In this document: positions 1 to 64,000 of the stretch, in pieces | How the letters are laid out: each line of letters begins with the position of its first letter | Numbering within the stretch: position 1 is the stretch's first letter | Source: Gammaproteobacteria bacterium | GTDB taxonomy: Bacteria > Pseudomonadota > Gammaproteobacteria > Steroidobacterales > JABDKV01 | DNA length: 64,000 nucleotides | Assembly: GCA_029862165.1 (NCBI GenBank) | Contig: JAOTXU010000002.1 | Coordinates: 178,556-242,555 of the forward strand | Direction: 5' to 3' | The notes under the pieces: model-generated | Told to the model about the DNA's origin: nothing | Seen by the model: the letters and a program-made list of their open reading frames with translations, nothing else | Databases searched by the model: none | Program-made: the position numbers and the translations under genes

Positions 1-1
1 G

Positions 2-778
2 AAGCGGAGGAGTACGAGGCCGGCAGCGGACGACACGGTCCAGGCTGGGAAATGGAAGACCAGATGGTTCCTGGAAGGGCAACAATACGTGGAGAACGAT
101 GTATTGCACGTCGAGTTCAACAAGAACAAAGATATTAACTATTACCATGCTTTCCGAGCGATCGAGGTCGAGCCTGACACGAGCTACCTGATCTCTGCGC
201 AGATCAGGGCGCACGACCTGCAAGGCGGAAAAGTCGGGATCGCCGTATCCGATGCCCGAGGCTGGAAACACACTTTTCACCAGGAAAGCAAGCTCTATAT
301 TACCGGGACGACAGGCTGGCAGACCGCTACAGTAAGATTTCACACTGATAGAGACGCCAGGAAGATTCGCGTGATGGCACGCAGGCTTGCGGGCGATGGC
401 ATTATCAGTGGTCGTGTCGAATTCGGTAAGATCGTGGTCAGGCGCGAGAGTTACAGCTCGGGGGCAATGCCCGCCGTGACCGGCATAGCGACCATTGACT
501 GCACCGAGCAGCATGTCTATGCATTGCTGCTGAACAAGGACATGAAGCATGAACGGGTCGTGGAGATCGGGATCGCCGGCGATCGTGTCTATAGTTTTGA
601 AAGTGGCGCGATAGTGACCGGCGATTCCTATCTTGCTCACAACTACGCCGGGGGGGACGAAGGGATCCGATACGAGCACGTAAGCATCGGTCCGCTGGGC
701 AAGAATAGATTCGGCGTTCGGATACCCCCGGTTTCGGCTGTCGGCCTGGCGTTCGCCCGGCAGAGGATAGCGCCTTGA
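2..778 (+). CDS. C-terminal part of a glycoside-hydrolase-like / carbohydrate-binding protein (5' end outside window)
   Basis: The frame stays open from base 2 to the stop at 778, so the listed GTG at 89 is probably internal. Beta-sandwich-like C-terminus (VYALLLNKDMKHERVVEIGIAG...VSAVGLAFA) and polysaccharide-locus context. Confidence 0.5.
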   Translation, partial: KRRSTRPAADDTVQAGKWKTRWFLEGQQYVENDVLHVEFNKNKDINYYHAFRAIEVEPDTSYLISAQIRAHDLQGGKVGIAVSDARGWKHTFHQESKLYITGTTGWQTATVRFHTDRDARKIRVMARRLAGDGIISGRVEFGKIVVRRESYSSGAMPAVTGIATIDCTEQHVYALLLNKDMKHERVVEIGIAGDRVYSFESGAIVTGDSYLAHNYAGGDEGIRYEHVSIGPLGKNRFGVRIPPVSAVGLAFARQRIAP

Positions 779-849
779 GGTATGGGCCAGGCTTTCGTTG
801 CCAACCCACGAAGGAGCTCTGGTCTCCGCGTCCGGCGCGGTAATACGAG

Positions 850-1965
850 ATGGCAACGAGTTGTCTGTTCCTGCTTGATAGCCTGGGTATAGGCGGGTCC
901 GAACAGAAAACAATAAGAGCCGCAAATCTCTTGGCGGAACAGCGAGGGTCGGTGCACCTAGGGTTCCTGAACGCGACGCCGACGCTCGCCAATGCGATAA
1001 ATCCCCGGATACCGCTGTTGGCGGGCAACCGTAAAGGCAAGCTGGATCTGCGGCTGCTGAGACAGATCCGGCGTTACATCAAAGACGAGGATATCGACGT
1101 TGTCTGGTCGGTAAATCTGTATCCACTGCTCTACCTCTATCTGGCGACGCGTGGGCTGGGGCGCAAGGTCCGAGTCATCGGCTCATCCAACATCACAGAG
1201 TTTCGCAACGCGTATGAGCGGGCCAAGATGCGGATCTATGCTCCGATAATCAGCAGACTCGATGGATTCGTATTCGGAAGTCATCAACAGCAGGCCCTAT
1301 GGGAAGAACGCTACGGGCTCAAAGGGGACAAGCTGCATGTGATCCATAACGGTGTCGATACCGCGTGGTTCAGGGCCGGGGCAGCGGCGATGGATCGGAA
1401 AGCGGTACGACAGCGGTATGGATTCGATGAGCCAGCTGTTGTAATCGGCATGGTGGCGCAGTTCCGCCCCGAGAAAGCCCATGGCGACCTCATCGAGGCC
1501 GTCTGCGAGTTGAGGCAATCCGGCTTCGACGCAAAGTTGCTGCTGGTCGGAAGCGGCCCCGAGCAGCAGCGCATTCGGGACCTCGTGCAACGACGCGGCG
1601 TCGCTGATCATGTAGTTTTTGCGGGACAACTGGATGACGTGCGTCCCGCCCTGAGTGCCATGGATGTCTTCGCCCTGACTTCGCGATCAGTCGAGACGTT
1701 TTCGAACGCAGCGCTCGAGGCGATGGCCATGGAACTGCCCGCCGTGTTATCAGATTTGAGCGGTGCTACCGAGATGGTCAGTAACGGTGTGAATGGCTTT
1801 GTTTATCCACCGGGTGATGTAGGTGAGCTGAAGAACACTCTGGTGTCGCTAATGGACTCTGATCTCAGGAGACACTTCGGTCGCACGGGCAGGAGAATCG
1901 TCGAAGAACGCTTTTCTGCGACGACCATGGCCGAGCAATACTCGAAATTGATCCGGGGCGCCTAG
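850..1965 (+). CDS. Glycosyltransferase family 4 (GT-B)
   Basis: GT4 motifs: GIGGSEQ near N-term, HNGVDTAWF, GMVAQFRPEKAHGDLIEA, TSRSVETFSNAALEAMAMELPAV. Confidence 0.9.
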   Translation: MATSCLFLLDSLGIGGSEQKTIRAANLLAEQRGSVHLGFLNATPTLANAINPRIPLLAGNRKGKLDLRLLRQIRRYIKDEDIDVVWSVNLYPLLYLYLATRGLGRKVRVIGSSNITEFRNAYERAKMRIYAPIISRLDGFVFGSHQQQALWEERYGLKGDKLHVIHNGVDTAWFRAGAAAMDRKAVRQRYGFDEPAVVIGMVAQFRPEKAHGDLIEAVCELRQSGFDAKLLLVGSGPEQQRIRDLVQRRGVADHVVFAGQLDDVRPALSAMDVFALTSRSVETFSNAALEAMAMELPAVLSDLSGATEMVSNGVNGFVYPPGDVGELKNTLVSLMDSDLRRHFGRTGRRIVEERFSATTMAEQYSKLIRGA

Positions 1966-1967
1966 GG

Positions 1968-3494
1968 CTACAGATTCTCAACCTGGATTGATGTCTCGCG
2001 CAGGTCTCGAGTCAGGAAGCTCTTCCCCCGGCCTCGCGTGCCGGGAGACACGTCGAAAAGTGACAGGATAGTTGCATACATGTTGGTAATCCGGCATTCG
2101 TTTTCGTCGACGTCTGAATCGGCATTCCCGTTGACGAAAAAAATGCCATTCTTTTTGTGACCACCACTGATCTTCTTGTGTGTTGGGTTCACTGAGAAAA
2201 GATCGGTGTGCATCGACATGCCAGAACCCAGCTGCGGGATCATCTCGAACAGTATGTCCGGATAGCGGTCGATGTGCGTGCCGTTATAGAGCGCTTCGCG
2301 TGATTTGAGCCATTTGAATATTGGCTGACCCTCATACTCCAGCTCACTGAGTTCTGCCATGAGATTCGAGCGGAAACACTCGTATTCGTCCACCTTATCG
2401 GCGTTAATACAGATGCCACCAAAGGGATTGGTGCCAGCAAAATCTGAGGCATAGGCCTTGCTGTCCGCATAGTTTGCGATGTGGCTACCCTTTTTTAGTT
2501 CCTTCGCGTTAGGCACAAAACGTGCGATCTTGGAGATATATTCCTCCATGTCATGATCGTGCAGGAACTTCAGGGTCCTATTCTTCATTTTTTCCAGAAG
2601 GATCCTCTTGTTAAGCTGTCGTTCGCCGGAAGCGCTGGCCAGATATCCTTTGCGGCGCAGGAATTCATTGATGTTAAAGCAATCGGTGCAGCGCATGCCA
2701 TGCCCATGATCGCTCATGATGAGCAGGACATCTTCGGGCCCGAGTTCGGCCATGTACTGACCGATGATATCGTCGATTATTCCGAAGAACCGATCAATCC
2801 CGTCTTCAACTTCGTTGCTGCCCGGGTAAGTCGGATCGGCCGGGTCACAGTAACGCCACAGGTGATGCTGGATGCGATCGGTGGTAAGAAAGGTTTGAAA
2901 GAAAAGATCGAAGTTATTGTTGCGTAGCTGTGCAAGTCCGAAGTCCGCTTGTTCCAAGGTGTCATTTATGGTCCATTCCAGAAACGGCTTGATATTCGAT
3001 TTGTTCGGGAATTTGGTAATGCCTCCTATGCTTGCTGGAATATCCGCAACATTCACGAGCCGCGGGTTGGAACTTTGAATGTCGCCTTCAATGAACACCG
3101 GACCACTTACCATCACACCGTTAACCGGCCAGACGGGGTAGGCCATGAACGGGTTAATGACACAGACCCTGGAGTCTGTCTCGCTGCCGATCTTGTCCCA
3201 GAATGTTTTCTTGTGAAAAATCGAAGTATCGATCTTTGTGTCTTTCTCATCACCTAGTAAATAGTTAACGTGTTCCAGGATTCCGTGTTCCGACGGGTCC
3301 AGGCCGGTGTATGTCGTAATCCACGAGGGGATGGAATCTGGCGGGAATACCGAGAGCAGCGGCGCGAAAGCACCGTTCTCGGCGAGTTGACTGAGATTAG
3401 GCAAAATCGACCTGTTTATCATCTGCCTCGTCAGGTCGTAATCCATGCCGTCGAAACCGAGCAGGACGACTCTGCGTTTTTTCTTATTGCTCAT
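1968..3494 (-). CDS. Alkaline phosphatase superfamily / type I phosphodiesterase-nucleotide pyrophosphatase-like protein
   Basis: VVLLGFDGMDYDL...LPNLSQLAENGAFAPLLSVFPPDSIPSW and MSDHGHGM metal-site motifs. Confidence 0.85.
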   Translation of the reverse strand: MSNKKKRRVVLLGFDGMDYDLTRQMINRSILPNLSQLAENGAFAPLLSVFPPDSIPSWITTYTGLDPSEHGILEHVNYLLGDEKDTKIDTSIFHKKTFWDKIGSETDSRVCVINPFMAYPVWPVNGVMVSGPVFIEGDIQSSNPRLVNVADIPASIGGITKFPNKSNIKPFLEWTINDTLEQADFGLAQLRNNNFDLFFQTFLTTDRIQHHLWRYCDPADPTYPGSNEVEDGIDRFFGIIDDIIGQYMAELGPEDVLLIMSDHGHGMRCTDCFNINEFLRRKGYLASASGERQLNKRILLEKMKNRTLKFLHDHDMEEYISKIARFVPNAKELKKGSHIANYADSKAYASDFAGTNPFGGICINADKVDEYECFRSNLMAELSELEYEGQPIFKWLKSREALYNGTHIDRYPDILFEMIPQLGSGMSMHTDLFSVNPTHKKISGGHKKNGIFFVNGNADSDVDENECRITNMYATILSLFDVSPGTRGRGKSFLTRDLRETSIQVENL

Positions 3495-4176
3495 AGTCGC
3501 ACCCTATGTTGCCGTAAACCCATTTGGCGATCTGCTCATGGACGTCCGCTGGGGTGAGCGTTCCATCGACATGTAGAATCGGGCCGTCGACCACAATGTC
3601 TCTGTAGAGTTGCTCGCGTTCCTGCAGATACCGAAGCGGTGTCCCGTCGAGCTTGCGTTTGTAACCAACTTCGGCTGGCAGGTCAATGAATATGGACATA
3701 TCCGGGGTTTTCGTTTTCGCCAGGGCCGTTGTGCCCAGCAGTTCCTGAAACTCGTTCGGGGGGATCGACAGGTTCAGTGACTGATCGATTACGAAGTCGA
3801 GCAGATAGCGATCGAGGATTATGTAATCACTGCTCCACTGCTGGCTGGCATCGCGATAGCTCCGGAAATAGTCTCCAGACGCATACGAAAGCCAGGCGCG
3901 CCGGCACAGTGAATAAGAGAAGATCTTCCGCTTGAGCCCGGACCATCTACTGTGGTGCGCGTTTTCGGTACCGACATTCTGTCCATAAGCGACGCCGTTA
4001 CCCCGTGGTTTTCCGGTCATTTTCTTCAGGCGATTAATGACTGGCAATATCGACGGCTCCCATCGTAACCAGCGATACTCCGCCGATAATCCGCTTTTGT
4101 TCATACGATCGACCAGCAGGCCAGCCTGTGTAGTCTTTCCGCACCCGTCGATACCGGAGAGATAGATCATAATCAT
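3484..4176 (-). CDS. Thymidylate-kinase-like P-loop kinase
   Basis: SGIDGCGKTTQAGLLVDRM P-loop and ILDRYLLDFVIDQS DR(Y/H)-type motif. Overlaps the downstream phosphatase-family gene by 11 bp. Confidence 0.75.
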   Translation of the reverse strand: MIMIYLSGIDGCGKTTQAGLLVDRMNKSGLSAEYRWLRWEPSILPVINRLKKMTGKPRGNGVAYGQNVGTENAHHSRWSGLKRKIFSYSLCRRAWLSYASGDYFRSYRDASQQWSSDYIILDRYLLDFVIDQSLNLSIPPNEFQELLGTTALAKTKTPDMSIFIDLPAEVGYKRKLDGTPLRYLQEREQLYRDIVVDGPILHVDGTLTPADVHEQIAKWVYGNIGCDYEQ

Positions 4177-4180
4177 GATG

Positions 4181-5176
4181 TCAGGCCGCCATCAATCGCT
4201 GCGCAGTCGCTGCCCACGAATACTCGTTCATCTTCTGTCGATTGTTGCACTCGTCGCCGAAGCCGGTTCTCAAAACGGCGATCATTTCGTCGGCACTATT
4301 TACGTAGCGATAATATTCATCTTGGGAGAATTGTTCCGGCAAGCGACCGAAGCGGGTGGTGACTACCGGCAGGTTGGTCGCCATGCTCTCCAGGATCGAT
4401 AAAGGCGTTTCCATTGCTCCCGCATCGCTCATCACCGTGAAGCAGTACACGTCAGCAAGTTGATAGAGTTCATGGATATCCTGGAGGTACTCACGCAGGA
4501 CAATAACGCCAGCTTGTTCCAGTTGTGCGCCTAGATCGATATCTCTACCGGTGGTTGTGCTGCCGACGAGTACGACTTGCGTACCGGGCAGTGCTCGCTG
4601 GACTTCGGCCAACCAGGCAATGTTTCTCGATCTCTTGATGTGCCCAACATGCAAGACGACCAATTGGTCTGCCGGGATGGCGTACTTCTCGCGCAATGCT
4701 TGCTTGTTCGATACAGGCTTGTATTGACCCAGATCGACACCCAGGTTCAGGATAGTGCTGTCTATGCCGAGGTCCTGTAGCGACTTGGCCATCGCGGACG
4801 ATAGCACCAGGATGTCGCGCAGCTTCACGCGTGCCACGATCTTCTCTTGCCACGGAGCCAGAATCCTTTTCTGCACGCCAACAACAGTGACTTTGCCCGG
4901 GAATAACGACTGCAGCATCGAGATTTTGACCAGCGACGAAAAGGTCAATGCAGCTTGTGGGATGAAGATGATCTTTTCGGCACGAAACCACATCGATTGT
5001 ACGACGATGCGCGGCACCATCAGTAAAGCGTTCAAGAAATGGGGCATGTGGCGTAGATAACGCATGACCCGGACCATGTGGGAACGTGATAGTTCGCGAT
5101 GCACCCTATAAGCGAAGTTCTTGATTCCCTCATCGAATGGTGGCGTAAAATGCTCGTATATGAAAACAATTTTCAT
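4181..5176 (-). CDS. Glycosyltransferase family 4
   Basis: LHVGHIKRSRNIAWL...VVLVGSTTTGRDIDL...ETPLSILESMATNLPVVTTRFGRLPE pattern. Confidence 0.85.
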   Translation of the reverse strand: MKIVFIYEHFTPPFDEGIKNFAYRVHRELSRSHMVRVMRYLRHMPHFLNALLMVPRIVVQSMWFRAEKIIFIPQAALTFSSLVKISMLQSLFPGKVTVVGVQKRILAPWQEKIVARVKLRDILVLSSAMAKSLQDLGIDSTILNLGVDLGQYKPVSNKQALREKYAIPADQLVVLHVGHIKRSRNIAWLAEVQRALPGTQVVLVGSTTTGRDIDLGAQLEQAGVIVLREYLQDIHELYQLADVYCFTVMSDAGAMETPLSILESMATNLPVVTTRFGRLPEQFSQDEYYRYVNSADEMIAVLRTGFGDECNNRQKMNEYSWAATAQRLMAA

Positions 5177-5240
5177 AACTGGGCCCTTTAGGATTGCAGC
5201 GTTAAGCAGTTCGAGCGATCTACGGGAGCTTACGGATATG

Positions 5241-6644
5241 TCAGGTACGTTGTTTTCTCATTTGGCTTGGGCCCTTGTGTGCGATGTTGGTTCGACGAAG
5301 CCTTGGATCGGCTGGTGCCGCTGCCGCCTGGGCGAGCTGCATGAAATACGCGAATATTACACCCATGCTAACTCCCACGAGATCGAGCACGCCGATCAGG
5401 GTCGTAAAGGCCCAGGCAAACAGTATTACCAGCACACTGGTCAGCGCCATCGCGCGGAAATGATCGTCACCTGGCGTGACGATTCGGCGAGCCTTGGAGA
5501 TGAATGACCATATCAGGCCGAGCCAAACCAGCAGCCCCGGGATACCGAATTCGACGAGGATCTGGATGTATAGGCTGTGTGCCCGCGCGCCCACACCGAG
5601 ATTGATAGCCGATCCGAAACCGGTTCCGAAGATCGTCGCCATCGGCGTGTCCATGAAATCTTTGAGTAGAGCGGTCCATATCTCGAATCTGTTGGCGGAG
5701 GCCGCGTCCAGGTCCCCCGACAGAAGTACACCAACCCGCTCCAACGTCTCCTGGAAATACAGGCTCTGTTGAAAAAGGAAAATCATGGCGATCGGGATCG
5801 AGAAGGCCGCCAGCACCATCATGCGGTAGTCCCGATAGACAATGAACGCGACACCGAGCGCAAGCACTAGGGTAATCAGGCCGCCGCGGGAACCAGACAG
5901 CAACACGAACACAATCTCCAGCGCGATCAAGACCAACAGTAGCCAGCGTGCGAGCCCGAGTTCCGGTGTTTTGAAGAAGTAGTACTGGATGGGCATGAGC
6001 ATACAGAGCATATAGGCGGTCTTGTTCGGGTTGCCCGTGATCCCGGCGAGTCTGTCTCTATCCAAATAGTGTTCGTGCATGTCGAATAATTGGAACCCCA
6101 GGAAGTTGCTCAGCAGCGAGATAACGTTGAGCAAGCCGATGACACTCGTAAGTATGATCAGGTATCTTCTGCCTTGTGCTTTGTAATCTATTAGGAGAAA
6201 AGGCAGGATGTACAGCACAACGGGATCGAACGCCATGGACTTGGCGTAGCGCGCATGTTCCAGTAGGGGGATTGCCATCGCCACTTCGCCAAGCATCCGG
6301 TGGTACGCGAAATTGATTGTGACGCCGATTAGTATCAGGCTCAGACCGAAGAGGCCGAAAATCTTGCGCCCGAAAATTCGTCCGGTGGCAACCTCGGTAA
6401 TCAACAAAACGAGCACTGACGAATAAACGACAATATTCTGGACAGTAAGACCAACCAAACCACTGAGCTGGATCGGGTACACGACTTCCTGGATGAAGGC
6501 GAACAACAGCAGTACGAACAGGATGGTCTTCATGAGAATGATCGATTGGTTTCGATGCGAGCCCTGAGGCGTTGTCGGTACACCACCCCTGGCGAGCAGC
6601 CGTGGCAACCCTCCTAGTTTAGGTTCTACGGGTAAATTCATCAA
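5241..6644 (-). CDS. O-antigen ligase / polymerase family membrane protein
   Basis: Multi-TM protein with LLSGSRGGLITLVLAL and GARAHSLYIQILVEFGIPGLLVWLGL, typical of Wzy/WaaL-fold proteins. Confidence 0.85.
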   Translation of the reverse strand: MMNLPVEPKLGGLPRLLARGGVPTTPQGSHRNQSIILMKTILFVLLLFAFIQEVVYPIQLSGLVGLTVQNIVVYSSVLVLLITEVATGRIFGRKIFGLFGLSLILIGVTINFAYHRMLGEVAMAIPLLEHARYAKSMAFDPVVLYILPFLLIDYKAQGRRYLIILTSVIGLLNVISLLSNFLGFQLFDMHEHYLDRDRLAGITGNPNKTAYMLCMLMPIQYYFFKTPELGLARWLLLVLIALEIVFVLLSGSRGGLITLVLALGVAFIVYRDYRMMVLAAFSIPIAMIFLFQQSLYFQETLERVGVLLSGDLDAASANRFEIWTALLKDFMDTPMATIFGTGFGSAINLGVGARAHSLYIQILVEFGIPGLLVWLGLIWSFISKARRIVTPGDDHFRAMALTSVLVILFAWAFTTLIGVLDLVGVSMGVIFAYFMQLAQAAAAPADPRLRRTNIAHKGPSQMRKQRT

Positions 6645-7095
6645 AAGAAAAGGCGCGTCACTATGTTACATTGAAATCACCGTCCCGGATATTCAATTTC
6701 ACTTAAGTGCTTAGCGCCGTGGTTGAGCCCGAACTTCTGGGTGAGAAAGTCATTACCGCGATCAAGAAAGCTCCCTCCAGATGCCAATAGCAGTCTGTGT
6801 CGGCTGTCGCCACGGGTCAATGTGAGCGTGTTATTCTTGGTGCCGGCCCAGGGCTGCGAACGAAAAGTTAACAAAACGAAATGGGACAGAGAATGATGAG
6901 TGATGATAGTTCGAGCATCGACCTATCTATCTGGTTTCGCCACATGGTTCGCAGAGCCGTCTCAAGCGGTGGAGGCAGAACCAATCCGTGTCCACCAGCC
7001 CGACCGTTTTCAACTTCGTTCCAGTTGGAGCTGAATAGGGCGCGACGTCGCTAGTATGGCGTGCGGGAACAGCGCGAAACGCTGATGTATCGGAA

Positions 7096-8409
7096 TTGAT
7101 GCACATGCGCGGTTTCCTGAAGCGTTCAGAGTTCTCGAGAAACGTCGCGACGGTGATGAGCGGCAACGTTGCCGGTCAGGTGATAGCTGTCGCGGCAGCT
7201 CCGGTGATCACACGTCTTTATACTCCCGAACAGTTTGCGATACTGGCTTTGTATTCGGCGACTGTCGCGATAATCGTCAGAGTGGGGTGCTTATGCTATG
7301 AGCGGTCCATAATGCTGCCGAGTGATAATAGGGATGCGGTCGCCGCAGCCAGCCTGTCTTTTCTCATCCTCATTTGTACCTGTTTGCTCCTGGCCGCGCT
7401 CGCTATCCCATTTCGGGAGTCGATCGCAGGCATCGTGGGAAATGATGAATTCGCCCAGTGGGTGCCGATGGTAATAGTCGGTGCACTGTTAATTGGCAGT
7501 GGCAATATCGCACGGTTCTGGGCCATGCGGCAGAAACGATTCGGCCTGATTTCCATGGCACACGTATCCAATGCCGGTGTTGGAGCGGCAGCCAAGATCT
7601 CGCTTGGAATGATGATGGTCTCGCGGGCGGGTGGCCTGGTCGTCGGCACGATCGTGGGCAATCTGATTGGATTGTTAATGCTGCTTGGCAATTTGCGCAG
7701 CGATGCGGCGCGAGCACCAAGGCTACGCCCAATCGCCCGCAATGCGGAACTGTTGCGAGCAACGGCCAAACGTTATCGCCAGTTTCCTTTATTCGCAACC
7801 TGGAACGGCCTTCTGAATGTCGGGTCCGAACAGGCCGCCATTTTTCTGTTGTCCGCATTCTATGCGCCAGCGATAGTCGGTTTCTACAGTTTGTCAGGAC
7901 GGTTGCTCAAGCAACCGATCATCGCTCTCGCCAGCGCTGTAATGAATGTTTATTTCAAAAAATCGGCGACCCAGGTTAGCAACAACGAATCGCTGTTGCC
8001 CGGCATGCGCAAGGTCTCTACGGTCCTTTTTCTGCTAGGGGTCGTTCCATTCGGCATACTCGGGGCATTTGGAGGCCCTTTGTTTGGGTTTGTATTTGGC
8101 GCGGAATGGAGAACCGCCGGGGTCTATGCGCAGGTGCTGTCACCCTGGTTTTTTCTGTTGTTTGTAATGGGCCCGTCGAAGGTGCTCTTTGAAGTGTTCG
8201 AGAAACAGCACGTACGACTATTCGTGAATATCGTAACGGCAGTCGTACGAGTCGCGGCTTTGTGGCTCGGGCATGTGTTTCTTCAAGAGCCAGTACTGGT
8301 GATCGCGGTCTTCGCTGGCGTAAACTCGGTCATGGAAATCGTGTTGTTTGCGGTCGCGGTATTTGTAACCCGTGGTCGGGATCGATCGCTGCAACGGCAA
8401 GGTGTCTAA
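7096..8409 (+). CDS. Oligosaccharide flippase (Wzx/MATE-like polysaccharide biosynthesis protein)
   Basis: About 437 aa multi-TM; GNVAGQVIAVAAAPVITRLYTPEQFAILALY is typical of the N-terminus of this family. Confidence 0.85.
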   Translation: MMHMRGFLKRSEFSRNVATVMSGNVAGQVIAVAAAPVITRLYTPEQFAILALYSATVAIIVRVGCLCYERSIMLPSDNRDAVAAASLSFLILICTCLLLAALAIPFRESIAGIVGNDEFAQWVPMVIVGALLIGSGNIARFWAMRQKRFGLISMAHVSNAGVGAAAKISLGMMMVSRAGGLVVGTIVGNLIGLLMLLGNLRSDAARAPRLRPIARNAELLRATAKRYRQFPLFATWNGLLNVGSEQAAIFLLSAFYAPAIVGFYSLSGRLLKQPIIALASAVMNVYFKKSATQVSNNESLLPGMRKVSTVLFLLGVVPFGILGAFGGPLFGFVFGAEWRTAGVYAQVLSPWFFLLFVMGPSKVLFEVFEKQHVRLFVNIVTAVVRVAALWLGHVFLQEPVLVIAVFAGVNSVMEIVLFAVAVFVTRGRDRSLQRQGV

Positions 8410-8449
8410 GCACAGCCCTGACTGGGACGAAACGAAAAAGCATTGATGG

Positions 8450-9430
8450 ATGAGTAAAACGACTGAGCCAGTATTCTTATATTCCCTGCCGCGCTCGGGA
8501 TCGACCTTGCTGCAACGCATGCTTGGTTGTCATCCTGAGATCACGACGCAGTCCGAATATTGGTTTCTGCTACCCCACATCATGGCATTGCGTGGCGAAC
8601 ATACCTATGCCGCGTACAGCGCGAACACTTTGAAAGTGGCTACCGAGGCGTTGTTGGAGCAGCTGCCAGACGGGCGTTCCGGTTATGAGGCAGCGATCCG
8701 TTCTTTAGGTAATTCGCTCTATAGTCAACTCGCCACCGGCGGCGAGCGTTACGTGCTGGACAAAACACCACGCTATTATTTGATCATTGAAGACATCCGT
8801 CGGATCTTCCCGGATGCCAAGTTAATTTTTCTTTTTCGCAACCCACCTGCGGTTGCCGCATCGATTGTCTCCTCGTTCCACAGCGGGCGCATGGGGAATG
8901 TTCGTCATCGGATCGATGTTTTCGAAGGACCGAAACACCTGGCGCGCGGATACAATTCGGTCAGAGAGAGTTCGATCGCCGTCCAGTACGAAAGGCTGGT
9001 CACGGATCCGAAGGCTGAGCTGAAGCGTATATGTGATTATCTGGACATCGAGTTCGTTGCCACAATGTTGGAGGATTTCGGAAGTGTTCCGGTAGTCGGC
9101 CTGGGCGACATGTTCGGCTCGAATCGGCACAAGACCGTGAGTACTTCCGCGGTGGATCGCTGGAAGGAGGTATTCGGTACGCCGTATCGCAGGCGTTACT
9201 TGAGGAAGTATCTCGATTATCTCGGTCCAGAGTGTGTAGAGACGATGGGGTATGACTTCGGCAAACTTCGCTCCGAGGTCGAGGACTTACCCGTGCGCTT
9301 CGAAATCGGGTTCATCGATTGGCTGTACGAGTTGCGCGGCAAGTTTATGTCGACGCTGGAGATCCCGCTGTTGCGGCAAAAAATCAAAGACACGCGTGCT
9401 CGTCGTGGCAAGTACTTCATTCACTATTGA
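8450..9430 (+). CDS. Sulfotransferase family protein
   Basis: 5'-PSB-like LPRSGSTLLQRML and 3'-PB-like LIFLFRNPPAVAASIVSS motifs. Confidence 0.9.
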   Translation: MSKTTEPVFLYSLPRSGSTLLQRMLGCHPEITTQSEYWFLLPHIMALRGEHTYAAYSANTLKVATEALLEQLPDGRSGYEAAIRSLGNSLYSQLATGGERYVLDKTPRYYLIIEDIRRIFPDAKLIFLFRNPPAVAASIVSSFHSGRMGNVRHRIDVFEGPKHLARGYNSVRESSIAVQYERLVTDPKAELKRICDYLDIEFVATMLEDFGSVPVVGLGDMFGSNRHKTVSTSAVDRWKEVFGTPYRRRYLRKYLDYLGPECVETMGYDFGKLRSEVEDLPVRFEIGFIDWLYELRGKFMSTLEIPLLRQKIKDTRARRGKYFIHY

Positions 9431-9690
9431 GTATGCGCAAGGCGCCGTCGGATAATGAAAAGCCGTTCCCACTGTAAGTTGGGCCGCTTCGTGCCCTGTT
9501 GCTAATATTTCGAATGATAAAAACTGTAAAAAATTGAACCACTTACTGTACGGGCGATCTTGCCGGCGCTTCCATATTTCAAGATTGCGCCGAAGTTACG
9601 GTGAGTGAGTTTTCTGCCGCCAGCGCCTACAATACGGGCCCTTCCAAGCCTCGGCCAACGGGTCGCGGTCAATAAACGACAGGAGCAGCC

Positions 9691-10131
9691 ATGTCCCGGG
9701 GGATCAACAAAGTCATACTGGTCGGCAATCTCGGCGCCGATCCGGAAACACGTTACTCGCCGAACGGATCGGCAGTCACGCGGATCAGCGTGGCCACGAG
9801 TGAACAGTGGAAAGACAAAGAAAGCGGTGAACAGAAAGAACGAACCGAGTGGCACAAGGTTGTTTTTTTTAGCCGTCTGGCAGAAATCGCCGGAGAATAT
9901 CTGCGTAAGGGTTCTCAGGTCTATGTCGAAGGCGCGCTACGCACGAACAAATGGCAGGATCGTGACGGCAATGATCGGTACACGACAGAGGTGATCGCGC
10001 GCGAGATGCAGATGTTGGGTAGCCGCGGTGCCGGTGGTGGCGGTGCGTCATCGGGTAGCGGTGGCGGCGGCCGCAGTAGCGGACCACCCCCGTCAGACAA
10101 TAAAGACTTCGACGACGACATTCCCTTTTGA
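9691..10131 (+). CDS. ssb: Single-stranded DNA-binding protein
   Basis: [53 protein letters not shown], acidic C-terminal tip DFDDDIPF. Confidence 0.97.
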
Positions 10132-10226
10132 TCGACGAATTCGGTCAAATCGTGCTGTAGAGCAGTCGTTCTGGCGATAGACTGCCCGACCCGACGACAA
10201 TCGCCGTAGCTTGGAACCCAAGAAAT

Positions 10227-11939
10227 ATGCCGGAACTCATCGAACCCCATGGCGGATCGCTCAAGGATCTGTATCTGGAACGCGACGAAGCTGATGCTGA
10301 ACGTCAGCGCGCGCGTGACTATCCGTCCTGGGATCTAACGCCGCGGCAATTATGCGATATTGAGTTACTGCTAAATGGCGCGTTTTCCCCTTTGGAAGGA
10401 TTCCTCGGCAAAGCGGATTACGAGCGCGTATGCGATGAAATGCGTTTGGCAGACGGCAGTCTGTGGCCGATTCCGATTACCCTGGATGTCAGTGAGGGCT
10501 TCGCAAGTGAGCTTAAGACTGGTGCGTCAGTGGTTTTGCGTGATCTCGAAGGCGTGCACCGCGCAACTTTGTTGATATCCGATATCTGGACACCGGATCT
10601 GGCAGCCGAAGCTCAGAAAGTTTATGGCACACAGGACGAGAAACATCCCGCGGTGAGTTATCTGATGCACCAATCCTATCCGGTGTATATCGGAGGCAGC
10701 TTAATCGGTGTCGATCCGCCGGAGCATTACGATTTCAAGCACCTGCGCGATTCACCGACCGAAATGCGTGCGAGGTTCCGCAAACTCGGTTGGCGCAAGG
10801 TTGTGGCTTTTCAAACGCGCAATCCCATGCACCGGGCGCACCAGGAACTGACGTTCAGGGCGGCCCGCCAGGTCGAGGCAAATCTCCTGATACATCCGGT
10901 GGTCGGTATGACCAAGCCTGGAGACATTGATCACTTTACCCGTGTGCGTTGCTACGAGAATTTGCTCAGCCACTATCCTGAACAAACGACGGCGCTGAGC
11001 CTGTTGCCGCTGGCGATGCGTATGGGTGGTCCGCGCGAAGCGCTCTGGCACGCGATCATTCGCAAGAACTATGGCTGCACCCATTTCATAGTTGGGCGCG
11101 ATCATGCTGGTCCCGGCGACGATAGCAACGGCAACGCATTCTATGGTCACTACGATGCCCAGGATGTGGTGATCAAACATCAGGATGAGCTGGGAATCGA
11201 AATGGTGCCCTTCAAGATGATGGTCTACGTGCAGGACCGCGCCCAGTTCATACCGGCCGACGAGGTGAAAGAGGGCGAGCTCGTCATGAATATCTCCGGC
11301 ACCGAATTCCGGCGACGCTTGCACGAAGGTCTGGAGGTACCGCACTGGTTTTCGTATCCAGAAGTGGTGCAGGAGTTACGCAAGACGCACCCGGCGCGAC
11401 ATCGGCAGGGCTTTACGTTGTTTTTTACCGGTTTGTCGGGCTCGGGCAAGTCAACCATAGCCAATGCGGTCATGGTGAAGCTCATGGAGATGGGTGACCG
11501 GCGGGTCACGCTACTCGATGGAGATATCGTTCGGAAAAACCTGTCCAGCGAACTGGGTTTTTCCAAAGAGCATCGCGATTTGAATATTCTGCGTATCGGT
11601 TTCGTCGCCAGTGAGATTACAAAAAACGGTGGTGTTGCAATCTGCGCACCGATCGCACCTTATGCAATTACGCGCAAGCAGGTACGAGATCTGATATCGC
11701 CGACCGGTGGCTTTGTCGAAGTTCATGTCGCTACGCCGCTTGAAGAATGTGAGGCACGTGATCGCAAGGGTCTTTATGCGAAGGCACGTGCGGGGATCAT
11801 CAAGGAATTTACCGGCATCAGTGACCCCTACGAAATACCGGAGAACCCGGAACTGGCTGTGGATACGGTTGGTGTGACGCCGGACCAGGCCGCGCATCGG
11901 GTGATCGTGAAACTCGAGAGCCTGGGTTACATCAAGTAA
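10227..11939 (+). CDS. Bifunctional sulfate adenylyltransferase / adenylylsulfate kinase
   Basis: N-terminal ATP sulfurylase motifs (FQTRNPMHRAHQ, GRDHAGPG) fused to a C-terminal APS kinase with intact P-loop FTGLSGSGKSTIA and DGDIVRKNLSSELGFSKEHRDLN. Confidence 0.95.
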   Translation: MPELIEPHGGSLKDLYLERDEADAERQRARDYPSWDLTPRQLCDIELLLNGAFSPLEGFLGKADYERVCDEMRLADGSLWPIPITLDVSEGFASELKTGASVVLRDLEGVHRATLLISDIWTPDLAAEAQKVYGTQDEKHPAVSYLMHQSYPVYIGGSLIGVDPPEHYDFKHLRDSPTEMRARFRKLGWRKVVAFQTRNPMHRAHQELTFRAARQVEANLLIHPVVGMTKPGDIDHFTRVRCYENLLSHYPEQTTALSLLPLAMRMGGPREALWHAIIRKNYGCTHFIVGRDHAGPGDDSNGNAFYGHYDAQDVVIKHQDELGIEMVPFKMMVYVQDRAQFIPADEVKEGELVMNISGTEFRRRLHEGLEVPHWFSYPEVVQELRKTHPARHRQGFTLFFTGLSGSGKSTIANAVMVKLMEMGDRRVTLLDGDIVRKNLSSELGFSKEHRDLNILRIGFVASEITKNGGVAICAPIAPYAITRKQVRDLISPTGGFVEVHVATPLEECEARDRKGLYAKARAGIIKEFTGISDPYEIPENPELAVDTVGVTPDQAAHRVIVKLESLGYIK

Positions 11940-11943
11940 TTAC

Positions 11944-12070
11944 ACCCTCCCCCCGGAGGGGGGACGTACGCGGGGTTTGCCCCCCACCCCAACCCTCCCC
12001 CCGGAGGGGGGAAGTACGCGGGATTTGCCCCCCACCCCAACCCTCCCCCCGGAGGGGGGAGGGGGAAATA
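11944..12070. repeat. Three tandem GC-rich palindromic units, 48-bp period
   Basis: accctccccccggagggggg(g)a begins at 11944, 11992 and 12040; each unit is self-complementary (CCTCCCC/GGGGAGG); units are joined by near-identical spacers (g/a)tacgcgg(g)tttgccccccacccca. Confidence 0.9.
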
Positions 12071-12097
12071 TGCAGGGATTGATAAGATAGGCGACAG

Positions 12098-13444
12098 ATG
12101 AGCGGCAAGTTACACATTAAGACCTTCGGGTGTCAGATGAACGAGTACGACTCGGCCAGGATGGTCGATGTGCTGCGTGACTCACATGGTCTGATGGAAA
12201 CCGACGATCCGTCGCAGGCCGATGTGCTATTGCTCAATACCTGTTCTGTGCGCGAGAAAGCACAAGAAAAAGTTTTTTCTCTGCTGGGCAAATGGAAGCA
12301 ATTCAAAGCCGAACGTCCACATGTCTTGATCGGTGTGGGTGGTTGCGTAGCGAGTCAGGAAGGCGAGTCCATTACGAAGCGTGCGCCATGTGTCGATCTG
12401 GTTTTTGGACCACAGACTTTGCACCGCCTACCTCAAATGATCGACGCAAAGCGTAGCCACAGCCGCCCGGTAGTCGATGTAAGTTTTCCGGAGATCGAGA
12501 AATTTGATCATCTGCCGCGACCCAGGGCGAGTGGATCGACCGCATTTGTTTCTATTATGGAGGGTTGTAGCAAGTACTGTACGTTCTGTGTCGTCCCTTA
12601 TACCCGAGGCGAAGAATTCAGCCGGCCGTTTGACGACGTAATTGCCGAAGTCGTCCGTCTGGCGGAGCAGGGTGTTAGAGAAGTGACTTTATTGGGACAG
12701 AACGTCAACGCTTACCGCGGGCCGATGCATGACGGCAGTATCGTGGATCTTGGAACCCTTATTCACTATGTGGCTGCCATCGAAGGTATCGAGCGTATAC
12801 GTTTTACAACCTCACATCCGGTTGAGTTCTCCGAGAGTCTCATCGAGGCGTACGCGTCGGTCGACAAGCTGGTGAATTACCTGCATCTGCCGGTGCAAAG
12901 TGGTTCCGACCGCATACTGGCCCTGATGAAGCGCGGCCACACGACGCTGGAATACAAACAAAAGATTCGGCGTTTGCGCGAGGTGCGACCGGACATCAGT
13001 CTTTCTTCGGACTTCATCGTCGGCTTTCCGGGGGAAACCGAGCAGGATTTCATCGAGACAATGAACTTGATTGCCGATGTTGGTTTCGACCAGTCCTATA
13101 GTTTTGTTTACAGCCGACGACCAGGTACACCCGCGGCAAGCCTGCCGGATGAAGTTCCGCTGGAAGTTAAGCAGCACCGCCTGCAGTTGTTGCAGGCACG
13201 TATCAACCAGCAAGCCGCAGAGATCAGTCGGGGCATGATCGGTAGTCAGCAGCTAGTACTGGTTGAGCGTCCGTCAAAGAAAAGCCCGCAGCAGTTGGCA
13301 GGGCGCACAGAGAACAATCGCTGGGTGAATTTTGACGGCAATCCCTCGCTGATCGGCGATTTCGTCACCGTTGCAATTACCGAAGCGCTGCCCAATTCAT
13401 TACGTGGGCACCTTATAGAGCCTGCGCGCCGCGCGACCGCATAA
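12098..13444 (+). CDS. miaB: tRNA-2-methylthio-N6-dimethylallyladenosine synthase
   Basis: [15 protein letters not shown]; radical-SAM motif [21 protein letters not shown]-terminal TRAM region. Confidence 0.97.
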
Positions 13445-13459
13445 GAGCTACGCAGAGAC

Positions 13460-14428
13460 TTGGCAGACGCAATCGTTCAGGAATTCGATCTGGAACCCGC
13501 AGACAACGAGCGGTTGGCTAACCTCTGTGGGCAGCTCGATGAACATTTGCGGCAAATCGAAAATCGTCTCGATGTGCAGATCAGTAATCGCGGCAGTCAT
13601 TTTCGTATAACCGGATCGTCGAAAGCGACCAGCGCTGGACGTGATGTTCTATGCGAACTCTATGCAGTAACAAAAAAAGAAAATCTCAGCCCTCAGACAG
13701 TGCACATGTCGTTGCAACAGTTGGGCATGGATCGCGTAGGCGATTCTGACGAACAACTCCTGATCAAGACCAATCGTGCGTTGATCCGGGTGCGTGGTGG
13801 TAATCAGCACGACTATGTCAGCAACATACGCGGTGACGATCTGACTTTTGGCATCGGGCCGGCCGGTACTGGCAAAACCTATCTGGCAGTAGGCTGTGCT
13901 GTCGATACACTCGAACGGGAAGGAGTGCGCCGTATCATCCTGGTGCGCCCGGCAGTTGAGGCCGGTGAGCGTTTGGGATTTTTGCCGGGCGATCTGTCGC
14001 AAAAAGTCGATCCTTATTTGCGCCCGATATACGACGCACTCTATGAGATGCTGGGTTTTGATCGCGTTTCCAGGCTGATCGATCGGCATGTCATAGAAAT
14101 TGCGCCATTGGCCTACATGCGGGGACGTACGCTAAATGAATCATTTGTCATTCTCGACGAAGCACAAAACGCGACTATCGAGCAGATGAAGATGTTTCTA
14201 ACTCGCATCGGATTTGGTTCCAAAGCCGTCGTGACCGGAGACATCACTCAGACTGATTTGCCCGGCGACCGGCAATCAGGACTGCGGCATGCAATGGAGG
14301 TGTTAAGCGATGTGAAAGGCATACGCTTTACCCACTTCAATGCTCGCGATGTCGTGCGTCATCCGCTGGTAAAACGTATTGTCACTGCGTACGAAGAACA
14401 CGGCGACAAAAATAACAACTCGAAATGA
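13460..14428 (+). CDS. PhoH family ATPase (YbeZ-like), TTG start
   Basis: GIGPAGTGKTYLAVGCAVD, RPAVEAGERLGFLPGDLSQKVDPYLRPIYDAL, FVILDEAQNAT; precedes ybeY. Confidence 0.95.
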   Translation: MADAIVQEFDLEPADNERLANLCGQLDEHLRQIENRLDVQISNRGSHFRITGSSKATSAGRDVLCELYAVTKKENLSPQTVHMSLQQLGMDRVGDSDEQLLIKTNRALIRVRGGNQHDYVSNIRGDDLTFGIGPAGTGKTYLAVGCAVDTLEREGVRRIILVRPAVEAGERLGFLPGDLSQKVDPYLRPIYDALYEMLGFDRVSRLIDRHVIEIAPLAYMRGRTLNESFVILDEAQNATIEQMKMFLTRIGFGSKAVVTGDITQTDLPGDRQSGLRHAMEVLSDVKGIRFTHFNARDVVRHPLVKRIVTAYEEHGDKNNNSK

Positions 14429-14904
14429 GTCATTGCATCGATGTTCAGTACGCATCAGCCGTATCGTCGGTGCCGGCCGTTGAGTCAATCAGGCAATGGA
14501 GTGTTGCTGCGCTGGCCGCAGCGCCTCACGACACCGAACTGACTGTGCGGATCGTCGATGAGCAGGAAATCAGTCATCTCAACCAACGTTTTCGCGATCA
14601 GGAAGGGGTAACCAACGTTCTGGCATTTCCGGCAGACGTGCCATCCGAGGCCGGGTTGAATCTGCTGGGCGATGTGATTATCTGCGCCCCCGTAGTTATC
14701 GCAGAAGCACGGGCCCAGGGGAAGCTGGCTGAGGCCCACTGGGCACACCTGGTAGTGCATGGAATCCTGCATTTACAAGGGTTTGACCACCAAAATGAGG
14801 CCCAGGCGGCCAAAATGGAGACCTGTGAGGTGGACATCCTTGTCCGTCTGGGCTATTCCAATCCCTACGAGACCGGCGATCCGGTCGCAGACCCCGGAGG
14901 ATGA
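14425..14904 (+). CDS. ybeY: Endoribonuclease YbeY
   Basis: LNQRFRDQEGVTNVLAFP and zinc motif HLVVHGILHLQGFDH. Confidence 0.96.
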   Translation: MSHCIDVQYASAVSSVPAVESIRQWSVAALAAAPHDTELTVRIVDEQEISHLNQRFRDQEGVTNVLAFPADVPSEAGLNLLGDVIICAPVVIAEARAQGKLAEAHWAHLVVHGILHLQGFDHQNEAQAAKMETCEVDILVRLGYSNPYETGDPVADPGG

Positions 14905-14914
14905 TTCCCCCGCA

Positions 14915-15793
14915 ATGACAGACGACCACCCTCCGAGTAGTAACGGTACCGGGGCACCTAACTGGTTTAGACGAATGCTGCACTTGCTGGCAGGCGAACC
15001 TCGGGACCGAGATGAGTTACTCGAACTCATACGAGAAGCTCAGAAACGCGATCTTTTCGATCAGGACGCACAGCGCATGCTGGAAGGCGTCCTCCATGTG
15101 ACCGAGATGCAGGTACGGGACATCATGATTCCGCGCGCACACATGGTAGTCGTGGAGCGTGATTCTGAACCCAAAGAACTACTGCATGCCATCGTGGAAT
15201 CCGGTCACTCACGGTTTCCGGTTGTTGGCGAAAACCGCGATGAAGTCGCCGGCATACTCCTGGCAAAAGATCTGCTGCGGTTTTTTGCCGAAAATGGTGC
15301 AGGACGCTTTGATATACGCGAGTGCCTGCGACCAGCAGTGTTCATACCGGAGAGCAAGCGGCTCAATGTCTTGCTGAAGGAGTTTCGCGCGAACCGTAAT
15401 CACATGGCAGTTGTTGTGGATGAGTACGGTGGCGTGTCCGGTCTGATTACGATCGAGGATGTCATCGAGCAGATCGTTGGTGACATCGACGATGAACATG
15501 ACATTGTCGAAGACGTTTATATTCAACGGGAAGGCGATTCGCGTTTTCGGGTCCGTGCGCTCACCCGAATAGAAGACTTTAATGAGTACTTTGGACGCGA
15601 ACTAAGCGACGAAGATTACGACACAATTGGTGGTCTGATTATGCACAATCTCGGTCGATTGCCTCGACGAGGTGAGACATTAGAGTTTGATGGCTTTAAA
15701 TTCAAAATTCTGCGCGCCGATCGACGTCGCATCGACGTAGTGCAGGTACTTCCTTCCAGCGAGATCACAGAAGAAATCCGGCAGCGCGCCTGA
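14915..15793 (+). CDS. corC: CBS-domain transporter-associated protein (CorC/HlyC family)
   Basis: VRDIMIPRAHMVVVERD, two CBS repeats, C-terminal CorC_HlyC domain. ATG at 14915 preferred over the upstream-extended ORF start at 14759. Confidence 0.92.
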   Translation: MTDDHPPSSNGTGAPNWFRRMLHLLAGEPRDRDELLELIREAQKRDLFDQDAQRMLEGVLHVTEMQVRDIMIPRAHMVVVERDSEPKELLHAIVESGHSRFPVVGENRDEVAGILLAKDLLRFFAENGAGRFDIRECLRPAVFIPESKRLNVLLKEFRANRNHMAVVVDEYGGVSGLITIEDVIEQIVGDIDDEHDIVEDVYIQREGDSRFRVRALTRIEDFNEYFGRELSDEDYDTIGGLIMHNLGRLPRRGETLEFDGFKFKILRADRRRIDVVQVLPSSEITEEIRQRA

Positions 15794-15811
15794 TGAGTAG
15801 CCTGCATTTGT

Positions 15812-17302
15812 ATGCAGGCTAGCCGGCAGTCGCAGCGCTACGGCAGCTGGATAGCCTTCGTCGCCGGCCTTTTGGTGCCATTGGCGTTTGCACCGTTCAA
15901 TTTTTATCTGCTACTGCCCGTGCTGCTCGCCGTGTTGTTCTGGCTATGGGACGACACGACACCGCGATCGGCGGCTTGGCTCGGTTGGTTGTTTGGTTTT
16001 GGCGCATTCCTGACAGGTACTCACTGGCTTTATGTCAGTCTGCACGTGTTTGGCAAGGCACCATTGTTTCTGGCGTTGGTCCTGATGGCAGCGTTGATGG
16101 CGTTTATGGCGGCCTATACAGCGCTGCTGGGTTTCTTAGTCGCCCGTTTCCACCCGACGTCCGGCGCACAACGCTGGCTCCTGTTGTTGCCTTCCGGTTG
16201 GGTGTTGGGTGAATGGTTGCGCAGTTGGGTGCTGTCCGGATTTCCCTGGCTCAGTTTGGGCTATACCACGACAGACAGCGCGTTGGCTGGCTGGATTCCA
16301 CTTGGCGGAGTCTTTGCCGCAAGTGCCGCAGTTGCGCTGACGGCCGGTGCTCTGCGTACACTCGTGGCCGGTCACGCAACAGAGCGTCTGGCAGCAGGTT
16401 TGTTGATTGCGGCAGTCTGGTTGGCCGGAGGATTGCTCGATCGCGTGCACTGGACCGACCCGACCGAACACTCACTCAGGGTCAGCATAGTTCAGGGCGC
16501 GGTTCCACAGGAACGAAAATGGTTGCCTGAAGAATTGTTGCCGACAATGCGTCTGTATCGGGAGAAAACGCGCGAGCACTGGGGCAGTGATCTTATCTTA
16601 TGGCCGGAAGCCGCAATACCGGCACTGCGTTCCACGCTTGGTGATTACTACGATGATCTGAACCGGGAAGGACAGGGCACAAATACTGCAATAGTGCTCG
16701 GGATCATCGAGTTCGACCCGGAGACTAACGAGTACTTCAATGGTGTTCTCTCACTGGACCAGCAACAGAGTATTTATAACAAGCGCCATCTGGTGCCGTT
16801 CGGTGAGTATTTTCCGGTGCCTGGCTTTGTACGCGAATGGATGCGGCTGAGGAACCTGCCGTACAGCGATTACTCGGCCGGTGATAAAGATCAGGCTCCA
16901 TTAATCGCTGCGGGGGAAAAGATAGCAGCATCGATTTGCTACGAGGACGTATTCGGTAACCAGTTACGCGCAATGTTGCCGGAAGCAACGATGCTGGCAA
17001 ACGTCAGCAACGATGCCTGGTTTGGTGAGTCCATTGCACCGGACCAGCATTTGCAGATTGCACGCGTTCGCGCCATCGAGGCCGGGCGCTATCTCTTGCG
17101 CGCGACCAATACTGGAATCAGCGCAATTATCGCGCCCGATGGTCGGGTGGAAGCCACGATTCCGCAGTTCCAGCGCCGCGTGCTGACGGCCGATGCGTGG
17201 CCCCACACAGGTGCGACGCCATACGTATTATTGGGTGACCGTCCAATCGTTCTGTTGTCGGCCTTGTTCATTGTCTTGGCGCTGGCGGCTACCCGTCGCT
17301 GA
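15812..17302 (+). CDS. lnt: Apolipoprotein N-acyltransferase
   Basis: N-terminal multi-TM then nitrilase-like domain: LILWPEAAIPA, YNKRHLVPFGEYFP, ICYEDVFG, NVSNDAWFG. Confidence 0.95.
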   Translation: MQASRQSQRYGSWIAFVAGLLVPLAFAPFNFYLLLPVLLAVLFWLWDDTTPRSAAWLGWLFGFGAFLTGTHWLYVSLHVFGKAPLFLALVLMAALMAFMAAYTALLGFLVARFHPTSGAQRWLLLLPSGWVLGEWLRSWVLSGFPWLSLGYTTTDSALAGWIPLGGVFAASAAVALTAGALRTLVAGHATERLAAGLLIAAVWLAGGLLDRVHWTDPTEHSLRVSIVQGAVPQERKWLPEELLPTMRLYREKTREHWGSDLILWPEAAIPALRSTLGDYYDDLNREGQGTNTAIVLGIIEFDPETNEYFNGVLSLDQQQSIYNKRHLVPFGEYFPVPGFVREWMRLRNLPYSDYSAGDKDQAPLIAAGEKIAASICYEDVFGNQLRAMLPEATMLANVSNDAWFGESIAPDQHLQIARVRAIEAGRYLLRATNTGISAIIAPDGRVEATIPQFQRRVLTADAWPHTGATPYVLLGDRPIVLLSALFIVLALAATRR

Positions 17303-17362
17303 ACCGTCTACCTGAGGCCAGATTACTGTATCCTTGCCGGTTTCGAGTACACGGCCACTAAC

Positions 17363-19942
17363 ATGAGCGAGGGTTTCGACCCGCAAAAAATCGAGGCGGA
17401 AGCCAGGGAATACTGGAACGCCAATCGCAGTTTCGAGGTAGACGAAGACTCCTCGAAAGAGAAATTCTATTGCCTTTCAATGTTTCCCTATCCCAGTGGT
17501 GCATTGCACGTCGGTCATGTGCGTAACTACACCATCGGCGACGTCATCGCGCGCTTTCAGCGGATGCAGGGTAAAAATGTACTACAGCCGATCGGCTGGG
17601 ATGCTTTTGGACTACCGGCCGAAAACGCGGCAATAAAAAATCAGATTCCACCGGCCAAGTGGACTTACGACAATATCGATCACATGAGAACACAGCTCAA
17701 GCGGCTGGGTTTCGCATATGACTGGCGGCGCGAGCTGGCGACCTGTGACCCGGAGTATTACCGTTGGGAGCAATGGCTGTTCACACGCATGATGCGGAAG
17801 GGACTTGCCTACAAGAGTAACGCCGTCGTCAATTGGGACCCGGTAGACCAGACTGTTCTGGCCAACGAACAGGTCATCAACGGCCGTGGCTGGCGCTCTG
17901 GTGCAGTAGTCGAGCGCCGCGAGATTCCACAATGGTTTATGAAAATCACAGACTATGCGCAGGAATTGCTCGACAGCCTCGACGATATGGATGGCTGGCC
18001 GGATTCAGTGCGTACGATGCAGCGAAACTGGATCGGTCGCTCTGTGGGTGTAGACATCGAGTTCGGCGTCGCCGGCCGTGCCGACAAGCTCCGAGTCTAT
18101 ACGACCCGACCGGACACGCTAATGGGTGTGACCTACATGGCTGTTGCAGCCGAACACCCTTTAGCGCTGGAAGCTGCAACCGACGATGAAGACATCGCGG
18201 CTTTTCTGGAAGAATGCCGGCGCGGGCCGGTTTCCGAAGCCGATATGGAAACCATGGAAAAAAAGGGCATGCGCCTGCCCTTCGAGGCCTGTCACCCGAT
18301 CAGTGGTGACGTTGTGCCCGTGCTGGTTGCCAACTTTGTACTGATGGAATACGGCACCGGCGCTGTCATGGGGGTGCCGGGGCATGATCAGCGTGACTGG
18401 GAATTTGCACGGTCGAAGAATCTCCCGATCGTGCAAGTGATTCGTCCCAGCGACGGCGGCGATTTACTGTTGGATGATGGGGCTTATACAGATTACGGAA
18501 TCGTCACCAACTCGGGTCAGTTTGACAACCTCGACTTTGAAGCCGCCTTCGACGAGATTGCGACGCACCTCGAACAAACGAAGCTGGGTCAACGCCGCGT
18601 TAACTTTCGATTACGCGACTGGCTGGTTTCAAGACAGCGTTACTGGGGCGCACCTATACCCGCAATCAATTCGGCCGACGGCCCCGTCCCAGTGCCGGAC
18701 GATCAGTTGCCGGTTAGCCTTCCGTTGGATGTCACCCCCGGCAGCGCTGGTTCGCCGTTAGCGGACTTGCCGGAATTCGTAAACACAGTCGATCCTGTGT
18801 CGGGCAAGCCTGCAAAAAGAGAAACCGATACCTTTGACACATTTATGGAGTCGTCCTGGTATTACGCGCGATATTGTTCCTGGGACTGTCACGATCGGAT
18901 GCTGGACGAACGCGCGCGTTACTGGCTGCCAGTCGATCAGTACATTGGTGGCATAGAGCATGCCACGCTGCATTTGCTGTATATGCGTTTTTATCATCGG
19001 CTGATGAAAAGCGAAGGCCTGGTGGACGAGGATGAACCCGTACAGAACCTGCTGACACAAGGCATGGTCAACGCGCAGACCTTTTACATTGACCATGAGA
19101 ACAAGCGTGAGTGGTACAACGCATCGGAACTCGATATCCGCCGGGACGATAAGGGTCGCATCGTCTCGGCCACGGTGAAAGAAAATGGCAAAGCCGTAGT
19201 AGTCGGCGGTGTTGAGAAGATGTCCAAGTCCAAACGCAACGGCGTGGACCCCGAGACATTAATCGCCCGCTACGGTGCCGATACGCTGCGCTTGTTTGCG
19301 GTGTCAGACGCACCACCCGACCAGTCGCTGGAGTGGTCGGACGAGGGTGTTGAGGGGGCATGGCGTTTCCTGCGCAGGTTGTGGCGCATGGTAGACGAGC
19401 ACGTCGCCGCAGGCTCGCCGTCTGAGCTGGACAAGGCTTCATTGAATGAAACGCAGAAACATCTGCGTGCGCAGCTACATCACTCGATCGCGAAGGTCGC
19501 AGACGATGTCGGTCGCCGCTATACATTCAATACTGCCATTGCGGCGGTGCGTGAAGTTGTCAACGCTCTGGCGAAATTTGAAGATGCCAGCCCGCAGGGC
19601 CTGGCAGTTTCTCGCGAGGCCTGGGATGCGGTCATAGCGATGTTGGCGCCCATTACTCCGCATATCTGTCATGTTTTGTGGTTTTCGCTGCAACACAGGA
19701 CACCAGTGATCGATGCGGCATGGCCACAGGCCGACCCCGAGGCTCTGAGCAGGGAAAAAACCGAAATAATCGTGCAGGTCAACGGCAAGCTGCGTGGTCG
19801 GGTGACTGTCACTACAGACGCAGACGATGCTGCGATTGAGGCAGCGGCTATGGCCGACGCAAACGTGCAGCGTTTTATCGGTGATCAGGAAGTGCGTCGG
19901 GTAATCGTGGTGCCTGGCAAGCTGGTTAACATAGTCGTATGA
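17363..19942 (+). CDS. leuS: Leucyl-tRNA synthetase
   Basis: [61 protein letters not shown]. Confidence 0.99.
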
Positions 19943-20451
19943 ATTTATTTCCACGTCGTCTGCTTGCGCCACTGCTAGTTTTTTCTTTTCTGATCTGCGC
20001 TTGTGGCTTCCAGTTGCGCGGCGCCTCCCTGCTGCCGGAGTCGATGGCGCGCGTGAACTTGCAGGCAGCAGACATGAATAGTGTCATGGTGGATAAGCTC
20101 GAGGCAGAGCTGGCGCGCTCCGGTGTCGAGCTATCATCCGATGCCGCTGCTGCCACCACTGTACTTACGATACTCAGCGACACGGCCGACGAGCGGGTGC
20201 TGTCGGTATCGGCCCTTGGTGAGCCACAGGAGTATGAGCTTTTCCATACGGTTGTATTCACCATGAACACCGCTACCGGCACGGTGCTGGAACCTGTTTC
20301 GGTGACTCTGACACGCGACTATTTTTTCGATGAGCAGGACATCCTCGGCAAGAGTGAAGACGCAGTTTTCTTGCAGGATGCGCTTGCTGAAGACCTTGCC
20401 CGGTTAATCGTGCGGCGTGCAGCGCTGGCATTGCGGGCGCAGGGACGTTAA
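19939..20451 (+). CDS. lptE: LPS-assembly lipoprotein LptE
   Basis: Lipoprotein signal [12 protein letters not shown]; overlaps the leuS stop (ATGA), the usual leuS-lptE-holA context. Confidence 0.93.
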
Positions 20452-20840
20452 TGACACAACCAGATGTCGATGAAGAACAGCTAAGACGCCGCCTGACACG
20501 TATCGCACGTCTCATGGACAACTCGATACGAATCCCGATTATCGGCCGACGTATCGGTTGGGATGCGGTGATTGGTCTGATTCCCGGTGTCGGCGACGCG
20601 GCAGGAGCGATTATTTCCGGCTACATCGTTGTTGCGGCCATGCGCTTGGGTGCGCCTGCCGGCGTGGTCGCTCGCATGATTGGCAACGTGGGTCTGGAGA
20701 CGCTGATTGGTGCCGTGCCACTGCTGGGCGATGTGTTCGACATGGCGTTTCGCGCCAACCTGAGAAATGTCGCGTTGTTGGAAGAACATCTGGAGTCGAC
20801 TACAGTCACAACGGAAGACAATGATTTCAAGCCAGAATAA
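20451..20840 (+). CDS. DUF4112-like small membrane protein
   Basis: IPIIGRRIGWDAVIGLIPGVGDAAGAIISGYIVVAAMRLGAP...GAVPLLGDVFDMAFRANLRN. Confidence 0.8.
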   Translation: MTQPDVDEEQLRRRLTRIARLMDNSIRIPIIGRRIGWDAVIGLIPGVGDAAGAIISGYIVVAAMRLGAPAGVVARMIGNVGLETLIGAVPLLGDVFDMAFRANLRNVALLEEHLESTTVTTEDNDFKPE

Positions 20841-20873
20841 TCACGGCCGTATTAAGTCTGCTAACATTAACTC

Positions 20874-21134
20874 ATGAGCGAAAAAGAACTTACTGATCTG
20901 CTGCACGAGGTGCATAACGAACTGGAAGACACACAGACAGTGTCTGACAAGGAGCGTCAGCTTCTGGCAGAACTCATGACAGACATTCGCGCCCGTCTGG
21001 GTGACGATAATGACGCTGAACACGGTCTGGGTGATCGCCTTGGCGATGCGGCGGAGCAATTCGCCCAATCTCATCCGACGCTGGCCTTTGCATTGCGCCG
21101 GGTGATGGATGCACTGGCAAAGATGGGGATCTGA
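20874..21134 (+). CDS. DUF4404-like small protein
   Basis: 86 aa LHEVHNELEDTQTVSDKERQLLAELMTDI...HPTLAFALRRVMDALAKMGI. Confidence 0.75.
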   Translation: MSEKELTDLLHEVHNELEDTQTVSDKERQLLAELMTDIRARLGDDNDAEHGLGDRLGDAAEQFAQSHPTLAFALRRVMDALAKMGI

Positions 21135-21200
21135 GATTTATACGGTGTCAGTATCGCTGATCGGTTATGATGGTTCCCCGATGAATTTACGCCAACGCGC

Positions 21201-22238
21201 ATGAAAATAGGGCCCGAGAAGCTCAAGGCAAACTTGCACAAAGAGCTCGCCCCCATCTACCTGATTGCTGGAGACCAGCCCTTGCTTGTCGCCGAGGCCG
21301 CGGACACGGTGCGTACATTCGCGCGTGAATCGGGTTTTGGTTCACGCGAGTTGCATGTTGTGGAGCGCGGATTCGACTGGCCAGCGCTCGAGGCTGACAC
21401 ACGAAACCTATCGTTGTTTTCAGAGCGTCGATTGATCGAAGTGCGTATTCCCAATGCCAAGCCCGGAGCTGATGGTAGCCGTGCGCTGGTCCGGCTGGCG
21501 GAAGACCCGTCACCGGACATCCTGCTGTTGATTATTACCGCACGTCTGGATGCCAAGACCAGCAGTGCAAAATGGGTCAAGAGTCTCGCGTCCGCCGGAG
21601 CACTCGTGCAGGTTGCCGACATTCCTACAGCACGATTGCCGCAATGGGTGCAACAACGCATGCGCGCACGTGGCCTTGACGGCGGTATAGCTGCTGCACG
21701 CATTATTGCTGAGCGCTGCGAGGGCAATCTGCTTGCGGCCGATCAGGAAATCGAAAAATTATTCCTGATAAACGGAGCAGGAAAGGTGGATGAGACCGCT
21801 GTCATGCAATCTGTTACCGACAGCGCACGGTATGACGTCTTTCAATTGTCGGACGCAGCCCTGGTCGGTGACACGACGCGTGCAATACGAATACTCAACG
21901 GTTTGCTCGCCGAGGGCGTGGCCGCGCCGTTGATATTGTGGTCGCTGGACCGGGAGTTACGCAGCCTCGCAAAACTGTCATGGCTCATTGAGCATGGTGC
22001 AAGCACCAATGATGCGATGGCGCGCGCACGAGTTTGGAGTAGCCGCCGCGCACTGGTGCGACGAGCGCTGGATCGGCATCCTGAGCCAGGTGCGTTCGGC
22101 GCATTGCTCGCCGGTGCGGCACGCGCCGATCGTATTGCCAAGGGCGTTGAATTCGGCGATGCCGTTGCAGAGCTCACCAGCCTGGTCAGTGGCCTGGCGG
22201 GCGCCGGGTTACCAAAACCACTCCCGGACGTCGCCTGA
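21201..22238 (+). CDS. holA: DNA polymerase III delta subunit
   Basis: LAPIYLIAGDQPLLVAEAADTVR; GNLLAADQEIEKLFLI; located between lptE and nadD. Confidence 0.95.
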   Translation: MKIGPEKLKANLHKELAPIYLIAGDQPLLVAEAADTVRTFARESGFGSRELHVVERGFDWPALEADTRNLSLFSERRLIEVRIPNAKPGADGSRALVRLAEDPSPDILLLIITARLDAKTSSAKWVKSLASAGALVQVADIPTARLPQWVQQRMRARGLDGGIAAARIIAERCEGNLLAADQEIEKLFLINGAGKVDETAVMQSVTDSARYDVFQLSDAALVGDTTRAIRILNGLLAEGVAAPLILWSLDRELRSLAKLSWLIEHGASTNDAMARARVWSSRRALVRRALDRHPEPGAFGALLAGAARADRIAKGVEFGDAVAELTSLVSGLAGAGLPKPLPDVA

Positions 22239-22239
22239 T

Positions 22240-22893
22240 ATGGGTCCGATAGGTGTTTTTGGCGGAACTTTTGACCCCATCCATTACGGACATCTGCGTA
22301 CTGCGCACGAATTGCATCGGGCATTGCGACTGTCGGAAGTTCGTTTCCTGCCGTGTGGTTTGCCACCGCATCGGGAGCCGGCCGTGGCCAGCGGCGAACA
22401 GCGTCTTGCAATGGTGCGTGCTGCAACTGCGGGTGAACCAGAATTCATAGCCGATGATCGCGAGCTGCGTCGTGATGGGCCGTCCTATTCAGTTGATACC
22501 TTGCTTGCGTTGCGTGCGGAATATCCACATCGGTCGCTTTGTCTGATGGTGGGTATGGATGCATATCTTGGTTTGCCCAAGTGGTACCAGTGGAGACAAT
22601 TGCTGCAACTTGCGCATCTGGTTGTGGCACACCGGCCTGGGTGGGTCGCACCGGACACCGGTCCGCTTGGCGAGTTGCTTGCTGATCGGGGAACAAAGGA
22701 AATAATCCGCCTGCACGATGCGCGTGCCGGCCGTATATTTATTCATGCTGTTACGCAATTGGAGATTTCCTCGTCTGCGCTTAGGGACATGATTGCGCAA
22801 GGGGACGATCCGCGGTATTTGGTGCCTGACGCCGCTCGCGAGGTCATCATGGAAACCGGTTGCTACACAGGTGCGGAACAAGAGTCAGTATGA
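22240..22893 (+). CDS. nadD: Nicotinate-nucleotide adenylyltransferase
   Basis: [49 protein letters not shown]. Start set to ATG at 22240; the 21988 start would overlap holA. Confidence 0.95.
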
Positions 22894-23252
22894 CCCAAGA
22901 TCTCCAACTACAATCCCTTGTCACTGAAGCCCTGGAAGATCTGAAGGCCGTCGACATTACAACACTCGACGTGCACAAACTGACGACGATCACTGACACG
23001 ATGATAATCGCCAGCGGCACTTCGGATCGACACGTGCGTGCTCTGGCCGAACATGTGGCCGAAGTTGCCAAAGCAAATGATCATGCCCCTCTGGGCATCG
23101 AAGGTGGCAACGAGGGCGAGTGGGTGTTGGTAGATCTCGGTGACGTGGTCGTGCACGTAATGCTGCCGCGAGTACGTGATTTCTACAATCTCGAGAAACT
23201 CTGGGGGACCGGAGCCTACCTCAGCCGACGCGACGCTTCTTCTGCGGACTAG
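22890..23252 (+). CDS. rsfS: Ribosome silencing factor
   Basis: [48 protein letters not shown] at 22890 overlaps the nadD stop. Confidence 0.95.
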
Positions 23253-23264
23253 CCCGGCATATCG

Positions 23265-23735
23265 ATGCGGCTGCGCATAATCGCCGTTGGTACCCGCATG
23301 CCAGCTTGGGTATCACAGGGCTGGCAACAATATGCAGCACGCATGCCCGAAATCTGCAAGCTCGAGTTACTGGAAATACCTTTGACACACCGGGGACGCG
23401 GCGTCAGCGACAAGAAAGCCAGAGACACGGAGGGTGATAAGGTTTTGCGCGCCATTGGCGCGGATCATCACGTCATAGCATTGGACGTGCCAGGCCGGTT
23501 GCTGAGTACAGAGCAGCTCGCCGGAAAGCTTGCAACCTGGCGGCAGGATGGTCGCGATGTGGATTTCCTGATCGGTGGCCCGGACGGCCTGGCCCCTGCG
23601 GTGCTCGAACGTGCCAGCGATCATTGGTCGCTGTCACCGCTGACTTTACCGCACGGACTGACCCGCATAGTGGTGGCCGAGCAACTCTACCGCGCCTGGA
23701 CTATTGCTCAGGGGCATCCCTATCACCGTTCATAG
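23265..23735 (+). CDS. rlmH: 23S rRNA pseudouridine-1915 N3-methyltransferase
   Basis: MRLRIIAVGTRMPAWV, DFLIGGPDGLAP, RIVVAEQLYRAWTIAQGHPYH. Confidence 0.96.
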   Translation: MRLRIIAVGTRMPAWVSQGWQQYAARMPEICKLELLEIPLTHRGRGVSDKKARDTEGDKVLRAIGADHHVIALDVPGRLLSTEQLAGKLATWRQDGRDVDFLIGGPDGLAPAVLERASDHWSLSPLTLPHGLTRIVVAEQLYRAWTIAQGHPYHRS

Positions 23736-23791
23736 TCTGCATCTGCGTTGGAACGGGCTTTCCTGTTAAGGTGATCGTCGTGGGGGAGACA

Positions 23792-25666
23792 ATGCGAACA
23801 ACGCTGTATGCAGCGCTATTGGTAGCACTAATGCTACCGGTAGCTCGCGGTCAGGCTGCCGAAATAACCCCACCGTCAGTGCTTTTGCGTGGCGTCCCGA
23901 TGACGGTTGTCACCCGCGTGGATGCCGCAGGAAACTATGTACTCGAGCTAGACGGTAAAGGCTATAACGCCACAGCCGGCGATGCCGGTGAGTTGTCATT
24001 TGCTGATGTATTAGCTGCTAATACCGGCAAAGTCGAACTGCGATTATTGCGTGACACCGTTGAAGTTGCCCGAGCCGAGAGCCGCGTTATCGTCGGCTGG
24101 CTGGCAATCGTACCGCCATTTCTAGCGATTGCTGTGGCACTGATTTTTCGCAGTGTCATCCCGGCACTTTTTCTGGGCGCCTGGATTGGTGTTTTTGCAG
24201 CGATCGGGTTCTCGCCGGGGAATCTGTGGCGGAGTCTTTTGATTGTGTTTCAAACGCACGTCAAAGACGCTGTTGCAAACGCCGATCACGCCGCGATCAT
24301 GCTGTTCACCTTCATGATCGGTGGCATGGTCGGCATCGTGTCACGCAATGGCGGTATGCAGGGTGTTGTCAATCACGTGGTCAAGTGGGCAAATACGCCG
24401 CGACGTGGCCAAGTTGCCACAGCGGTGATGGGTGTGGCCATATTCTTTGACGATTATGCAAACACGCTGGTAGTCGGTAACACGATGCGGCGGGTAAGTG
24501 ACGCGCTGAAAATCTCACGCGAGAAGTTGGCGTTCATTGTTGATGCAACTGCAGCGCCGATATCGTGCATCGCGATGGTGACCACCTGGGTTGGTTACGA
24601 AGTGGGCTTGATCGATGCCGCGGTCGGTCAGATAGACGGTTATAGCGAATCCGCGTACCTCATCTATCTGCGGTCCATAGGCTACAGTTTCTATCCTCTC
24701 CTGATGCTGATGTTCGTTTTTCTCGTAGCCATGGGTGGACGCGATTTTGGCGCCATGCACCGGGCGGAACGTCGGGCCAGAACCACCGGTCAGTTGAGCG
24801 AACCCGGATCGGAGGTTTCACAGAGCGATCACGAAGGCGAGGAAATAGAGCCATTGCCCGGCAAGCCACAGCGGGCGATTAACGCTTTCTTACCGGTGCT
24901 GACTTTGATAGCGGGTGTCCTGACTGGATTGCTCGTGACAGGTGAAGGCGACAGTTTGCAGGAAATCATCGGCAGTGCAGACTCGTACAAGGCGCTGATG
25001 TGGGCATCGTTAAGTGCGGTACTGGTTGCGGGAGTCATGACCCTGGCGCAACGCATTCTTACTGTTGAGCAGACAGTGCAGGCATGGTATGCCGGCGTGA
25101 AACTGATGTTGTTCGCGATGATTGTTCTGGTGTTGGCCTGGACGCTGAGTTCAATCACTGAAGTGCTGCATACTGCTGACTACCTGGTGTCCTTGCTCGG
25201 CGATTTTCTGCCACCGGCGGTTTTGCCGGTTGTAGTCTTCGTGCTTGCCGCGCTGACTGCATTCGCGACCGGCACCAGTTGGGGAACGATGGGGATCCTA
25301 TTACCCATCGTAGTTCCGTTGGCGTGGGCAATATTGTCAGCGAACGACATGACCGGTCCGGGTGACTTACACATTTTATATTCCTCCGTCGCATGTGTTC
25401 TAACCGGTGCGGTCTGGGGCGATCACTGTTCGCCCATTTCCGATACAACCATTCTGTCTTCTATGGCCTCGGGTTGTAATCACATGGACCATGTCCGAAC
25501 GCAGCTGCCGTATGCGCTACTTGTTGGTTTGGCGGCCATTTTTCTGGGCGCGCTGCCGGCAGGATTTGGTGTTCCCTGGTGGCTCGCGCTGCTCGTCGCA
25601 GCGGGCGGGGTAGTGGCCATACACCGGTTCCTGAGTGCCCCTAGCGACCCGGAAGGGCCAGCCTAA
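23792..25666 (+). CDS. NhaC-family Na+/H+ antiporter-like transporter with N-terminal exported domain
   Basis: Signal-peptide-like N-terminus followed by about 100 aa soluble region, then multi-TM core with FFDDYANTLVVGNTMRRVSD and GDHCSPISDTTILSS. Start set to ATG 23792, since 23624 overlaps rlmH. Confidence 0.85.
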   Translation: MRTTLYAALLVALMLPVARGQAAEITPPSVLLRGVPMTVVTRVDAAGNYVLELDGKGYNATAGDAGELSFADVLAANTGKVELRLLRDTVEVARAESRVIVGWLAIVPPFLAIAVALIFRSVIPALFLGAWIGVFAAIGFSPGNLWRSLLIVFQTHVKDAVANADHAAIMLFTFMIGGMVGIVSRNGGMQGVVNHVVKWANTPRRGQVATAVMGVAIFFDDYANTLVVGNTMRRVSDALKISREKLAFIVDATAAPISCIAMVTTWVGYEVGLIDAAVGQIDGYSESAYLIYLRSIGYSFYPLLMLMFVFLVAMGGRDFGAMHRAERRARTTGQLSEPGSEVSQSDHEGEEIEPLPGKPQRAINAFLPVLTLIAGVLTGLLVTGEGDSLQEIIGSADSYKALMWASLSAVLVAGVMTLAQRILTVEQTVQAWYAGVKLMLFAMIVLVLAWTLSSITEVLHTADYLVSLLGDFLPPAVLPVVVFVLAALTAFATGTSWGTMGILLPIVVPLAWAILSANDMTGPGDLHILYSSVACVLTGAVWGDHCSPISDTTILSSMASGCNHMDHVRTQLPYALLVGLAAIFLGALPAGFGVPWWLALLVAAGGVVAIHRFLSAPSDPEGPA

Positions 25667-25761
25667 AGCCCTGTTGGGCATGAGAAAATCCGGCCATTGT
25701 CTGCTGGGACGGCGGTCCTTGCATCGTCCCGGGCGAAGATAGAAACTAGGTGGTTCGCATT

Positions 25762-26352
25762 ATGAATCAACGATTTATCTATCTGGCTTCGGGATCTCCG
25801 CGACGCAGGGCGCTGCTAGAACAGATCGGCGTCCGCTTTCGGGTCAATCCGGTTGATATTGACGAAAGCCGTATCGGTGATGAGCCGCCGGTTGACTACG
25901 TATTGCGGCTGGCCAAAGAGAAAGCGGCGGCGGCTACTGATTTATTGCGTGATGATAATGCGGTCTTAGGTGCGGACACTACGGTCGTGGTCGGCGGCGA
26001 CGTTTTGGGTAAGCCGCGTGATCGCGAAGAAGGTCTGGCCATGCTGTCACGGCTGTCGGCTGCAGAGCATAAAGTGCTTACAGCGGTATGTGTCCTTCAT
26101 AATGATCAGGCCCACACCGAACTCAGTTCTACCCGAGTTGTGTTTCGTAAGCTGGATCGAATGGAAGTAGAGCGCTACTGGGCGACCGGCGAGCCCAATG
26201 ACAAGGCAGGCGCATATTCCATTCAGGGGCGCGGTGCCGTTTTTATTGAACACATCGAGGGCAGCTATTCCGGCGTCATGGGCTTGCCTCTATTCGAGAC
26301 GGCGCGGTTGTTGCAAAAGTGCGGCATAGAAATCATGCGGCAGGCCGTTTAA
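25762..26352 (+). CDS. maf: Maf family nucleoside triphosphate pyrophosphatase
   Basis: YLASGSPRRRALLEQIG, VLGADTTVVVGGDVLGKPRD, YSIQGRGAVFIEHIEGSYSGVMGLPL. A GTG at 25750 is also possible. Confidence 0.96.
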   Translation: MNQRFIYLASGSPRRRALLEQIGVRFRVNPVDIDESRIGDEPPVDYVLRLAKEKAAAATDLLRDDNAVLGADTTVVVGGDVLGKPRDREEGLAMLSRLSAAEHKVLTAVCVLHNDQAHTELSSTRVVFRKLDRMEVERYWATGEPNDKAGAYSIQGRGAVFIEHIEGSYSGVMGLPLFETARLLQKCGIEIMRQAV

Positions 26353-27822
26353 GTGCGCGAAGAACTGCTGATCAATGTAACGCCAAGAGAGGTGCGCGCT
26401 GCGCTTCTGGATAACGGCGTGTTGCAAGAAATCTATATAGAGCGCGCTTCCCGTCGCGGCTTGGTCGGAAACGTTTACAAGGGACGAGTATCACGCGTGC
26501 TGCCAGGCATGCAGGCGGCATTCATCGACATCGGTCGCGAACGCACAGCCTTTCTGCACGCATCCGACATAGCGCGACCAGAATTGGAAGAAGAAGGATT
26601 GGCACCGCCAGCGACTAAGAGCATTAATGAATTGGTGCACGAGGGTGGTGAGATTATCGTGCAGGTACTGAAGGATCCGCTGGGAACCAAAGGCGCTCGA
26701 CTAACCACACATATCACGTTGCCGTCGAGATTCCTGGTCTTTATGCCCAAGGGTAATGGAATAGGGGTTTCGACCCGAATTGACGACGAAGTCGAGCGCG
26801 AAAGACTACGCGAATTCGCCGATTCATTTGTGTCGGAAGATCAGGAGGGGGGCTTTATTGTCCGGACTGCTGCCGAAGGCATTAGCATGGAAGCAATGCG
26901 TGCCGACATGTTGTATTTGCAAAAGTTGTGGGACCTAGTGCAGAGCAAAGCCCGTGTCGCGAAGCCATGCGAGTTGGTGTTTGAGGATTTGCCGCTGGAA
27001 TCACGCATCGTGAGAGACCTGCTCGGTGCGGATATGGAACGGATCAGAGTGGACAACGAAGAGTCGTTTAGGCGATTAAGGCAATTCGCCGAAACCTTCA
27101 GGCTCGATGTTGCACAGATGATTGAGCATTACACGGCTAACCGACCCATTTTTGATGTTTACGGAATAGACGACGAGATTCAACGTGCACTTGAACGGCG
27201 AGTGCCATTGAAATCGGGAGGAAGCCTGATATTCGATCAGACAGAGGCGCTGACAACAATCGACGTCAATACCGGTGCATATGTTGGGCATCGAAATCTG
27301 GAAGAAACCATTTTCAGGACCAACCTTGAGGCGGCGCAGGCTATCGCCCGTCAACTACGGTTACGCAATCTCGGTGGCATCATCATCATCGACTTTATTG
27401 ACATGACCAACGCAGAGCACCGAGCGCAGATTTTGCAGTCGTTGGAAAAGAATCTCCTCGCTGATAACGCGCGCACACACATTAGTGAGGTGTCCGCATT
27501 GGGTCTAATTGAGATGACGCGTAAGCGTACCCGCGAGAGTTTGGAGCATGTGCTCTGTCAGCCGTGTCCGACATGTGAGGGCAGAGCATCTATCAAGACT
27601 GCCGAAACTGTTTGTTACGAGATCTATAGGGAGGTACTGCGACAATCACGGCAATTCGACTGTAAGGAAATGATGGTCCTGGCACACCAGGATGTTATCG
27701 AGCTTTTGGTTGATGAAGAGTCCGATCTCATCGCTGGGCTCGAGACCATAACCGGAAATCCCATAAGACTGCAGACGGAAACGCTCTACAGCCTTGAACA
27801 ACATGACGTCGTATTAATGTGA
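26353..27822 (+). CDS. rng: Ribonuclease G
   Basis: GNVYKGRVSRVLPGMQAAFIDIGRERTAFLHASDI; TIDVNTGAYVGHRNLEETIFRTNLEAA; CxxC zinc link (CQPCPTCEG). GTG start. Confidence 0.97.
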   Translation: MREELLINVTPREVRAALLDNGVLQEIYIERASRRGLVGNVYKGRVSRVLPGMQAAFIDIGRERTAFLHASDIARPELEEEGLAPPATKSINELVHEGGEIIVQVLKDPLGTKGARLTTHITLPSRFLVFMPKGNGIGVSTRIDDEVERERLREFADSFVSEDQEGGFIVRTAAEGISMEAMRADMLYLQKLWDLVQSKARVAKPCELVFEDLPLESRIVRDLLGADMERIRVDNEESFRRLRQFAETFRLDVAQMIEHYTANRPIFDVYGIDDEIQRALERRVPLKSGGSLIFDQTEALTTIDVNTGAYVGHRNLEETIFRTNLEAAQAIARQLRLRNLGGIIIIDFIDMTNAEHRAQILQSLEKNLLADNARTHISEVSALGLIEMTRKRTRESLEHVLCQPCPTCEGRASIKTAETVCYEIYREVLRQSRQFDCKEMMVLAHQDVIELLVDEESDLIAGLETITGNPIRLQTETLYSLEQHDVVLM

Positions 27823-27870
27823 ATGCCCGCTGAACGCACCTACTGCGCTCAATGTGGTCAGATTAACTGA

Positions 27871-30800
27871 ATGTTAAGAACCCTCTGGAAATGGCTGGCT
27901 GCAAGCTTCTCAGTGATCGTGATTCTGCTGGCGATCGGTATCGGCTTGTTTCGGCTGCTGCTACCGTTGGTTCCGCAATACCACGAACGAATCGAGGCAT
28001 TTGCCAGCGAGGCCGCGGGCACACCGGTACGTATTGAAGGTATTGACGCAAGATGGGGTTTCGCCGGCCCCGAGCTGCGTTTTCGTAATGCGCAATTGCT
28101 TACAACAGATGGCAATAACGCGCTATTGAGCGCTGATACCGGTAGCGTCATAGTGGATTTGGGGGCATTGCTGCGCAAACGCGAACTTCGTGCCGGGCAG
28201 ATATTGCTCGGTGGTTTGAAACTGGACGTCATACGTGATGCCGACGGTGCATGGCAAGTTGGTGGCCTGCAGGAAGGTAGTGGATCGCGCCCGGAGCGTC
28301 TCGCCATCGGTTTACGTCAAGCCCAGGTTATTTTCCGCGATGAAGCCAGCAACGTTGGTCCATGGGTTTTTGACGATGTTGATATAAATGTGGAGTTGCA
28401 GAACCGGCATTTTCGCATCGATGGCGTAATGCAGCTTCCGCCGGAACTTGGTGGCGAGATCGAGGCCTCGCTAGAAGCGAACGGCGATCTGGACTCGCCG
28501 GATACCCTGCAGTGGCAAGCCTACGTGCACGGTGCTGACATTGCGCTCGCCGGTTGGGTTGGACTGTTGCCGCAAGACAAAACAACGCCGGTTGGTGGTA
28601 ACGGTAATGTCACCGGCTGGCTGGCAATGGACGGCGGTAAACTGCAGCAAGCCAACGTGCAGCTCGACCTGCAAGACGTTGTGCTGGCACGAAGCCGCGA
28701 AACTATGCGATTGCTGGACGTGGTTAAGGGACGTATCGAGTTTGATCGAATCGATGCGGGTTGGCAGGTATCGGGTCGCGACATCACACTACTGAGTGAT
28801 GGCGAGGCTTGGCCGGCCGCTACTTTCGGGATAGAGCAGGTCGGTGGTGCTGGTGAAGACGGCTTGTTGTATGCCGACTTTGATTACCTGCGTCTGCAGG
28901 ATGTTGCGCCGCTGACAGATTGGGTGCCTCACGAAAAAATTCGTTCCCTGCTTGGCCAGCTGAAGCCTCGGGGTGTAGTCGAAGATCTTTCCTTCAGATT
29001 GACGCGCGACCAGGGGGAAGTGGACAGTTATTCACTGCGAACCCGTTTTTCAGATCTGGGCATAAATGCCACGGATAAGCTCCCGGGATTTGACACCGTT
29101 CGCGGCGATCTGCGTATGGATGCCCATGGAGGCAGGTTGCAGCTCGATCCGTCAAAAGTGGTGATTGATCTGCCCGATATCATGGGTAAGCCAGTTACGG
29201 CAGAGCGTGTCAACGGTGTGATCGTGTGGCGCCAATATGCCGGTGGCTTGCGTATCGTGAGCGACAATGTCGATATCGATCATGCCAACTTTCACTCCAG
29301 TACCAGTGCTGAGATTACGCTTCCCGATGAGGGCGCGCCGTCACTGGATTTGCATACTGATCTGATAGACATTGACATCGCGGGGTTGCCTGACCTGATC
29401 CCGGAACCGATATTAAAACCTGATCTGATTAACTGGCTGAGGCAGGCCCTGGTTGGCGGCACGGTGCCTACTGCGACGATTGACTGGGTGGGTGACGTTG
29501 ACAAGTTCCCGTTTGACGACGGCTCTGGTGAATTTCGGGTCGAGGCTGATCTGCAGGATACGCAACTTGCCTACGCAAAAAACTGGCCTGTCGCTCGTGA
29601 AATGAGCGGCACACTGACCTTTCGTAATTCCGCATTAGTCGCCGGTATTAGCGGCGCCGAGTTGTCGGGCAATCGGGTTTCCAGTGCCAGCGTTTCCATC
29701 GCAGACCTGCGCAAGAGCGTCCTAAAGCTGAGTATTTCCGCGGATGGCATGCTGGACAAACTGCATGGCTTTCTCAAGGCGACTCCAGTCGTTGAAGGCG
29801 AAGATGATCCATTTGCACAGGTCGACCTTAGCGGGGTTGGCACAACGGAAGTTCATCTGACCCTGCCGCTGAAAAAAATGATTGAGCGCGATGTGAGGGT
29901 TACAGTGTCAACTGAGTCTGGGGAAGTCGCTTTGCATGGACTAAAGCACCGACTGGAGCATGTTGAGGGAACGTTGAATTTTCACAATGGTGATTTCTTT
30001 GCCGATGGCGTGACCGCGTTGGCGCTTGGCGCCCCAGTCGTTATTGATGTCGCGCCCGAAAGCTTAAGTACCGACGCGGGTCCCCGACGGGCATCGGTAG
30101 CGACAGCGCGTGGCCAGATTTCCGATCAGGAACTTGCGCGTTTGCATCAATCGCTTGCCACTGCGATGGCTGGCAGTGCTGCGTATACCGCAACAGTAAC
30201 GTTTCCCGAGAAAGCTGCCGCCACTCCAGTGTCAGTCAAGGTAGTGACTGACCTGGCTGGAATGGCGCTGACTCTGCCGGAACCACTGGACAAACCCGCC
30301 GCGACGCCAAGAGATTTTGAGCTCACATTGTCTTTGCCCAAGGGAAGCGTCCAAACCGATGCCATTCTTTCCGGCGTCGCAAACGCACGTATCAACTGGT
30401 TGCGAGATGGCGACACGCCGTGGGTGCTGGACCGTGGTGGTATTCACTTTGGTGCCAGGCCAGCAAATCTGCCACAGGAACGCGGATTAGTGCTAAGCGG
30501 CGCGCCGCAGCGGCTGCACGCGGGCGGATGGATAGCGCTCGATCATGGCGAAGACTCTGGCGAAGGTAGCCACCTTGCCGCCGCCCGTCTCGAGGTGGGG
30601 CAACTCGATGTCTATGGCCAGGTGCTTGACGATGCAGTACTCACTATTGATCGCAGCGAACGCGAGTGGCTCGTGCAAATAGATAGCCCCAAAGCGTCGG
30701 GAGCGTTGTTTGTGCCGCTCGCCGGCGCGGGTCCGATTATCGCCAATATGGAACGCATGTATGTTGATACCGATAGCCGTGTTGGCACGGGCGACGGTGT

Positions 30801-31668
30801 TGCTGCAGTAACCGGCGACGAAACCGAATTAGATCCGCGTTTGGTGCCGGAGATGGATATACAGGCTGACGATTTCAGACTGGGCCAAATGAAATTAGGT
30901 CAGGTACGGGCACGGTTACGCAAGACGACAAACGGCATCGGTCTGGAACAATTTACCAGTACTGCGAACGCATTCAATGTCGCCGGTCAGGGTGCGTGGA
31001 CATTTGATGAAGATGGCCACCACACTCAAATGGAATTCAAATTGATTAGCACGGATGTCCAACCGACGCTATTGGCTTTGGATTTTGACGGCTCCATAGT
31101 GGCCAGTGAAGCAGAGGTAGACTTTGCCCTGACCTGGCCGGGCCCACCGGGTCCTGAATTCAAACAACACCTAGATGGCGCGGTGAAAGTTCGTGTCGGT
31201 ACCGGGCAATTGCAAACAGTGGAGCCTGGCGCAGGGCGCGTGTTCGGATTATTCAGTTTTACAGCGTTGCCACGACGTTTGTCGCTGGATTTTCGCGACG
31301 TGTTCGAAACGGGTTTTGGTTTTGACTATATCCAGGGGGACTTCGCCCTGGACGATGGGAACGCTTTTACGTCCAATTTGATCCTGGAAGGACCCGCGGC
31401 TCAGGTCGGCATTGCAGGTCGAGCTGGTCTGGTCGAGCGCGATTACGATCAGACGGCAGTTGTGTATGGAAATTTTGGCGCAGCATTGCCGGTAGCCGGT
31501 GTGCTGGCTGGCGGCCCGGTTGGCGGCGCGGCCATGCTGATCTTCTCGGAGTTGTTCAAGAAACCCCTGCAGGATATGGCGCGAGTCAACTACCGGATTA
31601 CCGGTTCCTGGGATGAGCCTGCAGTTGAGCGTGTGCTGGCGCAGGTCGCCGGTGAAGGCGCATCGTGA
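27871..31668 (+). CDS. YhdP family (AsmA-like) envelope protein
   Basis: 1265 aa with N-terminal TM and VFGLFSFTALPRRLSLDFRDVFETGFGFDYIQGDFAL C-terminal signature; rng-yhdP-tldD order. Confidence 0.93.
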   Translation: MLRTLWKWLAASFSVIVILLAIGIGLFRLLLPLVPQYHERIEAFASEAAGTPVRIEGIDARWGFAGPELRFRNAQLLTTDGNNALLSADTGSVIVDLGALLRKRELRAGQILLGGLKLDVIRDADGAWQVGGLQEGSGSRPERLAIGLRQAQVIFRDEASNVGPWVFDDVDINVELQNRHFRIDGVMQLPPELGGEIEASLEANGDLDSPDTLQWQAYVHGADIALAGWVGLLPQDKTTPVGGNGNVTGWLAMDGGKLQQANVQLDLQDVVLARSRETMRLLDVVKGRIEFDRIDAGWQVSGRDITLLSDGEAWPAATFGIEQVGGAGEDGLLYADFDYLRLQDVAPLTDWVPHEKIRSLLGQLKPRGVVEDLSFRLTRDQGEVDSYSLRTRFSDLGINATDKLPGFDTVRGDLRMDAHGGRLQLDPSKVVIDLPDIMGKPVTAERVNGVIVWRQYAGGLRIVSDNVDIDHANFHSSTSAEITLPDEGAPSLDLHTDLIDIDIAGLPDLIPEPILKPDLINWLRQALVGGTVPTATIDWVGDVDKFPFDDGSGEFRVEADLQDTQLAYAKNWPVAREMSGTLTFRNSALVAGISGAELSGNRVSSASVSIADLRKSVLKLSISADGMLDKLHGFLKATPVVEGEDDPFAQVDLSGVGTTEVHLTLPLKKMIERDVRVTVSTESGEVALHGLKHRLEHVEGTLNFHNGDFFADGVTALALGAPVVIDVAPESLSTDAGPRRASVATARGQISDQELARLHQSLATAMAGSAAYTATVTFPEKAAATPVSVKVVTDLAGMALTLPEPLDKPAATPRDFELTLSLPKGSVQTDAILSGVANARINWLRDGDTPWVLDRGGIHFGARPANLPQERGLVLSGAPQRLHAGGWIALDHGEDSGEGSHLAAARLEVGQLDVYGQVLDDAVLTIDRSEREWLVQIDSPKASGALFVPLAGAGPIIANMERMYVDTDSRVGTGDGVAAVTGDETELDPRLVPEMDIQADDFRLGQMKLGQVRARLRKTTNGIGLEQFTSTANAFNVAGQGAWTFDEDGHHTQMEFKLISTDVQPTLLALDFDGSIVASEAEVDFALTWPGPPGPEFKQHLDGAVKVRVGTGQLQTVEPGAGRVFGLFSFTALPRRLSLDFRDVFETGFGFDYIQGDFALDDGNAFTSNLILEGPAAQVGIAGRAGLVERDYDQTAVVYGNFGAALPVAGVLAGGPVGGAAMLIFSELFKKPLQDMARVNYRITGSWDEPAVERVLAQVAGEGAS

Positions 31669-31763
31669 TGCTGGATAAAAACCAAGATGGTTGCGGCGAG
31701 CCGAAGTGGCGATCACACTGCTGGCAGGCCAGGCGACCGAAAAGGCGCGCAGAGGTATAAGGG

Positions 31764-33224
31764 ATGGCAGAGAACAACAAGCCAGGCGCGTTAGCGATCG
31801 CACGGGAACGCATACTCGATCCGTCAGGGATCGACGATCAACAGCTCGAAACCGTACTGGGCAGTATCATGGGCCACGCAGTGGACAGTGCCGACCTGTA
31901 TTTTCAGATTAGCCGGCACGAATCCTGGTCGCTTGAAGACAGTATTGTGCGCGACGCCGCGCACAGCATAGAGCAGGGTGTTGGTGTACGCGCGGTGAGC
32001 GGCGAAAAAACCGGTTTTGCCTACTCGGATGAAATTGTATTGCCGGCGCTGACGCTTGCCTCCGAAGCTGCACGCGCCATTGCAAAGCAAGGTTCCCAGG
32101 GCAGTCTACAGGCGTGGCATGCGGCGAGCGGCAGACAGCTTTACGCGCCCGTGGATCCATTGGAATCAGTTGACGATGCGAAAAAGGTCGCTTTGCTCGA
32201 GCGTGTCGATCGCGAAACGCGTGCGCTCGATCCGCGTGTTAGCGAAGTAATGGTGAGCATGGCTGGCGTGCATGACGTTGTGCTCATTGCCGGCAGCGAC
32301 GGCACACTAAATGCCGATATCCGTCCGTTAGTGCGATTCAATGTCTCGGTCATCGTGGAAGATCATGATGGAAAGCGCGAGCAGGGTTACGCTGGCGGCG
32401 GTGGACGCCACGGTTACCAGTACTTTTATCAGGACGATTGCGTCATGGACTATGCCCGCGAAGCGCTGCGGCAGGCACTACTCAACCTTGAGGCGAAGGA
32501 TGCACCGGCGGGGACGATGACGGTTGTGCTGGGCCCCGGTTGGCCGGGTGTCTTGCTGCACGAAGCAATAGGGCATGGTCTTGAAGGCGACTTCAACCGC
32601 AAGGGCACATCCGCTTTTTCCGGCCGTATTGGCGAACGTGTCGCCTCGGAACTGTGCACAGTTGTGGACGACGGTACTTTGCCTGATCGTCGCGGTTCGC
32701 TGACTATCGATGATGAAGGTACGCCGACGACGTGTACGACCCTGATCGAAAATGGTGTGTTGCGCACGTATATGCAGGACAAAATGAATGCACGGCTAAT
32801 GGGGATGGAACCAACGGGTAACGGACGACGTGAATCTTTCGCCCATCTACCTATGCCTCGCATGACCAATACCTACATGTTGCCGGGACCACACGACCCG
32901 AACGAGATTATCGCCTCGGTCAAGAACGGCCTGTATGCTTCGAATTTTGGCGGTGGCCAGGTTGATATCACTTCCGGCAAGTTTGTTTTTTCTGCCAGCG
33001 AGGCCTATCTGATCGAAGATGGAAAACTGACCGCACCGGTCAAAGGGGCGACTCTGATTGGCAATGGTCCCGATGTACTGACGCGAGTGAGCATGGTCGG
33101 TAACGATCTGCAGCTGGATCAGGGCGTCGGTGTTTGCGGCAAGGAGGGGCAAAGTGTTCCGGTGGGTGTCGGCCAACCCACGCTTCGTGTCGATGGCCTG
33201 ACTGTCGGCGGAACCTCAGGCTAG
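31764..33224 (+). CDS. tldD: Metalloprotease TldD
   Basis: [41 protein letters not shown]. Confidence 0.96.
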
Positions 33225-33238
33225 CCGCGACCCACTAC

Positions 33239-33457
33239 GTAGGAGCGGCTTCCAGCCGCTCATTTCCACGAGCCGCGATTTCCACGACGATGCCGTAGGA
33301 GCGGCTTCCAGCCGCGATTTCCGCACGCCGCGATTTCCGCGCGCCGCGATTTCCACGACGATGCCGTAGGAGCGGCTTCCAGCCGCGATTTCCGCGCGCC
33401 GCGATTTCCACGCGCCGCGATTTCCACGACGATGCCGTAGGAGCGGCTTCCAGCCGC
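33239..33457. repeat. REP-like array: four copies of gtaggagcggcttccagccgc with shorter ccgcgatttcc(a/g)cg sub-repeats
   Basis: Copies start at 33239, 33295, 33366 and 33437 (spacings 56, 71, 71). gcggcttccagccgc is an imperfect palindrome. Confidence 0.93.
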
Positions 33458-33546
33458 GATTCGATGGGACAGCGCAAACAAAAATCAACAAACATTGCCT
33501 TATTTTTGCGGCAGCCTCAGGAAGCAGGGGTTGCTAATGTGCCGAG

Positions 33547-34011
33547 ATGGCAGTCGCTCAACCGCACGCGAGAAATCTCCGCAAGGGACGCCACTCACAA
33601 CCGTGCCAGTATTATTTTTTGACCGTGTCGGTCGCTGGCCGAAGGCGGATATTCACGCAGCGAAACCATGCGGTAGTGGTGCTTGACGCCATGCGCTGGC
33701 TGAGCGGTACGGGTCGATTCTTCGTTGATGCAGCTGTCGTCATGCCGGACCATTTGCATATTGCCGGACAACTTGGCGAAAGCACTTTGGCCAAGGTCAT
33801 GCATACGCTCAAGGGCTACACTGCCAAATGCCTGGCAAAAGCCGGAGTTGAAACACCTGTCTGGCAAAAAGGCTATTACGATCACGCGCTTCGTGACGAT
33901 GAGGATTACAGGATCAGGATTCAATATTTGATTGATAATCCGATCCGTACAGGACTGGTTAAGCACGCCCGGGAATACCCATTTGTCATTTTGCCGAGTT
34001 GGTGGGAATAA
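33547..34011 (+). CDS. REP-associated tyrosine transposase (RAYT, Y1/IS200-like)
   Basis: LRKGRHSQPCQYYFLTV...RRRIF, HUH motif VVMPDHLHI, WQKGYYDHALRDDEDYRIRIQYLIDNPIRTGLV with candidate catalytic Tyr; flanked by REP sequences on both sides. Confidence 0.93.
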   Translation: MAVAQPHARNLRKGRHSQPCQYYFLTVSVAGRRRIFTQRNHAVVVLDAMRWLSGTGRFFVDAAVVMPDHLHIAGQLGESTLAKVMHTLKGYTAKCLAKAGVETPVWQKGYYDHALRDDEDYRIRIQYLIDNPIRTGLVKHAREYPFVILPSWWE

Positions 34012-34044
34012 CGTTGCGATGTCGGCAATGGAGCTGCCGCTGAC

Positions 34045-34110
34045 TCTACGGATCGCGGCTGGAAGCCTCTCCTACGCATGGTTGTGGGCGGCCGGTTTTG
34101 GCCGATTTCT
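34045..34110. repeat. Inverted REP-like element downstream of the RAYT
   Basis: tctacggatcgcggctggaagcctctcctacgcatggttgtgggcgg...; inverse orientation to the 33239 array; close match to 46204-46266. Confidence 0.85.
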
Positions 34111-34133
34111 ACCTAGTCGTTGACGCCTATGCT

Positions 34134-37100
34134 TTAAGGCGAACCCATGAAGCTGACAGTCATGGAAACCGGCGTAGGAGCACCATTTACGTACACGTCC
34201 AGGATAATATCGCCAGAGGCGAATCCTTCACCGCTCGCGCGCACCACGTAGCGACCGTCGCCGAAGTCACGTGCCAGGACGGAGTTGCACCCGGCGACCG
34301 GGTCGAGTGTGGTCAGACTGGAAATCGCCGGGTTGGGCATTGTCGTGCCAGCCCCAATACAAACACCCACGAGCTGGGCCGGTTCCAGTAGATTTGTCCG
34401 TCCAACCTGCAGGAAGAACTCGACATCGACCTCTCCGCCCTCATAGAGGTCGACCATGACGTCCGGTCCGACGCCGTCAGGCTGTGCTTGAGCCCCTTGC
34501 AGATAGTGGTAGCCGAGGTCAAGAATTCCGGTATCCGGCGTACCGAGCGGATCCGTGGTTTCACCGTCACTAAAGAGCTGGGCAGCGTCGATGCCGGTAT
34601 AGGCATTGACTGCGGGGCTCGAAGCCTGGTTCAGGTAAAAGCCGGAAACAAATAACGGATCAGCCGCCAGACCAGTCGGGCTGACCGGCCCCCCCTGGAC
34701 CAGGTTGAATTCGGCCAACAAGTTCTCGCCCAGGCCAAAGTCAGCATCTGCATCGGCACTGCCATAGAACAGATCGTCTGTGTAACCCACCTGGCGACTA
34801 TTACCGGACAACTCACCATCGATCTCGATACGTTTGACCCAGGCAGACTGAACGGGCGATGGAGACACATAACCCACGAACTGGTAGTCGCCGCCATTGA
34901 CATCGCCACCGGCAAACTCCCGCAGCAGACCGCCCTGCGGATCAAAGAAGCGGGTGACGGTAAACGCGTTCCAGATGCGTTGCAGGCCGGCGCGGCGCTG
35001 TGGTGTGTCAAACACTATTTCATAGCGCACGCGGCCATCATCGACGCAACCGCCACAGGGTGCGCCGACGATGGTATTGCCATCGCTGCCGGAAAACGCT
35101 GCGGATACCTCAACATGGAACGGGCCGGCTGGGTTGCCGGCGACGTCGCTGATCGAGGCAAAAGTCACGCCAGGAATCTGCGTGGTCAGATTGGTGCCGG
35201 TGGCGACGCTTTCAAAATCGACCAGGGTGTCGCCGGCGCTGATGACCAGCTCCTCAAAAGCGGCGCGGGCATCGGGCCCGCAAACGGCACCAAAGCCTTC
35301 TTCGACAAAAACATTGTCATCAATATCAGTGAAACCAACGCTCGCGTCGTCATTGAAGTAGAAAATATTGCCGGCAAATCTCTTCGGTTGGAAGAAATTG
35401 TCGCAACCGTTAAACCCGACATAACCACCGGCGCCGTCATCGGCCTGGTTATAGGCAATAGTATTCAACTCCATGTCTACTGCCAGCCTGTCGCCGGGCG
35501 ACAACGCATTAATCGCGCCGCCGATCGTCTGGGCGTAGTTGCCAACGAACAAGTTGTCGTCCATCACCGTACCGTTCCCGTTGGAAAAGATATTCACAGC
35601 TGCGCCACTGAAGCCTGAGTTGGACAGAAACGCATTGCCAGTCAAATCAGCGAAATTTCCCGGGGCTTGAACAAAATCAATTGCCCCGCCCAAGTCCGAC
35701 GAATTGTTTGCAAGAACGGTCTCTTCAAGAACCAGACTGCCGAGTACTAGTACACCGCTACCAAATCCCGAGGACATATTGCTGGCGATTAACGAATCAA
35801 GGATATCCACGAAAGAAAATTGATCGATGAAAACGCCGCCGGCAGATTCCGTGCTGAAGTTCTCACGGACCACGACCCGATCCAGAATTACAAAACTGTT
35901 TCCGCGTATGTCGATGCCGCCGGCTTGACCCGTAAAGTTTGATCCGTTGACCACCGCGATATTGCTCACGCTCGCCACAGCATTTTCGAGTACCAGCACC
36001 GTGCCATCGTTGACCGCGTCGAAAACCGTCGTCGGCGGGAATACCGGCAGGTAAATACTCGGACTGACTGAACCGACGAGGTTAAACTCAGGTGCTGCGG
36101 GATTGAGCAGACTCAGTGGTTCATAGGTTCCGGCTGAGTAAAGCACATAGGTCAAATCAGGAAACTGTGCCAGAAAGGCATTGACGGCATTGTTGGTCTG
36201 AATTGCCTCTTCCCAAATGAAGCCGTTGCTCGAATCGTTGCCACCGACGGCGTTGACATGCAACACCATGTCGGGCACATGCGCGTCGGTCAGGAATTCG
36301 AGTTCTATTCCGTCGCCCACGTCATCATTGTCGGTATCGGGATTCAGTGGATCGGTATCACCGCCCGGCGTGACGTTGGCGCTGGACGGGTCGCCGTCGA
36401 TGTTGACCTCTTCAAAATCCGTAGCGCCATCATTATCGCTATCTGGATTGTTTGGATCGGTACCAATGGTTTGCTCAACACTATCCAACAGTCCATCGCC
36501 GTCGGAGTCGGCCGAGACTGAAAGTATGGTCAGACTGACGGTTGCTGTAGCCGCGCCCCCGTTACCGTCGGACGCGATGTAGCTAAAGCTGTCGGACAAG
36601 AACTGACTGCCGTTATGAATGTAGGTGAATATGCCATCGGTGCCGAGGTCTAGCTGACCATTTAACGGCGGTGTATCCAACGCAGCACTAAGAACATCGT
36701 TTTCCGGATCCGTATCGTTTGCCAGTACGCCCGGATCGCTGACCAACGTGCCACCGACAGTTGCCACCGTATAGCTATCGGCTACCGCTACCGGGTCATC
36801 GTTAACCGGATTGATGCTTAAGGTGACGGCACCTATTGCACTACCGTTACCATCACTGACGCTATAGGTGAAGCTGTCTGACGTCGTTTCACCGCCGTCA
36901 TGGGTGTAGCTGAACGAACCGTCCACAGCCAGGCTCAGCTGGCCGTTCGTCGGCTGCATTTCTGCCAACACGGTCAAAGTGTCATTTTCGGCGTCGGTAT
37001 CGTTGTCAAGCACACCGGGCGTCTGCACCGTCAGAGTCGCGCCTTCATCCACGTTGTAGCTGTCGCCTGCAGCAATGGGTGGGTCGTTTAGCGGCAGCAC

Positions 37101-38579
37101 CGTGATGTCCACCAGGGCTGTCGCCGATCCGCCTTGCCCGTCGGATACCGAATAAATAAAACTGTCGCTCAACGTTTCGCTGCCGTCGTGTGTGTAGCTG
37201 AATGACCCGTCATCGGCCAGGTCTAGCTGGCCATTTTGTGGTGGCGTGTCGACGGCAGCCGTCAGTGTGTCGTTTTCCGCGTCGGTGTCATTAACGAGCA
37301 ACCCGGGGGCCTGGATATCGAGGTTTCCGCCTTCAGCCACATCAAAACTGTCGCCTGCCGCTATTGGCGCATCGTTAACCGGCGTGATGCTGATCGAAAC
37401 TGTTGCAAAGGCTGTGCCACCCTGACTGTCGTCAACCGAATAACTGAACGCATCAGAGTTGGTCTCACTACCGTCATGGCTGTATACGAATGATCCATCC
37501 GGATTCAGCGTCAATAGGCCATTTACAGGTCCGGAGTCCAGCGTAACGCTTAGCGGGTTGTTGTCCACGTCGCTGTCGTTATCCAGCACGCCGGGTGCAG
37601 CAACAGTCAGGCTTGCGCCCTCGCTCACGGTGTATGAGTCATCCAGGGCGATCGGCGGATTGTTTGGTACAACAGTCTGCGACAATGTGCTTTCGTCTAC
37701 GTCAACCAGACCGGTACTCATGTAGGCATCAAAATTGTTATTGCGAAAGCGCGTGATTTCTTCATCCAGAACCAAATCCGTTGGTATCGCAACTGGCGCC
37801 TGGTTGATCGTTACCATGACCGGAACGCCGGCCACCAAACCATCGAGACGACCGTCGCTAAAATCCGTAATCACCGCGTCGATAATCGCAATGTTGGGCT
37901 CCGGTGATCCGACTACGACAGAAACGCGGTTTAGCGCATTGGCAAAACCGCCAAGCAGCATCGCGAATTGTCGTTGCGCCAATGCGGCGCCGCTATCGGG
38001 ATTGATTGTGTCTGCCGGCAGGACCGTGGCGATATCGAAACCAAATGCGAGCGTTGCCAGTGCTCTGTTGGCCGTATAAACCGCCTGAAAATTGCTACCC
38101 GCAGCCTCGCGTCGCGCCTTTTCCAGTAACGCATGTCCCGGGATGGAAATTGCGACCTCGCTGGCGCCGTCTGGCAAAATACTTTGCAGACCCTCGCCCG
38201 GTGCGAGTTGAATACGGCGTTTGGCAGCCAGAACCGGTTCCTGGTCGGCTTCATCGATAAACTCGCCCCCGGAGGTTTCCAACAACAACATGCCCGATCC
38301 AACCGGAAGCTGCAGCGTGAACCGGCCCTGGTCGTCAGTAGTCGCAGTGGCAACTGCCGGGCCGTCCTGCATGCCGGTGTCATCAACCGGATAGGCCGCG
38401 ATATCGGCACCGACGACAGCGTTTTTGGTAAATCCGCCCTGCACGATGCGAGTCGCATCAGATAGGGTGGCCAGCGATTCTGGTGTGGAGCCGCCACTGC
38501 CACACGCTGACACCAGGAATGCAAGACCGGCGGCGGCAATCAGACGCACCTGTGCCCAATGGTTGTGTTGGTGGATCAT
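34134..38579 (-). CDS. Large multidomain lipoprotein: tandem VCBS/cadherin-like repeats, thrombospondin type 3-like Ca2+ repeats, right-handed beta-helix-like region
   Basis: Lipobox-like LAFLVSACGSGG; four ~96-aa repeats (NDxPIAxxDSYxVxEGxxLxVxxPGVLxNDTDAENDxL...GxFSYTHDGxETxSDSFxYSVSDGxGG); DSDGDGLLDSVEQTIGTDPNNPDSDNDGATDFEE. Start set to the ATG at 38579 (MIHQHNHW). Confidence 0.88.
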   Translation of the reverse strand: MIHQHNHWAQVRLIAAAGLAFLVSACGSGGSTPESLATLSDATRIVQGGFTKNAVVGADIAAYPVDDTGMQDGPAVATATTDDQGRFTLQLPVGSGMLLLETSGGEFIDEADQEPVLAAKRRIQLAPGEGLQSILPDGASEVAISIPGHALLEKARREAAGSNFQAVYTANRALATLAFGFDIATVLPADTINPDSGAALAQRQFAMLLGGFANALNRVSVVVGSPEPNIAIIDAVITDFSDGRLDGLVAGVPVMVTINQAPVAIPTDLVLDEEITRFRNNNFDAYMSTGLVDVDESTLSQTVVPNNPPIALDDSYTVSEGASLTVAAPGVLDNDSDVDNNPLSVTLDSGPVNGLLTLNPDGSFVYSHDGSETNSDAFSYSVDDSQGGTAFATVSISITPVNDAPIAAGDSFDVAEGGNLDIQAPGLLVNDTDAENDTLTAAVDTPPQNGQLDLADDGSFSYTHDGSETLSDSFIYSVSDGQGGSATALVDITVLPLNDPPIAAGDSYNVDEGATLTVQTPGVLDNDTDAENDTLTVLAEMQPTNGQLSLAVDGSFSYTHDGGETTSDSFTYSVSDGNGSAIGAVTLSINPVNDDPVAVADSYTVATVGGTLVSDPGVLANDTDPENDVLSAALDTPPLNGQLDLGTDGIFTYIHNGSQFLSDSFSYIASDGNGGAATATVSLTILSVSADSDGDGLLDSVEQTIGTDPNNPDSDNDGATDFEEVNIDGDPSSANVTPGGDTDPLNPDTDNDDVGDGIELEFLTDAHVPDMVLHVNAVGGNDSSNGFIWEEAIQTNNAVNAFLAQFPDLTYVLYSAGTYEPLSLLNPAAPEFNLVGSVSPSIYLPVFPPTTVFDAVNDGTVLVLENAVASVSNIAVVNGSNFTGQAGGIDIRGNSFVILDRVVVRENFSTESAGGVFIDQFSFVDILDSLIASNMSSGFGSGVLVLGSLVLEETVLANNSSDLGGAIDFVQAPGNFADLTGNAFLSNSGFSGAAVNIFSNGNGTVMDDNLFVGNYAQTIGGAINALSPGDRLAVDMELNTIAYNQADDGAGGYVGFNGCDNFFQPKRFAGNIFYFNDDASVGFTDIDDNVFVEEGFGAVCGPDARAAFEELVISAGDTLVDFESVATGTNLTTQIPGVTFASISDVAGNPAGPFHVEVSAAFSGSDGNTIVGAPCGGCVDDGRVRYEIVFDTPQRRAGLQRIWNAFTVTRFFDPQGGLLREFAGGDVNGGDYQFVGYVSPSPVQSAWVKRIEIDGELSGNSRQVGYTDDLFYGSADADADFGLGENLLAEFNLVQGGPVSPTGLAADPLFVSGFYLNQASSPAVNAYTGIDAAQLFSDGETTDPLGTPDTGILDLGYHYLQGAQAQPDGVGPDVMVDLYEGGEVDVEFFLQVGRTNLLEPAQLVGVCIGAGTTMPNPAISSLTTLDPVAGCNSVLARDFGDGRYVVRASGEGFASGDIILDVYVNGAPTPVSMTVSFMGSP
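36515..37675 (-). repeat. Four tandem in-frame ~290-bp repeats encoding VCBS/cadherin-like domains
   Basis: Repeat starts NNPPIALDD, NDAPIAAGD, NDPPIAAGD, NDDPVAVAD in the translated protein. Confidence 0.85.
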
Positions 38580-38843
38580 CCAACCACCCGGGTTGATTTT
38601 TCCTTGCATCTGCCTGCCGGCCACTATGGTCGCCCCAGCTAAAGCCTAAGTTTTTGTTCTTCCCCCAAAGTCTAGTACAGGCGCACAATGATTGTTGCCT
38701 TTTTAACTGCAAATCAAAAGCATAGGCAGCCGCGGCGACATATTTCCCGCGGGGCCGCTTTCACAGATCGCGAAAGTGGCAGGCCGCAGCGATAACTGCA
38801 CCGGCGCCTGGCGGTGGGACTACTTTGCCGGTCTGCGGTTCTG

Positions 38844-39926
38844 TCAGCCGACCAGCGCCAATAGGCTTAAGAGGCCCTCATCACGGGCGGCCGCGGTTTC
38901 CGCCGTTATCGTGCAATGTCCCAGCTTGCGCATAGGGCGAGGCGATTTACCATAATCATGGTAGTGCGCGCCACGTATTGCCAGAACCGGTTCAAGTACC
39001 GGCAGTTGGCCGAGAAAATTCACCATAGCAGCATGCCCAAGGCCGCTGGTGTCACCCAGGGGTAGTCCGCGTATGGCACGAATATGATTTTCGAACTGGC
39101 TGGTAACCGCGCCTTCAATGGTCCAGTGACCGGAATTGTGCACACGTGGTGCGATTTCGTTGGCAACGAGTTTGCCGTCAATAACGAAAAATTCAATGGT
39201 CAGCACACCGGCATAGTCGTAGCGATCGAAAACCCGCTGCAGATATTTTTCCGCCAGCCGTTGCAGATTCGGTACATCATAGGGCGCCAGTGAATGGCGC
39301 AGGATGCCATGCTCATGCACGTTTTCAGTCAGCGCATAATACGCGGTCTCGCCCTCAGTACTGCGTACACCGATGATAGAAACCTCACGCTCATAGCGCA
39401 CAAATTGCTCAAGGATTAATGGCACGCCTGCAAACCTCTCCCAGGCCGGTTGGAGATCCTCAAGCTTACGCAACACAGTCTGCCCACGTCCGTCATAGCC
39501 CAGGCGACAAGTTTTAACGATGGCTGGCAGATCGATGTCGTCGACTGCCGCGTGCAACGCATCCAGGCTGTCGACTGGCTGCCATCGGGGTGTGGGGATT
39601 TCGAGCTCGGCAAAGAGTCTTTTCTCTCTGAGCCGGTCCTGGGCCGTTTCCAGAGCCGGTACCGGTGGCAGAAAATTGATCTTGTCGGCAATGTCATAAA
39701 GTAGATCGGCTGGCACATTCTCGACATCGAAAGTCATCAGATCGACGCTGTTTGCCAGCGCGGCCAATTGTTCGGCGTCGTCGAATCTGCCCAGTACGAT
39801 CTCGCCGACCTGTGCTCCGGGGGCGTCAGAACTGCGATCGAGAAAGCGAAAGCGTGATCCGAGTGGATATCCTGCCAGTGCCAGCATTCGTCCGAGCTGG
39901 CCGGCACCAATGATGCCTATTTTCAC
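38844..39926 (-). CDS. purK: 5-(carboxyamino)imidazole ribonucleotide synthase
   Basis: [39 protein letters not shown]. Confidence 0.97.
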
Positions 39927-40414
39927 GAGTCGCCGGGGTCAGCCTGTTCCAGCACTTTGTGTGTCTGGTCGTTACGGTAGCTCTCAAGCGTTTCGCGTAC
40001 TTCCGGGTACTTTATTGAAAGTATCGATGCGGCCAGCAAGCCGGCATTAGTGGCGCCGGCCGTGCCGATTGCCAGCGTACCAACCGGCACGCCACTGGGC
40101 ATTTGTGCAATTGACAACAGAGAGTCGAGCCCGCGCAGCGCCTTCGACTGGACCGGAACGCCGAGCACAGGTAATGAGGTCTTTGCGGCCGCCATGCCGG
40201 GCAGGTGCGCCGCGCCGCCGGCGCCGGCGACAATGACTTCCAAACCGCGATTTCTCGCGTCGGCGCAGTATTCAAAAAGCAAATCCGGCGTGCGATGCGC
40301 AGACACAACGCGTGTCTCGCAGGCGATGCCGAGCTGCCGCAATATATCTGCCGTGTGTTTCATGGTGTCCCAGTCGGACTGGGAACCCATGATGATGCCT
40401 ACTAAGGGTTTCAT
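39923..40414 (-). CDS. purE: 5-(carboxyamino)imidazole ribonucleotide mutase
   Basis: [57 protein letters not shown]. Confidence 0.98.
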
Positions 40415-40439
40415 TGGCCTATTGTAACAATGCCCGCCG

Positions 40440-41000
40440 CTATGCCATCAAGTCATTGATATAGCGGAACAGTTGTCTTGAGACGCGTGGTGGCGCACCA
40501 CTTTCGCGTTCCGTGCCGGCATCACGTATCAGACGACGCAGATGCTGCCGGTCTGCAGTCGGTTGTTCAGCAAGAAATTTTTCCAGGGCGCTATCGCCCT
40601 CGCGGACAAGCCGATCGCGCCAGTTCTCAACAACATGAAATCGGGCGGCTTCCGCGCGAGCGCTGTTTTGGCGTTGCGCCAGCGCCTCGCGTATCGGTGT
40701 GGCATCTATTTGCCGCATTAATTTGCCGATGAACTGCTTTTGGCGATGCAAGGCGCCATGTTTCGTCATGTGACGGGCATCGCGTATCGCGGTGCGCAAC
40801 TCCTCCGGAATTGGCAGTGCTGCCACGACCGAATCGCTCAGTTCGATCAGACTCTCACCCAAAGCTTGTAGCTCAAGCATTTCACGTTTGAGTTGTGACT
40901 TGCTTGGGCGGTCGTCAGTCTTTTTCAAATTGAGTCTGTTTCGATCCACAGTTGCTACATTAATGCATTGCGCGTTCTTGGCGGATCGCCGATGACGCAA
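40440..41000 (-). CDS. Ribosome-associated protein DarP/YjgA-like
   Basis: [50 protein letters not shown]; convergent with purE side and adjacent to pmbA as in many gammaproteobacteria. Confidence 0.85.
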
Positions 41001-41177
41001 AGTTTGCTCCTTGCCGGCTCGTTACGGATTATCCAGGCGGAGCGCTGGCGAGCCGCGCCGTCAGATCACAAACGCCAAGCACCCGCCGGTCCAGCGCAGC
41101 TATAAAAACCAGGCCTGCCAGCGAACCTTGAAGAAGGAGATATCATCGGGCGCTCCGTAACAGCGTCAGTTGGGCTT

Positions 41178-42575
41178 GTGCATGCGTTAGAATGCCTCCC
41201 CAACAACAGGCAGGCAATACATTTGAACGATCTTAGTGTTACGACCCTCGATATCGACCCGAAAGAGCTCGAGGCGACCGTGCGTACCGTTATCGACGAA
41301 GCAAAGCGTCGTGGTGCCACACAGGCAGAAGCGGCCGTCAGCGTGGATGCCGGGCTAAGTGTTGCCGTTCGTCTGGGGGATGTTGAGACACTCGAGTACC
41401 ACAGTGATCGAGGTCTGGGTGTGACGGTCTATTTTGACCAGCGCAAGGGCTCGGCCAGCAGCGCGGACCTGTCGCGCGAGGCGCTGGTGCAGACCGTAGA
41501 CAAGGCCGTCAGTATTGCCCGCTACACCGCGGAAGATCCGTGTGCGGGACTCGCCGAGTCGGCGCTGATGGCCACAACGGTGCCCGATCTGGATTTGTGT
41601 CACCCCTGGCCACTGACGCCTGACAAGGCCATTGCCCTGGCGCTCGAATGTGAGCAGGCTGCACGCAACGTTGATCCGCGAATTACAAATTCTGAAGGCG
41701 CTGGAATTAACAGCCACCAGGGACTGCGTGTGTACGGCAACAGTCACGGTTTTGTAGGGTCGATTCCGAGTACGAATCACAGCCTGAGTTGCGCGGTGGT
41801 CGCCAGCGATACGGCCGGTATGGAGCGTGATTACTGGTATGACAGTGCCCGGGCACATGATGATATGGTGGCACCGTCCACAATCGGACGTATTGCCGGC
41901 GAACGTACTGTGCGGCGTCTCGGTGCTCGCAAAATTGAAACCGTTAATGCGCCTGTGCTCTTTCCACCCGAACTTGCCCGTGGGCTCGTGGGCCACTTCG
42001 TCGCAGGCATCCGCGGTGCACCGCAATATCGAAAGGCGACGTTTTTGCTGGACAGTGTTGGGCAACAGATTTTTCCCGATTTCGTCAATATCGGTGAGCG
42101 ACCGCACTTGTTGCGTGCAGCCGGCAGCGCACCGATGGATAACGAGGGCGTTGCAACGCATGACCGAGAATTGGTTAGCGACGGCGTTGTCCAGGGCTAC
42201 GTCTTGAGCAGCTATTCGGCCCGTAAGCTGGGTCTGCAAACAACCGGCAATGCCGGTGGCGTGCACAATTTGTTGGTGCAACCCTCATTCTCGGGTGGGC
42301 TCGACGAGTTGGCGCGTGAGATGCAGACAGGTTTTTTGGTCAGCGAGCTGATGGGGCAGGGCGTCAACGGAATGACCGGCGATTACTCCCGTGGTGCAGC
42401 GGGCTTCTGGGTGGAGAACGGGCAGATCAGCTACCCGGTCCACGAAGTAACGATAGCCGGAAACTTGCGCGACATGTTCAAGAATATTGTTGCCATTGGC
42501 AACGACATAGACACGCGTGGACGCGTACGTAGTGGCTCCGTGCTACTGCAACAGATGACTATCGCCGGCGCCTAG
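41178..42575 (+). CDS. pmbA: PmbA/TldE metalloprotease subunit
   Basis: YFDQRKGSASSADLSREALVQTVDKAVSIARYTAEDPCAGL; NGMTGDYSRGAAGFWVENGQISYPVHEVTIAGNL. True start may be TTG at 41223. Confidence 0.95.
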   Translation: MHALECLPNNRQAIHLNDLSVTTLDIDPKELEATVRTVIDEAKRRGATQAEAAVSVDAGLSVAVRLGDVETLEYHSDRGLGVTVYFDQRKGSASSADLSREALVQTVDKAVSIARYTAEDPCAGLAESALMATTVPDLDLCHPWPLTPDKAIALALECEQAARNVDPRITNSEGAGINSHQGLRVYGNSHGFVGSIPSTNHSLSCAVVASDTAGMERDYWYDSARAHDDMVAPSTIGRIAGERTVRRLGARKIETVNAPVLFPPELARGLVGHFVAGIRGAPQYRKATFLLDSVGQQIFPDFVNIGERPHLLRAAGSAPMDNEGVATHDRELVSDGVVQGYVLSSYSARKLGLQTTGNAGGVHNLLVQPSFSGGLDELAREMQTGFLVSELMGQGVNGMTGDYSRGAAGFWVENGQISYPVHEVTIAGNLRDMFKNIVAIGNDIDTRGRVRSGSVLLQQMTIAGA

Positions 42576-42762
42576 TGGCAGCAGTTTCGGCGGTGACCTC
42601 CAATGTCCGGACTCGAATGCGGACTCAATGGTCGATGCAGCACTGAAGCATCTCTATGGATGCAGGTGTTGCAAGTCCAACAGCGAAGATGACAAGCCGC
42701 TGATGTGGGATCGCTGATAATCAAATATGTCACTCCGACAAAATAGTGTCGGCGCGGCATTG

Positions 42763-43866
42763 CTAGCGAGACAGGGCGGCTGCGTATACCTTTTCGTAGG
42801 CGCTCAGCATTGCGATGTCGGAATAATATTGTTCGACGTGCTGGCGATTCTCCGCGCCGAGCGCCTGACGCCGGCTGCGATCGCCCGCCAATCGAGTTAA
42901 TCCATCCGCCATAGTGGCCTCGACTGTCGGACCTAATGAGACAATATAGTCGTGCGCCGAGCCAGGCAGTGAGGCCTTCACGTCGCCTACATCTGTCGCG
43001 CAAACCGGTAGACTCGCTGCCATTGCTTCGAGCAACGAGACCGGTTGTTGTTCCGAGTCACTTGACAGCGCGAACACATCAAATGCCGAGTAGGCCGCTC
43101 GTAGATCGCTAAGGTGTCCGGTGAAATGCACCAAAGAATCGATCGAACCCGCCTCTGTCTCCAGCCCACCGCGCTCTGATCCGTCGCCGACTATGACCAA
43201 GTGCATTGGTGAATATTCCGCGGCCGAAAAAACGCGCAACAAGCGACCAAAGTTTTTGACCTTCCGCAGATGACCGACGGTTCCAACCACCACCGCGTCA
43301 GCCGGAATACCCAACGATTCTCTGAATGCGGCGCCCAAATGCGGATCGCGATTGAATACCGATGCGTCAATCCCGTTGGGTATAAAGTGCAAACGCTGCA
43401 ACCGCCATTTTTCTCGTCCGATACGCTCCAGCCGACGACTGGGGACGATTGTGTCGACACCCTGTAGAACCAAACGACGTGTCCAGTTTCGCCGTAACTT
43501 GAGTCGTTGTGCTTCGTCTACATTAAAACCGTCTTCGTGGTGCACGATCCGTCGCATTCCAACACTGCGCGCGGCGATGACCGCGTCGATCGCCCCCCAG
43601 TTATAACTTAGCAAAAGATCCGGTGCTTGCTCTTGCAACAACTTGCGAAAAAAACGTGCAGCGGATCCGGGACCGGGGCCTGACGCGAAATCGACCAGCT
43701 GCAAGTCCGTATCATCGGCTAGATCGGCAGCACCGGTGCGGCCGTCCATCGCAACAACAGTGTGACGATACTTCGCACCTAGTCCACGCATGAGCGTGGC
43801 CGCGCGCACCTGTGGTCCGGCCGCGCAGTAAGTCGGAAAGACATGCAATAAGTGGCGGGAACTCAC
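42763..43866 (-). CDS. Glycosyltransferase family 4
   Basis: FPTYCAAGPQVRAATLM; FIPNGIDASVFN; VGTVGHLRKVKNFGRLLRVF; SLLEAMAASLPVCATDVGDV. Confidence 0.9.
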   Translation of the reverse strand: MSSRHLLHVFPTYCAAGPQVRAATLMRGLGAKYRHTVVAMDGRTGAADLADDTDLQLVDFASGPGPGSAARFFRKLLQEQAPDLLLSYNWGAIDAVIAARSVGMRRIVHHEDGFNVDEAQRLKLRRNWTRRLVLQGVDTIVPSRRLERIGREKWRLQRLHFIPNGIDASVFNRDPHLGAAFRESLGIPADAVVVGTVGHLRKVKNFGRLLRVFSAAEYSPMHLVIVGDGSERGGLETEAGSIDSLVHFTGHLSDLRAAYSAFDVFALSSDSEQQPVSLLEAMAASLPVCATDVGDVKASLPGSAHDYIVSLGPTVEATMADGLTRLAGDRSRRQALGAENRQHVEQYYSDIAMLSAYEKVYAAALSR

Positions 43867-46064
43867 CGATTTCGTGGCGCGTAGATTCGGATCGCGGCAT
43901 CGAGAAAAGCCTCGCGTTCCTCCACGGGTTTCCAGCCCAGTTCGACACGGGCAGTGCGGCTGGAAAAACCAGCGGCGAGTGCGCGGGATTTCAGATCACG
44001 ATACGCAGGGAATTCGACCTTCCTTCCACCGATGCGTTTGACGATCCACTTGCCCACTTCCATGGTTTGGCTCAACCACAATGGCCGCTGATGAAATTTG
44101 ATTGGTCGCCCGGTGGCGCGTTCCAGTTCTTCGACGATGTCCTTGCCGGATAGTCCCGGATCGGCACATAAATTGATAGCCTGGCCGTCGATGCCGGCGC
44201 CGTCGGCCAGTGTTGCAGCCACGAGAGCATCTGCTACGTCGTCGGCCAACACTAATGGCAGCGAGTGGTCTCCAGCACCCCAGCCGACACAATGATTGTC
44301 ACGCACCCACAGACCGAGACCCGAGTGTTGCATCGGCGTACCTTCGCCGAGCACTACCCCCGGTCGGGCCACAACCAAACCCAGACCAAGACGTTCAGCG
44401 GTGCTGCGTAGCACTTTCTCAGCTGCGGACTTGCCCTTCGCATACAACGGTCGTTTATCCGGTTGCGGGTCGGTGTCCCAGCTGTCATCAATGACGTCTG
44501 ATCCGTTGTCACGACCCGTATATAGCGCGGCAATAGAGGACACATAGACCATACGCTCGATTCCAGCCGTGGCGCATTGTTCGGCAACTTGCGCCGAACC
44601 GCGCACCATGACTGCATCGACCTCTTCCCAGCTCGTTCCATTGCCGGTCGCCAGGTGCACACAACGGGTCGCGCCGCGCAACGCCTCGCTCATGCCTGAC
44701 TCATCGCCCAGACTGGCCTGCACAATTCGCAGGCGCCCAGCCAGCGCCGGCTCAACTATTGCCGATGGCAAGCTATGCAGGCGACGTACGACACAAGTCA
44801 CCGGCACATTCTTTGCAAGCAATCGCCGCACCACGCGTTGGCCAATAAAACCGGTACCGCCCAGAACGACGACTTCTCCTGATCGGGCTGCGCCGGCTGC
44901 AGGGAAAAGTGGCGCCGGAGTGGCATCGCCGGTGGTGTCGCCTGCAACTGCATCCGCCCACTCGGTCACTGCGATGGCGGTGTTGGCGTTGTTTGGCAGG
45001 GCCGCGCGTGTACGCAGCGCCTTGTGAAAGGCCTGGATTGACCCACGCATACTGAGATAGAAAGCATCACGGCGGGCCAGACCTACTGTTGTCCGCATCC
45101 AATTGATTAAATTACGCCTGGCATCGCGCCGAAGTTCGGTCCCGCGTCGCGCCCCCGCAAGATAGCTGTTCCAAAAATCCAGCCACTGTGTTTTGCGCTC
45201 CCCTGAGAGTTGATCGTGAAAGAAATCGGCCTCGATAAAGCCGTCCGTACCAAATACTTGCAGTGTGCTGCGAGTGAATGGCTGTCCAAAGGCCATGTAG
45301 AGTGTGGCGGTGCCCCGCTCGGCAACGAATGAGGTGGCCCAACGCTGATGGAAAATCTGTTTTGGATTGAGCTCCGTACTGGTCAGTTGTGCGGTGTGTG
45401 CGCGTACGACAGAACCAAGCAGGTGCTGCATCATACTTAATGGATGCACTGCTTGTTCGAAAACAATGTTTCGCGGCGCGCGAAACATCCAGTGTGAATA
45501 ATCACCTGCATCAAGTTGACGCAGGGGAACCGAGAGAGTGGCTTGCACGTGCTCAACACGGCCGATTTCTCCAGCATCGATGCGCTGGAATAAGCGTTCG
45601 ATGACGGGGCGAAAAAGATAATTGTGATTGACTGCCAGCGGCAGTCCACGCGTTTTGGCGAGTTGCGCCAGATCACGCGCGTCATCGCTGGTCAAGGCAA
45701 AAGGCTTTTCTACAAAAACTCCAATACCGGCTGTGAGTAGCTCTCGCGTCAAAGATACATGCTGATCTGGCGGGACGGTCAAATGGGCAACGTGCACATC
45801 CAGCTCCGCCAGCCTGGCCACGTCAGTCACGACTTGCACCGCGTCATAACCCTTTGCCGCCTGACGCGCGCGGCTCTCGCTGACATCACAGATTGCCACC
45901 AGTTCGACATCATCTGTCTCGGCCAGAGCGGTGAGATGAAAATTGGCGATATAGCCGGCGCCGATTACGGCTACGCGCGTCTTGCCAGTTATCTCGCGTC
46001 GCCGTGCTGGCGGCGCCGACTCTGTGGCGGTCCGAGGCTTAGTTTCCAACACGGTATCAGTCAT
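43863..46064 (-). CDS. Fusion protein: N-terminal Gfo/Idh/MocA-family oxidoreductase + C-terminal NAD-dependent epimerase/dehydratase (atypical SDR)
   Basis: RVAVIGAGYIANFHLTAL and VEKPFAL in the N-half; VVVLGGTGFIGQRVVRRLL and YAKGK (YxxxK) in the C-half. Start set to ATG 46064 (MTDTVLET). Overlaps the downstream GT by 4 bp. Confidence 0.88.
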   Translation of the reverse strand: MTDTVLETKPRTATESAPPARRREITGKTRVAVIGAGYIANFHLTALAETDDVELVAICDVSESRARQAAKGYDAVQVVTDVARLAELDVHVAHLTVPPDQHVSLTRELLTAGIGVFVEKPFALTSDDARDLAQLAKTRGLPLAVNHNYLFRPVIERLFQRIDAGEIGRVEHVQATLSVPLRQLDAGDYSHWMFRAPRNIVFEQAVHPLSMMQHLLGSVVRAHTAQLTSTELNPKQIFHQRWATSFVAERGTATLYMAFGQPFTRSTLQVFGTDGFIEADFFHDQLSGERKTQWLDFWNSYLAGARRGTELRRDARRNLINWMRTTVGLARRDAFYLSMRGSIQAFHKALRTRAALPNNANTAIAVTEWADAVAGDTTGDATPAPLFPAAGAARSGEVVVLGGTGFIGQRVVRRLLAKNVPVTCVVRRLHSLPSAIVEPALAGRLRIVQASLGDESGMSEALRGATRCVHLATGNGTSWEEVDAVMVRGSAQVAEQCATAGIERMVYVSSIAALYTGRDNGSDVIDDSWDTDPQPDKRPLYAKGKSAAEKVLRSTAERLGLGLVVARPGVVLGEGTPMQHSGLGLWVRDNHCVGWGAGDHSLPLVLADDVADALVAATLADGAGIDGQAINLCADPGLSGKDIVEELERATGRPIKFHQRPLWLSQTMEVGKWIVKRIGGRKVEFPAYRDLKSRALAAGFSSRTARVELGWKPVEEREAFLDAAIRIYAPRNR

Positions 46065-46203
46065 CTTGGTGGTATTCACGCGGCGCAGAATATCACGCTG
46101 TCGCACGCTGAATGTGACGGCGTTCCACAAAACGCGCCACCCGATGGGCCGGAAACGCCAGTGTGTTCCAGTAGCAAGCCTCAACAAAGGAGCCGCGGCC
46201 GAT

Positions 46204-46266
46204 TCTACGAATCGCGGCTGGAAGCCACTCCTACTGGATGGTTGTGGGCGACTGGTTGTGACCGAT
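46204..46266. repeat. Dispersed REP-like element
   Basis: tctacgaatcgcggctggaagccactcctactggatggttgtgggcgactggttgtgaccga; close match to 34045-34110. Confidence 0.85.
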
Positions 46267-46338
46267 AACCGGTGACTGCCGTTTTCTTCTCCACCTGCGT
46301 ACTTTCGATTGGGTGTTTGTGCTTACTGTCCGCCAAAC

Positions 46339-47799
46339 TCAATTTCCGGCAGACTGTTTTCCCGGTCTCAGTACCATATCGATACGCCGGTTTTTCGCAC
46401 GTCCTTCCTTTGTCTCGTTATTGGCAATCGGCTGAGTTTCACCATAGCCACTTGCCGAAATACGCGCCTCCTGAATATCCATATTGGCCAACAGGTAAGC
46501 CCGCACGGCATCGGCCCGTTCCTTGGAAAGTTTCATATTAAGTTCGTCACCACCGTATGCATCGGTATGACCTTCAATCGTGACATGTGCCTCGGGATAA
46601 ACACGCACAGCAGCCATGACCGTTTTCAGGAGGCCGAATGCATAAGGTTCGATGGTTGCTTTGCCGACCGGAAAACTCGTGCCGACCAAGCGGATAATAA
46701 TATCTCCACTCTTGCGCAAGACCTGGCCCTGGTCGTCGGTGAACATGCTTTCCACGCGATTGAATCGCTCGCGCTCGTGGGCTTGACGAGCCAACTGTTC
46801 TTCCAGCGCTAGTCGTTCATCGCTGATTCCACCAAAGCGACGTTCGAGTGAGGCAAGTTGAGTCTGTAACGTCTCAATCTGTGATGTGCTTTCATACAAT
46901 TCCTGCTCAATTTTACGATTGCGTGACTGCAGGCCCTTGATGTAGTCGGCGATCATTACGGTAGCCACTTCGTAGCCCTTATCAAAGCCAACAGAAAGGT
47001 CTGCGACGCCAGCAATCTGCTGCAGAGGAGTTTCGCCGGCACGAATCAACCCTTCAGCCTCAATATTTTCCTTGCGCGCACGCTGAACTTCATTGGCCAG
47101 GAACAATGCGTGACGTGATTCGTACTGGGCCTGGCGCGCGAGATCGCGTGGGCGGTCGGTGTCGTAACGATTTTCGGTAAGTTCTTTCTCGGCCTCGGCC
47201 AATAGTTGATTCGCCTCGTTGAAAGTCTGAGGCGCATAGCGCTCGGCCCGGGCTTCTTCGGCCTGCCCAAGCAAACGTTTGGCCTCGGTCAGGTAGGCTG
47301 CCTTTATTCCAGCCAGCTCAGCCTGCCGGTAAAATCCTTCGGCATCCTTTGCGCGTCTTTCTGACCTGGCGGCACCGCCCTGTTCAAATTCAACAATGGC
47401 TTCGCCAAAGTATCGCTCCGCCGTTTGCCAGTTGCGTTCGTCATGCAGTGCCGCGTCGACACTTCTGGCAGCCTGGCGCAACTTGATTGCGCCGGCCAAG
47501 GAAATCGCGGCCTGTTGGGCCACTTTCTCCGCTGCGCGAAATAATTCGGTAGATCTGGCGAGCCCGGTACGAATTCGGTCCAGGTTGCGGTTGGCATTCA
47601 TGTCGCGATCTGCATCGGCAAATGCCTCGCTGGCTTCGCCAAAATTTCGCGGTGAATAGACATTTGCGTTTACGGCCCTGGCAGCCTCGCGTGCCGCAAT
47701 GGCATCCGCGAACATCAGCGTCCTGACTTCCTCCTGGCTCGCGGTAGCCAGCAATGGAACACAAAGTGCCAGCACTGCCACCCATTTCTTAATCGTCAT
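46339..47799 (-). CDS. OmpA-family protein with N-terminal DUF4398-like helical repeats
   Basis: Signal peptide; helical repeats (YSPRNFGEASEAFADADRD / ERNWQTAERYFGEAIVEFE / YAPQTFNEANQLLAEAEKEL); C-terminal HVTIEGHTDAYGGDELNMKLSKERADAVRAYL...GYGETQPIANNETKEGRAKNRRIDMVL. Confidence 0.92.
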   Translation of the reverse strand: MTIKKWVAVLALCVPLLATASQEEVRTLMFADAIAAREAARAVNANVYSPRNFGEASEAFADADRDMNANRNLDRIRTGLARSTELFRAAEKVAQQAAISLAGAIKLRQAARSVDAALHDERNWQTAERYFGEAIVEFEQGGAARSERRAKDAEGFYRQAELAGIKAAYLTEAKRLLGQAEEARAERYAPQTFNEANQLLAEAEKELTENRYDTDRPRDLARQAQYESRHALFLANEVQRARKENIEAEGLIRAGETPLQQIAGVADLSVGFDKGYEVATVMIADYIKGLQSRNRKIEQELYESTSQIETLQTQLASLERRFGGISDERLALEEQLARQAHERERFNRVESMFTDDQGQVLRKSGDIIIRLVGTSFPVGKATIEPYAFGLLKTVMAAVRVYPEAHVTIEGHTDAYGGDELNMKLSKERADAVRAYLLANMDIQEARISASGYGETQPIANNETKEGRAKNRRIDMVLRPGKQSAGN

Positions 47800-48015
47800 A
47801 TCGTTCTCCAGTCCATTGACCCGCCCGCCGTGGCGACGCGAATCATACCGCTATTTCAGGTTTGTACCCCCATTTTATGCGGCCTGCTTCGAGAATGTGA
47901 ATTGCCCATGCGGCCAGTTGATCCCGAGCGGGTCAGACCTCATTTTGGAAGCGCGAAAACTGTAGCTGTCGACCCTCAGGACAACGCGGCTCGGGAAACG
48001 CTGCGGGGTTCTGCT

Positions 48016-49332
48016 CTAGCCGTCGATCAGATCGCGCAAACTGCGGTTGGCGAGGTGCTCTCCAACGGCGTTTTCGATGTCGGTTACGATTTGATCCACG
48101 CGTTCTACCGAGCTCGATTTCAATACCTGGGCTTCGCTGGAATCGTGTCTTACCGCGTTGATTATTTGAGCTAATTCAATGTTTTCGGTGTCCCGGCCCG
48201 GCATGAGCACACCGTCTTTTGTGGTGACAAGCAGGTTGTGATTTTCCAGTGGTCCGATGATCTTGGCCAGGGCGTCTGCCGGGATTTCGAGATGATTGGC
48301 CAAAGTATTGGTAGTCCAATGCGGTTTCTCGCGTCGGAATTCATCGCCAACGAAATACATCAGCAACAACGCCAGGCGTTCGCGCAGCCGGTTGGTCAGT
48401 TCGACACGTTTACGCCCGCGTCGCAGATACTCCGGATGCTGGTAATAATACGAAACACGCGCACCCAGCAACACGACGAGCCAGCTGATGTACAACCAAA
48501 TCAATGCTAGCAGCGGTATCGCGAAGCTGGAATAAATTGCCTGATACTTGGTCGATGCCCCGACAAAAGAAGCAAACGCGGCACCGACGAGACTCCAGGT
48601 AAGCCCGCCTACCACGCCACCGAGCAAAGAAGCCTTAAATGTGACCCGTGTATTGGGAATAAACCCATAGAGAAAACTGAAGGCAAGAATAACCAGCAGA
48701 TAGGGCATGAACTGACCGGTCAGTAGCACTGTGTCGTTGATCGCCGGAATATCCAACAACCATTGTGCAAACGCGGTATTTTCTACGGTCCCTTTGAGGC
48801 CCAGGGCCGTGGCCATCAGCACCGGTGCGATGATAATAACGCTGAGGTACTCGCTGAACCGCCGGCCGAGGCTACGTGTGCGTTGCACTTGCCAGACAAA
48901 GTTAAAAGCTTCTTCGATTTTTTGCACCATCGAGACGACGGTGTAAATCAACAACGCCAGACCGACCGAACCGAGCGCCACGCCACGCGTATTGTCGACA
49001 AACGCGATGATCTGATCGGTCAACTGAACACCCTGAGGGCCCAGCGGCTGCAAGAAATGATACAGGTAGGGCTGGACCTCTTTGTGAAAGCCAAAGGCTT
49101 TGAGCACCGAGAAGCTGAACGCGATCAAAGGCACAATGGCCAGCAGAGTCGTATAAACCATGCTCATGGCACGCAACGTCAGTTCGCCGCGCAGCGAATC
49201 CCTGATCAATGCATAGGGAAAACGCGCTAATCGTGTTGCCATGCGCAACAACGCGGGCGCGTTGTCGGCACGAGGATTCCACAGGGCTTCCTCGGTGCGT
49301 TGGCGAATGATCTCCCACATAGTGTTGTGCAA
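48016..49332 (-). CDS. YihY family inner membrane protein
   Basis: MSMVYTTLLAIVPLIAFSFSVLKAFG and VGASTKYQAIYSSFAIPLLALIWLYISWLVVLLGARVSYYYQ. Confidence 0.93.
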   Translation of the reverse strand: MHNTMWEIIRQRTEEALWNPRADNAPALLRMATRLARFPYALIRDSLRGELTLRAMSMVYTTLLAIVPLIAFSFSVLKAFGFHKEVQPYLYHFLQPLGPQGVQLTDQIIAFVDNTRGVALGSVGLALLIYTVVSMVQKIEEAFNFVWQVQRTRSLGRRFSEYLSVIIIAPVLMATALGLKGTVENTAFAQWLLDIPAINDTVLLTGQFMPYLLVILAFSFLYGFIPNTRVTFKASLLGGVVGGLTWSLVGAAFASFVGASTKYQAIYSSFAIPLLALIWLYISWLVVLLGARVSYYYQHPEYLRRGRKRVELTNRLRERLALLLMYFVGDEFRREKPHWTTNTLANHLEIPADALAKIIGPLENHNLLVTTKDGVLMPGRDTENIELAQIINAVRHDSSEAQVLKSSSVERVDQIVTDIENAVGEHLANRSLRDLIDG

Positions 49333-49369
49333 AGGCGGTGCGTCAGGACGCGTGTTCAGCCTTCTTTAC

Positions 49370-51631
49370 TTAATCTTCAGCCTTTAGGCGTTTGCGAAAC
49401 TGCTTGTAGAGTTTCTTGCGAACCTTTTTCTGTTCCCGGCTGGCAACGGCGGCATAGTTTTTTTCTGCGACCTTGATGAGCGCGTCATGAGCACCGTCGT
49501 TTTCCTTTTCTGAGCCCGGTTGCCGTTGCACATAGATGCCGTTGCCGTCCATATCCCAGGCACTGCGTCTGTCGGCAAGCTGCACGTTTAGCAACAGGCG
49601 CAGTTCGTCTTTTAGTGTTTGTTCTTCCACCGGTGCGAGTACCTCAACCCGCAAATCGAGATTGCGCTTCATCAGATCGGCTGATCCGATGTAATATTCT
49701 TCGTCACCGCCATTACGAAAATAATAGACGCGTGTATGTTCCAGAAAACGACCGACGGTGCTAATTACCCTGATATTGTCGGTCAGACCGGGTATGCCAG
49801 GGCGCAGGCGACATGTATCGCGTATCAGCAGGTCCACTCTGACACCCGCACGCCCGGCCCGGTAAAGCGCCCGCGTTGTCTCGGCATCTTCTAAGGCGTT
49901 GGCCTTAAGCTGGATCAAGCCGGGTGAGTCGGGTGTATGTAGTTTGGTTTCGCGATCTATCTTGTCAATTATCGACTGTTTCAGTGTGTACGGGGCCGCC
50001 AGGATTTTTCTATAACTGCGCGGTGGCGAAAACCCCGTAAGATAATTGAACAACTCCGTGAGGTCAGAACCCAGCGCCTCGTCACACGACAGCATGCCAA
50101 TATCGCTGTAGAGACGGGCGGTGATCGGATGATAGTTGCCGGTTCCGATATGCACGTATCGACGCAGACCATCGTAGTCTTTGCGTACGACCAGGATCAT
50201 CTTGGTATGTGTTTTCAGTCCGACGACGCCATAGGTGACGTGGATGCCTGCCTCCTCCAGCCGGCGCGCCCAGTGTATGTTGGCCTCCTCATCAAAACGC
50301 GCCTTTAATTCAATCAGTACGGCGATTTCTTTGCCATTTCGCGCCGCCGCAATAAGCGACTCGATCACGTTACCTTCAGCGGACGTTCGGTAAAGTGTCA
50401 TCTTTATTGCAAGTACTTTCGGATCCTCTGCCGCTGTGCGCAGGAATCTCTCCACGGTAGCGGTGAAAGATTGGTAGGGATGCTGTAACAGCATCGGCCC
50501 ACCATCGCGCAGGATATAAAAAATGCTGCGCGGGTCCTGGGCAAGTCGTGGGTGATCGACCGGGTGATGCGGTGGATGGTGCAGACCGGCGATGTCCAGC
50601 GAGCCGATTTCAAAAAGGTCGTTCATACCCATCATGCGGTCGACTTCGAATACATCCGCGGTCTCCAGACGCAGCTCGCTGGTCAGCATGCCGCGATGAA
50701 CCGGATCCATGGTGGAAGCTACCTGCAATCTGACGATGGGCGAGAAATCACGTTCTTCCAGTTCGGTCTTGACTTGTGCCAGTAGATCGTCTGCGTCGGC
50801 CTGATTGCTTTCGACTATTGCGTTACGGGTAACCCGAAATGCTTCGCACGATTCGATCTTCATGCCCGGGAAGAGCAAGTCGAGGTTGTTGGTCATGATG
50901 TCTTCTAGTGCGACAAAGGTGTAGCTATCACGCAGTCGAATAAACCGCGGGACGACACCCGGTACAACCGGCACTTTGACACGCGCCATCCGGATTTCGT
51001 CGTCACCCGGAAAGCGCATCGTTACCAACAGGTTGAGCGCCAGATTCGAAATAAAAGGAAACGGGTGTCCCGGATCCATGGCCAGTGGTGTCACCAGCGG
51101 AAAAATATTACGCACATATTCGGTGCGCAGATGTTTTCGCTCGGACGTTGTCAGATCCACCCACTTAGCGATACCAATGTCATGTTTTTTCAACGCGTGT
51201 TCGACACGCGACAGGATCACCTCACGACGATTTTGGATGTCGTCGACTATGACCCGGCATGCAGACATTTGCTCTGACGGTGTATGGCCATCGACCGAAA
51301 GCTCGTTGTGACCTGATGAGATAAGGCGTTTTAGTCCACCGATCCGCTTCATAAAAAATTCGTCGAGGTTTCCGCTGACGATCGCAAGAAACTTGACGCG
51401 TTCCAAAAGAGGCGTGCGGGTATCGGCTGCTTCGTGCAGCACTCTGAGATTGAAGGCCAGCCAGCTCAGTTCACGGTTGAGGTAGAGATCCGGTGAGTCC
51501 AGATCCATCTCTGCCACATTCAGCGAGGCATAGTCTTGGGTCGGTCCGACGGAGACGCTGGCCGGTCCGTCCGAATCGTTGCCTGCGGGGAATTCTGTGA
51601 CGGCTTCAACCAAAGGGGTAACCTCGCGCAA
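49370..51631 (-). CDS. ppk1: Polyphosphate kinase 1
   Basis: YLNRELSWLAFNLRVLHEA; KMTLYRTSAEGNVIESLIAAARNGKEIAVLIELKARFDEEANI; YVHIGTGNYHPITARLYSDIGMLSCD. Confidence 0.97.
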   Translation of the reverse strand: MREVTPLVEAVTEFPAGNDSDGPASVSVGPTQDYASLNVAEMDLDSPDLYLNRELSWLAFNLRVLHEAADTRTPLLERVKFLAIVSGNLDEFFMKRIGGLKRLISSGHNELSVDGHTPSEQMSACRVIVDDIQNRREVILSRVEHALKKHDIGIAKWVDLTTSERKHLRTEYVRNIFPLVTPLAMDPGHPFPFISNLALNLLVTMRFPGDDEIRMARVKVPVVPGVVPRFIRLRDSYTFVALEDIMTNNLDLLFPGMKIESCEAFRVTRNAIVESNQADADDLLAQVKTELEERDFSPIVRLQVASTMDPVHRGMLTSELRLETADVFEVDRMMGMNDLFEIGSLDIAGLHHPPHHPVDHPRLAQDPRSIFYILRDGGPMLLQHPYQSFTATVERFLRTAAEDPKVLAIKMTLYRTSAEGNVIESLIAAARNGKEIAVLIELKARFDEEANIHWARRLEEAGIHVTYGVVGLKTHTKMILVVRKDYDGLRRYVHIGTGNYHPITARLYSDIGMLSCDEALGSDLTELFNYLTGFSPPRSYRKILAAPYTLKQSIIDKIDRETKLHTPDSPGLIQLKANALEDAETTRALYRAGRAGVRVDLLIRDTCRLRPGIPGLTDNIRVISTVGRFLEHTRVYYFRNGGDEEYYIGSADLMKRNLDLRVEVLAPVEEQTLKDELRLLLNVQLADRRSAWDMDGNGIYVQRQPGSEKENDGAHDALIKVAEKNYAAVASREQKKVRKKLYKQFRKRLKAED

Positions 51632-51837
51632 GTCAATGTTTTCAGGGGCGAAGCTCTATGATACCTGATCTGTCAATATCAGGATGTGAGCGGGTTCGGG
51701 GTTGGCGAGTGTGACTGGCTTCGTGGACCGGGTGTCGTGTTTGGGGCAGCATCATGACGCCAGGGATGGCGACCGGGCGGCCTGTTCACGACGAGGCATA
51801 TTGACTACCATCCCCCGGGAATCGCGTGTGGGAATAA

Positions 51838-52653
51838 ATGAAAGCAGCGGCCATACAACAATCACAAACCAGGTATCCGCTGATCGGTCCGGCAGATCCG
51901 CCGCCATTCGAGATCCTCAATCCTGACGGCGAGGCGTCGGTGCTGCTGGTTTGCGATCATGCGAGCCATGCCTTTCCCAGACATATGGCGCGTCTTGGCC
52001 TGGACCCGTCGGTATTGGACCGGCATGTTGCCTGGGACATAGGATCGGCCGATGTTACGCGTTATCTGTCAGAGCGTTTTGACGCGCCAGCGGTTCTCGG
52101 GGGCTATTCGCGTCTGTTGGTGGACTGCAATCGTCAGCTCTACGATCCGACTGCTTTTGTGAAAGTGAGCGATGGCATCGCGATTCCGGGAAATCTCAAT
52201 TTGAGCGAAGATGAAAAATGGCTGCGTGTGCAGTCTTTTTATTGGCCCTATCACAATGCCATTACGGAACAAATTCATCAGCTGCGCAAACGAGAAATCA
52301 CACCGGCGCTGATTTCTATCCATAGCTGCACACCTGTGTTCGATCGCGTTGTGCGCCCATGGCACATTGGTGTGTTATGGGATCAGGATCCTCGCATCGC
52401 CGTGCCGTTGATTCAGAAACTTGAGCAGCTCGATAGTGTCTGTGTCGGCGACAATGAGCCTTACTCCGGTCGTCATCCACATGATTTCACTATCGACTTT
52501 CATGCTGAATCTCTGGGGCTGCCACATGTTGGTATAGAGGTGAGACAGGATCTGATCGCGAATGCGGAAGCCGCGCGTCGCTGGACCGGTGTGTTGGGTG
52601 ATGGTCTGGCCGACATCCTCAGCGACCCGGATCTTTATCGATCTTGGGTGTGA
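51838..52653 (+). CDS. N-formylglutamate amidohydrolase family protein
   Basis: VLLVCDHASHAFP; ISIHSCTPVFDRVVRPWHIGVLWDQDPR; VGIEVRQDLI. Confidence 0.9.
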   Translation: MKAAAIQQSQTRYPLIGPADPPPFEILNPDGEASVLLVCDHASHAFPRHMARLGLDPSVLDRHVAWDIGSADVTRYLSERFDAPAVLGGYSRLLVDCNRQLYDPTAFVKVSDGIAIPGNLNLSEDEKWLRVQSFYWPYHNAITEQIHQLRKREITPALISIHSCTPVFDRVVRPWHIGVLWDQDPRIAVPLIQKLEQLDSVCVGDNEPYSGRHPHDFTIDFHAESLGLPHVGIEVRQDLIANAEAARRWTGVLGDGLADILSDPDLYRSWV

Positions 52654-52677
52654 GTCTGGCGCACGGGGGGTCGACCC

Positions 52678-53625
52678 CTATACCAGACGGTGGAAAGCCT
52701 CCCGATATTTCTCGCTTGTGCGAGCGATAATTTCTGGTGGCAGATGTGGTGCCGGTGCCTTTTTGTTCCAATCCAGCGTTTCGAGATAGTCGCGCACATA
52801 TTGTTTGTCGTAGCTCGGCGGGCTGGTGCCGACCTCGTACAATTCGGCCGGCCAAAAACGTGACGAATCCGGTGTCAGGCATTCATCGATCAATACCAAC
52901 CCACCGTCGCGGTCCAGGGCAAACTCAAATTTCGTATCCGCAATGATGATGCCGTGTCCGGCCGCATACTCAGCGGCGTGTTGGTAGATTTTCAAAGTTA
53001 CATCGCGGACCCGTTGTGCGGTTTCACGACCGACAATCGCGGCACAACGCTCGAAGTCGATGTTTTCGTCATGGTCTCCTGCTGCGGCCTTTGTTGCCGG
53101 CGTGAACAGTGGTTCGGGGAGTTGCTCGGCGAGACGCATTCCTGCAGGTATGCCAATCCCACACACCGACCCGGTTGCACCGTAATCCTTCCACCCCGAT
53201 CCAATCAGGTAGCCGCGTGCAACCGCCTCGATCGGCAACGGGTGCAGTCGCCGAACGACCAGCGCTCGTCCGCGAACCTGATCGCGTTCGTCGGCGCGGA
53301 CTACGTCAACCGGATCCACGCCAGTGAGGTGGTTGGCGACAATACCGGTCGTGCGTTCGAACCAGAATTGCGACAGCCCCGTCAGAATTCTGCCCTTGTC
53401 TGGAATCGGGTCAGGTAGCACGACATCGAAGGCCGACAACCGGTCTGTCGCTACCAGCAGCAGGTGTTCGTCGTCAACCGCGTAGATATCGCGAACTTTG
53501 CCGCGGCTAAGCAGGTCCAGGCTGAGATTAGTGGTATGCAGGGGTTTGCTCAAGATTTCCGGTAAACTATGCAGCCCATGATAACGGGCACCAGAGTGAA
53601 GAGTTGGAGATTGTTGCAGCGGCAC
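52678..53625 (-). CDS. purC: Phosphoribosylaminoimidazolesuccinocarboxamide synthase
   Basis: [80 protein letters not shown]-terminal start uncertain. Confidence 0.95.
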
Positions 53626-53693
53626 GGTTGTTACGTCAATTGGCGTGACGCCCCGGGGTATTGTGACAATCCGCGCTGCCTGACGTATTTTTG

Positions 53694-54482
53694 ATGCGTT
53701 GGTGGGGTAAAGCCGCCGGTGGCGCGGTGGGGTTGATTTTTGGTCCGATAGGCGCGGCCCTCGGTCTTGCTATCGGACATGAATTCGACAAAGGAATGTC
53801 CGAAGAACTCAAGGTGCCACGACGTCGCGCCAACATCTACCCGTTTCGTGAGACCTTGCTCGATGCTACTTTTTCAGTGATGGGTCACGTCGCCATGATC
53901 GATGGCAAGATTTCCAGCGCCGAAAAACGGGTCGTGTCGGCGATCATAGGCGACCTGAAGCTGGAGTCGCACCGGCAAAGCTCGGCCTGGCGCGCTTTCA
54001 ATAACGGTGCGAACCGCACGTTCCGCCCGGAGTCGCAGTTGACGCGTCTAAAAGAAGTTGCGCGTGGACGGCCGGAGATCATAAGAGCTTTCCTCGACAT
54101 GCAGATGCGTGTTGCGTTGGCCGAGGGGGGGATGAGTGGCAATACGCGTGTCGGACTCAAACAAATCTATCGCCAACTGGGCATCAGCGCGATCGAATTT
54201 ACCCAGACCGAGGCGATGGCGCGGATGCGTGCCGGCGCGCAGCGCGCCGCGGCCGCGGTCGGCCCCAGGGATGATCCTTTGCGACAGGCATGCAGTGTTT
54301 TGGGGGTCGACATGAACGCCGAGCCCGATGTGGTCAAGCGTGCCTACCGGCGGCTGATGAACCGTCATCATCCGGATAAGATTGCCAGTCAGGATCTTGG
54401 TGAGGCAGCCATGTTGGCGGCACGAGAAAAAACACATGAGATTCGCATGGCCTATGAAACCGTGATGGAATCACGTCGCTGA
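53694..54482 (+). CDS. djlA: DjlA-like co-chaperone (TerB + J domain)
   Basis: N-terminal TM, TerB-like region, C-terminal J domain with HPD ([12 protein letters not shown]). Confidence 0.92.
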
Positions 54483-54500
54483 TTGGGAGCGCGGACTGAT

Positions 54501-55172
54501 ATGAACGATTCTCTGATTGCACCTTCGATACTGTCGGCGGACTTTGCCCGGCTCGGTGCAGAAGTCGATGCAGTGCTCGAAGCGGGCGCCGATATCGTTC
54601 ATTTCGATGTGATGGACAATCACTTCGTTCCCAATCTGACAATCGGACCCCTTGTTTGCAAAGCGTTGCGCAAACATGGTGTCACGGCCCCGATCGATGT
54701 GCATTTGATGGTGTCACCGGTAGATCAGTTGATCGAAGACTTTGCCAACGCCGGCGCCAGTTATATAACTTTTCACCCGGAAGCCAGTCCGCACATTGAT
54801 CGTAGCCTGCAATTGATCCGCAGCGCAGGTTGCAAAGCGGGTCTGGTATTTAATCCGGCAACCCCACTGGAGTGGCTGGACTACGAAATGGACAAGGTTG
54901 ACATGGTACTGATCATGTCGGTCAATCCGGGATTTGGCGGGCAGAAGTTCATTTCATCGGCACTGGACAAACTGCGGGCAGCCCGCAAACGTATCGATGC
55001 CAGCGGTCGGGAAATCCGGCTTGAGATCGATGGTGGGGTGAAGATCGATAACATCGCAGAAATCGCCCGCGCAGGTGCCGATACTTTTGTGGCCGGTTCC
55101 GCCATCTTTGGAACCGATGACTACCGGGCCACCATCAAAGCCATGCGGGCACAATTGGCCCAGACCGATTGA
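54501..55172 (+). CDS. rpe: Ribulose-phosphate 3-epimerase
   Basis: [64 protein letters not shown]. Confidence 0.98.
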
Positions 55173-55203
55173 CTTTGTTGCAGCGCAACAATAGCATGGG
55201 TGT

Positions 55204-57009
55204 ATGGATGCAGTGCAGCAAAAACAGACCCGGACACCTCAGACCTGGCAGTCCATGAGCATTCAGGCCGAACGAAGGCTGGCAGCTATTTTCAGTGCCG
55301 ACGCGGTCGGCTTCACCCGGCTGATGGCGGAAAATGATCTGCAGACCCTGCAGTCAATAAAGGAACACCGCGAAACTATCGCCGGGCAGGTACGTCAGTA
55401 CGGTGGCCGGGTGGTGGACGCGGTCGGCGACAACCTGCTGGCTGAATTCGCCAGTGCTGTGGATGCCGTGGATTGCGCAATCGAGGTCCAAGACCAGTTG
55501 ACAGCCACTAACGCACAGCAGCCCGAAACACAGCGCATGGATTTCAGGATCGGCATCAATGTCGGCGAGCTGGTTGCGGATGAGGAACGCATTGCCGGAG
55601 ACGGCGTAAACATCGCCGCGCGGGTGCAGTCACTGGCCCCACCCGGCGGAATTGCCATTACCGGTACGGTACTGGATCACGTCGAGGGCAGGATAAACGT
55701 CGACGTGGACGATCAGGGCCCACAAGAACTCAAAAACGTTCCGCGACCGGTGCGCGTGTTGTTTGTAAATCGCGCTGGCGAGAAATCCGCACCCAAGGCA
55801 GAGTCGACAGCTGTACCGGGGTTTGAAGGCCGGCATGCCATCGCCGTGCTGCCGTTTCGAAACCTAAGCCAGGATGTGGAGCAGGAATATTTTGCAGATG
55901 GCTTGTCAGAGGACCTGATCAACCGTTTGTCGGCGCTGCGTCTTTATCCGGTCATCGCACGCAACTCCAGTTTCGCCTACCGGGGAGACGATCGCGATGT
56001 GCGGGAAATGGGTCGCCTGCTCGGCGCGCACTACATCGTGTCCGGCTCGGTGCGACGGTCCGGCAATAAAGTCAGGGTCAGTGTGGAACTGGTCGACTCG
56101 CACGATGCACATCAGTTGTGGTCAGAACGCTACGACCGTGAATTAAGCGACATATTCAAAATCCAGGACGAAATTACAGATTCCGTCGCAGGCTCGCTGA
56201 GTCCGGTGTTGTCGCACAGTGAATTGCGCCACGCAATGCAGCTCAAGCCACAAGATCTTGATGCCTGGGATTGTATCCATCGTGGAACGTGGCATCTGAC
56301 ACAAGGCTCGCGGGACGACAATATCGAGGCAAAAAAATGGGCCCAGCGGGCGTTGGAATTACAACCCGAAGCATCCACCGGATATACCTTGCTCGCGTTT
56401 AGTCACCAGTACGACATCATCTACCAATGGTCAGCGTCCCAGGAAGAATCGATACGACTGGCGATACAAACTGCCGAAAAGGCGGTGAGTCTCGACAAGG
56501 ACGACCACATGGCACTTACAGCGCTGGGCTACGCATGCAATCTCGCCGGTGATCAGGCGCGTGCAATCACGGTGCTGGAACGGGCGATTGAACTCAACCC
56601 CAGCTCGGCGCTGGGCCACTGGGCATTGGGATCGGCGCTTATGTTGGCCCAGCGACCGGACGAAGGTATTCCGTTGATCGAGAAAGCCATGCGTTTGTCA
56701 CCCAGCGATCCGATCACTCACGAATTTCTTTTCAGCCTCGGTGCGGCCCATTTTCTTGCAGGCCGTTACGAACAGGCGGCCCAGTTTGCCCGCGACAGTC
56801 TCAAGGAGCGTGCCGGCCAGGCCGGTGCTTACCGACTGCTGGGCGCAAGCCTGGGTAGTCTGTCTCCCAACGCAGAAGCACGTGAAGCCGTGGAGAAAAT
56901 GATGCAACTGGTGCCAGGCATGTCCGAGGCGCACCTGAAATCGTTTCTGCCCGCTGCCGTGGCCGAGCGCTATGTCGAAGGTTTGCGCAAGGCGGGTTGG
57001 GACGGTTGA
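55204..57009 (+). CDS. Class III adenylate/guanylate cyclase with TolB-like and TPR regions
   Basis: RRLAAIFSADAVGFTRLMAENDLQTL; GGRVVDAVGDNLLAEF; IAGDGVNIAARVQSLA; IAVLPFRNLSQDVEQEYFADGLSEDLINRLS; C-terminal TPRs. Confidence 0.9.
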   Translation: MDAVQQKQTRTPQTWQSMSIQAERRLAAIFSADAVGFTRLMAENDLQTLQSIKEHRETIAGQVRQYGGRVVDAVGDNLLAEFASAVDAVDCAIEVQDQLTATNAQQPETQRMDFRIGINVGELVADEERIAGDGVNIAARVQSLAPPGGIAITGTVLDHVEGRINVDVDDQGPQELKNVPRPVRVLFVNRAGEKSAPKAESTAVPGFEGRHAIAVLPFRNLSQDVEQEYFADGLSEDLINRLSALRLYPVIARNSSFAYRGDDRDVREMGRLLGAHYIVSGSVRRSGNKVRVSVELVDSHDAHQLWSERYDRELSDIFKIQDEITDSVAGSLSPVLSHSELRHAMQLKPQDLDAWDCIHRGTWHLTQGSRDDNIEAKKWAQRALELQPEASTGYTLLAFSHQYDIIYQWSASQEESIRLAIQTAEKAVSLDKDDHMALTALGYACNLAGDQARAITVLERAIELNPSSALGHWALGSALMLAQRPDEGIPLIEKAMRLSPSDPITHEFLFSLGAAHFLAGRYEQAAQFARDSLKERAGQAGAYRLLGASLGSLSPNAEAREAVEKMMQLVPGMSEAHLKSFLPAAVAERYVEGLRKAGWDG

Positions 57010-57019
57010 CCGGCCCAAA

Positions 57020-57046
57020 AAAAAGACCCCACGAGGGGGTCTTTTT
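57020..57046. terminator. Bidirectional intrinsic terminator between the cyclase and CRP-like genes
   Basis: AAAAAGACCCC-acgag-GGGGTCTTTTT: 11-bp perfect stem flanked by A-run and T-run. Confidence 0.93.
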
Positions 57047-57061
57047 CGGTCAGCAGTTTGT

Positions 57062-57718
57062 TCAGGGCCGACTCTGACCCGGACGGGCGCCAAAGACGAC
57101 GATAGTCTTGCCGGTCGCGGTGACCAGGCCCTGCTCCTCGAGTACTTTCAAGACACGTCCGGCCATCTCGCGTGAACAACCCACCAGACGGCTCAACTCC
57201 TGCCGGCTGACTTTGATCTGCATGCCATCGGGGTGCGTCATCGCATCGGGCTCGTTGCAAAGATCCATCAACGCATGCGCTATCCGGCCGGTGACGTCCA
57301 CAAACGCCAGGTCACCCAGTTTGCGATTAGTGCGGTTTAGCCGGCTTGCCAGTTGTGTGGCCAACTCGAAGATCAGTCCCGGACTTTCGGCGGCGATCTG
57401 GCGGAAACGCGGATAGGTCATTTCCGCGATTTCACACTCGGTACGCGTGCGCACCCAGGCACTGCGGGTTGGCCGTTCGTGGAATAATCCCATCTCGCCA
57501 AAAAACTCACCCTTATTCAGATAGGCAAGCACCATTTCATTACCGTCCTCGTCCTCGATCATGACTTCCACAGATCCCTCGACGATGTAATAGAGGATAT
57601 CCGGCAGATCGCCTGCATGAATTACCACCGTTTTGCTGGGTACAGTGCGCATTCGGCAATAACTCAGAAACCGGTTTATCGCCGGTACGTCGTTGAAGCG
57701 TTTTACGGGGTTGTCCAT
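57062..57718 (-). CDS. CRP/Vfr-type cAMP-responsive transcriptional regulator
   Basis: GEFFGEMGLFHERPTRSAWVRTRTECEIAEM cyclic-nucleotide pocket; KLGDLAFVDVTGRIAHAL; HTH SRQELSRLVGCSREMAGRVLKVLEEQGLV. Start ATG at 57718. Confidence 0.95.
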   Translation of the reverse strand: MDNPVKRFNDVPAINRFLSYCRMRTVPSKTVVIHAGDLPDILYYIVEGSVEVMIEDEDGNEMVLAYLNKGEFFGEMGLFHERPTRSAWVRTRTECEIAEMTYPRFRQIAAESPGLIFELATQLASRLNRTNRKLGDLAFVDVTGRIAHALMDLCNEPDAMTHPDGMQIKVSRQELSRLVGCSREMAGRVLKVLEEQGLVTATGKTIVVFGARPGQSRP

Positions 57719-57814
57719 GGTGGCCTCTTTCAGAATCGAAGGCATAGTAATTACTCAACTGTTGCTGACAAGTATCTCATTAACCGATCGCTTTGCATCC
57801 CTGCAGCGATCGCC

Positions 57815-58480
57815 CTAAATCCAGTATGCGGCGCGGGTCATAATAGATGACACGGCAGTCATCAATTCTGGAACCGGCCGCGGCAATTCCTGTCCACCGG
57901 CGCGACTGGCCTTTTCGCCATGTTCCGCTTCATCCGAGCGCATCTGCGTGAGAATGGCTCTGCTGCGTTCATCTCGTTCAGGTAGACGATTGAGGTGTCC
58001 GTCAAGGTGACGCACGACCTGGCGTTCTGTTTCGGCAACAAAACCGAGGCTCCAGCGATCGCCGGCAATACCAGCTATGGCGCCGATAGCAAAAGAACCG
58101 GCATACCACAAAGGATTAAGCAGACTGCGATGTCCACCCAGTTCAGACAAACGTTGTTCGCACCAGGCGAGATGATCGGACTCTTCAGCGGCTGACTGCT
58201 CCATCGAGTCTCTCACGTTGTCCAGTCGGGCAGTCAGCGCCTGTCCCTGGTAAAGCGCTTGCGCGGCAACTTCACCAGAATGATTGACACGCATCAGACG
58301 AGCGGCGTGTCGGCGTTCAGTTGCCCGCAGTACCACGTCATCCTGCTGCGAGGCTGGGTTGCTACGTGCTGCCGTTGGCGTGCCTATTAACGAACGCAGC
58401 GCCTGGTCCGCCGCCGCCACAAACTGGTCAGCGACGGTGTGCCGCCGTCCGGTCTGCACACCATTATGTCGAACGCTCAT
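57815..58480 (-). CDS. coq7: Coq7-type demethoxyubiquinone hydroxylase
   Basis: [42 protein letters not shown] di-iron motifs. Confidence 0.96.
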
Positions 58481-58968
58481 AGGGTTAGATTATAAGTAGC
58501 GGTTTGGCACGAAACTGAGAACCCGGTCACGCTTGGTGTGAGAAGAATGTCACAAATCGAGTCGAAAATGGGTAGGCTCGCAGAAAACGAGTCCCTGCAC
58601 GTCGCCGGCCAATGGTTAAAAAAGCGTCAACATTTGTGCTGCGGCCGATCACGTGCACAGTTGTTGTTGTGAAGCGAGGTCTCAATACGCCATGTGTGGC
58701 TCCAGGAGAGCCTCTGCAGCGCCCTGCATCAACGAAACCGTGTTGACCTTAACAATCGTTAATGTTCGTCGTAGGCGCTGTGCGGCGGCGGTGCACGACA
58801 CACGGCCCATGGCGGTGCGAATCTCGGGTTTTTCGAAAAATGTGTTCGGGTGTGAAGTTGCTGTCGCCACATTCAGTAACGCTTTCAGCAAAATGCAGCT
58901 GTACTTGGAGGTGTCACGTGAATATAGTTGCGCGCCAAGTATTTGCGTTACACGATCTGGAGGACTTC

Positions 58969-59670
58969 GTGAAAAAAATTATTGTACTGATGTTGCTGGT
59001 GAGTACGGCCGTGGCCGCAGAGGACGCGTCTAAACCCTGGACCGGTAGTGCCGGTCTGGGCATTCTCGCGACTTCGGGTAATTCCGAGACGATGAACGCC
59101 AATCTCACACTGGGTCTGAACTACGATGTCAATCGTTGGCATCACTCCGCAACGGCGTTAGCAGCCGGCGCCGACACTTCTGGCGTGACTACCGCGGAAC
59201 GTTACAGCGCCGGCTACAAGGTGAAGTACGATTTCACCGAGTTCGACTATGTCTTCGGCCTGGTGGCTTATGAAAAAGACAAGTTCAGCGGCTACGACCT
59301 GCAAACCACTGAGGCAATCGGCTATGGCCGGCGGATTATCAACCAGGACAGCCAGGTGCTGAACCTGGAGGTCGGTGCCGGTTTCAAGCAAAACGATTTA
59401 CGCGACGGCACCAGCGAAGACAGCGGGATAGTCCGGCTCGGTGGCGACTACCTGTGGAATTTCAGCCCGACAGCACAGTTCACACAGATTCTTGTCGCCG
59501 AACGAGGGTCTGATAACACTTACCTGGAGTCGATCAGCGCTATCAAGGCAACGTTGATGCAGGAGTTGGCTCTGGTATTGTCCTACACGATCAAGAACAA
59601 TTCCGAGGTCCCGGTAGGCAGCGAGAAGAAGGACACGTTTACCGCAATTTCCCTGGAGTATGCGTTCTGA
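58969..59670 (+). CDS. DUF481 family outer-membrane beta-barrel-like protein
   Basis: GTG start at 58969 preceded by GGAGGA; signal peptide KKIIVLMLLVSTAVAAED; SGNSETMNANLTLGLNYDVNRWHH; terminal Phe (ISLEYAF). Confidence 0.88.
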   Translation: MKKIIVLMLLVSTAVAAEDASKPWTGSAGLGILATSGNSETMNANLTLGLNYDVNRWHHSATALAAGADTSGVTTAERYSAGYKVKYDFTEFDYVFGLVAYEKDKFSGYDLQTTEAIGYGRRIINQDSQVLNLEVGAGFKQNDLRDGTSEDSGIVRLGGDYLWNFSPTAQFTQILVAERGSDNTYLESISAIKATLMQELALVLSYTIKNNSEVPVGSEKKDTFTAISLEYAF

Positions 59671-59984
59671 CGACACACAGCCATTATCAACGGCATATTT
59701 TTTTCTGCACCAACCAACGGGAGAAAGGGGGCCAGTGTTGTATGGATCATGATTCCATGACACTGCGGAACTATGCCAAGCAACGCAGCAAGGAACTCGG
59801 GCTCGCCGGCGCTGGGAAAGTTCGGGTAAATAGCGCCGGTTGCCTGGACCGATGTTCGGAGGGTCCTGTTTGTGTCGTTTACCCTGAGGCGGTTTGGTAC
59901 ACCTATAAAGACCGCGACGATATTGATGAGATCGTTGAAGACCACCTGGTGAGAGGCAACATCGTATCGCGCCTGAAGATATAA
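59667..59984 (+). CDS. (2Fe-2S) ferredoxin / thioredoxin-like ferredoxin domain protein; N-terminus uses a non-standard start
   Basis: The frame of the listed ORF (59742) continues upstream as THSHYQRHIFFCTNQREKGGQCCMDHDS, giving the family's FFCTNxR...CC region; then VRVNSAGCLDRCSEGPVCVVYPEAVWY. Candidate CTG start at 59667 with GGAG at 59655. Confidence 0.75.
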   Translation: MTTHSHYQRHIFFCTNQREKGGQCCMDHDSMTLRNYAKQRSKELGLAGAGKVRVNSAGCLDRCSEGPVCVVYPEAVWYTYKDRDDIDEIVEDHLVRGNIVSRLKI

Positions 59985-60097
59985 GCTGCTGTTATAACTG
60001 ATAATTATCCTTGCTGTGCCGGCCCGCCACTGTTGCATTGGACAGAGGCCTCACGTATATTTACGCGCTTCGCCCGGACCGGGTGGGACGACAGACA

Positions 60098-60526
60098 ATG
60101 AAAACCTATACCGCAACAAATGAAACCGCGCGACGCGAGTGGTACGTCGTTGATGCTGCCGGCAAAACACTGGGTCGCCTTGCAACCGAGCTTGCCCGGC
60201 GTTTGCGTGGCAAGCACAAGCCCGAATACACGCCGCATGTCGATACCGGTGATTATCTGGTCGTCGTCAATGCCAGTCAGGTGCGGGTAACCGGTAACAA
60301 GCTAAACGGTAAGATTTACTATCGACCGACCGGGTACATTGGCAATATGAAGCAGGAATCGTTGGGCAACCTGATGAAACGTGCCCCGGAACAGGCGATT
60401 GAACGCGCGGTAAAGGGCATGTTGCCCCGGAACCGCCTCGGTAGAGCCATGTTTCGCAAGTTGAAAGTTTATGCGGGTCCGGAACACCGGCATCAGTCGC
60501 AACAACCTAAAAATCTGGATATCTGA
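60098..60526 (+). CDS. rplM: 50S ribosomal protein L13
   Basis: [50 protein letters not shown] at 60098. Confidence 0.99.
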
Positions 60527-60527
60527 T

Positions 60528-60917
60528 ATGAGCGCTGCCAACTACGGGACCGGACGTCGCAAGACCTCTACAGCCCGCGTATTTATCCGTCCTGGATCGG
60601 GTCAGATCACGGTGAACAAGAAACCGCTGGATCAGTTTTTTGGACGTGAGACCGCCCGGATGATCGTGCGGCAGCCGCTGCAGGTCGCGCAAGCAGAAGA
60701 TCGCTTCGATGTTGATGTCTCTGTTGGTGGTGGTGGCACGACCGGTCAGGCAGGTGCAATCCGCCATGGGCTCACACGTGCCTTGATGGATTATGACGAA
60801 ACTTTGCGCAAGCCATTGCGTGATGCCGGCTTCGTCACGCGAGACGCCCGTGAGGTCGAACGCAAGAAAGTCGGTCTGCGCAAGGCTCGTCGCGCGACAC
60901 AATACTCCAAGCGCTAA
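60528..60917 (+). CDS. rpsI: 30S ribosomal protein S9
   Basis: [26 protein letters not shown]; terminal [20 protein letters not shown] at 60528. Confidence 0.99.
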
Positions 60918-60939
60918 TCTGCCAGACCGCTATCCCATT

Positions 60940-61013
60940 TGGGGGATCGTCTAGCGGTAGGACTGCGGACTCTGACTCCGCCAACCCAGGTTCGAATCCT
61001 GGTCCCCCAGCCA
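60940..61013 (+). tRNA. tRNA-Gln (anticodon CTG)
   Basis: TGGGGGA acceptor pairs with TCCCCCA; anticodon arm GCGGA-CTCTGAC-TCCGC; T-arm CCAGGTTCGAATCCTGG; encoded CCA at 61011-61013. Confidence 0.95.
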
Positions 61014-61027
61014 AAACAAGACAGGGT

Positions 61028-61080
61028 CAAGTCTACGCATTACGCATTATTCAGCGAATAATGCGTAATGCGTAGACTTG
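61028..61080. repeat. 24-bp perfect inverted repeat with 5-nt loop
   Basis: caagtctacgcattacgcattatt-cagcg-aataatgcgtaatgcgtagacttg. Confidence 0.98.
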
Positions 61081-61098
61081 AACATCCCGCTGATATTT

Positions 61099-62310
61099 TC
61101 AAGCCTTCGGTCGGCGAATTTCGTATGGCTTGTCGTGCTCCAGCATTCTGAACAAAACTCTGCAAAGGTGACGGCCGAGTGACCGAATAGCCTGGTTATG
61201 CGCCTTGCCTTCAAGTCTTTTCTTCTCATAGTAGGCTTGTGATTCGGGTACGCATTTTCGATGCCGATCAACCGCGGTCATCATCGCCGCCTTGGCGTGT
61301 CGATTGACTTGTCGCGGCGTTTTGCTGCCATGATAAGTGCCTGAGGCGTTATCCAGTGGCGCCATGCCCAGGTACAGGGCCAGCGAAGCCTCCTTTGCAA
61401 ATCGTTCTACCGTGCCGATTTCGCCTGCTAGCTCGGCGCTACAGATGTTGCCAAAGCCCGGCACACTGCGAAAGAGGGTTGCCTGCTCGGAGTGCGTGGC
61501 CAACGACTCGATCTGCATATCGAGTGCTTTGATAACCTCGTTCAGTTCTTTGATACGACGCGCGTCCTGCAGGATCATCGCGCTGACCCACTCAGCTTCA
61601 TCGCTAAAACAGGCCTGCTTCTGCCACGACTGGATCCTGGCCAACATCACCGTTCCGACACCGCGAACCTTCAGCAGACTGCTTGCCCGCTTCCCGGCCA
61701 ACTCCCTGACATTGCGTTTGATCGAGGTGAGCAGATTGATAAACCAGACCTGACTGACATCCTTCGTCATCGCCAGCAGTCCCGGGCACACGGTGCGCAA
61801 GTCACTCTGCATCGCGTTGACCACCCGTCCACGTTCATTGACCATGCGTCGCCGACGCCGCGTGAGTCGCTTCAGTTGCTCGTTCACCACCGGCGTGGGG
61901 CCCACTTCCTGCAACACCTCTTTGGCCATCGGCAGATGGCGACGCAACTGGAATAACTCCAGACCTTTGCGGGCATCCAACGCGTCGGTCTTGGCGGCAG
62001 CAGGGAAAATCTCTTTAAAGCGCGCTAACTTCAGGTTGTTGATATTGAACAACCGGTAGTTGCGCGCCTGCACCAGCCGATCCAATGGCCTGGCATGGCC
62101 GTTGTATCCTTCCATCGCTACCGACACAGGTAGTCCATGTGTCTGCTCATGCCGGCTGATCCGGTCAAAGAACCTCGCGAAGCCGTCGCGGTCGTGGTCT
62201 ATCTCAAACTCGTCCAGCACGCCTCCATCAGACAAACCTATTGCCACGGCGTGCCGGTAACAACCGACATCCACACTGACCAGTAATTCGGAATTGACAG
62301 ACTCTTGCAT
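61099..62310 (-). CDS. IS110-family transposase (DEDD)
   Basis: SVDVGCYRHAVAIGL; AKTDALDARKGLELFQ; C-terminal FRSVPGFGNICSAELAGEIGTVERFAKEASLALYLGMAPLDNASG. Start ATG at 62310 preceded by GAGGAG. Confidence 0.92.
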   Translation of the reverse strand: MQESVNSELLVSVDVGCYRHAVAIGLSDGGVLDEFEIDHDRDGFARFFDRISRHEQTHGLPVSVAMEGYNGHARPLDRLVQARNYRLFNINNLKLARFKEIFPAAAKTDALDARKGLELFQLRRHLPMAKEVLQEVGPTPVVNEQLKRLTRRRRRMVNERGRVVNAMQSDLRTVCPGLLAMTKDVSQVWFINLLTSIKRNVRELAGKRASSLLKVRGVGTVMLARIQSWQKQACFSDEAEWVSAMILQDARRIKELNEVIKALDMQIESLATHSEQATLFRSVPGFGNICSAELAGEIGTVERFAKEASLALYLGMAPLDNASGTYHGSKTPRQVNRHAKAAMMTAVDRHRKCVPESQAYYEKKRLEGKAHNQAIRSLGRHLCRVLFRMLEHDKPYEIRRPKA

Positions 62311-62470
62311 CGTGCACTCCTCATTCGAACAAGGGGAATGTTCATCCACCCGTCTCGTCTACTTTCAGAGTCACGATCTTGCGATTGACACCATCCCGGT
62401 AGGCTTTAGATGGATGATGTAGAATGACGAGGGCGGCATTTCAAGATCGAGCCGACCTAAGCCGACGGAC
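62311..62470 (-). ncRNA. Candidate IS110 bridge RNA in the 5' noncoding flank (extent approximate)
   Basis: Noncoding region upstream of the transposase with pairings such as ctcgtctac (62354-62362) to gtagaatgacgag (62419-62431) and GAACA/TGTTC; position matches IS110-group architecture. Confidence 0.4.
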
Positions 62471-62563
62471 CCCTAGAGCCACACCCCCGTCAAGTCGTCA
62501 TTTTATGAAATCCTGAGCGGGGCGTCATCTACAAATTACGATGGTAGACCCCTTTTTATTTTT

Positions 62564-62962
62564 TTACGGCAGGGGCTTGCGATCCGGTTCCACAAAACCG
62601 GCGCGAGCGTTCTCTGACGCCAGGCATTCGGCGCTGTAATAGTCGGCAAGTATTGGACACTTCGACAGCAAACCCGGATTTCGCCCGCAAAACGTCTCGA
62701 AGCTTTCGCCGTCCATCATCGCTGCGGCAATCAGCCGGGTGTACGCTACCGTGACCGTATCGTGATACTGCAGGCTCCGGTCCAGTACTTCGCTGTTATA
62801 ACGCCGGATGCCAGCACGAATACGGATGAGGGCAGTTTCCAGCGGCGCGCGGCGTAGTTGTAACCAGGCCATATACACATGCGCCCGGTGGCTCCAGTGG
62901 GCGGCCGCTAGCGTGCAGTTTTCGAATTCCGCCAAAAAGCGTTCTTCGTCAGGCGTCATCAT
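62564..62962 (-). CDS. Uncharacterised His-rich protein overlapping rpiA
   Basis: [36 protein letters not shown]...[15 protein letters not shown]...[28 protein letters not shown]. Start within the rpiA 3' end. Confidence 0.75.
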
Positions 62963-63620
62963 CGCGTCGCAAAGTCTGCACTCCACGATCTGAGCCGATG
63001 AGCAAGACGTCGGCCGCGCGGCGAGCAAACAGACCGACTGTAACGACGCCGCTGATCTGGTTGATTTCTGCCTCCAGGGCTACCGGATCGGTAATATCGA
63101 GATTGTGCACATCGAGTATCTCGTTGCCATTGTCGGTTATGAAGTCTGCACGCCATTGGGGTCGGCCGCCCAGCGCAACCATCCGGCGCGCCACGTAGGA
63201 GCGTGCCATGGGGATCACTTCGAGTGGCAATGGAAAGGCGCCCAGGACATTGACGAGCTTGGATTCATCGACGATACAGATAAATTTGCGCGAGGCCGCA
63301 GCTATGATTTTTTCCCGTGTCAGCGCGCCACCACCGCCTTTAATCAACCGCAGATGGCGATCAGATTCATCTGCTCCGTCGATGTAGACCGTGAGTTGGC
63401 CGGCGCTGTTGAGGTTGGTGACGTTTATGCCGTGCTGCTCAAGCCGCCGCGTTGATTCTTCCGAACTGGATACTGCGGCGTCGATGCGCAGACGCTTCCG
63501 GGCAATCGCATCGATCAGGTGATTGACGGTTGAGCCCGTACCCACCCCAACGATGGCGTCGTCTTCGATAAATTTCAGCGCCGCCTCGGCGGCGCGGATC
63601 TTGCTCTCTTCCTGGGACAT
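62949..63620 (-). CDS. rpiA: Ribose-5-phosphate isomerase A
   Basis: [63 protein letters not shown]. Start ATG at 63620 (MSQEESK). Confidence 0.97.
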
Positions 63621-63638
63621 AATCGGCCTGTAAATTAG

Positions 63639-63694
63639 ATAGGGGACAGACCCCATTTTTTCACATTTTTTGAAAAAATGGCGTCTGTCCCTAT
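63639..63694. repeat. Imperfect inverted repeat with ggggacagacccc / gtctgtccc arms
   Basis: ataggggacagaccccatttttt (63639-63661) pairs with aaaaaatggcgtctgtccctat (63673-63694). Confidence 0.88.
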
Positions 63695-63703
63695 TTGAAA
63701 TAG

Positions 63704-63732
63704 AACAGGCCCGCCAAGGCGGGCCTGTTTTC
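63704..63732 (-). terminator. GC-rich stem-loop, probable terminator of the minus-strand repeat gene
   Basis: AACAGGCCCGCC-AA-GGCGGGCCTGTTTT, located 3' of the stop codon at 63780-63782 on the minus strand. Confidence 0.7.
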
Positions 63733-63779
63733 GTCCACAGGGTCAAAGACCCCAGGATAGACTCAACGCCTAAGCGCGA

Positions 63780-64000
63780 CTAGCGCTTCTTCGTCCGGCG
63801 TTTCTTCGTCTTACGTTTCTTCGTCTTACGTTTCTTCGTCTTACGTTTCTTCGTCTTACGTTTCTTCGTCTTACGTTTCTTCGTCTTACGTTTCTTCGTC
63901 TTACGTTTCTTCGTCTTACGTTTCTTCGTCTTACGTTTCTTCGTCTTACGTTTCTTCGTCTTACGTTTCTTCGTCTTACGTTTCTTCGTCTTACGTTTCT
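63780..64000 (-). CDS. C-terminus of a lysine/arginine-rich protein with (RKTKK)n tail (5' end outside window)
   Basis: On the minus strand: ...RKTKKRKTKKRRTKKR-stop (TAG at 63782-63780). No start codon in the window, so absent from the ORF track. Confidence 0.75.
   Translation of the reverse strand, partial: KRKTKKRKTKKRKTKKRKTKKRKTKKRKTKKRKTKKRKTKKRKTKKRKTKKRKTKKRKTKKRKTKKRRTKKR
63801..64000. repeat. Perfect 15-bp tandem repeat (tttcttcgtcttacg), about 13 copies, continuing beyond the window
   Basis: Direct reading; units from about 63811 to 64000 are identical. Confidence 0.97.

Follow-up and report, generated by a model that had tools for sequence, protein, structure and literature searches.

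A bacterial histone H1-like repeat gene at a conserved locus between an EVE-domain gene and rpiA

The tandem repeat that closes the window (the whole stretch of 64,000 nucleotides analysed here) is part of a bacterial histone H1-like gene at a conserved locus, where the order is 6S RNA, ygfA, an EVE-domain gene, the H1-like gene and rpiA. It is quite probable that this is a complete gene, and that its product is a bacterial histone H1-like protein acting as a nucleoid-binding polycation. The protein is small, rich in lysine and arginine, of low complexity, non-acidic, made of pentamers and hexamers, and variable in length among relatives, and by its sequence it can be filed among the bacterial H1-like repeat proteins (Hc2/BpH1/AlgP style), a descriptive class. 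The kind of protein is known; the locus and its promoter are apparently undescribed, and searches of open-licence papers returned no description of either. Coordinates are collected in Table 1.

Table 1. Features of the H1-like locus (window positions unless a contig is named)
Feature	Position	Strand	Remarks
H1-like gene, 3' part	63780..64000	-	open frame; stop TAG at 63780-63782
15-bp array (RKTKK)n	63799..64000	-	onward at C1:1-139 with two synonymous variant units
H1-like gene, 5' part	G000:C1:1-266 (locus L013)	-	start codon and RBS
rpiA, ribose 5-phosphate isomerase A	62949..63620	-	Pfam PF06026, E 2.6e-59; conserved downstream neighbour
perfect inverted repeat AACAGGCCCGCC-AA-GGCGGGCCTGTT	63704..63729	-	just past stop; read directly from sequence
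inverted repeat GGGACAGACCCCATTTTTT...AAAAAATGGCGTCTGTCCC	63643..63691	.	between H1-like gene and rpiA

The repeat array and a gene on two contigs

The last 202 bp of the window (63799-64000) are perfectly periodic at 15 bp and code for (RKTKK)n on the minus strand; TRF gives 63787-64000 with a period of 15, 14.3 copies, 98% matches and a score of 407. The minus-strand frame at 63780-63998 is open and reads KRKTKK(RKTKK)nRRTKKR-TAG. Twelve RKTKK units are the same in all five codons (AAG ACG AAG AAA CGT), and the terminal repeat unit is the only one in the window array that differs. The sequence-only reading had described such a run, ending RKTKKRRTKKR-stop and with about 12-13 units identical at the nucleotide level, and was right on both counts. 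A second minus-strand frame, RNVRR, is likewise open across the array and was rejected as the coding frame, being without a conserved start; the third has a stop within every unit and was rejected as well. Elsewhere in the window there are tandem arrays at 33262-33461 (71 bp, 2.8 copies) and 11944-12060 (48 bp, 2.4 copies), with 96-97% matches.

Contig C12 has 242,555 bp, and the window (G000:C12:178556-242555) runs to its last base, so that the assembly cuts the array off at this point. Another contig of the same genome, C1 (16 kb), opens with this array, oriented in the same way, adding about nine copies, two of which carry a synonymous AAA/AAG change. Its minus strand reads ...GACATTGGAGAACTGT ATG and then MATKKRKTRRKTTKRRKTAKKRKTTKRRKTTKKRKTTKRRKTAKKRKTKKRKTKK..., with the ATG at C1:266-264 and a GGAGA ribosome site before it, and the protein continues after the start as MATKKRKTRRKTTKRRKTAKKR..., where units of six residues pass into units of five. 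The in-frame start codon and ribosome-binding site, without which the sequence-only reading would have given up its proposal, are therefore there. The sole exact overlap between the ends of C12 and C1 is 1 base, and the two halves were joined in frame and in repeat phase; we infer from this arrangement that the two contigs are adjacent. In one congener (G003) and one further family member (G004) the EVE gene, the H1-like gene and rpiA lie together on one contig, and in another congener (G002) the H1-like gene is again split over two contigs, one with EVE and the other with rpiA.

The joined ORF encodes at least 161 amino acids (86 K, 36 R, 35 T, 3 A and 1 M), which is a minimum, as both contigs end within the repeat and the real repeat number may be larger. 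It is 76% K+R, has no acidic residues and carries a charge of about +122. The protein begins MATKKRKTRRKTT, and from residue 4 on it is rich in lysine and arginine. A basic tail attached to an N-terminal domain had been expected; with the 5' half recovered, the whole protein turns out to be repeat, and a separate N-terminal domain was rejected.

Locus, orthologues and leader

On C1, the H1-like gene is preceded by the EVE-domain gene (PF01878), ygfA (PF01812) and 6S RNA, and past the 6S RNA there are genes reading, from their translations, as zapA, pepP and ubiH. The same locus also holds tandem glycine riboswitch aptamers (L013:7438-7620) before an ORF reading as glycine cleavage T protein. 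On the other side, the inverted repeat just past the stop could form a terminator-like hairpin with a weak T tract, and a terminator consensus scan marked no terminator-like site, this hairpin included.

Among the 59 genomes of the order, rpiA is present in 53, and a K-rich ORF lies directly upstream of it in 39 of the 52 rpiA loci examined, some of these ORFs being cut by contig ends (as in G001, G002, G011 and G044) and most having a MA(T/K/R/A) start. The window gene has the conserved leader, the MA start, EVE/ygfA upstream and, given the presumed C1-C12 join, rpiA downstream, and is thereby placed in an EVE-rpiA orthologous group. Complete orthologues range from 20-26 aa to 209 aa (G004). 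The shortest are found in G032, G043 and the five f11 genomes G014, G027, G039, G049 and G058, and those of G032 and G049 come from single-contig genomes. In family f11 the orthologue has just 21-26 aa; two of its genomes also contain a second H1-like ORF of 77-97 aa elsewhere (L190, G049:C1:195000-196500; L191, G027:C7:420600-421900), the version at the rpiA locus having 22 aa. At the rpiA site no H1-like gene was found in the reduced f14 genomes, in f13 and in part of f6, and a wider scan of rpiA found many distant lineages without one. A single stop-interrupted copy was seen among the relatives (G057, L199). Searching with a relative's H1-like protein gave mostly weak, composition-driven matches in 25 of the 59 genomes, some of them to other proteins with basic tails.

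Conservation is striking in the stretch leading up to the ATG, in contrast to the coding sequence. The leader consists of TTGCTGGAATTTT, about 9 bases, TTGTATATACTC, about 5 bases, GCGG-ACAACCCGACACGGAGA, about 5 bases and the ATG, with TATA invariant in 33 leader sequences and GGAGA as the ribosome-binding site. Typically, 17 bp separate CTGGAA and TATACT, and a G+C-rich region follows. This spacing looks like that of a sigma-70-type promoter, and any regulatory meaning would follow from the pattern of the sequence; a sigma-70 consensus scan gave no match, the -35-like CTGGAA departing from TTGACA, and no Rfam family matches the leader.

A sequence-only model (R1) was built from the 33 leaders, the window species' own among them. 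At E<=1.2e-4 it matches 42 of the order's 59 genomes, once in each, although genomes that contributed a leader to the model do so by construction; the same applies to the leader on C1 (E 3.1e-9), which is one of the 33. The independent part of the test is a class-wide scan of 274 genomes. Here, 14 genomes from outside the order match at E<=1.6e-3. In all 14 the best match immediately precedes a K-rich ORF (58-195 aa), and EVE or ygfA is found a short distance upstream. The leader model alone has thus retrieved H1-like genes in other gammaproteobacterial families. Second matches in the same genomes, and most weaker ones, have no K-rich ORF; one weaker match (G101, E 0.0077) has both a K-rich ORF and EVE. 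The H1-like gene is probably transcribed separately.

Repeat units, selection and function

The N-terminal part of the protein is made of six-residue units (KTTKRR, KTAKKR, KTTKKR) and the remainder of the five-residue unit KTKKR. Probably the 15-bp unit arose when an 18-bp unit lost one codon (KTAKKR to KTKKR), and then spread by slippage or unequal recombination; as all units have lengths divisible by 3, the frame stays intact. The exact 15-mer occurs in species of the same genus in 2 to 6 copies, with six in G001 and two in G003, the latter scattered among hexamers, so the unit predates both the species and the pure array. The long pure array in the window species looks like a recent local amplification, and in this form the recent expansion that had been read from the window is supported. 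The suggestion that a frame-keeping 15-bp unit lets copy number tune protein length also agrees with the spread of orthologue lengths at this locus, from 20 to 209 aa.

When repeat copies were compared within each of 28 genes of at least 60 codons, differences at codon positions 1/2/3 numbered 1113/1263/1870, and the third position was highest in 26 of the 28. A pN/pS proxy was below 1 in all 28 genes (pooled 0.46); it is a rough one, with constant-shift repeat alignment and synonymous sites near saturation, and its direction alone was used. The pattern suggests that the DNA drifts and the amino-acid content is preserved.

In its composition, the absence of acidic residues, the length of its units and its variation in size the protein matches bacterial H1-like proteins and the precedents of Hc2, BpH1 and AlgP, and for this reason a nucleoid-binding polycation is favoured; the histone H1-like character proposed from the window fits as well, on composition, on the penta- and hexamer units and on length variation. 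By analogy with the same precedents, nucleic-acid binding is the most likely activity. A disordered polycation of K/R/T(A) pentamers and hexamers would bind DNA (and RNA) backbones non-specifically and could bridge or compact the nucleoid, with repeat number perhaps setting its valency or contour length. The shape of the promoter and the 6S RNA-ygfA-EVE setting would be consistent with growth-phase control.

The main rival to nucleoid binding, though an unlikely one, is a polycation that binds RNA or ribosomes and acts on translation or RNA condensates and not on the chromosome. K/R-only repeats could equally bind RNA, ribosomes or polyphosphate, the density of Arg and Lys is very high, and for Hc2 both higher-affinity binding to RNA and repression of translation are reported (PMC2848022). 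The locus also holds 6S RNA and an EVE protein that, in the passages searched of PMC7641849, is a putative binder of modified bases. The nearest named proteins are, on the other hand, described as DNA-binding or DNA-compacting (PMC2848022, PMC9239181).

Quite improbable is an AlgP-like polyphosphate-granule protein, that is, a polycation binding polyphosphate and tethering the granules to the chromosome. AlgP, a DNA-binding H1-like repeat protein, does localise to polyphosphate granules and spaces them (PMC9239181), and ppk1 lies within the window, while in congener G002 about 15 kb separate it from rpiA. Against this, genomes without ppk1 (G009, G013, G026, G038) keep orthologues of 75-111 aa, family f13 has ppk1 and no H1-like gene at the locus, ppk1 of other relatives is distant from rpiA (about 600 kb in the single-contig G049) or not on the same contig, and the N-terminal domain and repeats of AlgP are missing here. 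The presence of ppk1 does not track the H1-like gene, and polyphosphate was rejected as a general partner; the polyphosphate binding raised in the sequence-only reading does not hold as a general function, the ppk1-less relatives having kept the full-length gene. In the window species itself a polyphosphate role may exist.

That the array length is an artefact of assembly, with the repeat collapsed or inflated, is very improbable: both contigs do end inside the repeat and the gene is cut in four relatives too, but the 15-mer is found with variant copies in congeners G001 and G003, which confines the doubt to copy number. A microsatellite, selfish or neutral, whose frame is open by accident can be set aside almost entirely, for although perfect repeats expand readily and the RNVRR frame is open too, the start, RBS, promoter, locus and K/R/T/A-type composition are kept over many families with differing units, third-position differences are in excess, and only one relative has an interrupted copy.

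Returning to the H1-like protein, a wider reading is offered tentatively and at somewhat less than even chance. The gene may belong to an unrecognised, vertically inherited H1-like family present in much of the Gammaproteobacteria, tied to the growth-phase locus 6S RNA-ygfA-EVE and with its own promoter (CTGGAA, 17 bp, TATACT, G+C-rich start), in which the coding sequence may vary freely from about 20 to more than 200 residues and the number of repeats tunes chromosome compaction. If this is true, the family is marked by promoter and position and not by sequence. Domain databases almost entirely miss low-complexity H1-like genes, which are also difficult to align; here promoter and locus let orthologues be traced class-wide and reveal one protein whose length varies naturally over a ten-fold series. 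Such a series would make it testable in bacteria how polycation length relates to compaction or growth-phase behaviour.

Comparison with known H1-like systems

The window protein matches no Pfam or NCBIfam family. For HC2 (PF07382, cut-off 40 bits) there was no match to the protein, searched with a shortened repeat, and the best orthologue at the locus (G034) scored 33.1 bits; for NF038052 and NF038053 (cut-offs 135 and 80 bits) the protein again gave none and the same orthologue 13.2 and 28.7 bits. Basic H1-like stretches also occur on other proteins. In the window species' genome, an adenylate kinase of 410 aa (L205:519-1751, G000:C25, plus strand; PF00406, E 1.5e-53) has a Lys/Arg-rich, H1-like C-terminal tail of about 180 residues. 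A congener's DksA (L206:498-1325, G003:C46, minus strand) has a lysine-rich N-terminal extension of about 130 residues that exceeds the HC2 cut-off (45.8 vs 40 bits).

The neighbourhood has a counterpart in the zapBA-ssrS-ygfA-EVE arrangement, for which the passages searched of an EVE-neighbourhood survey give the same gene order, often with rpiA nearby, and name no H1-like gene (PMC7641849). As to the protein, the C-terminal domains of Pseudomonas AlgP/PhaF share disordered, H1-like, lysine-rich repeats with copy-number variation, and C-terminal fragments of AlgP have been shown to bind DNA (PMC9239181). AlgP has a helical N-terminal domain of about 124 aa and KPAA units, whereas the ORF here has neither and begins directly with MATKKRKTRRKTT. 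Chlamydia Hc2 (PF07382, NF038052), which condenses DNA, is also H1-like and is made of lysine-rich pentamers and hexamers, units that undergo in-frame duplication and deletion (PMC2848022); the protein here differs in being without the conserved non-repeat C-terminal part. Bordetella BpH1, with pentamers and size variants, is expressed in growth and dispensable (PMC2848022). Together with the Burkholderia H1-like proteins (NF038053), BpH1 shares with the window protein a small, wholly basic make-up, lysine-rich pentamers and size variation through repeat number (PMC2848022), the units being alanine-rich in those proteins and of K/R/T here, and the locus a different one.
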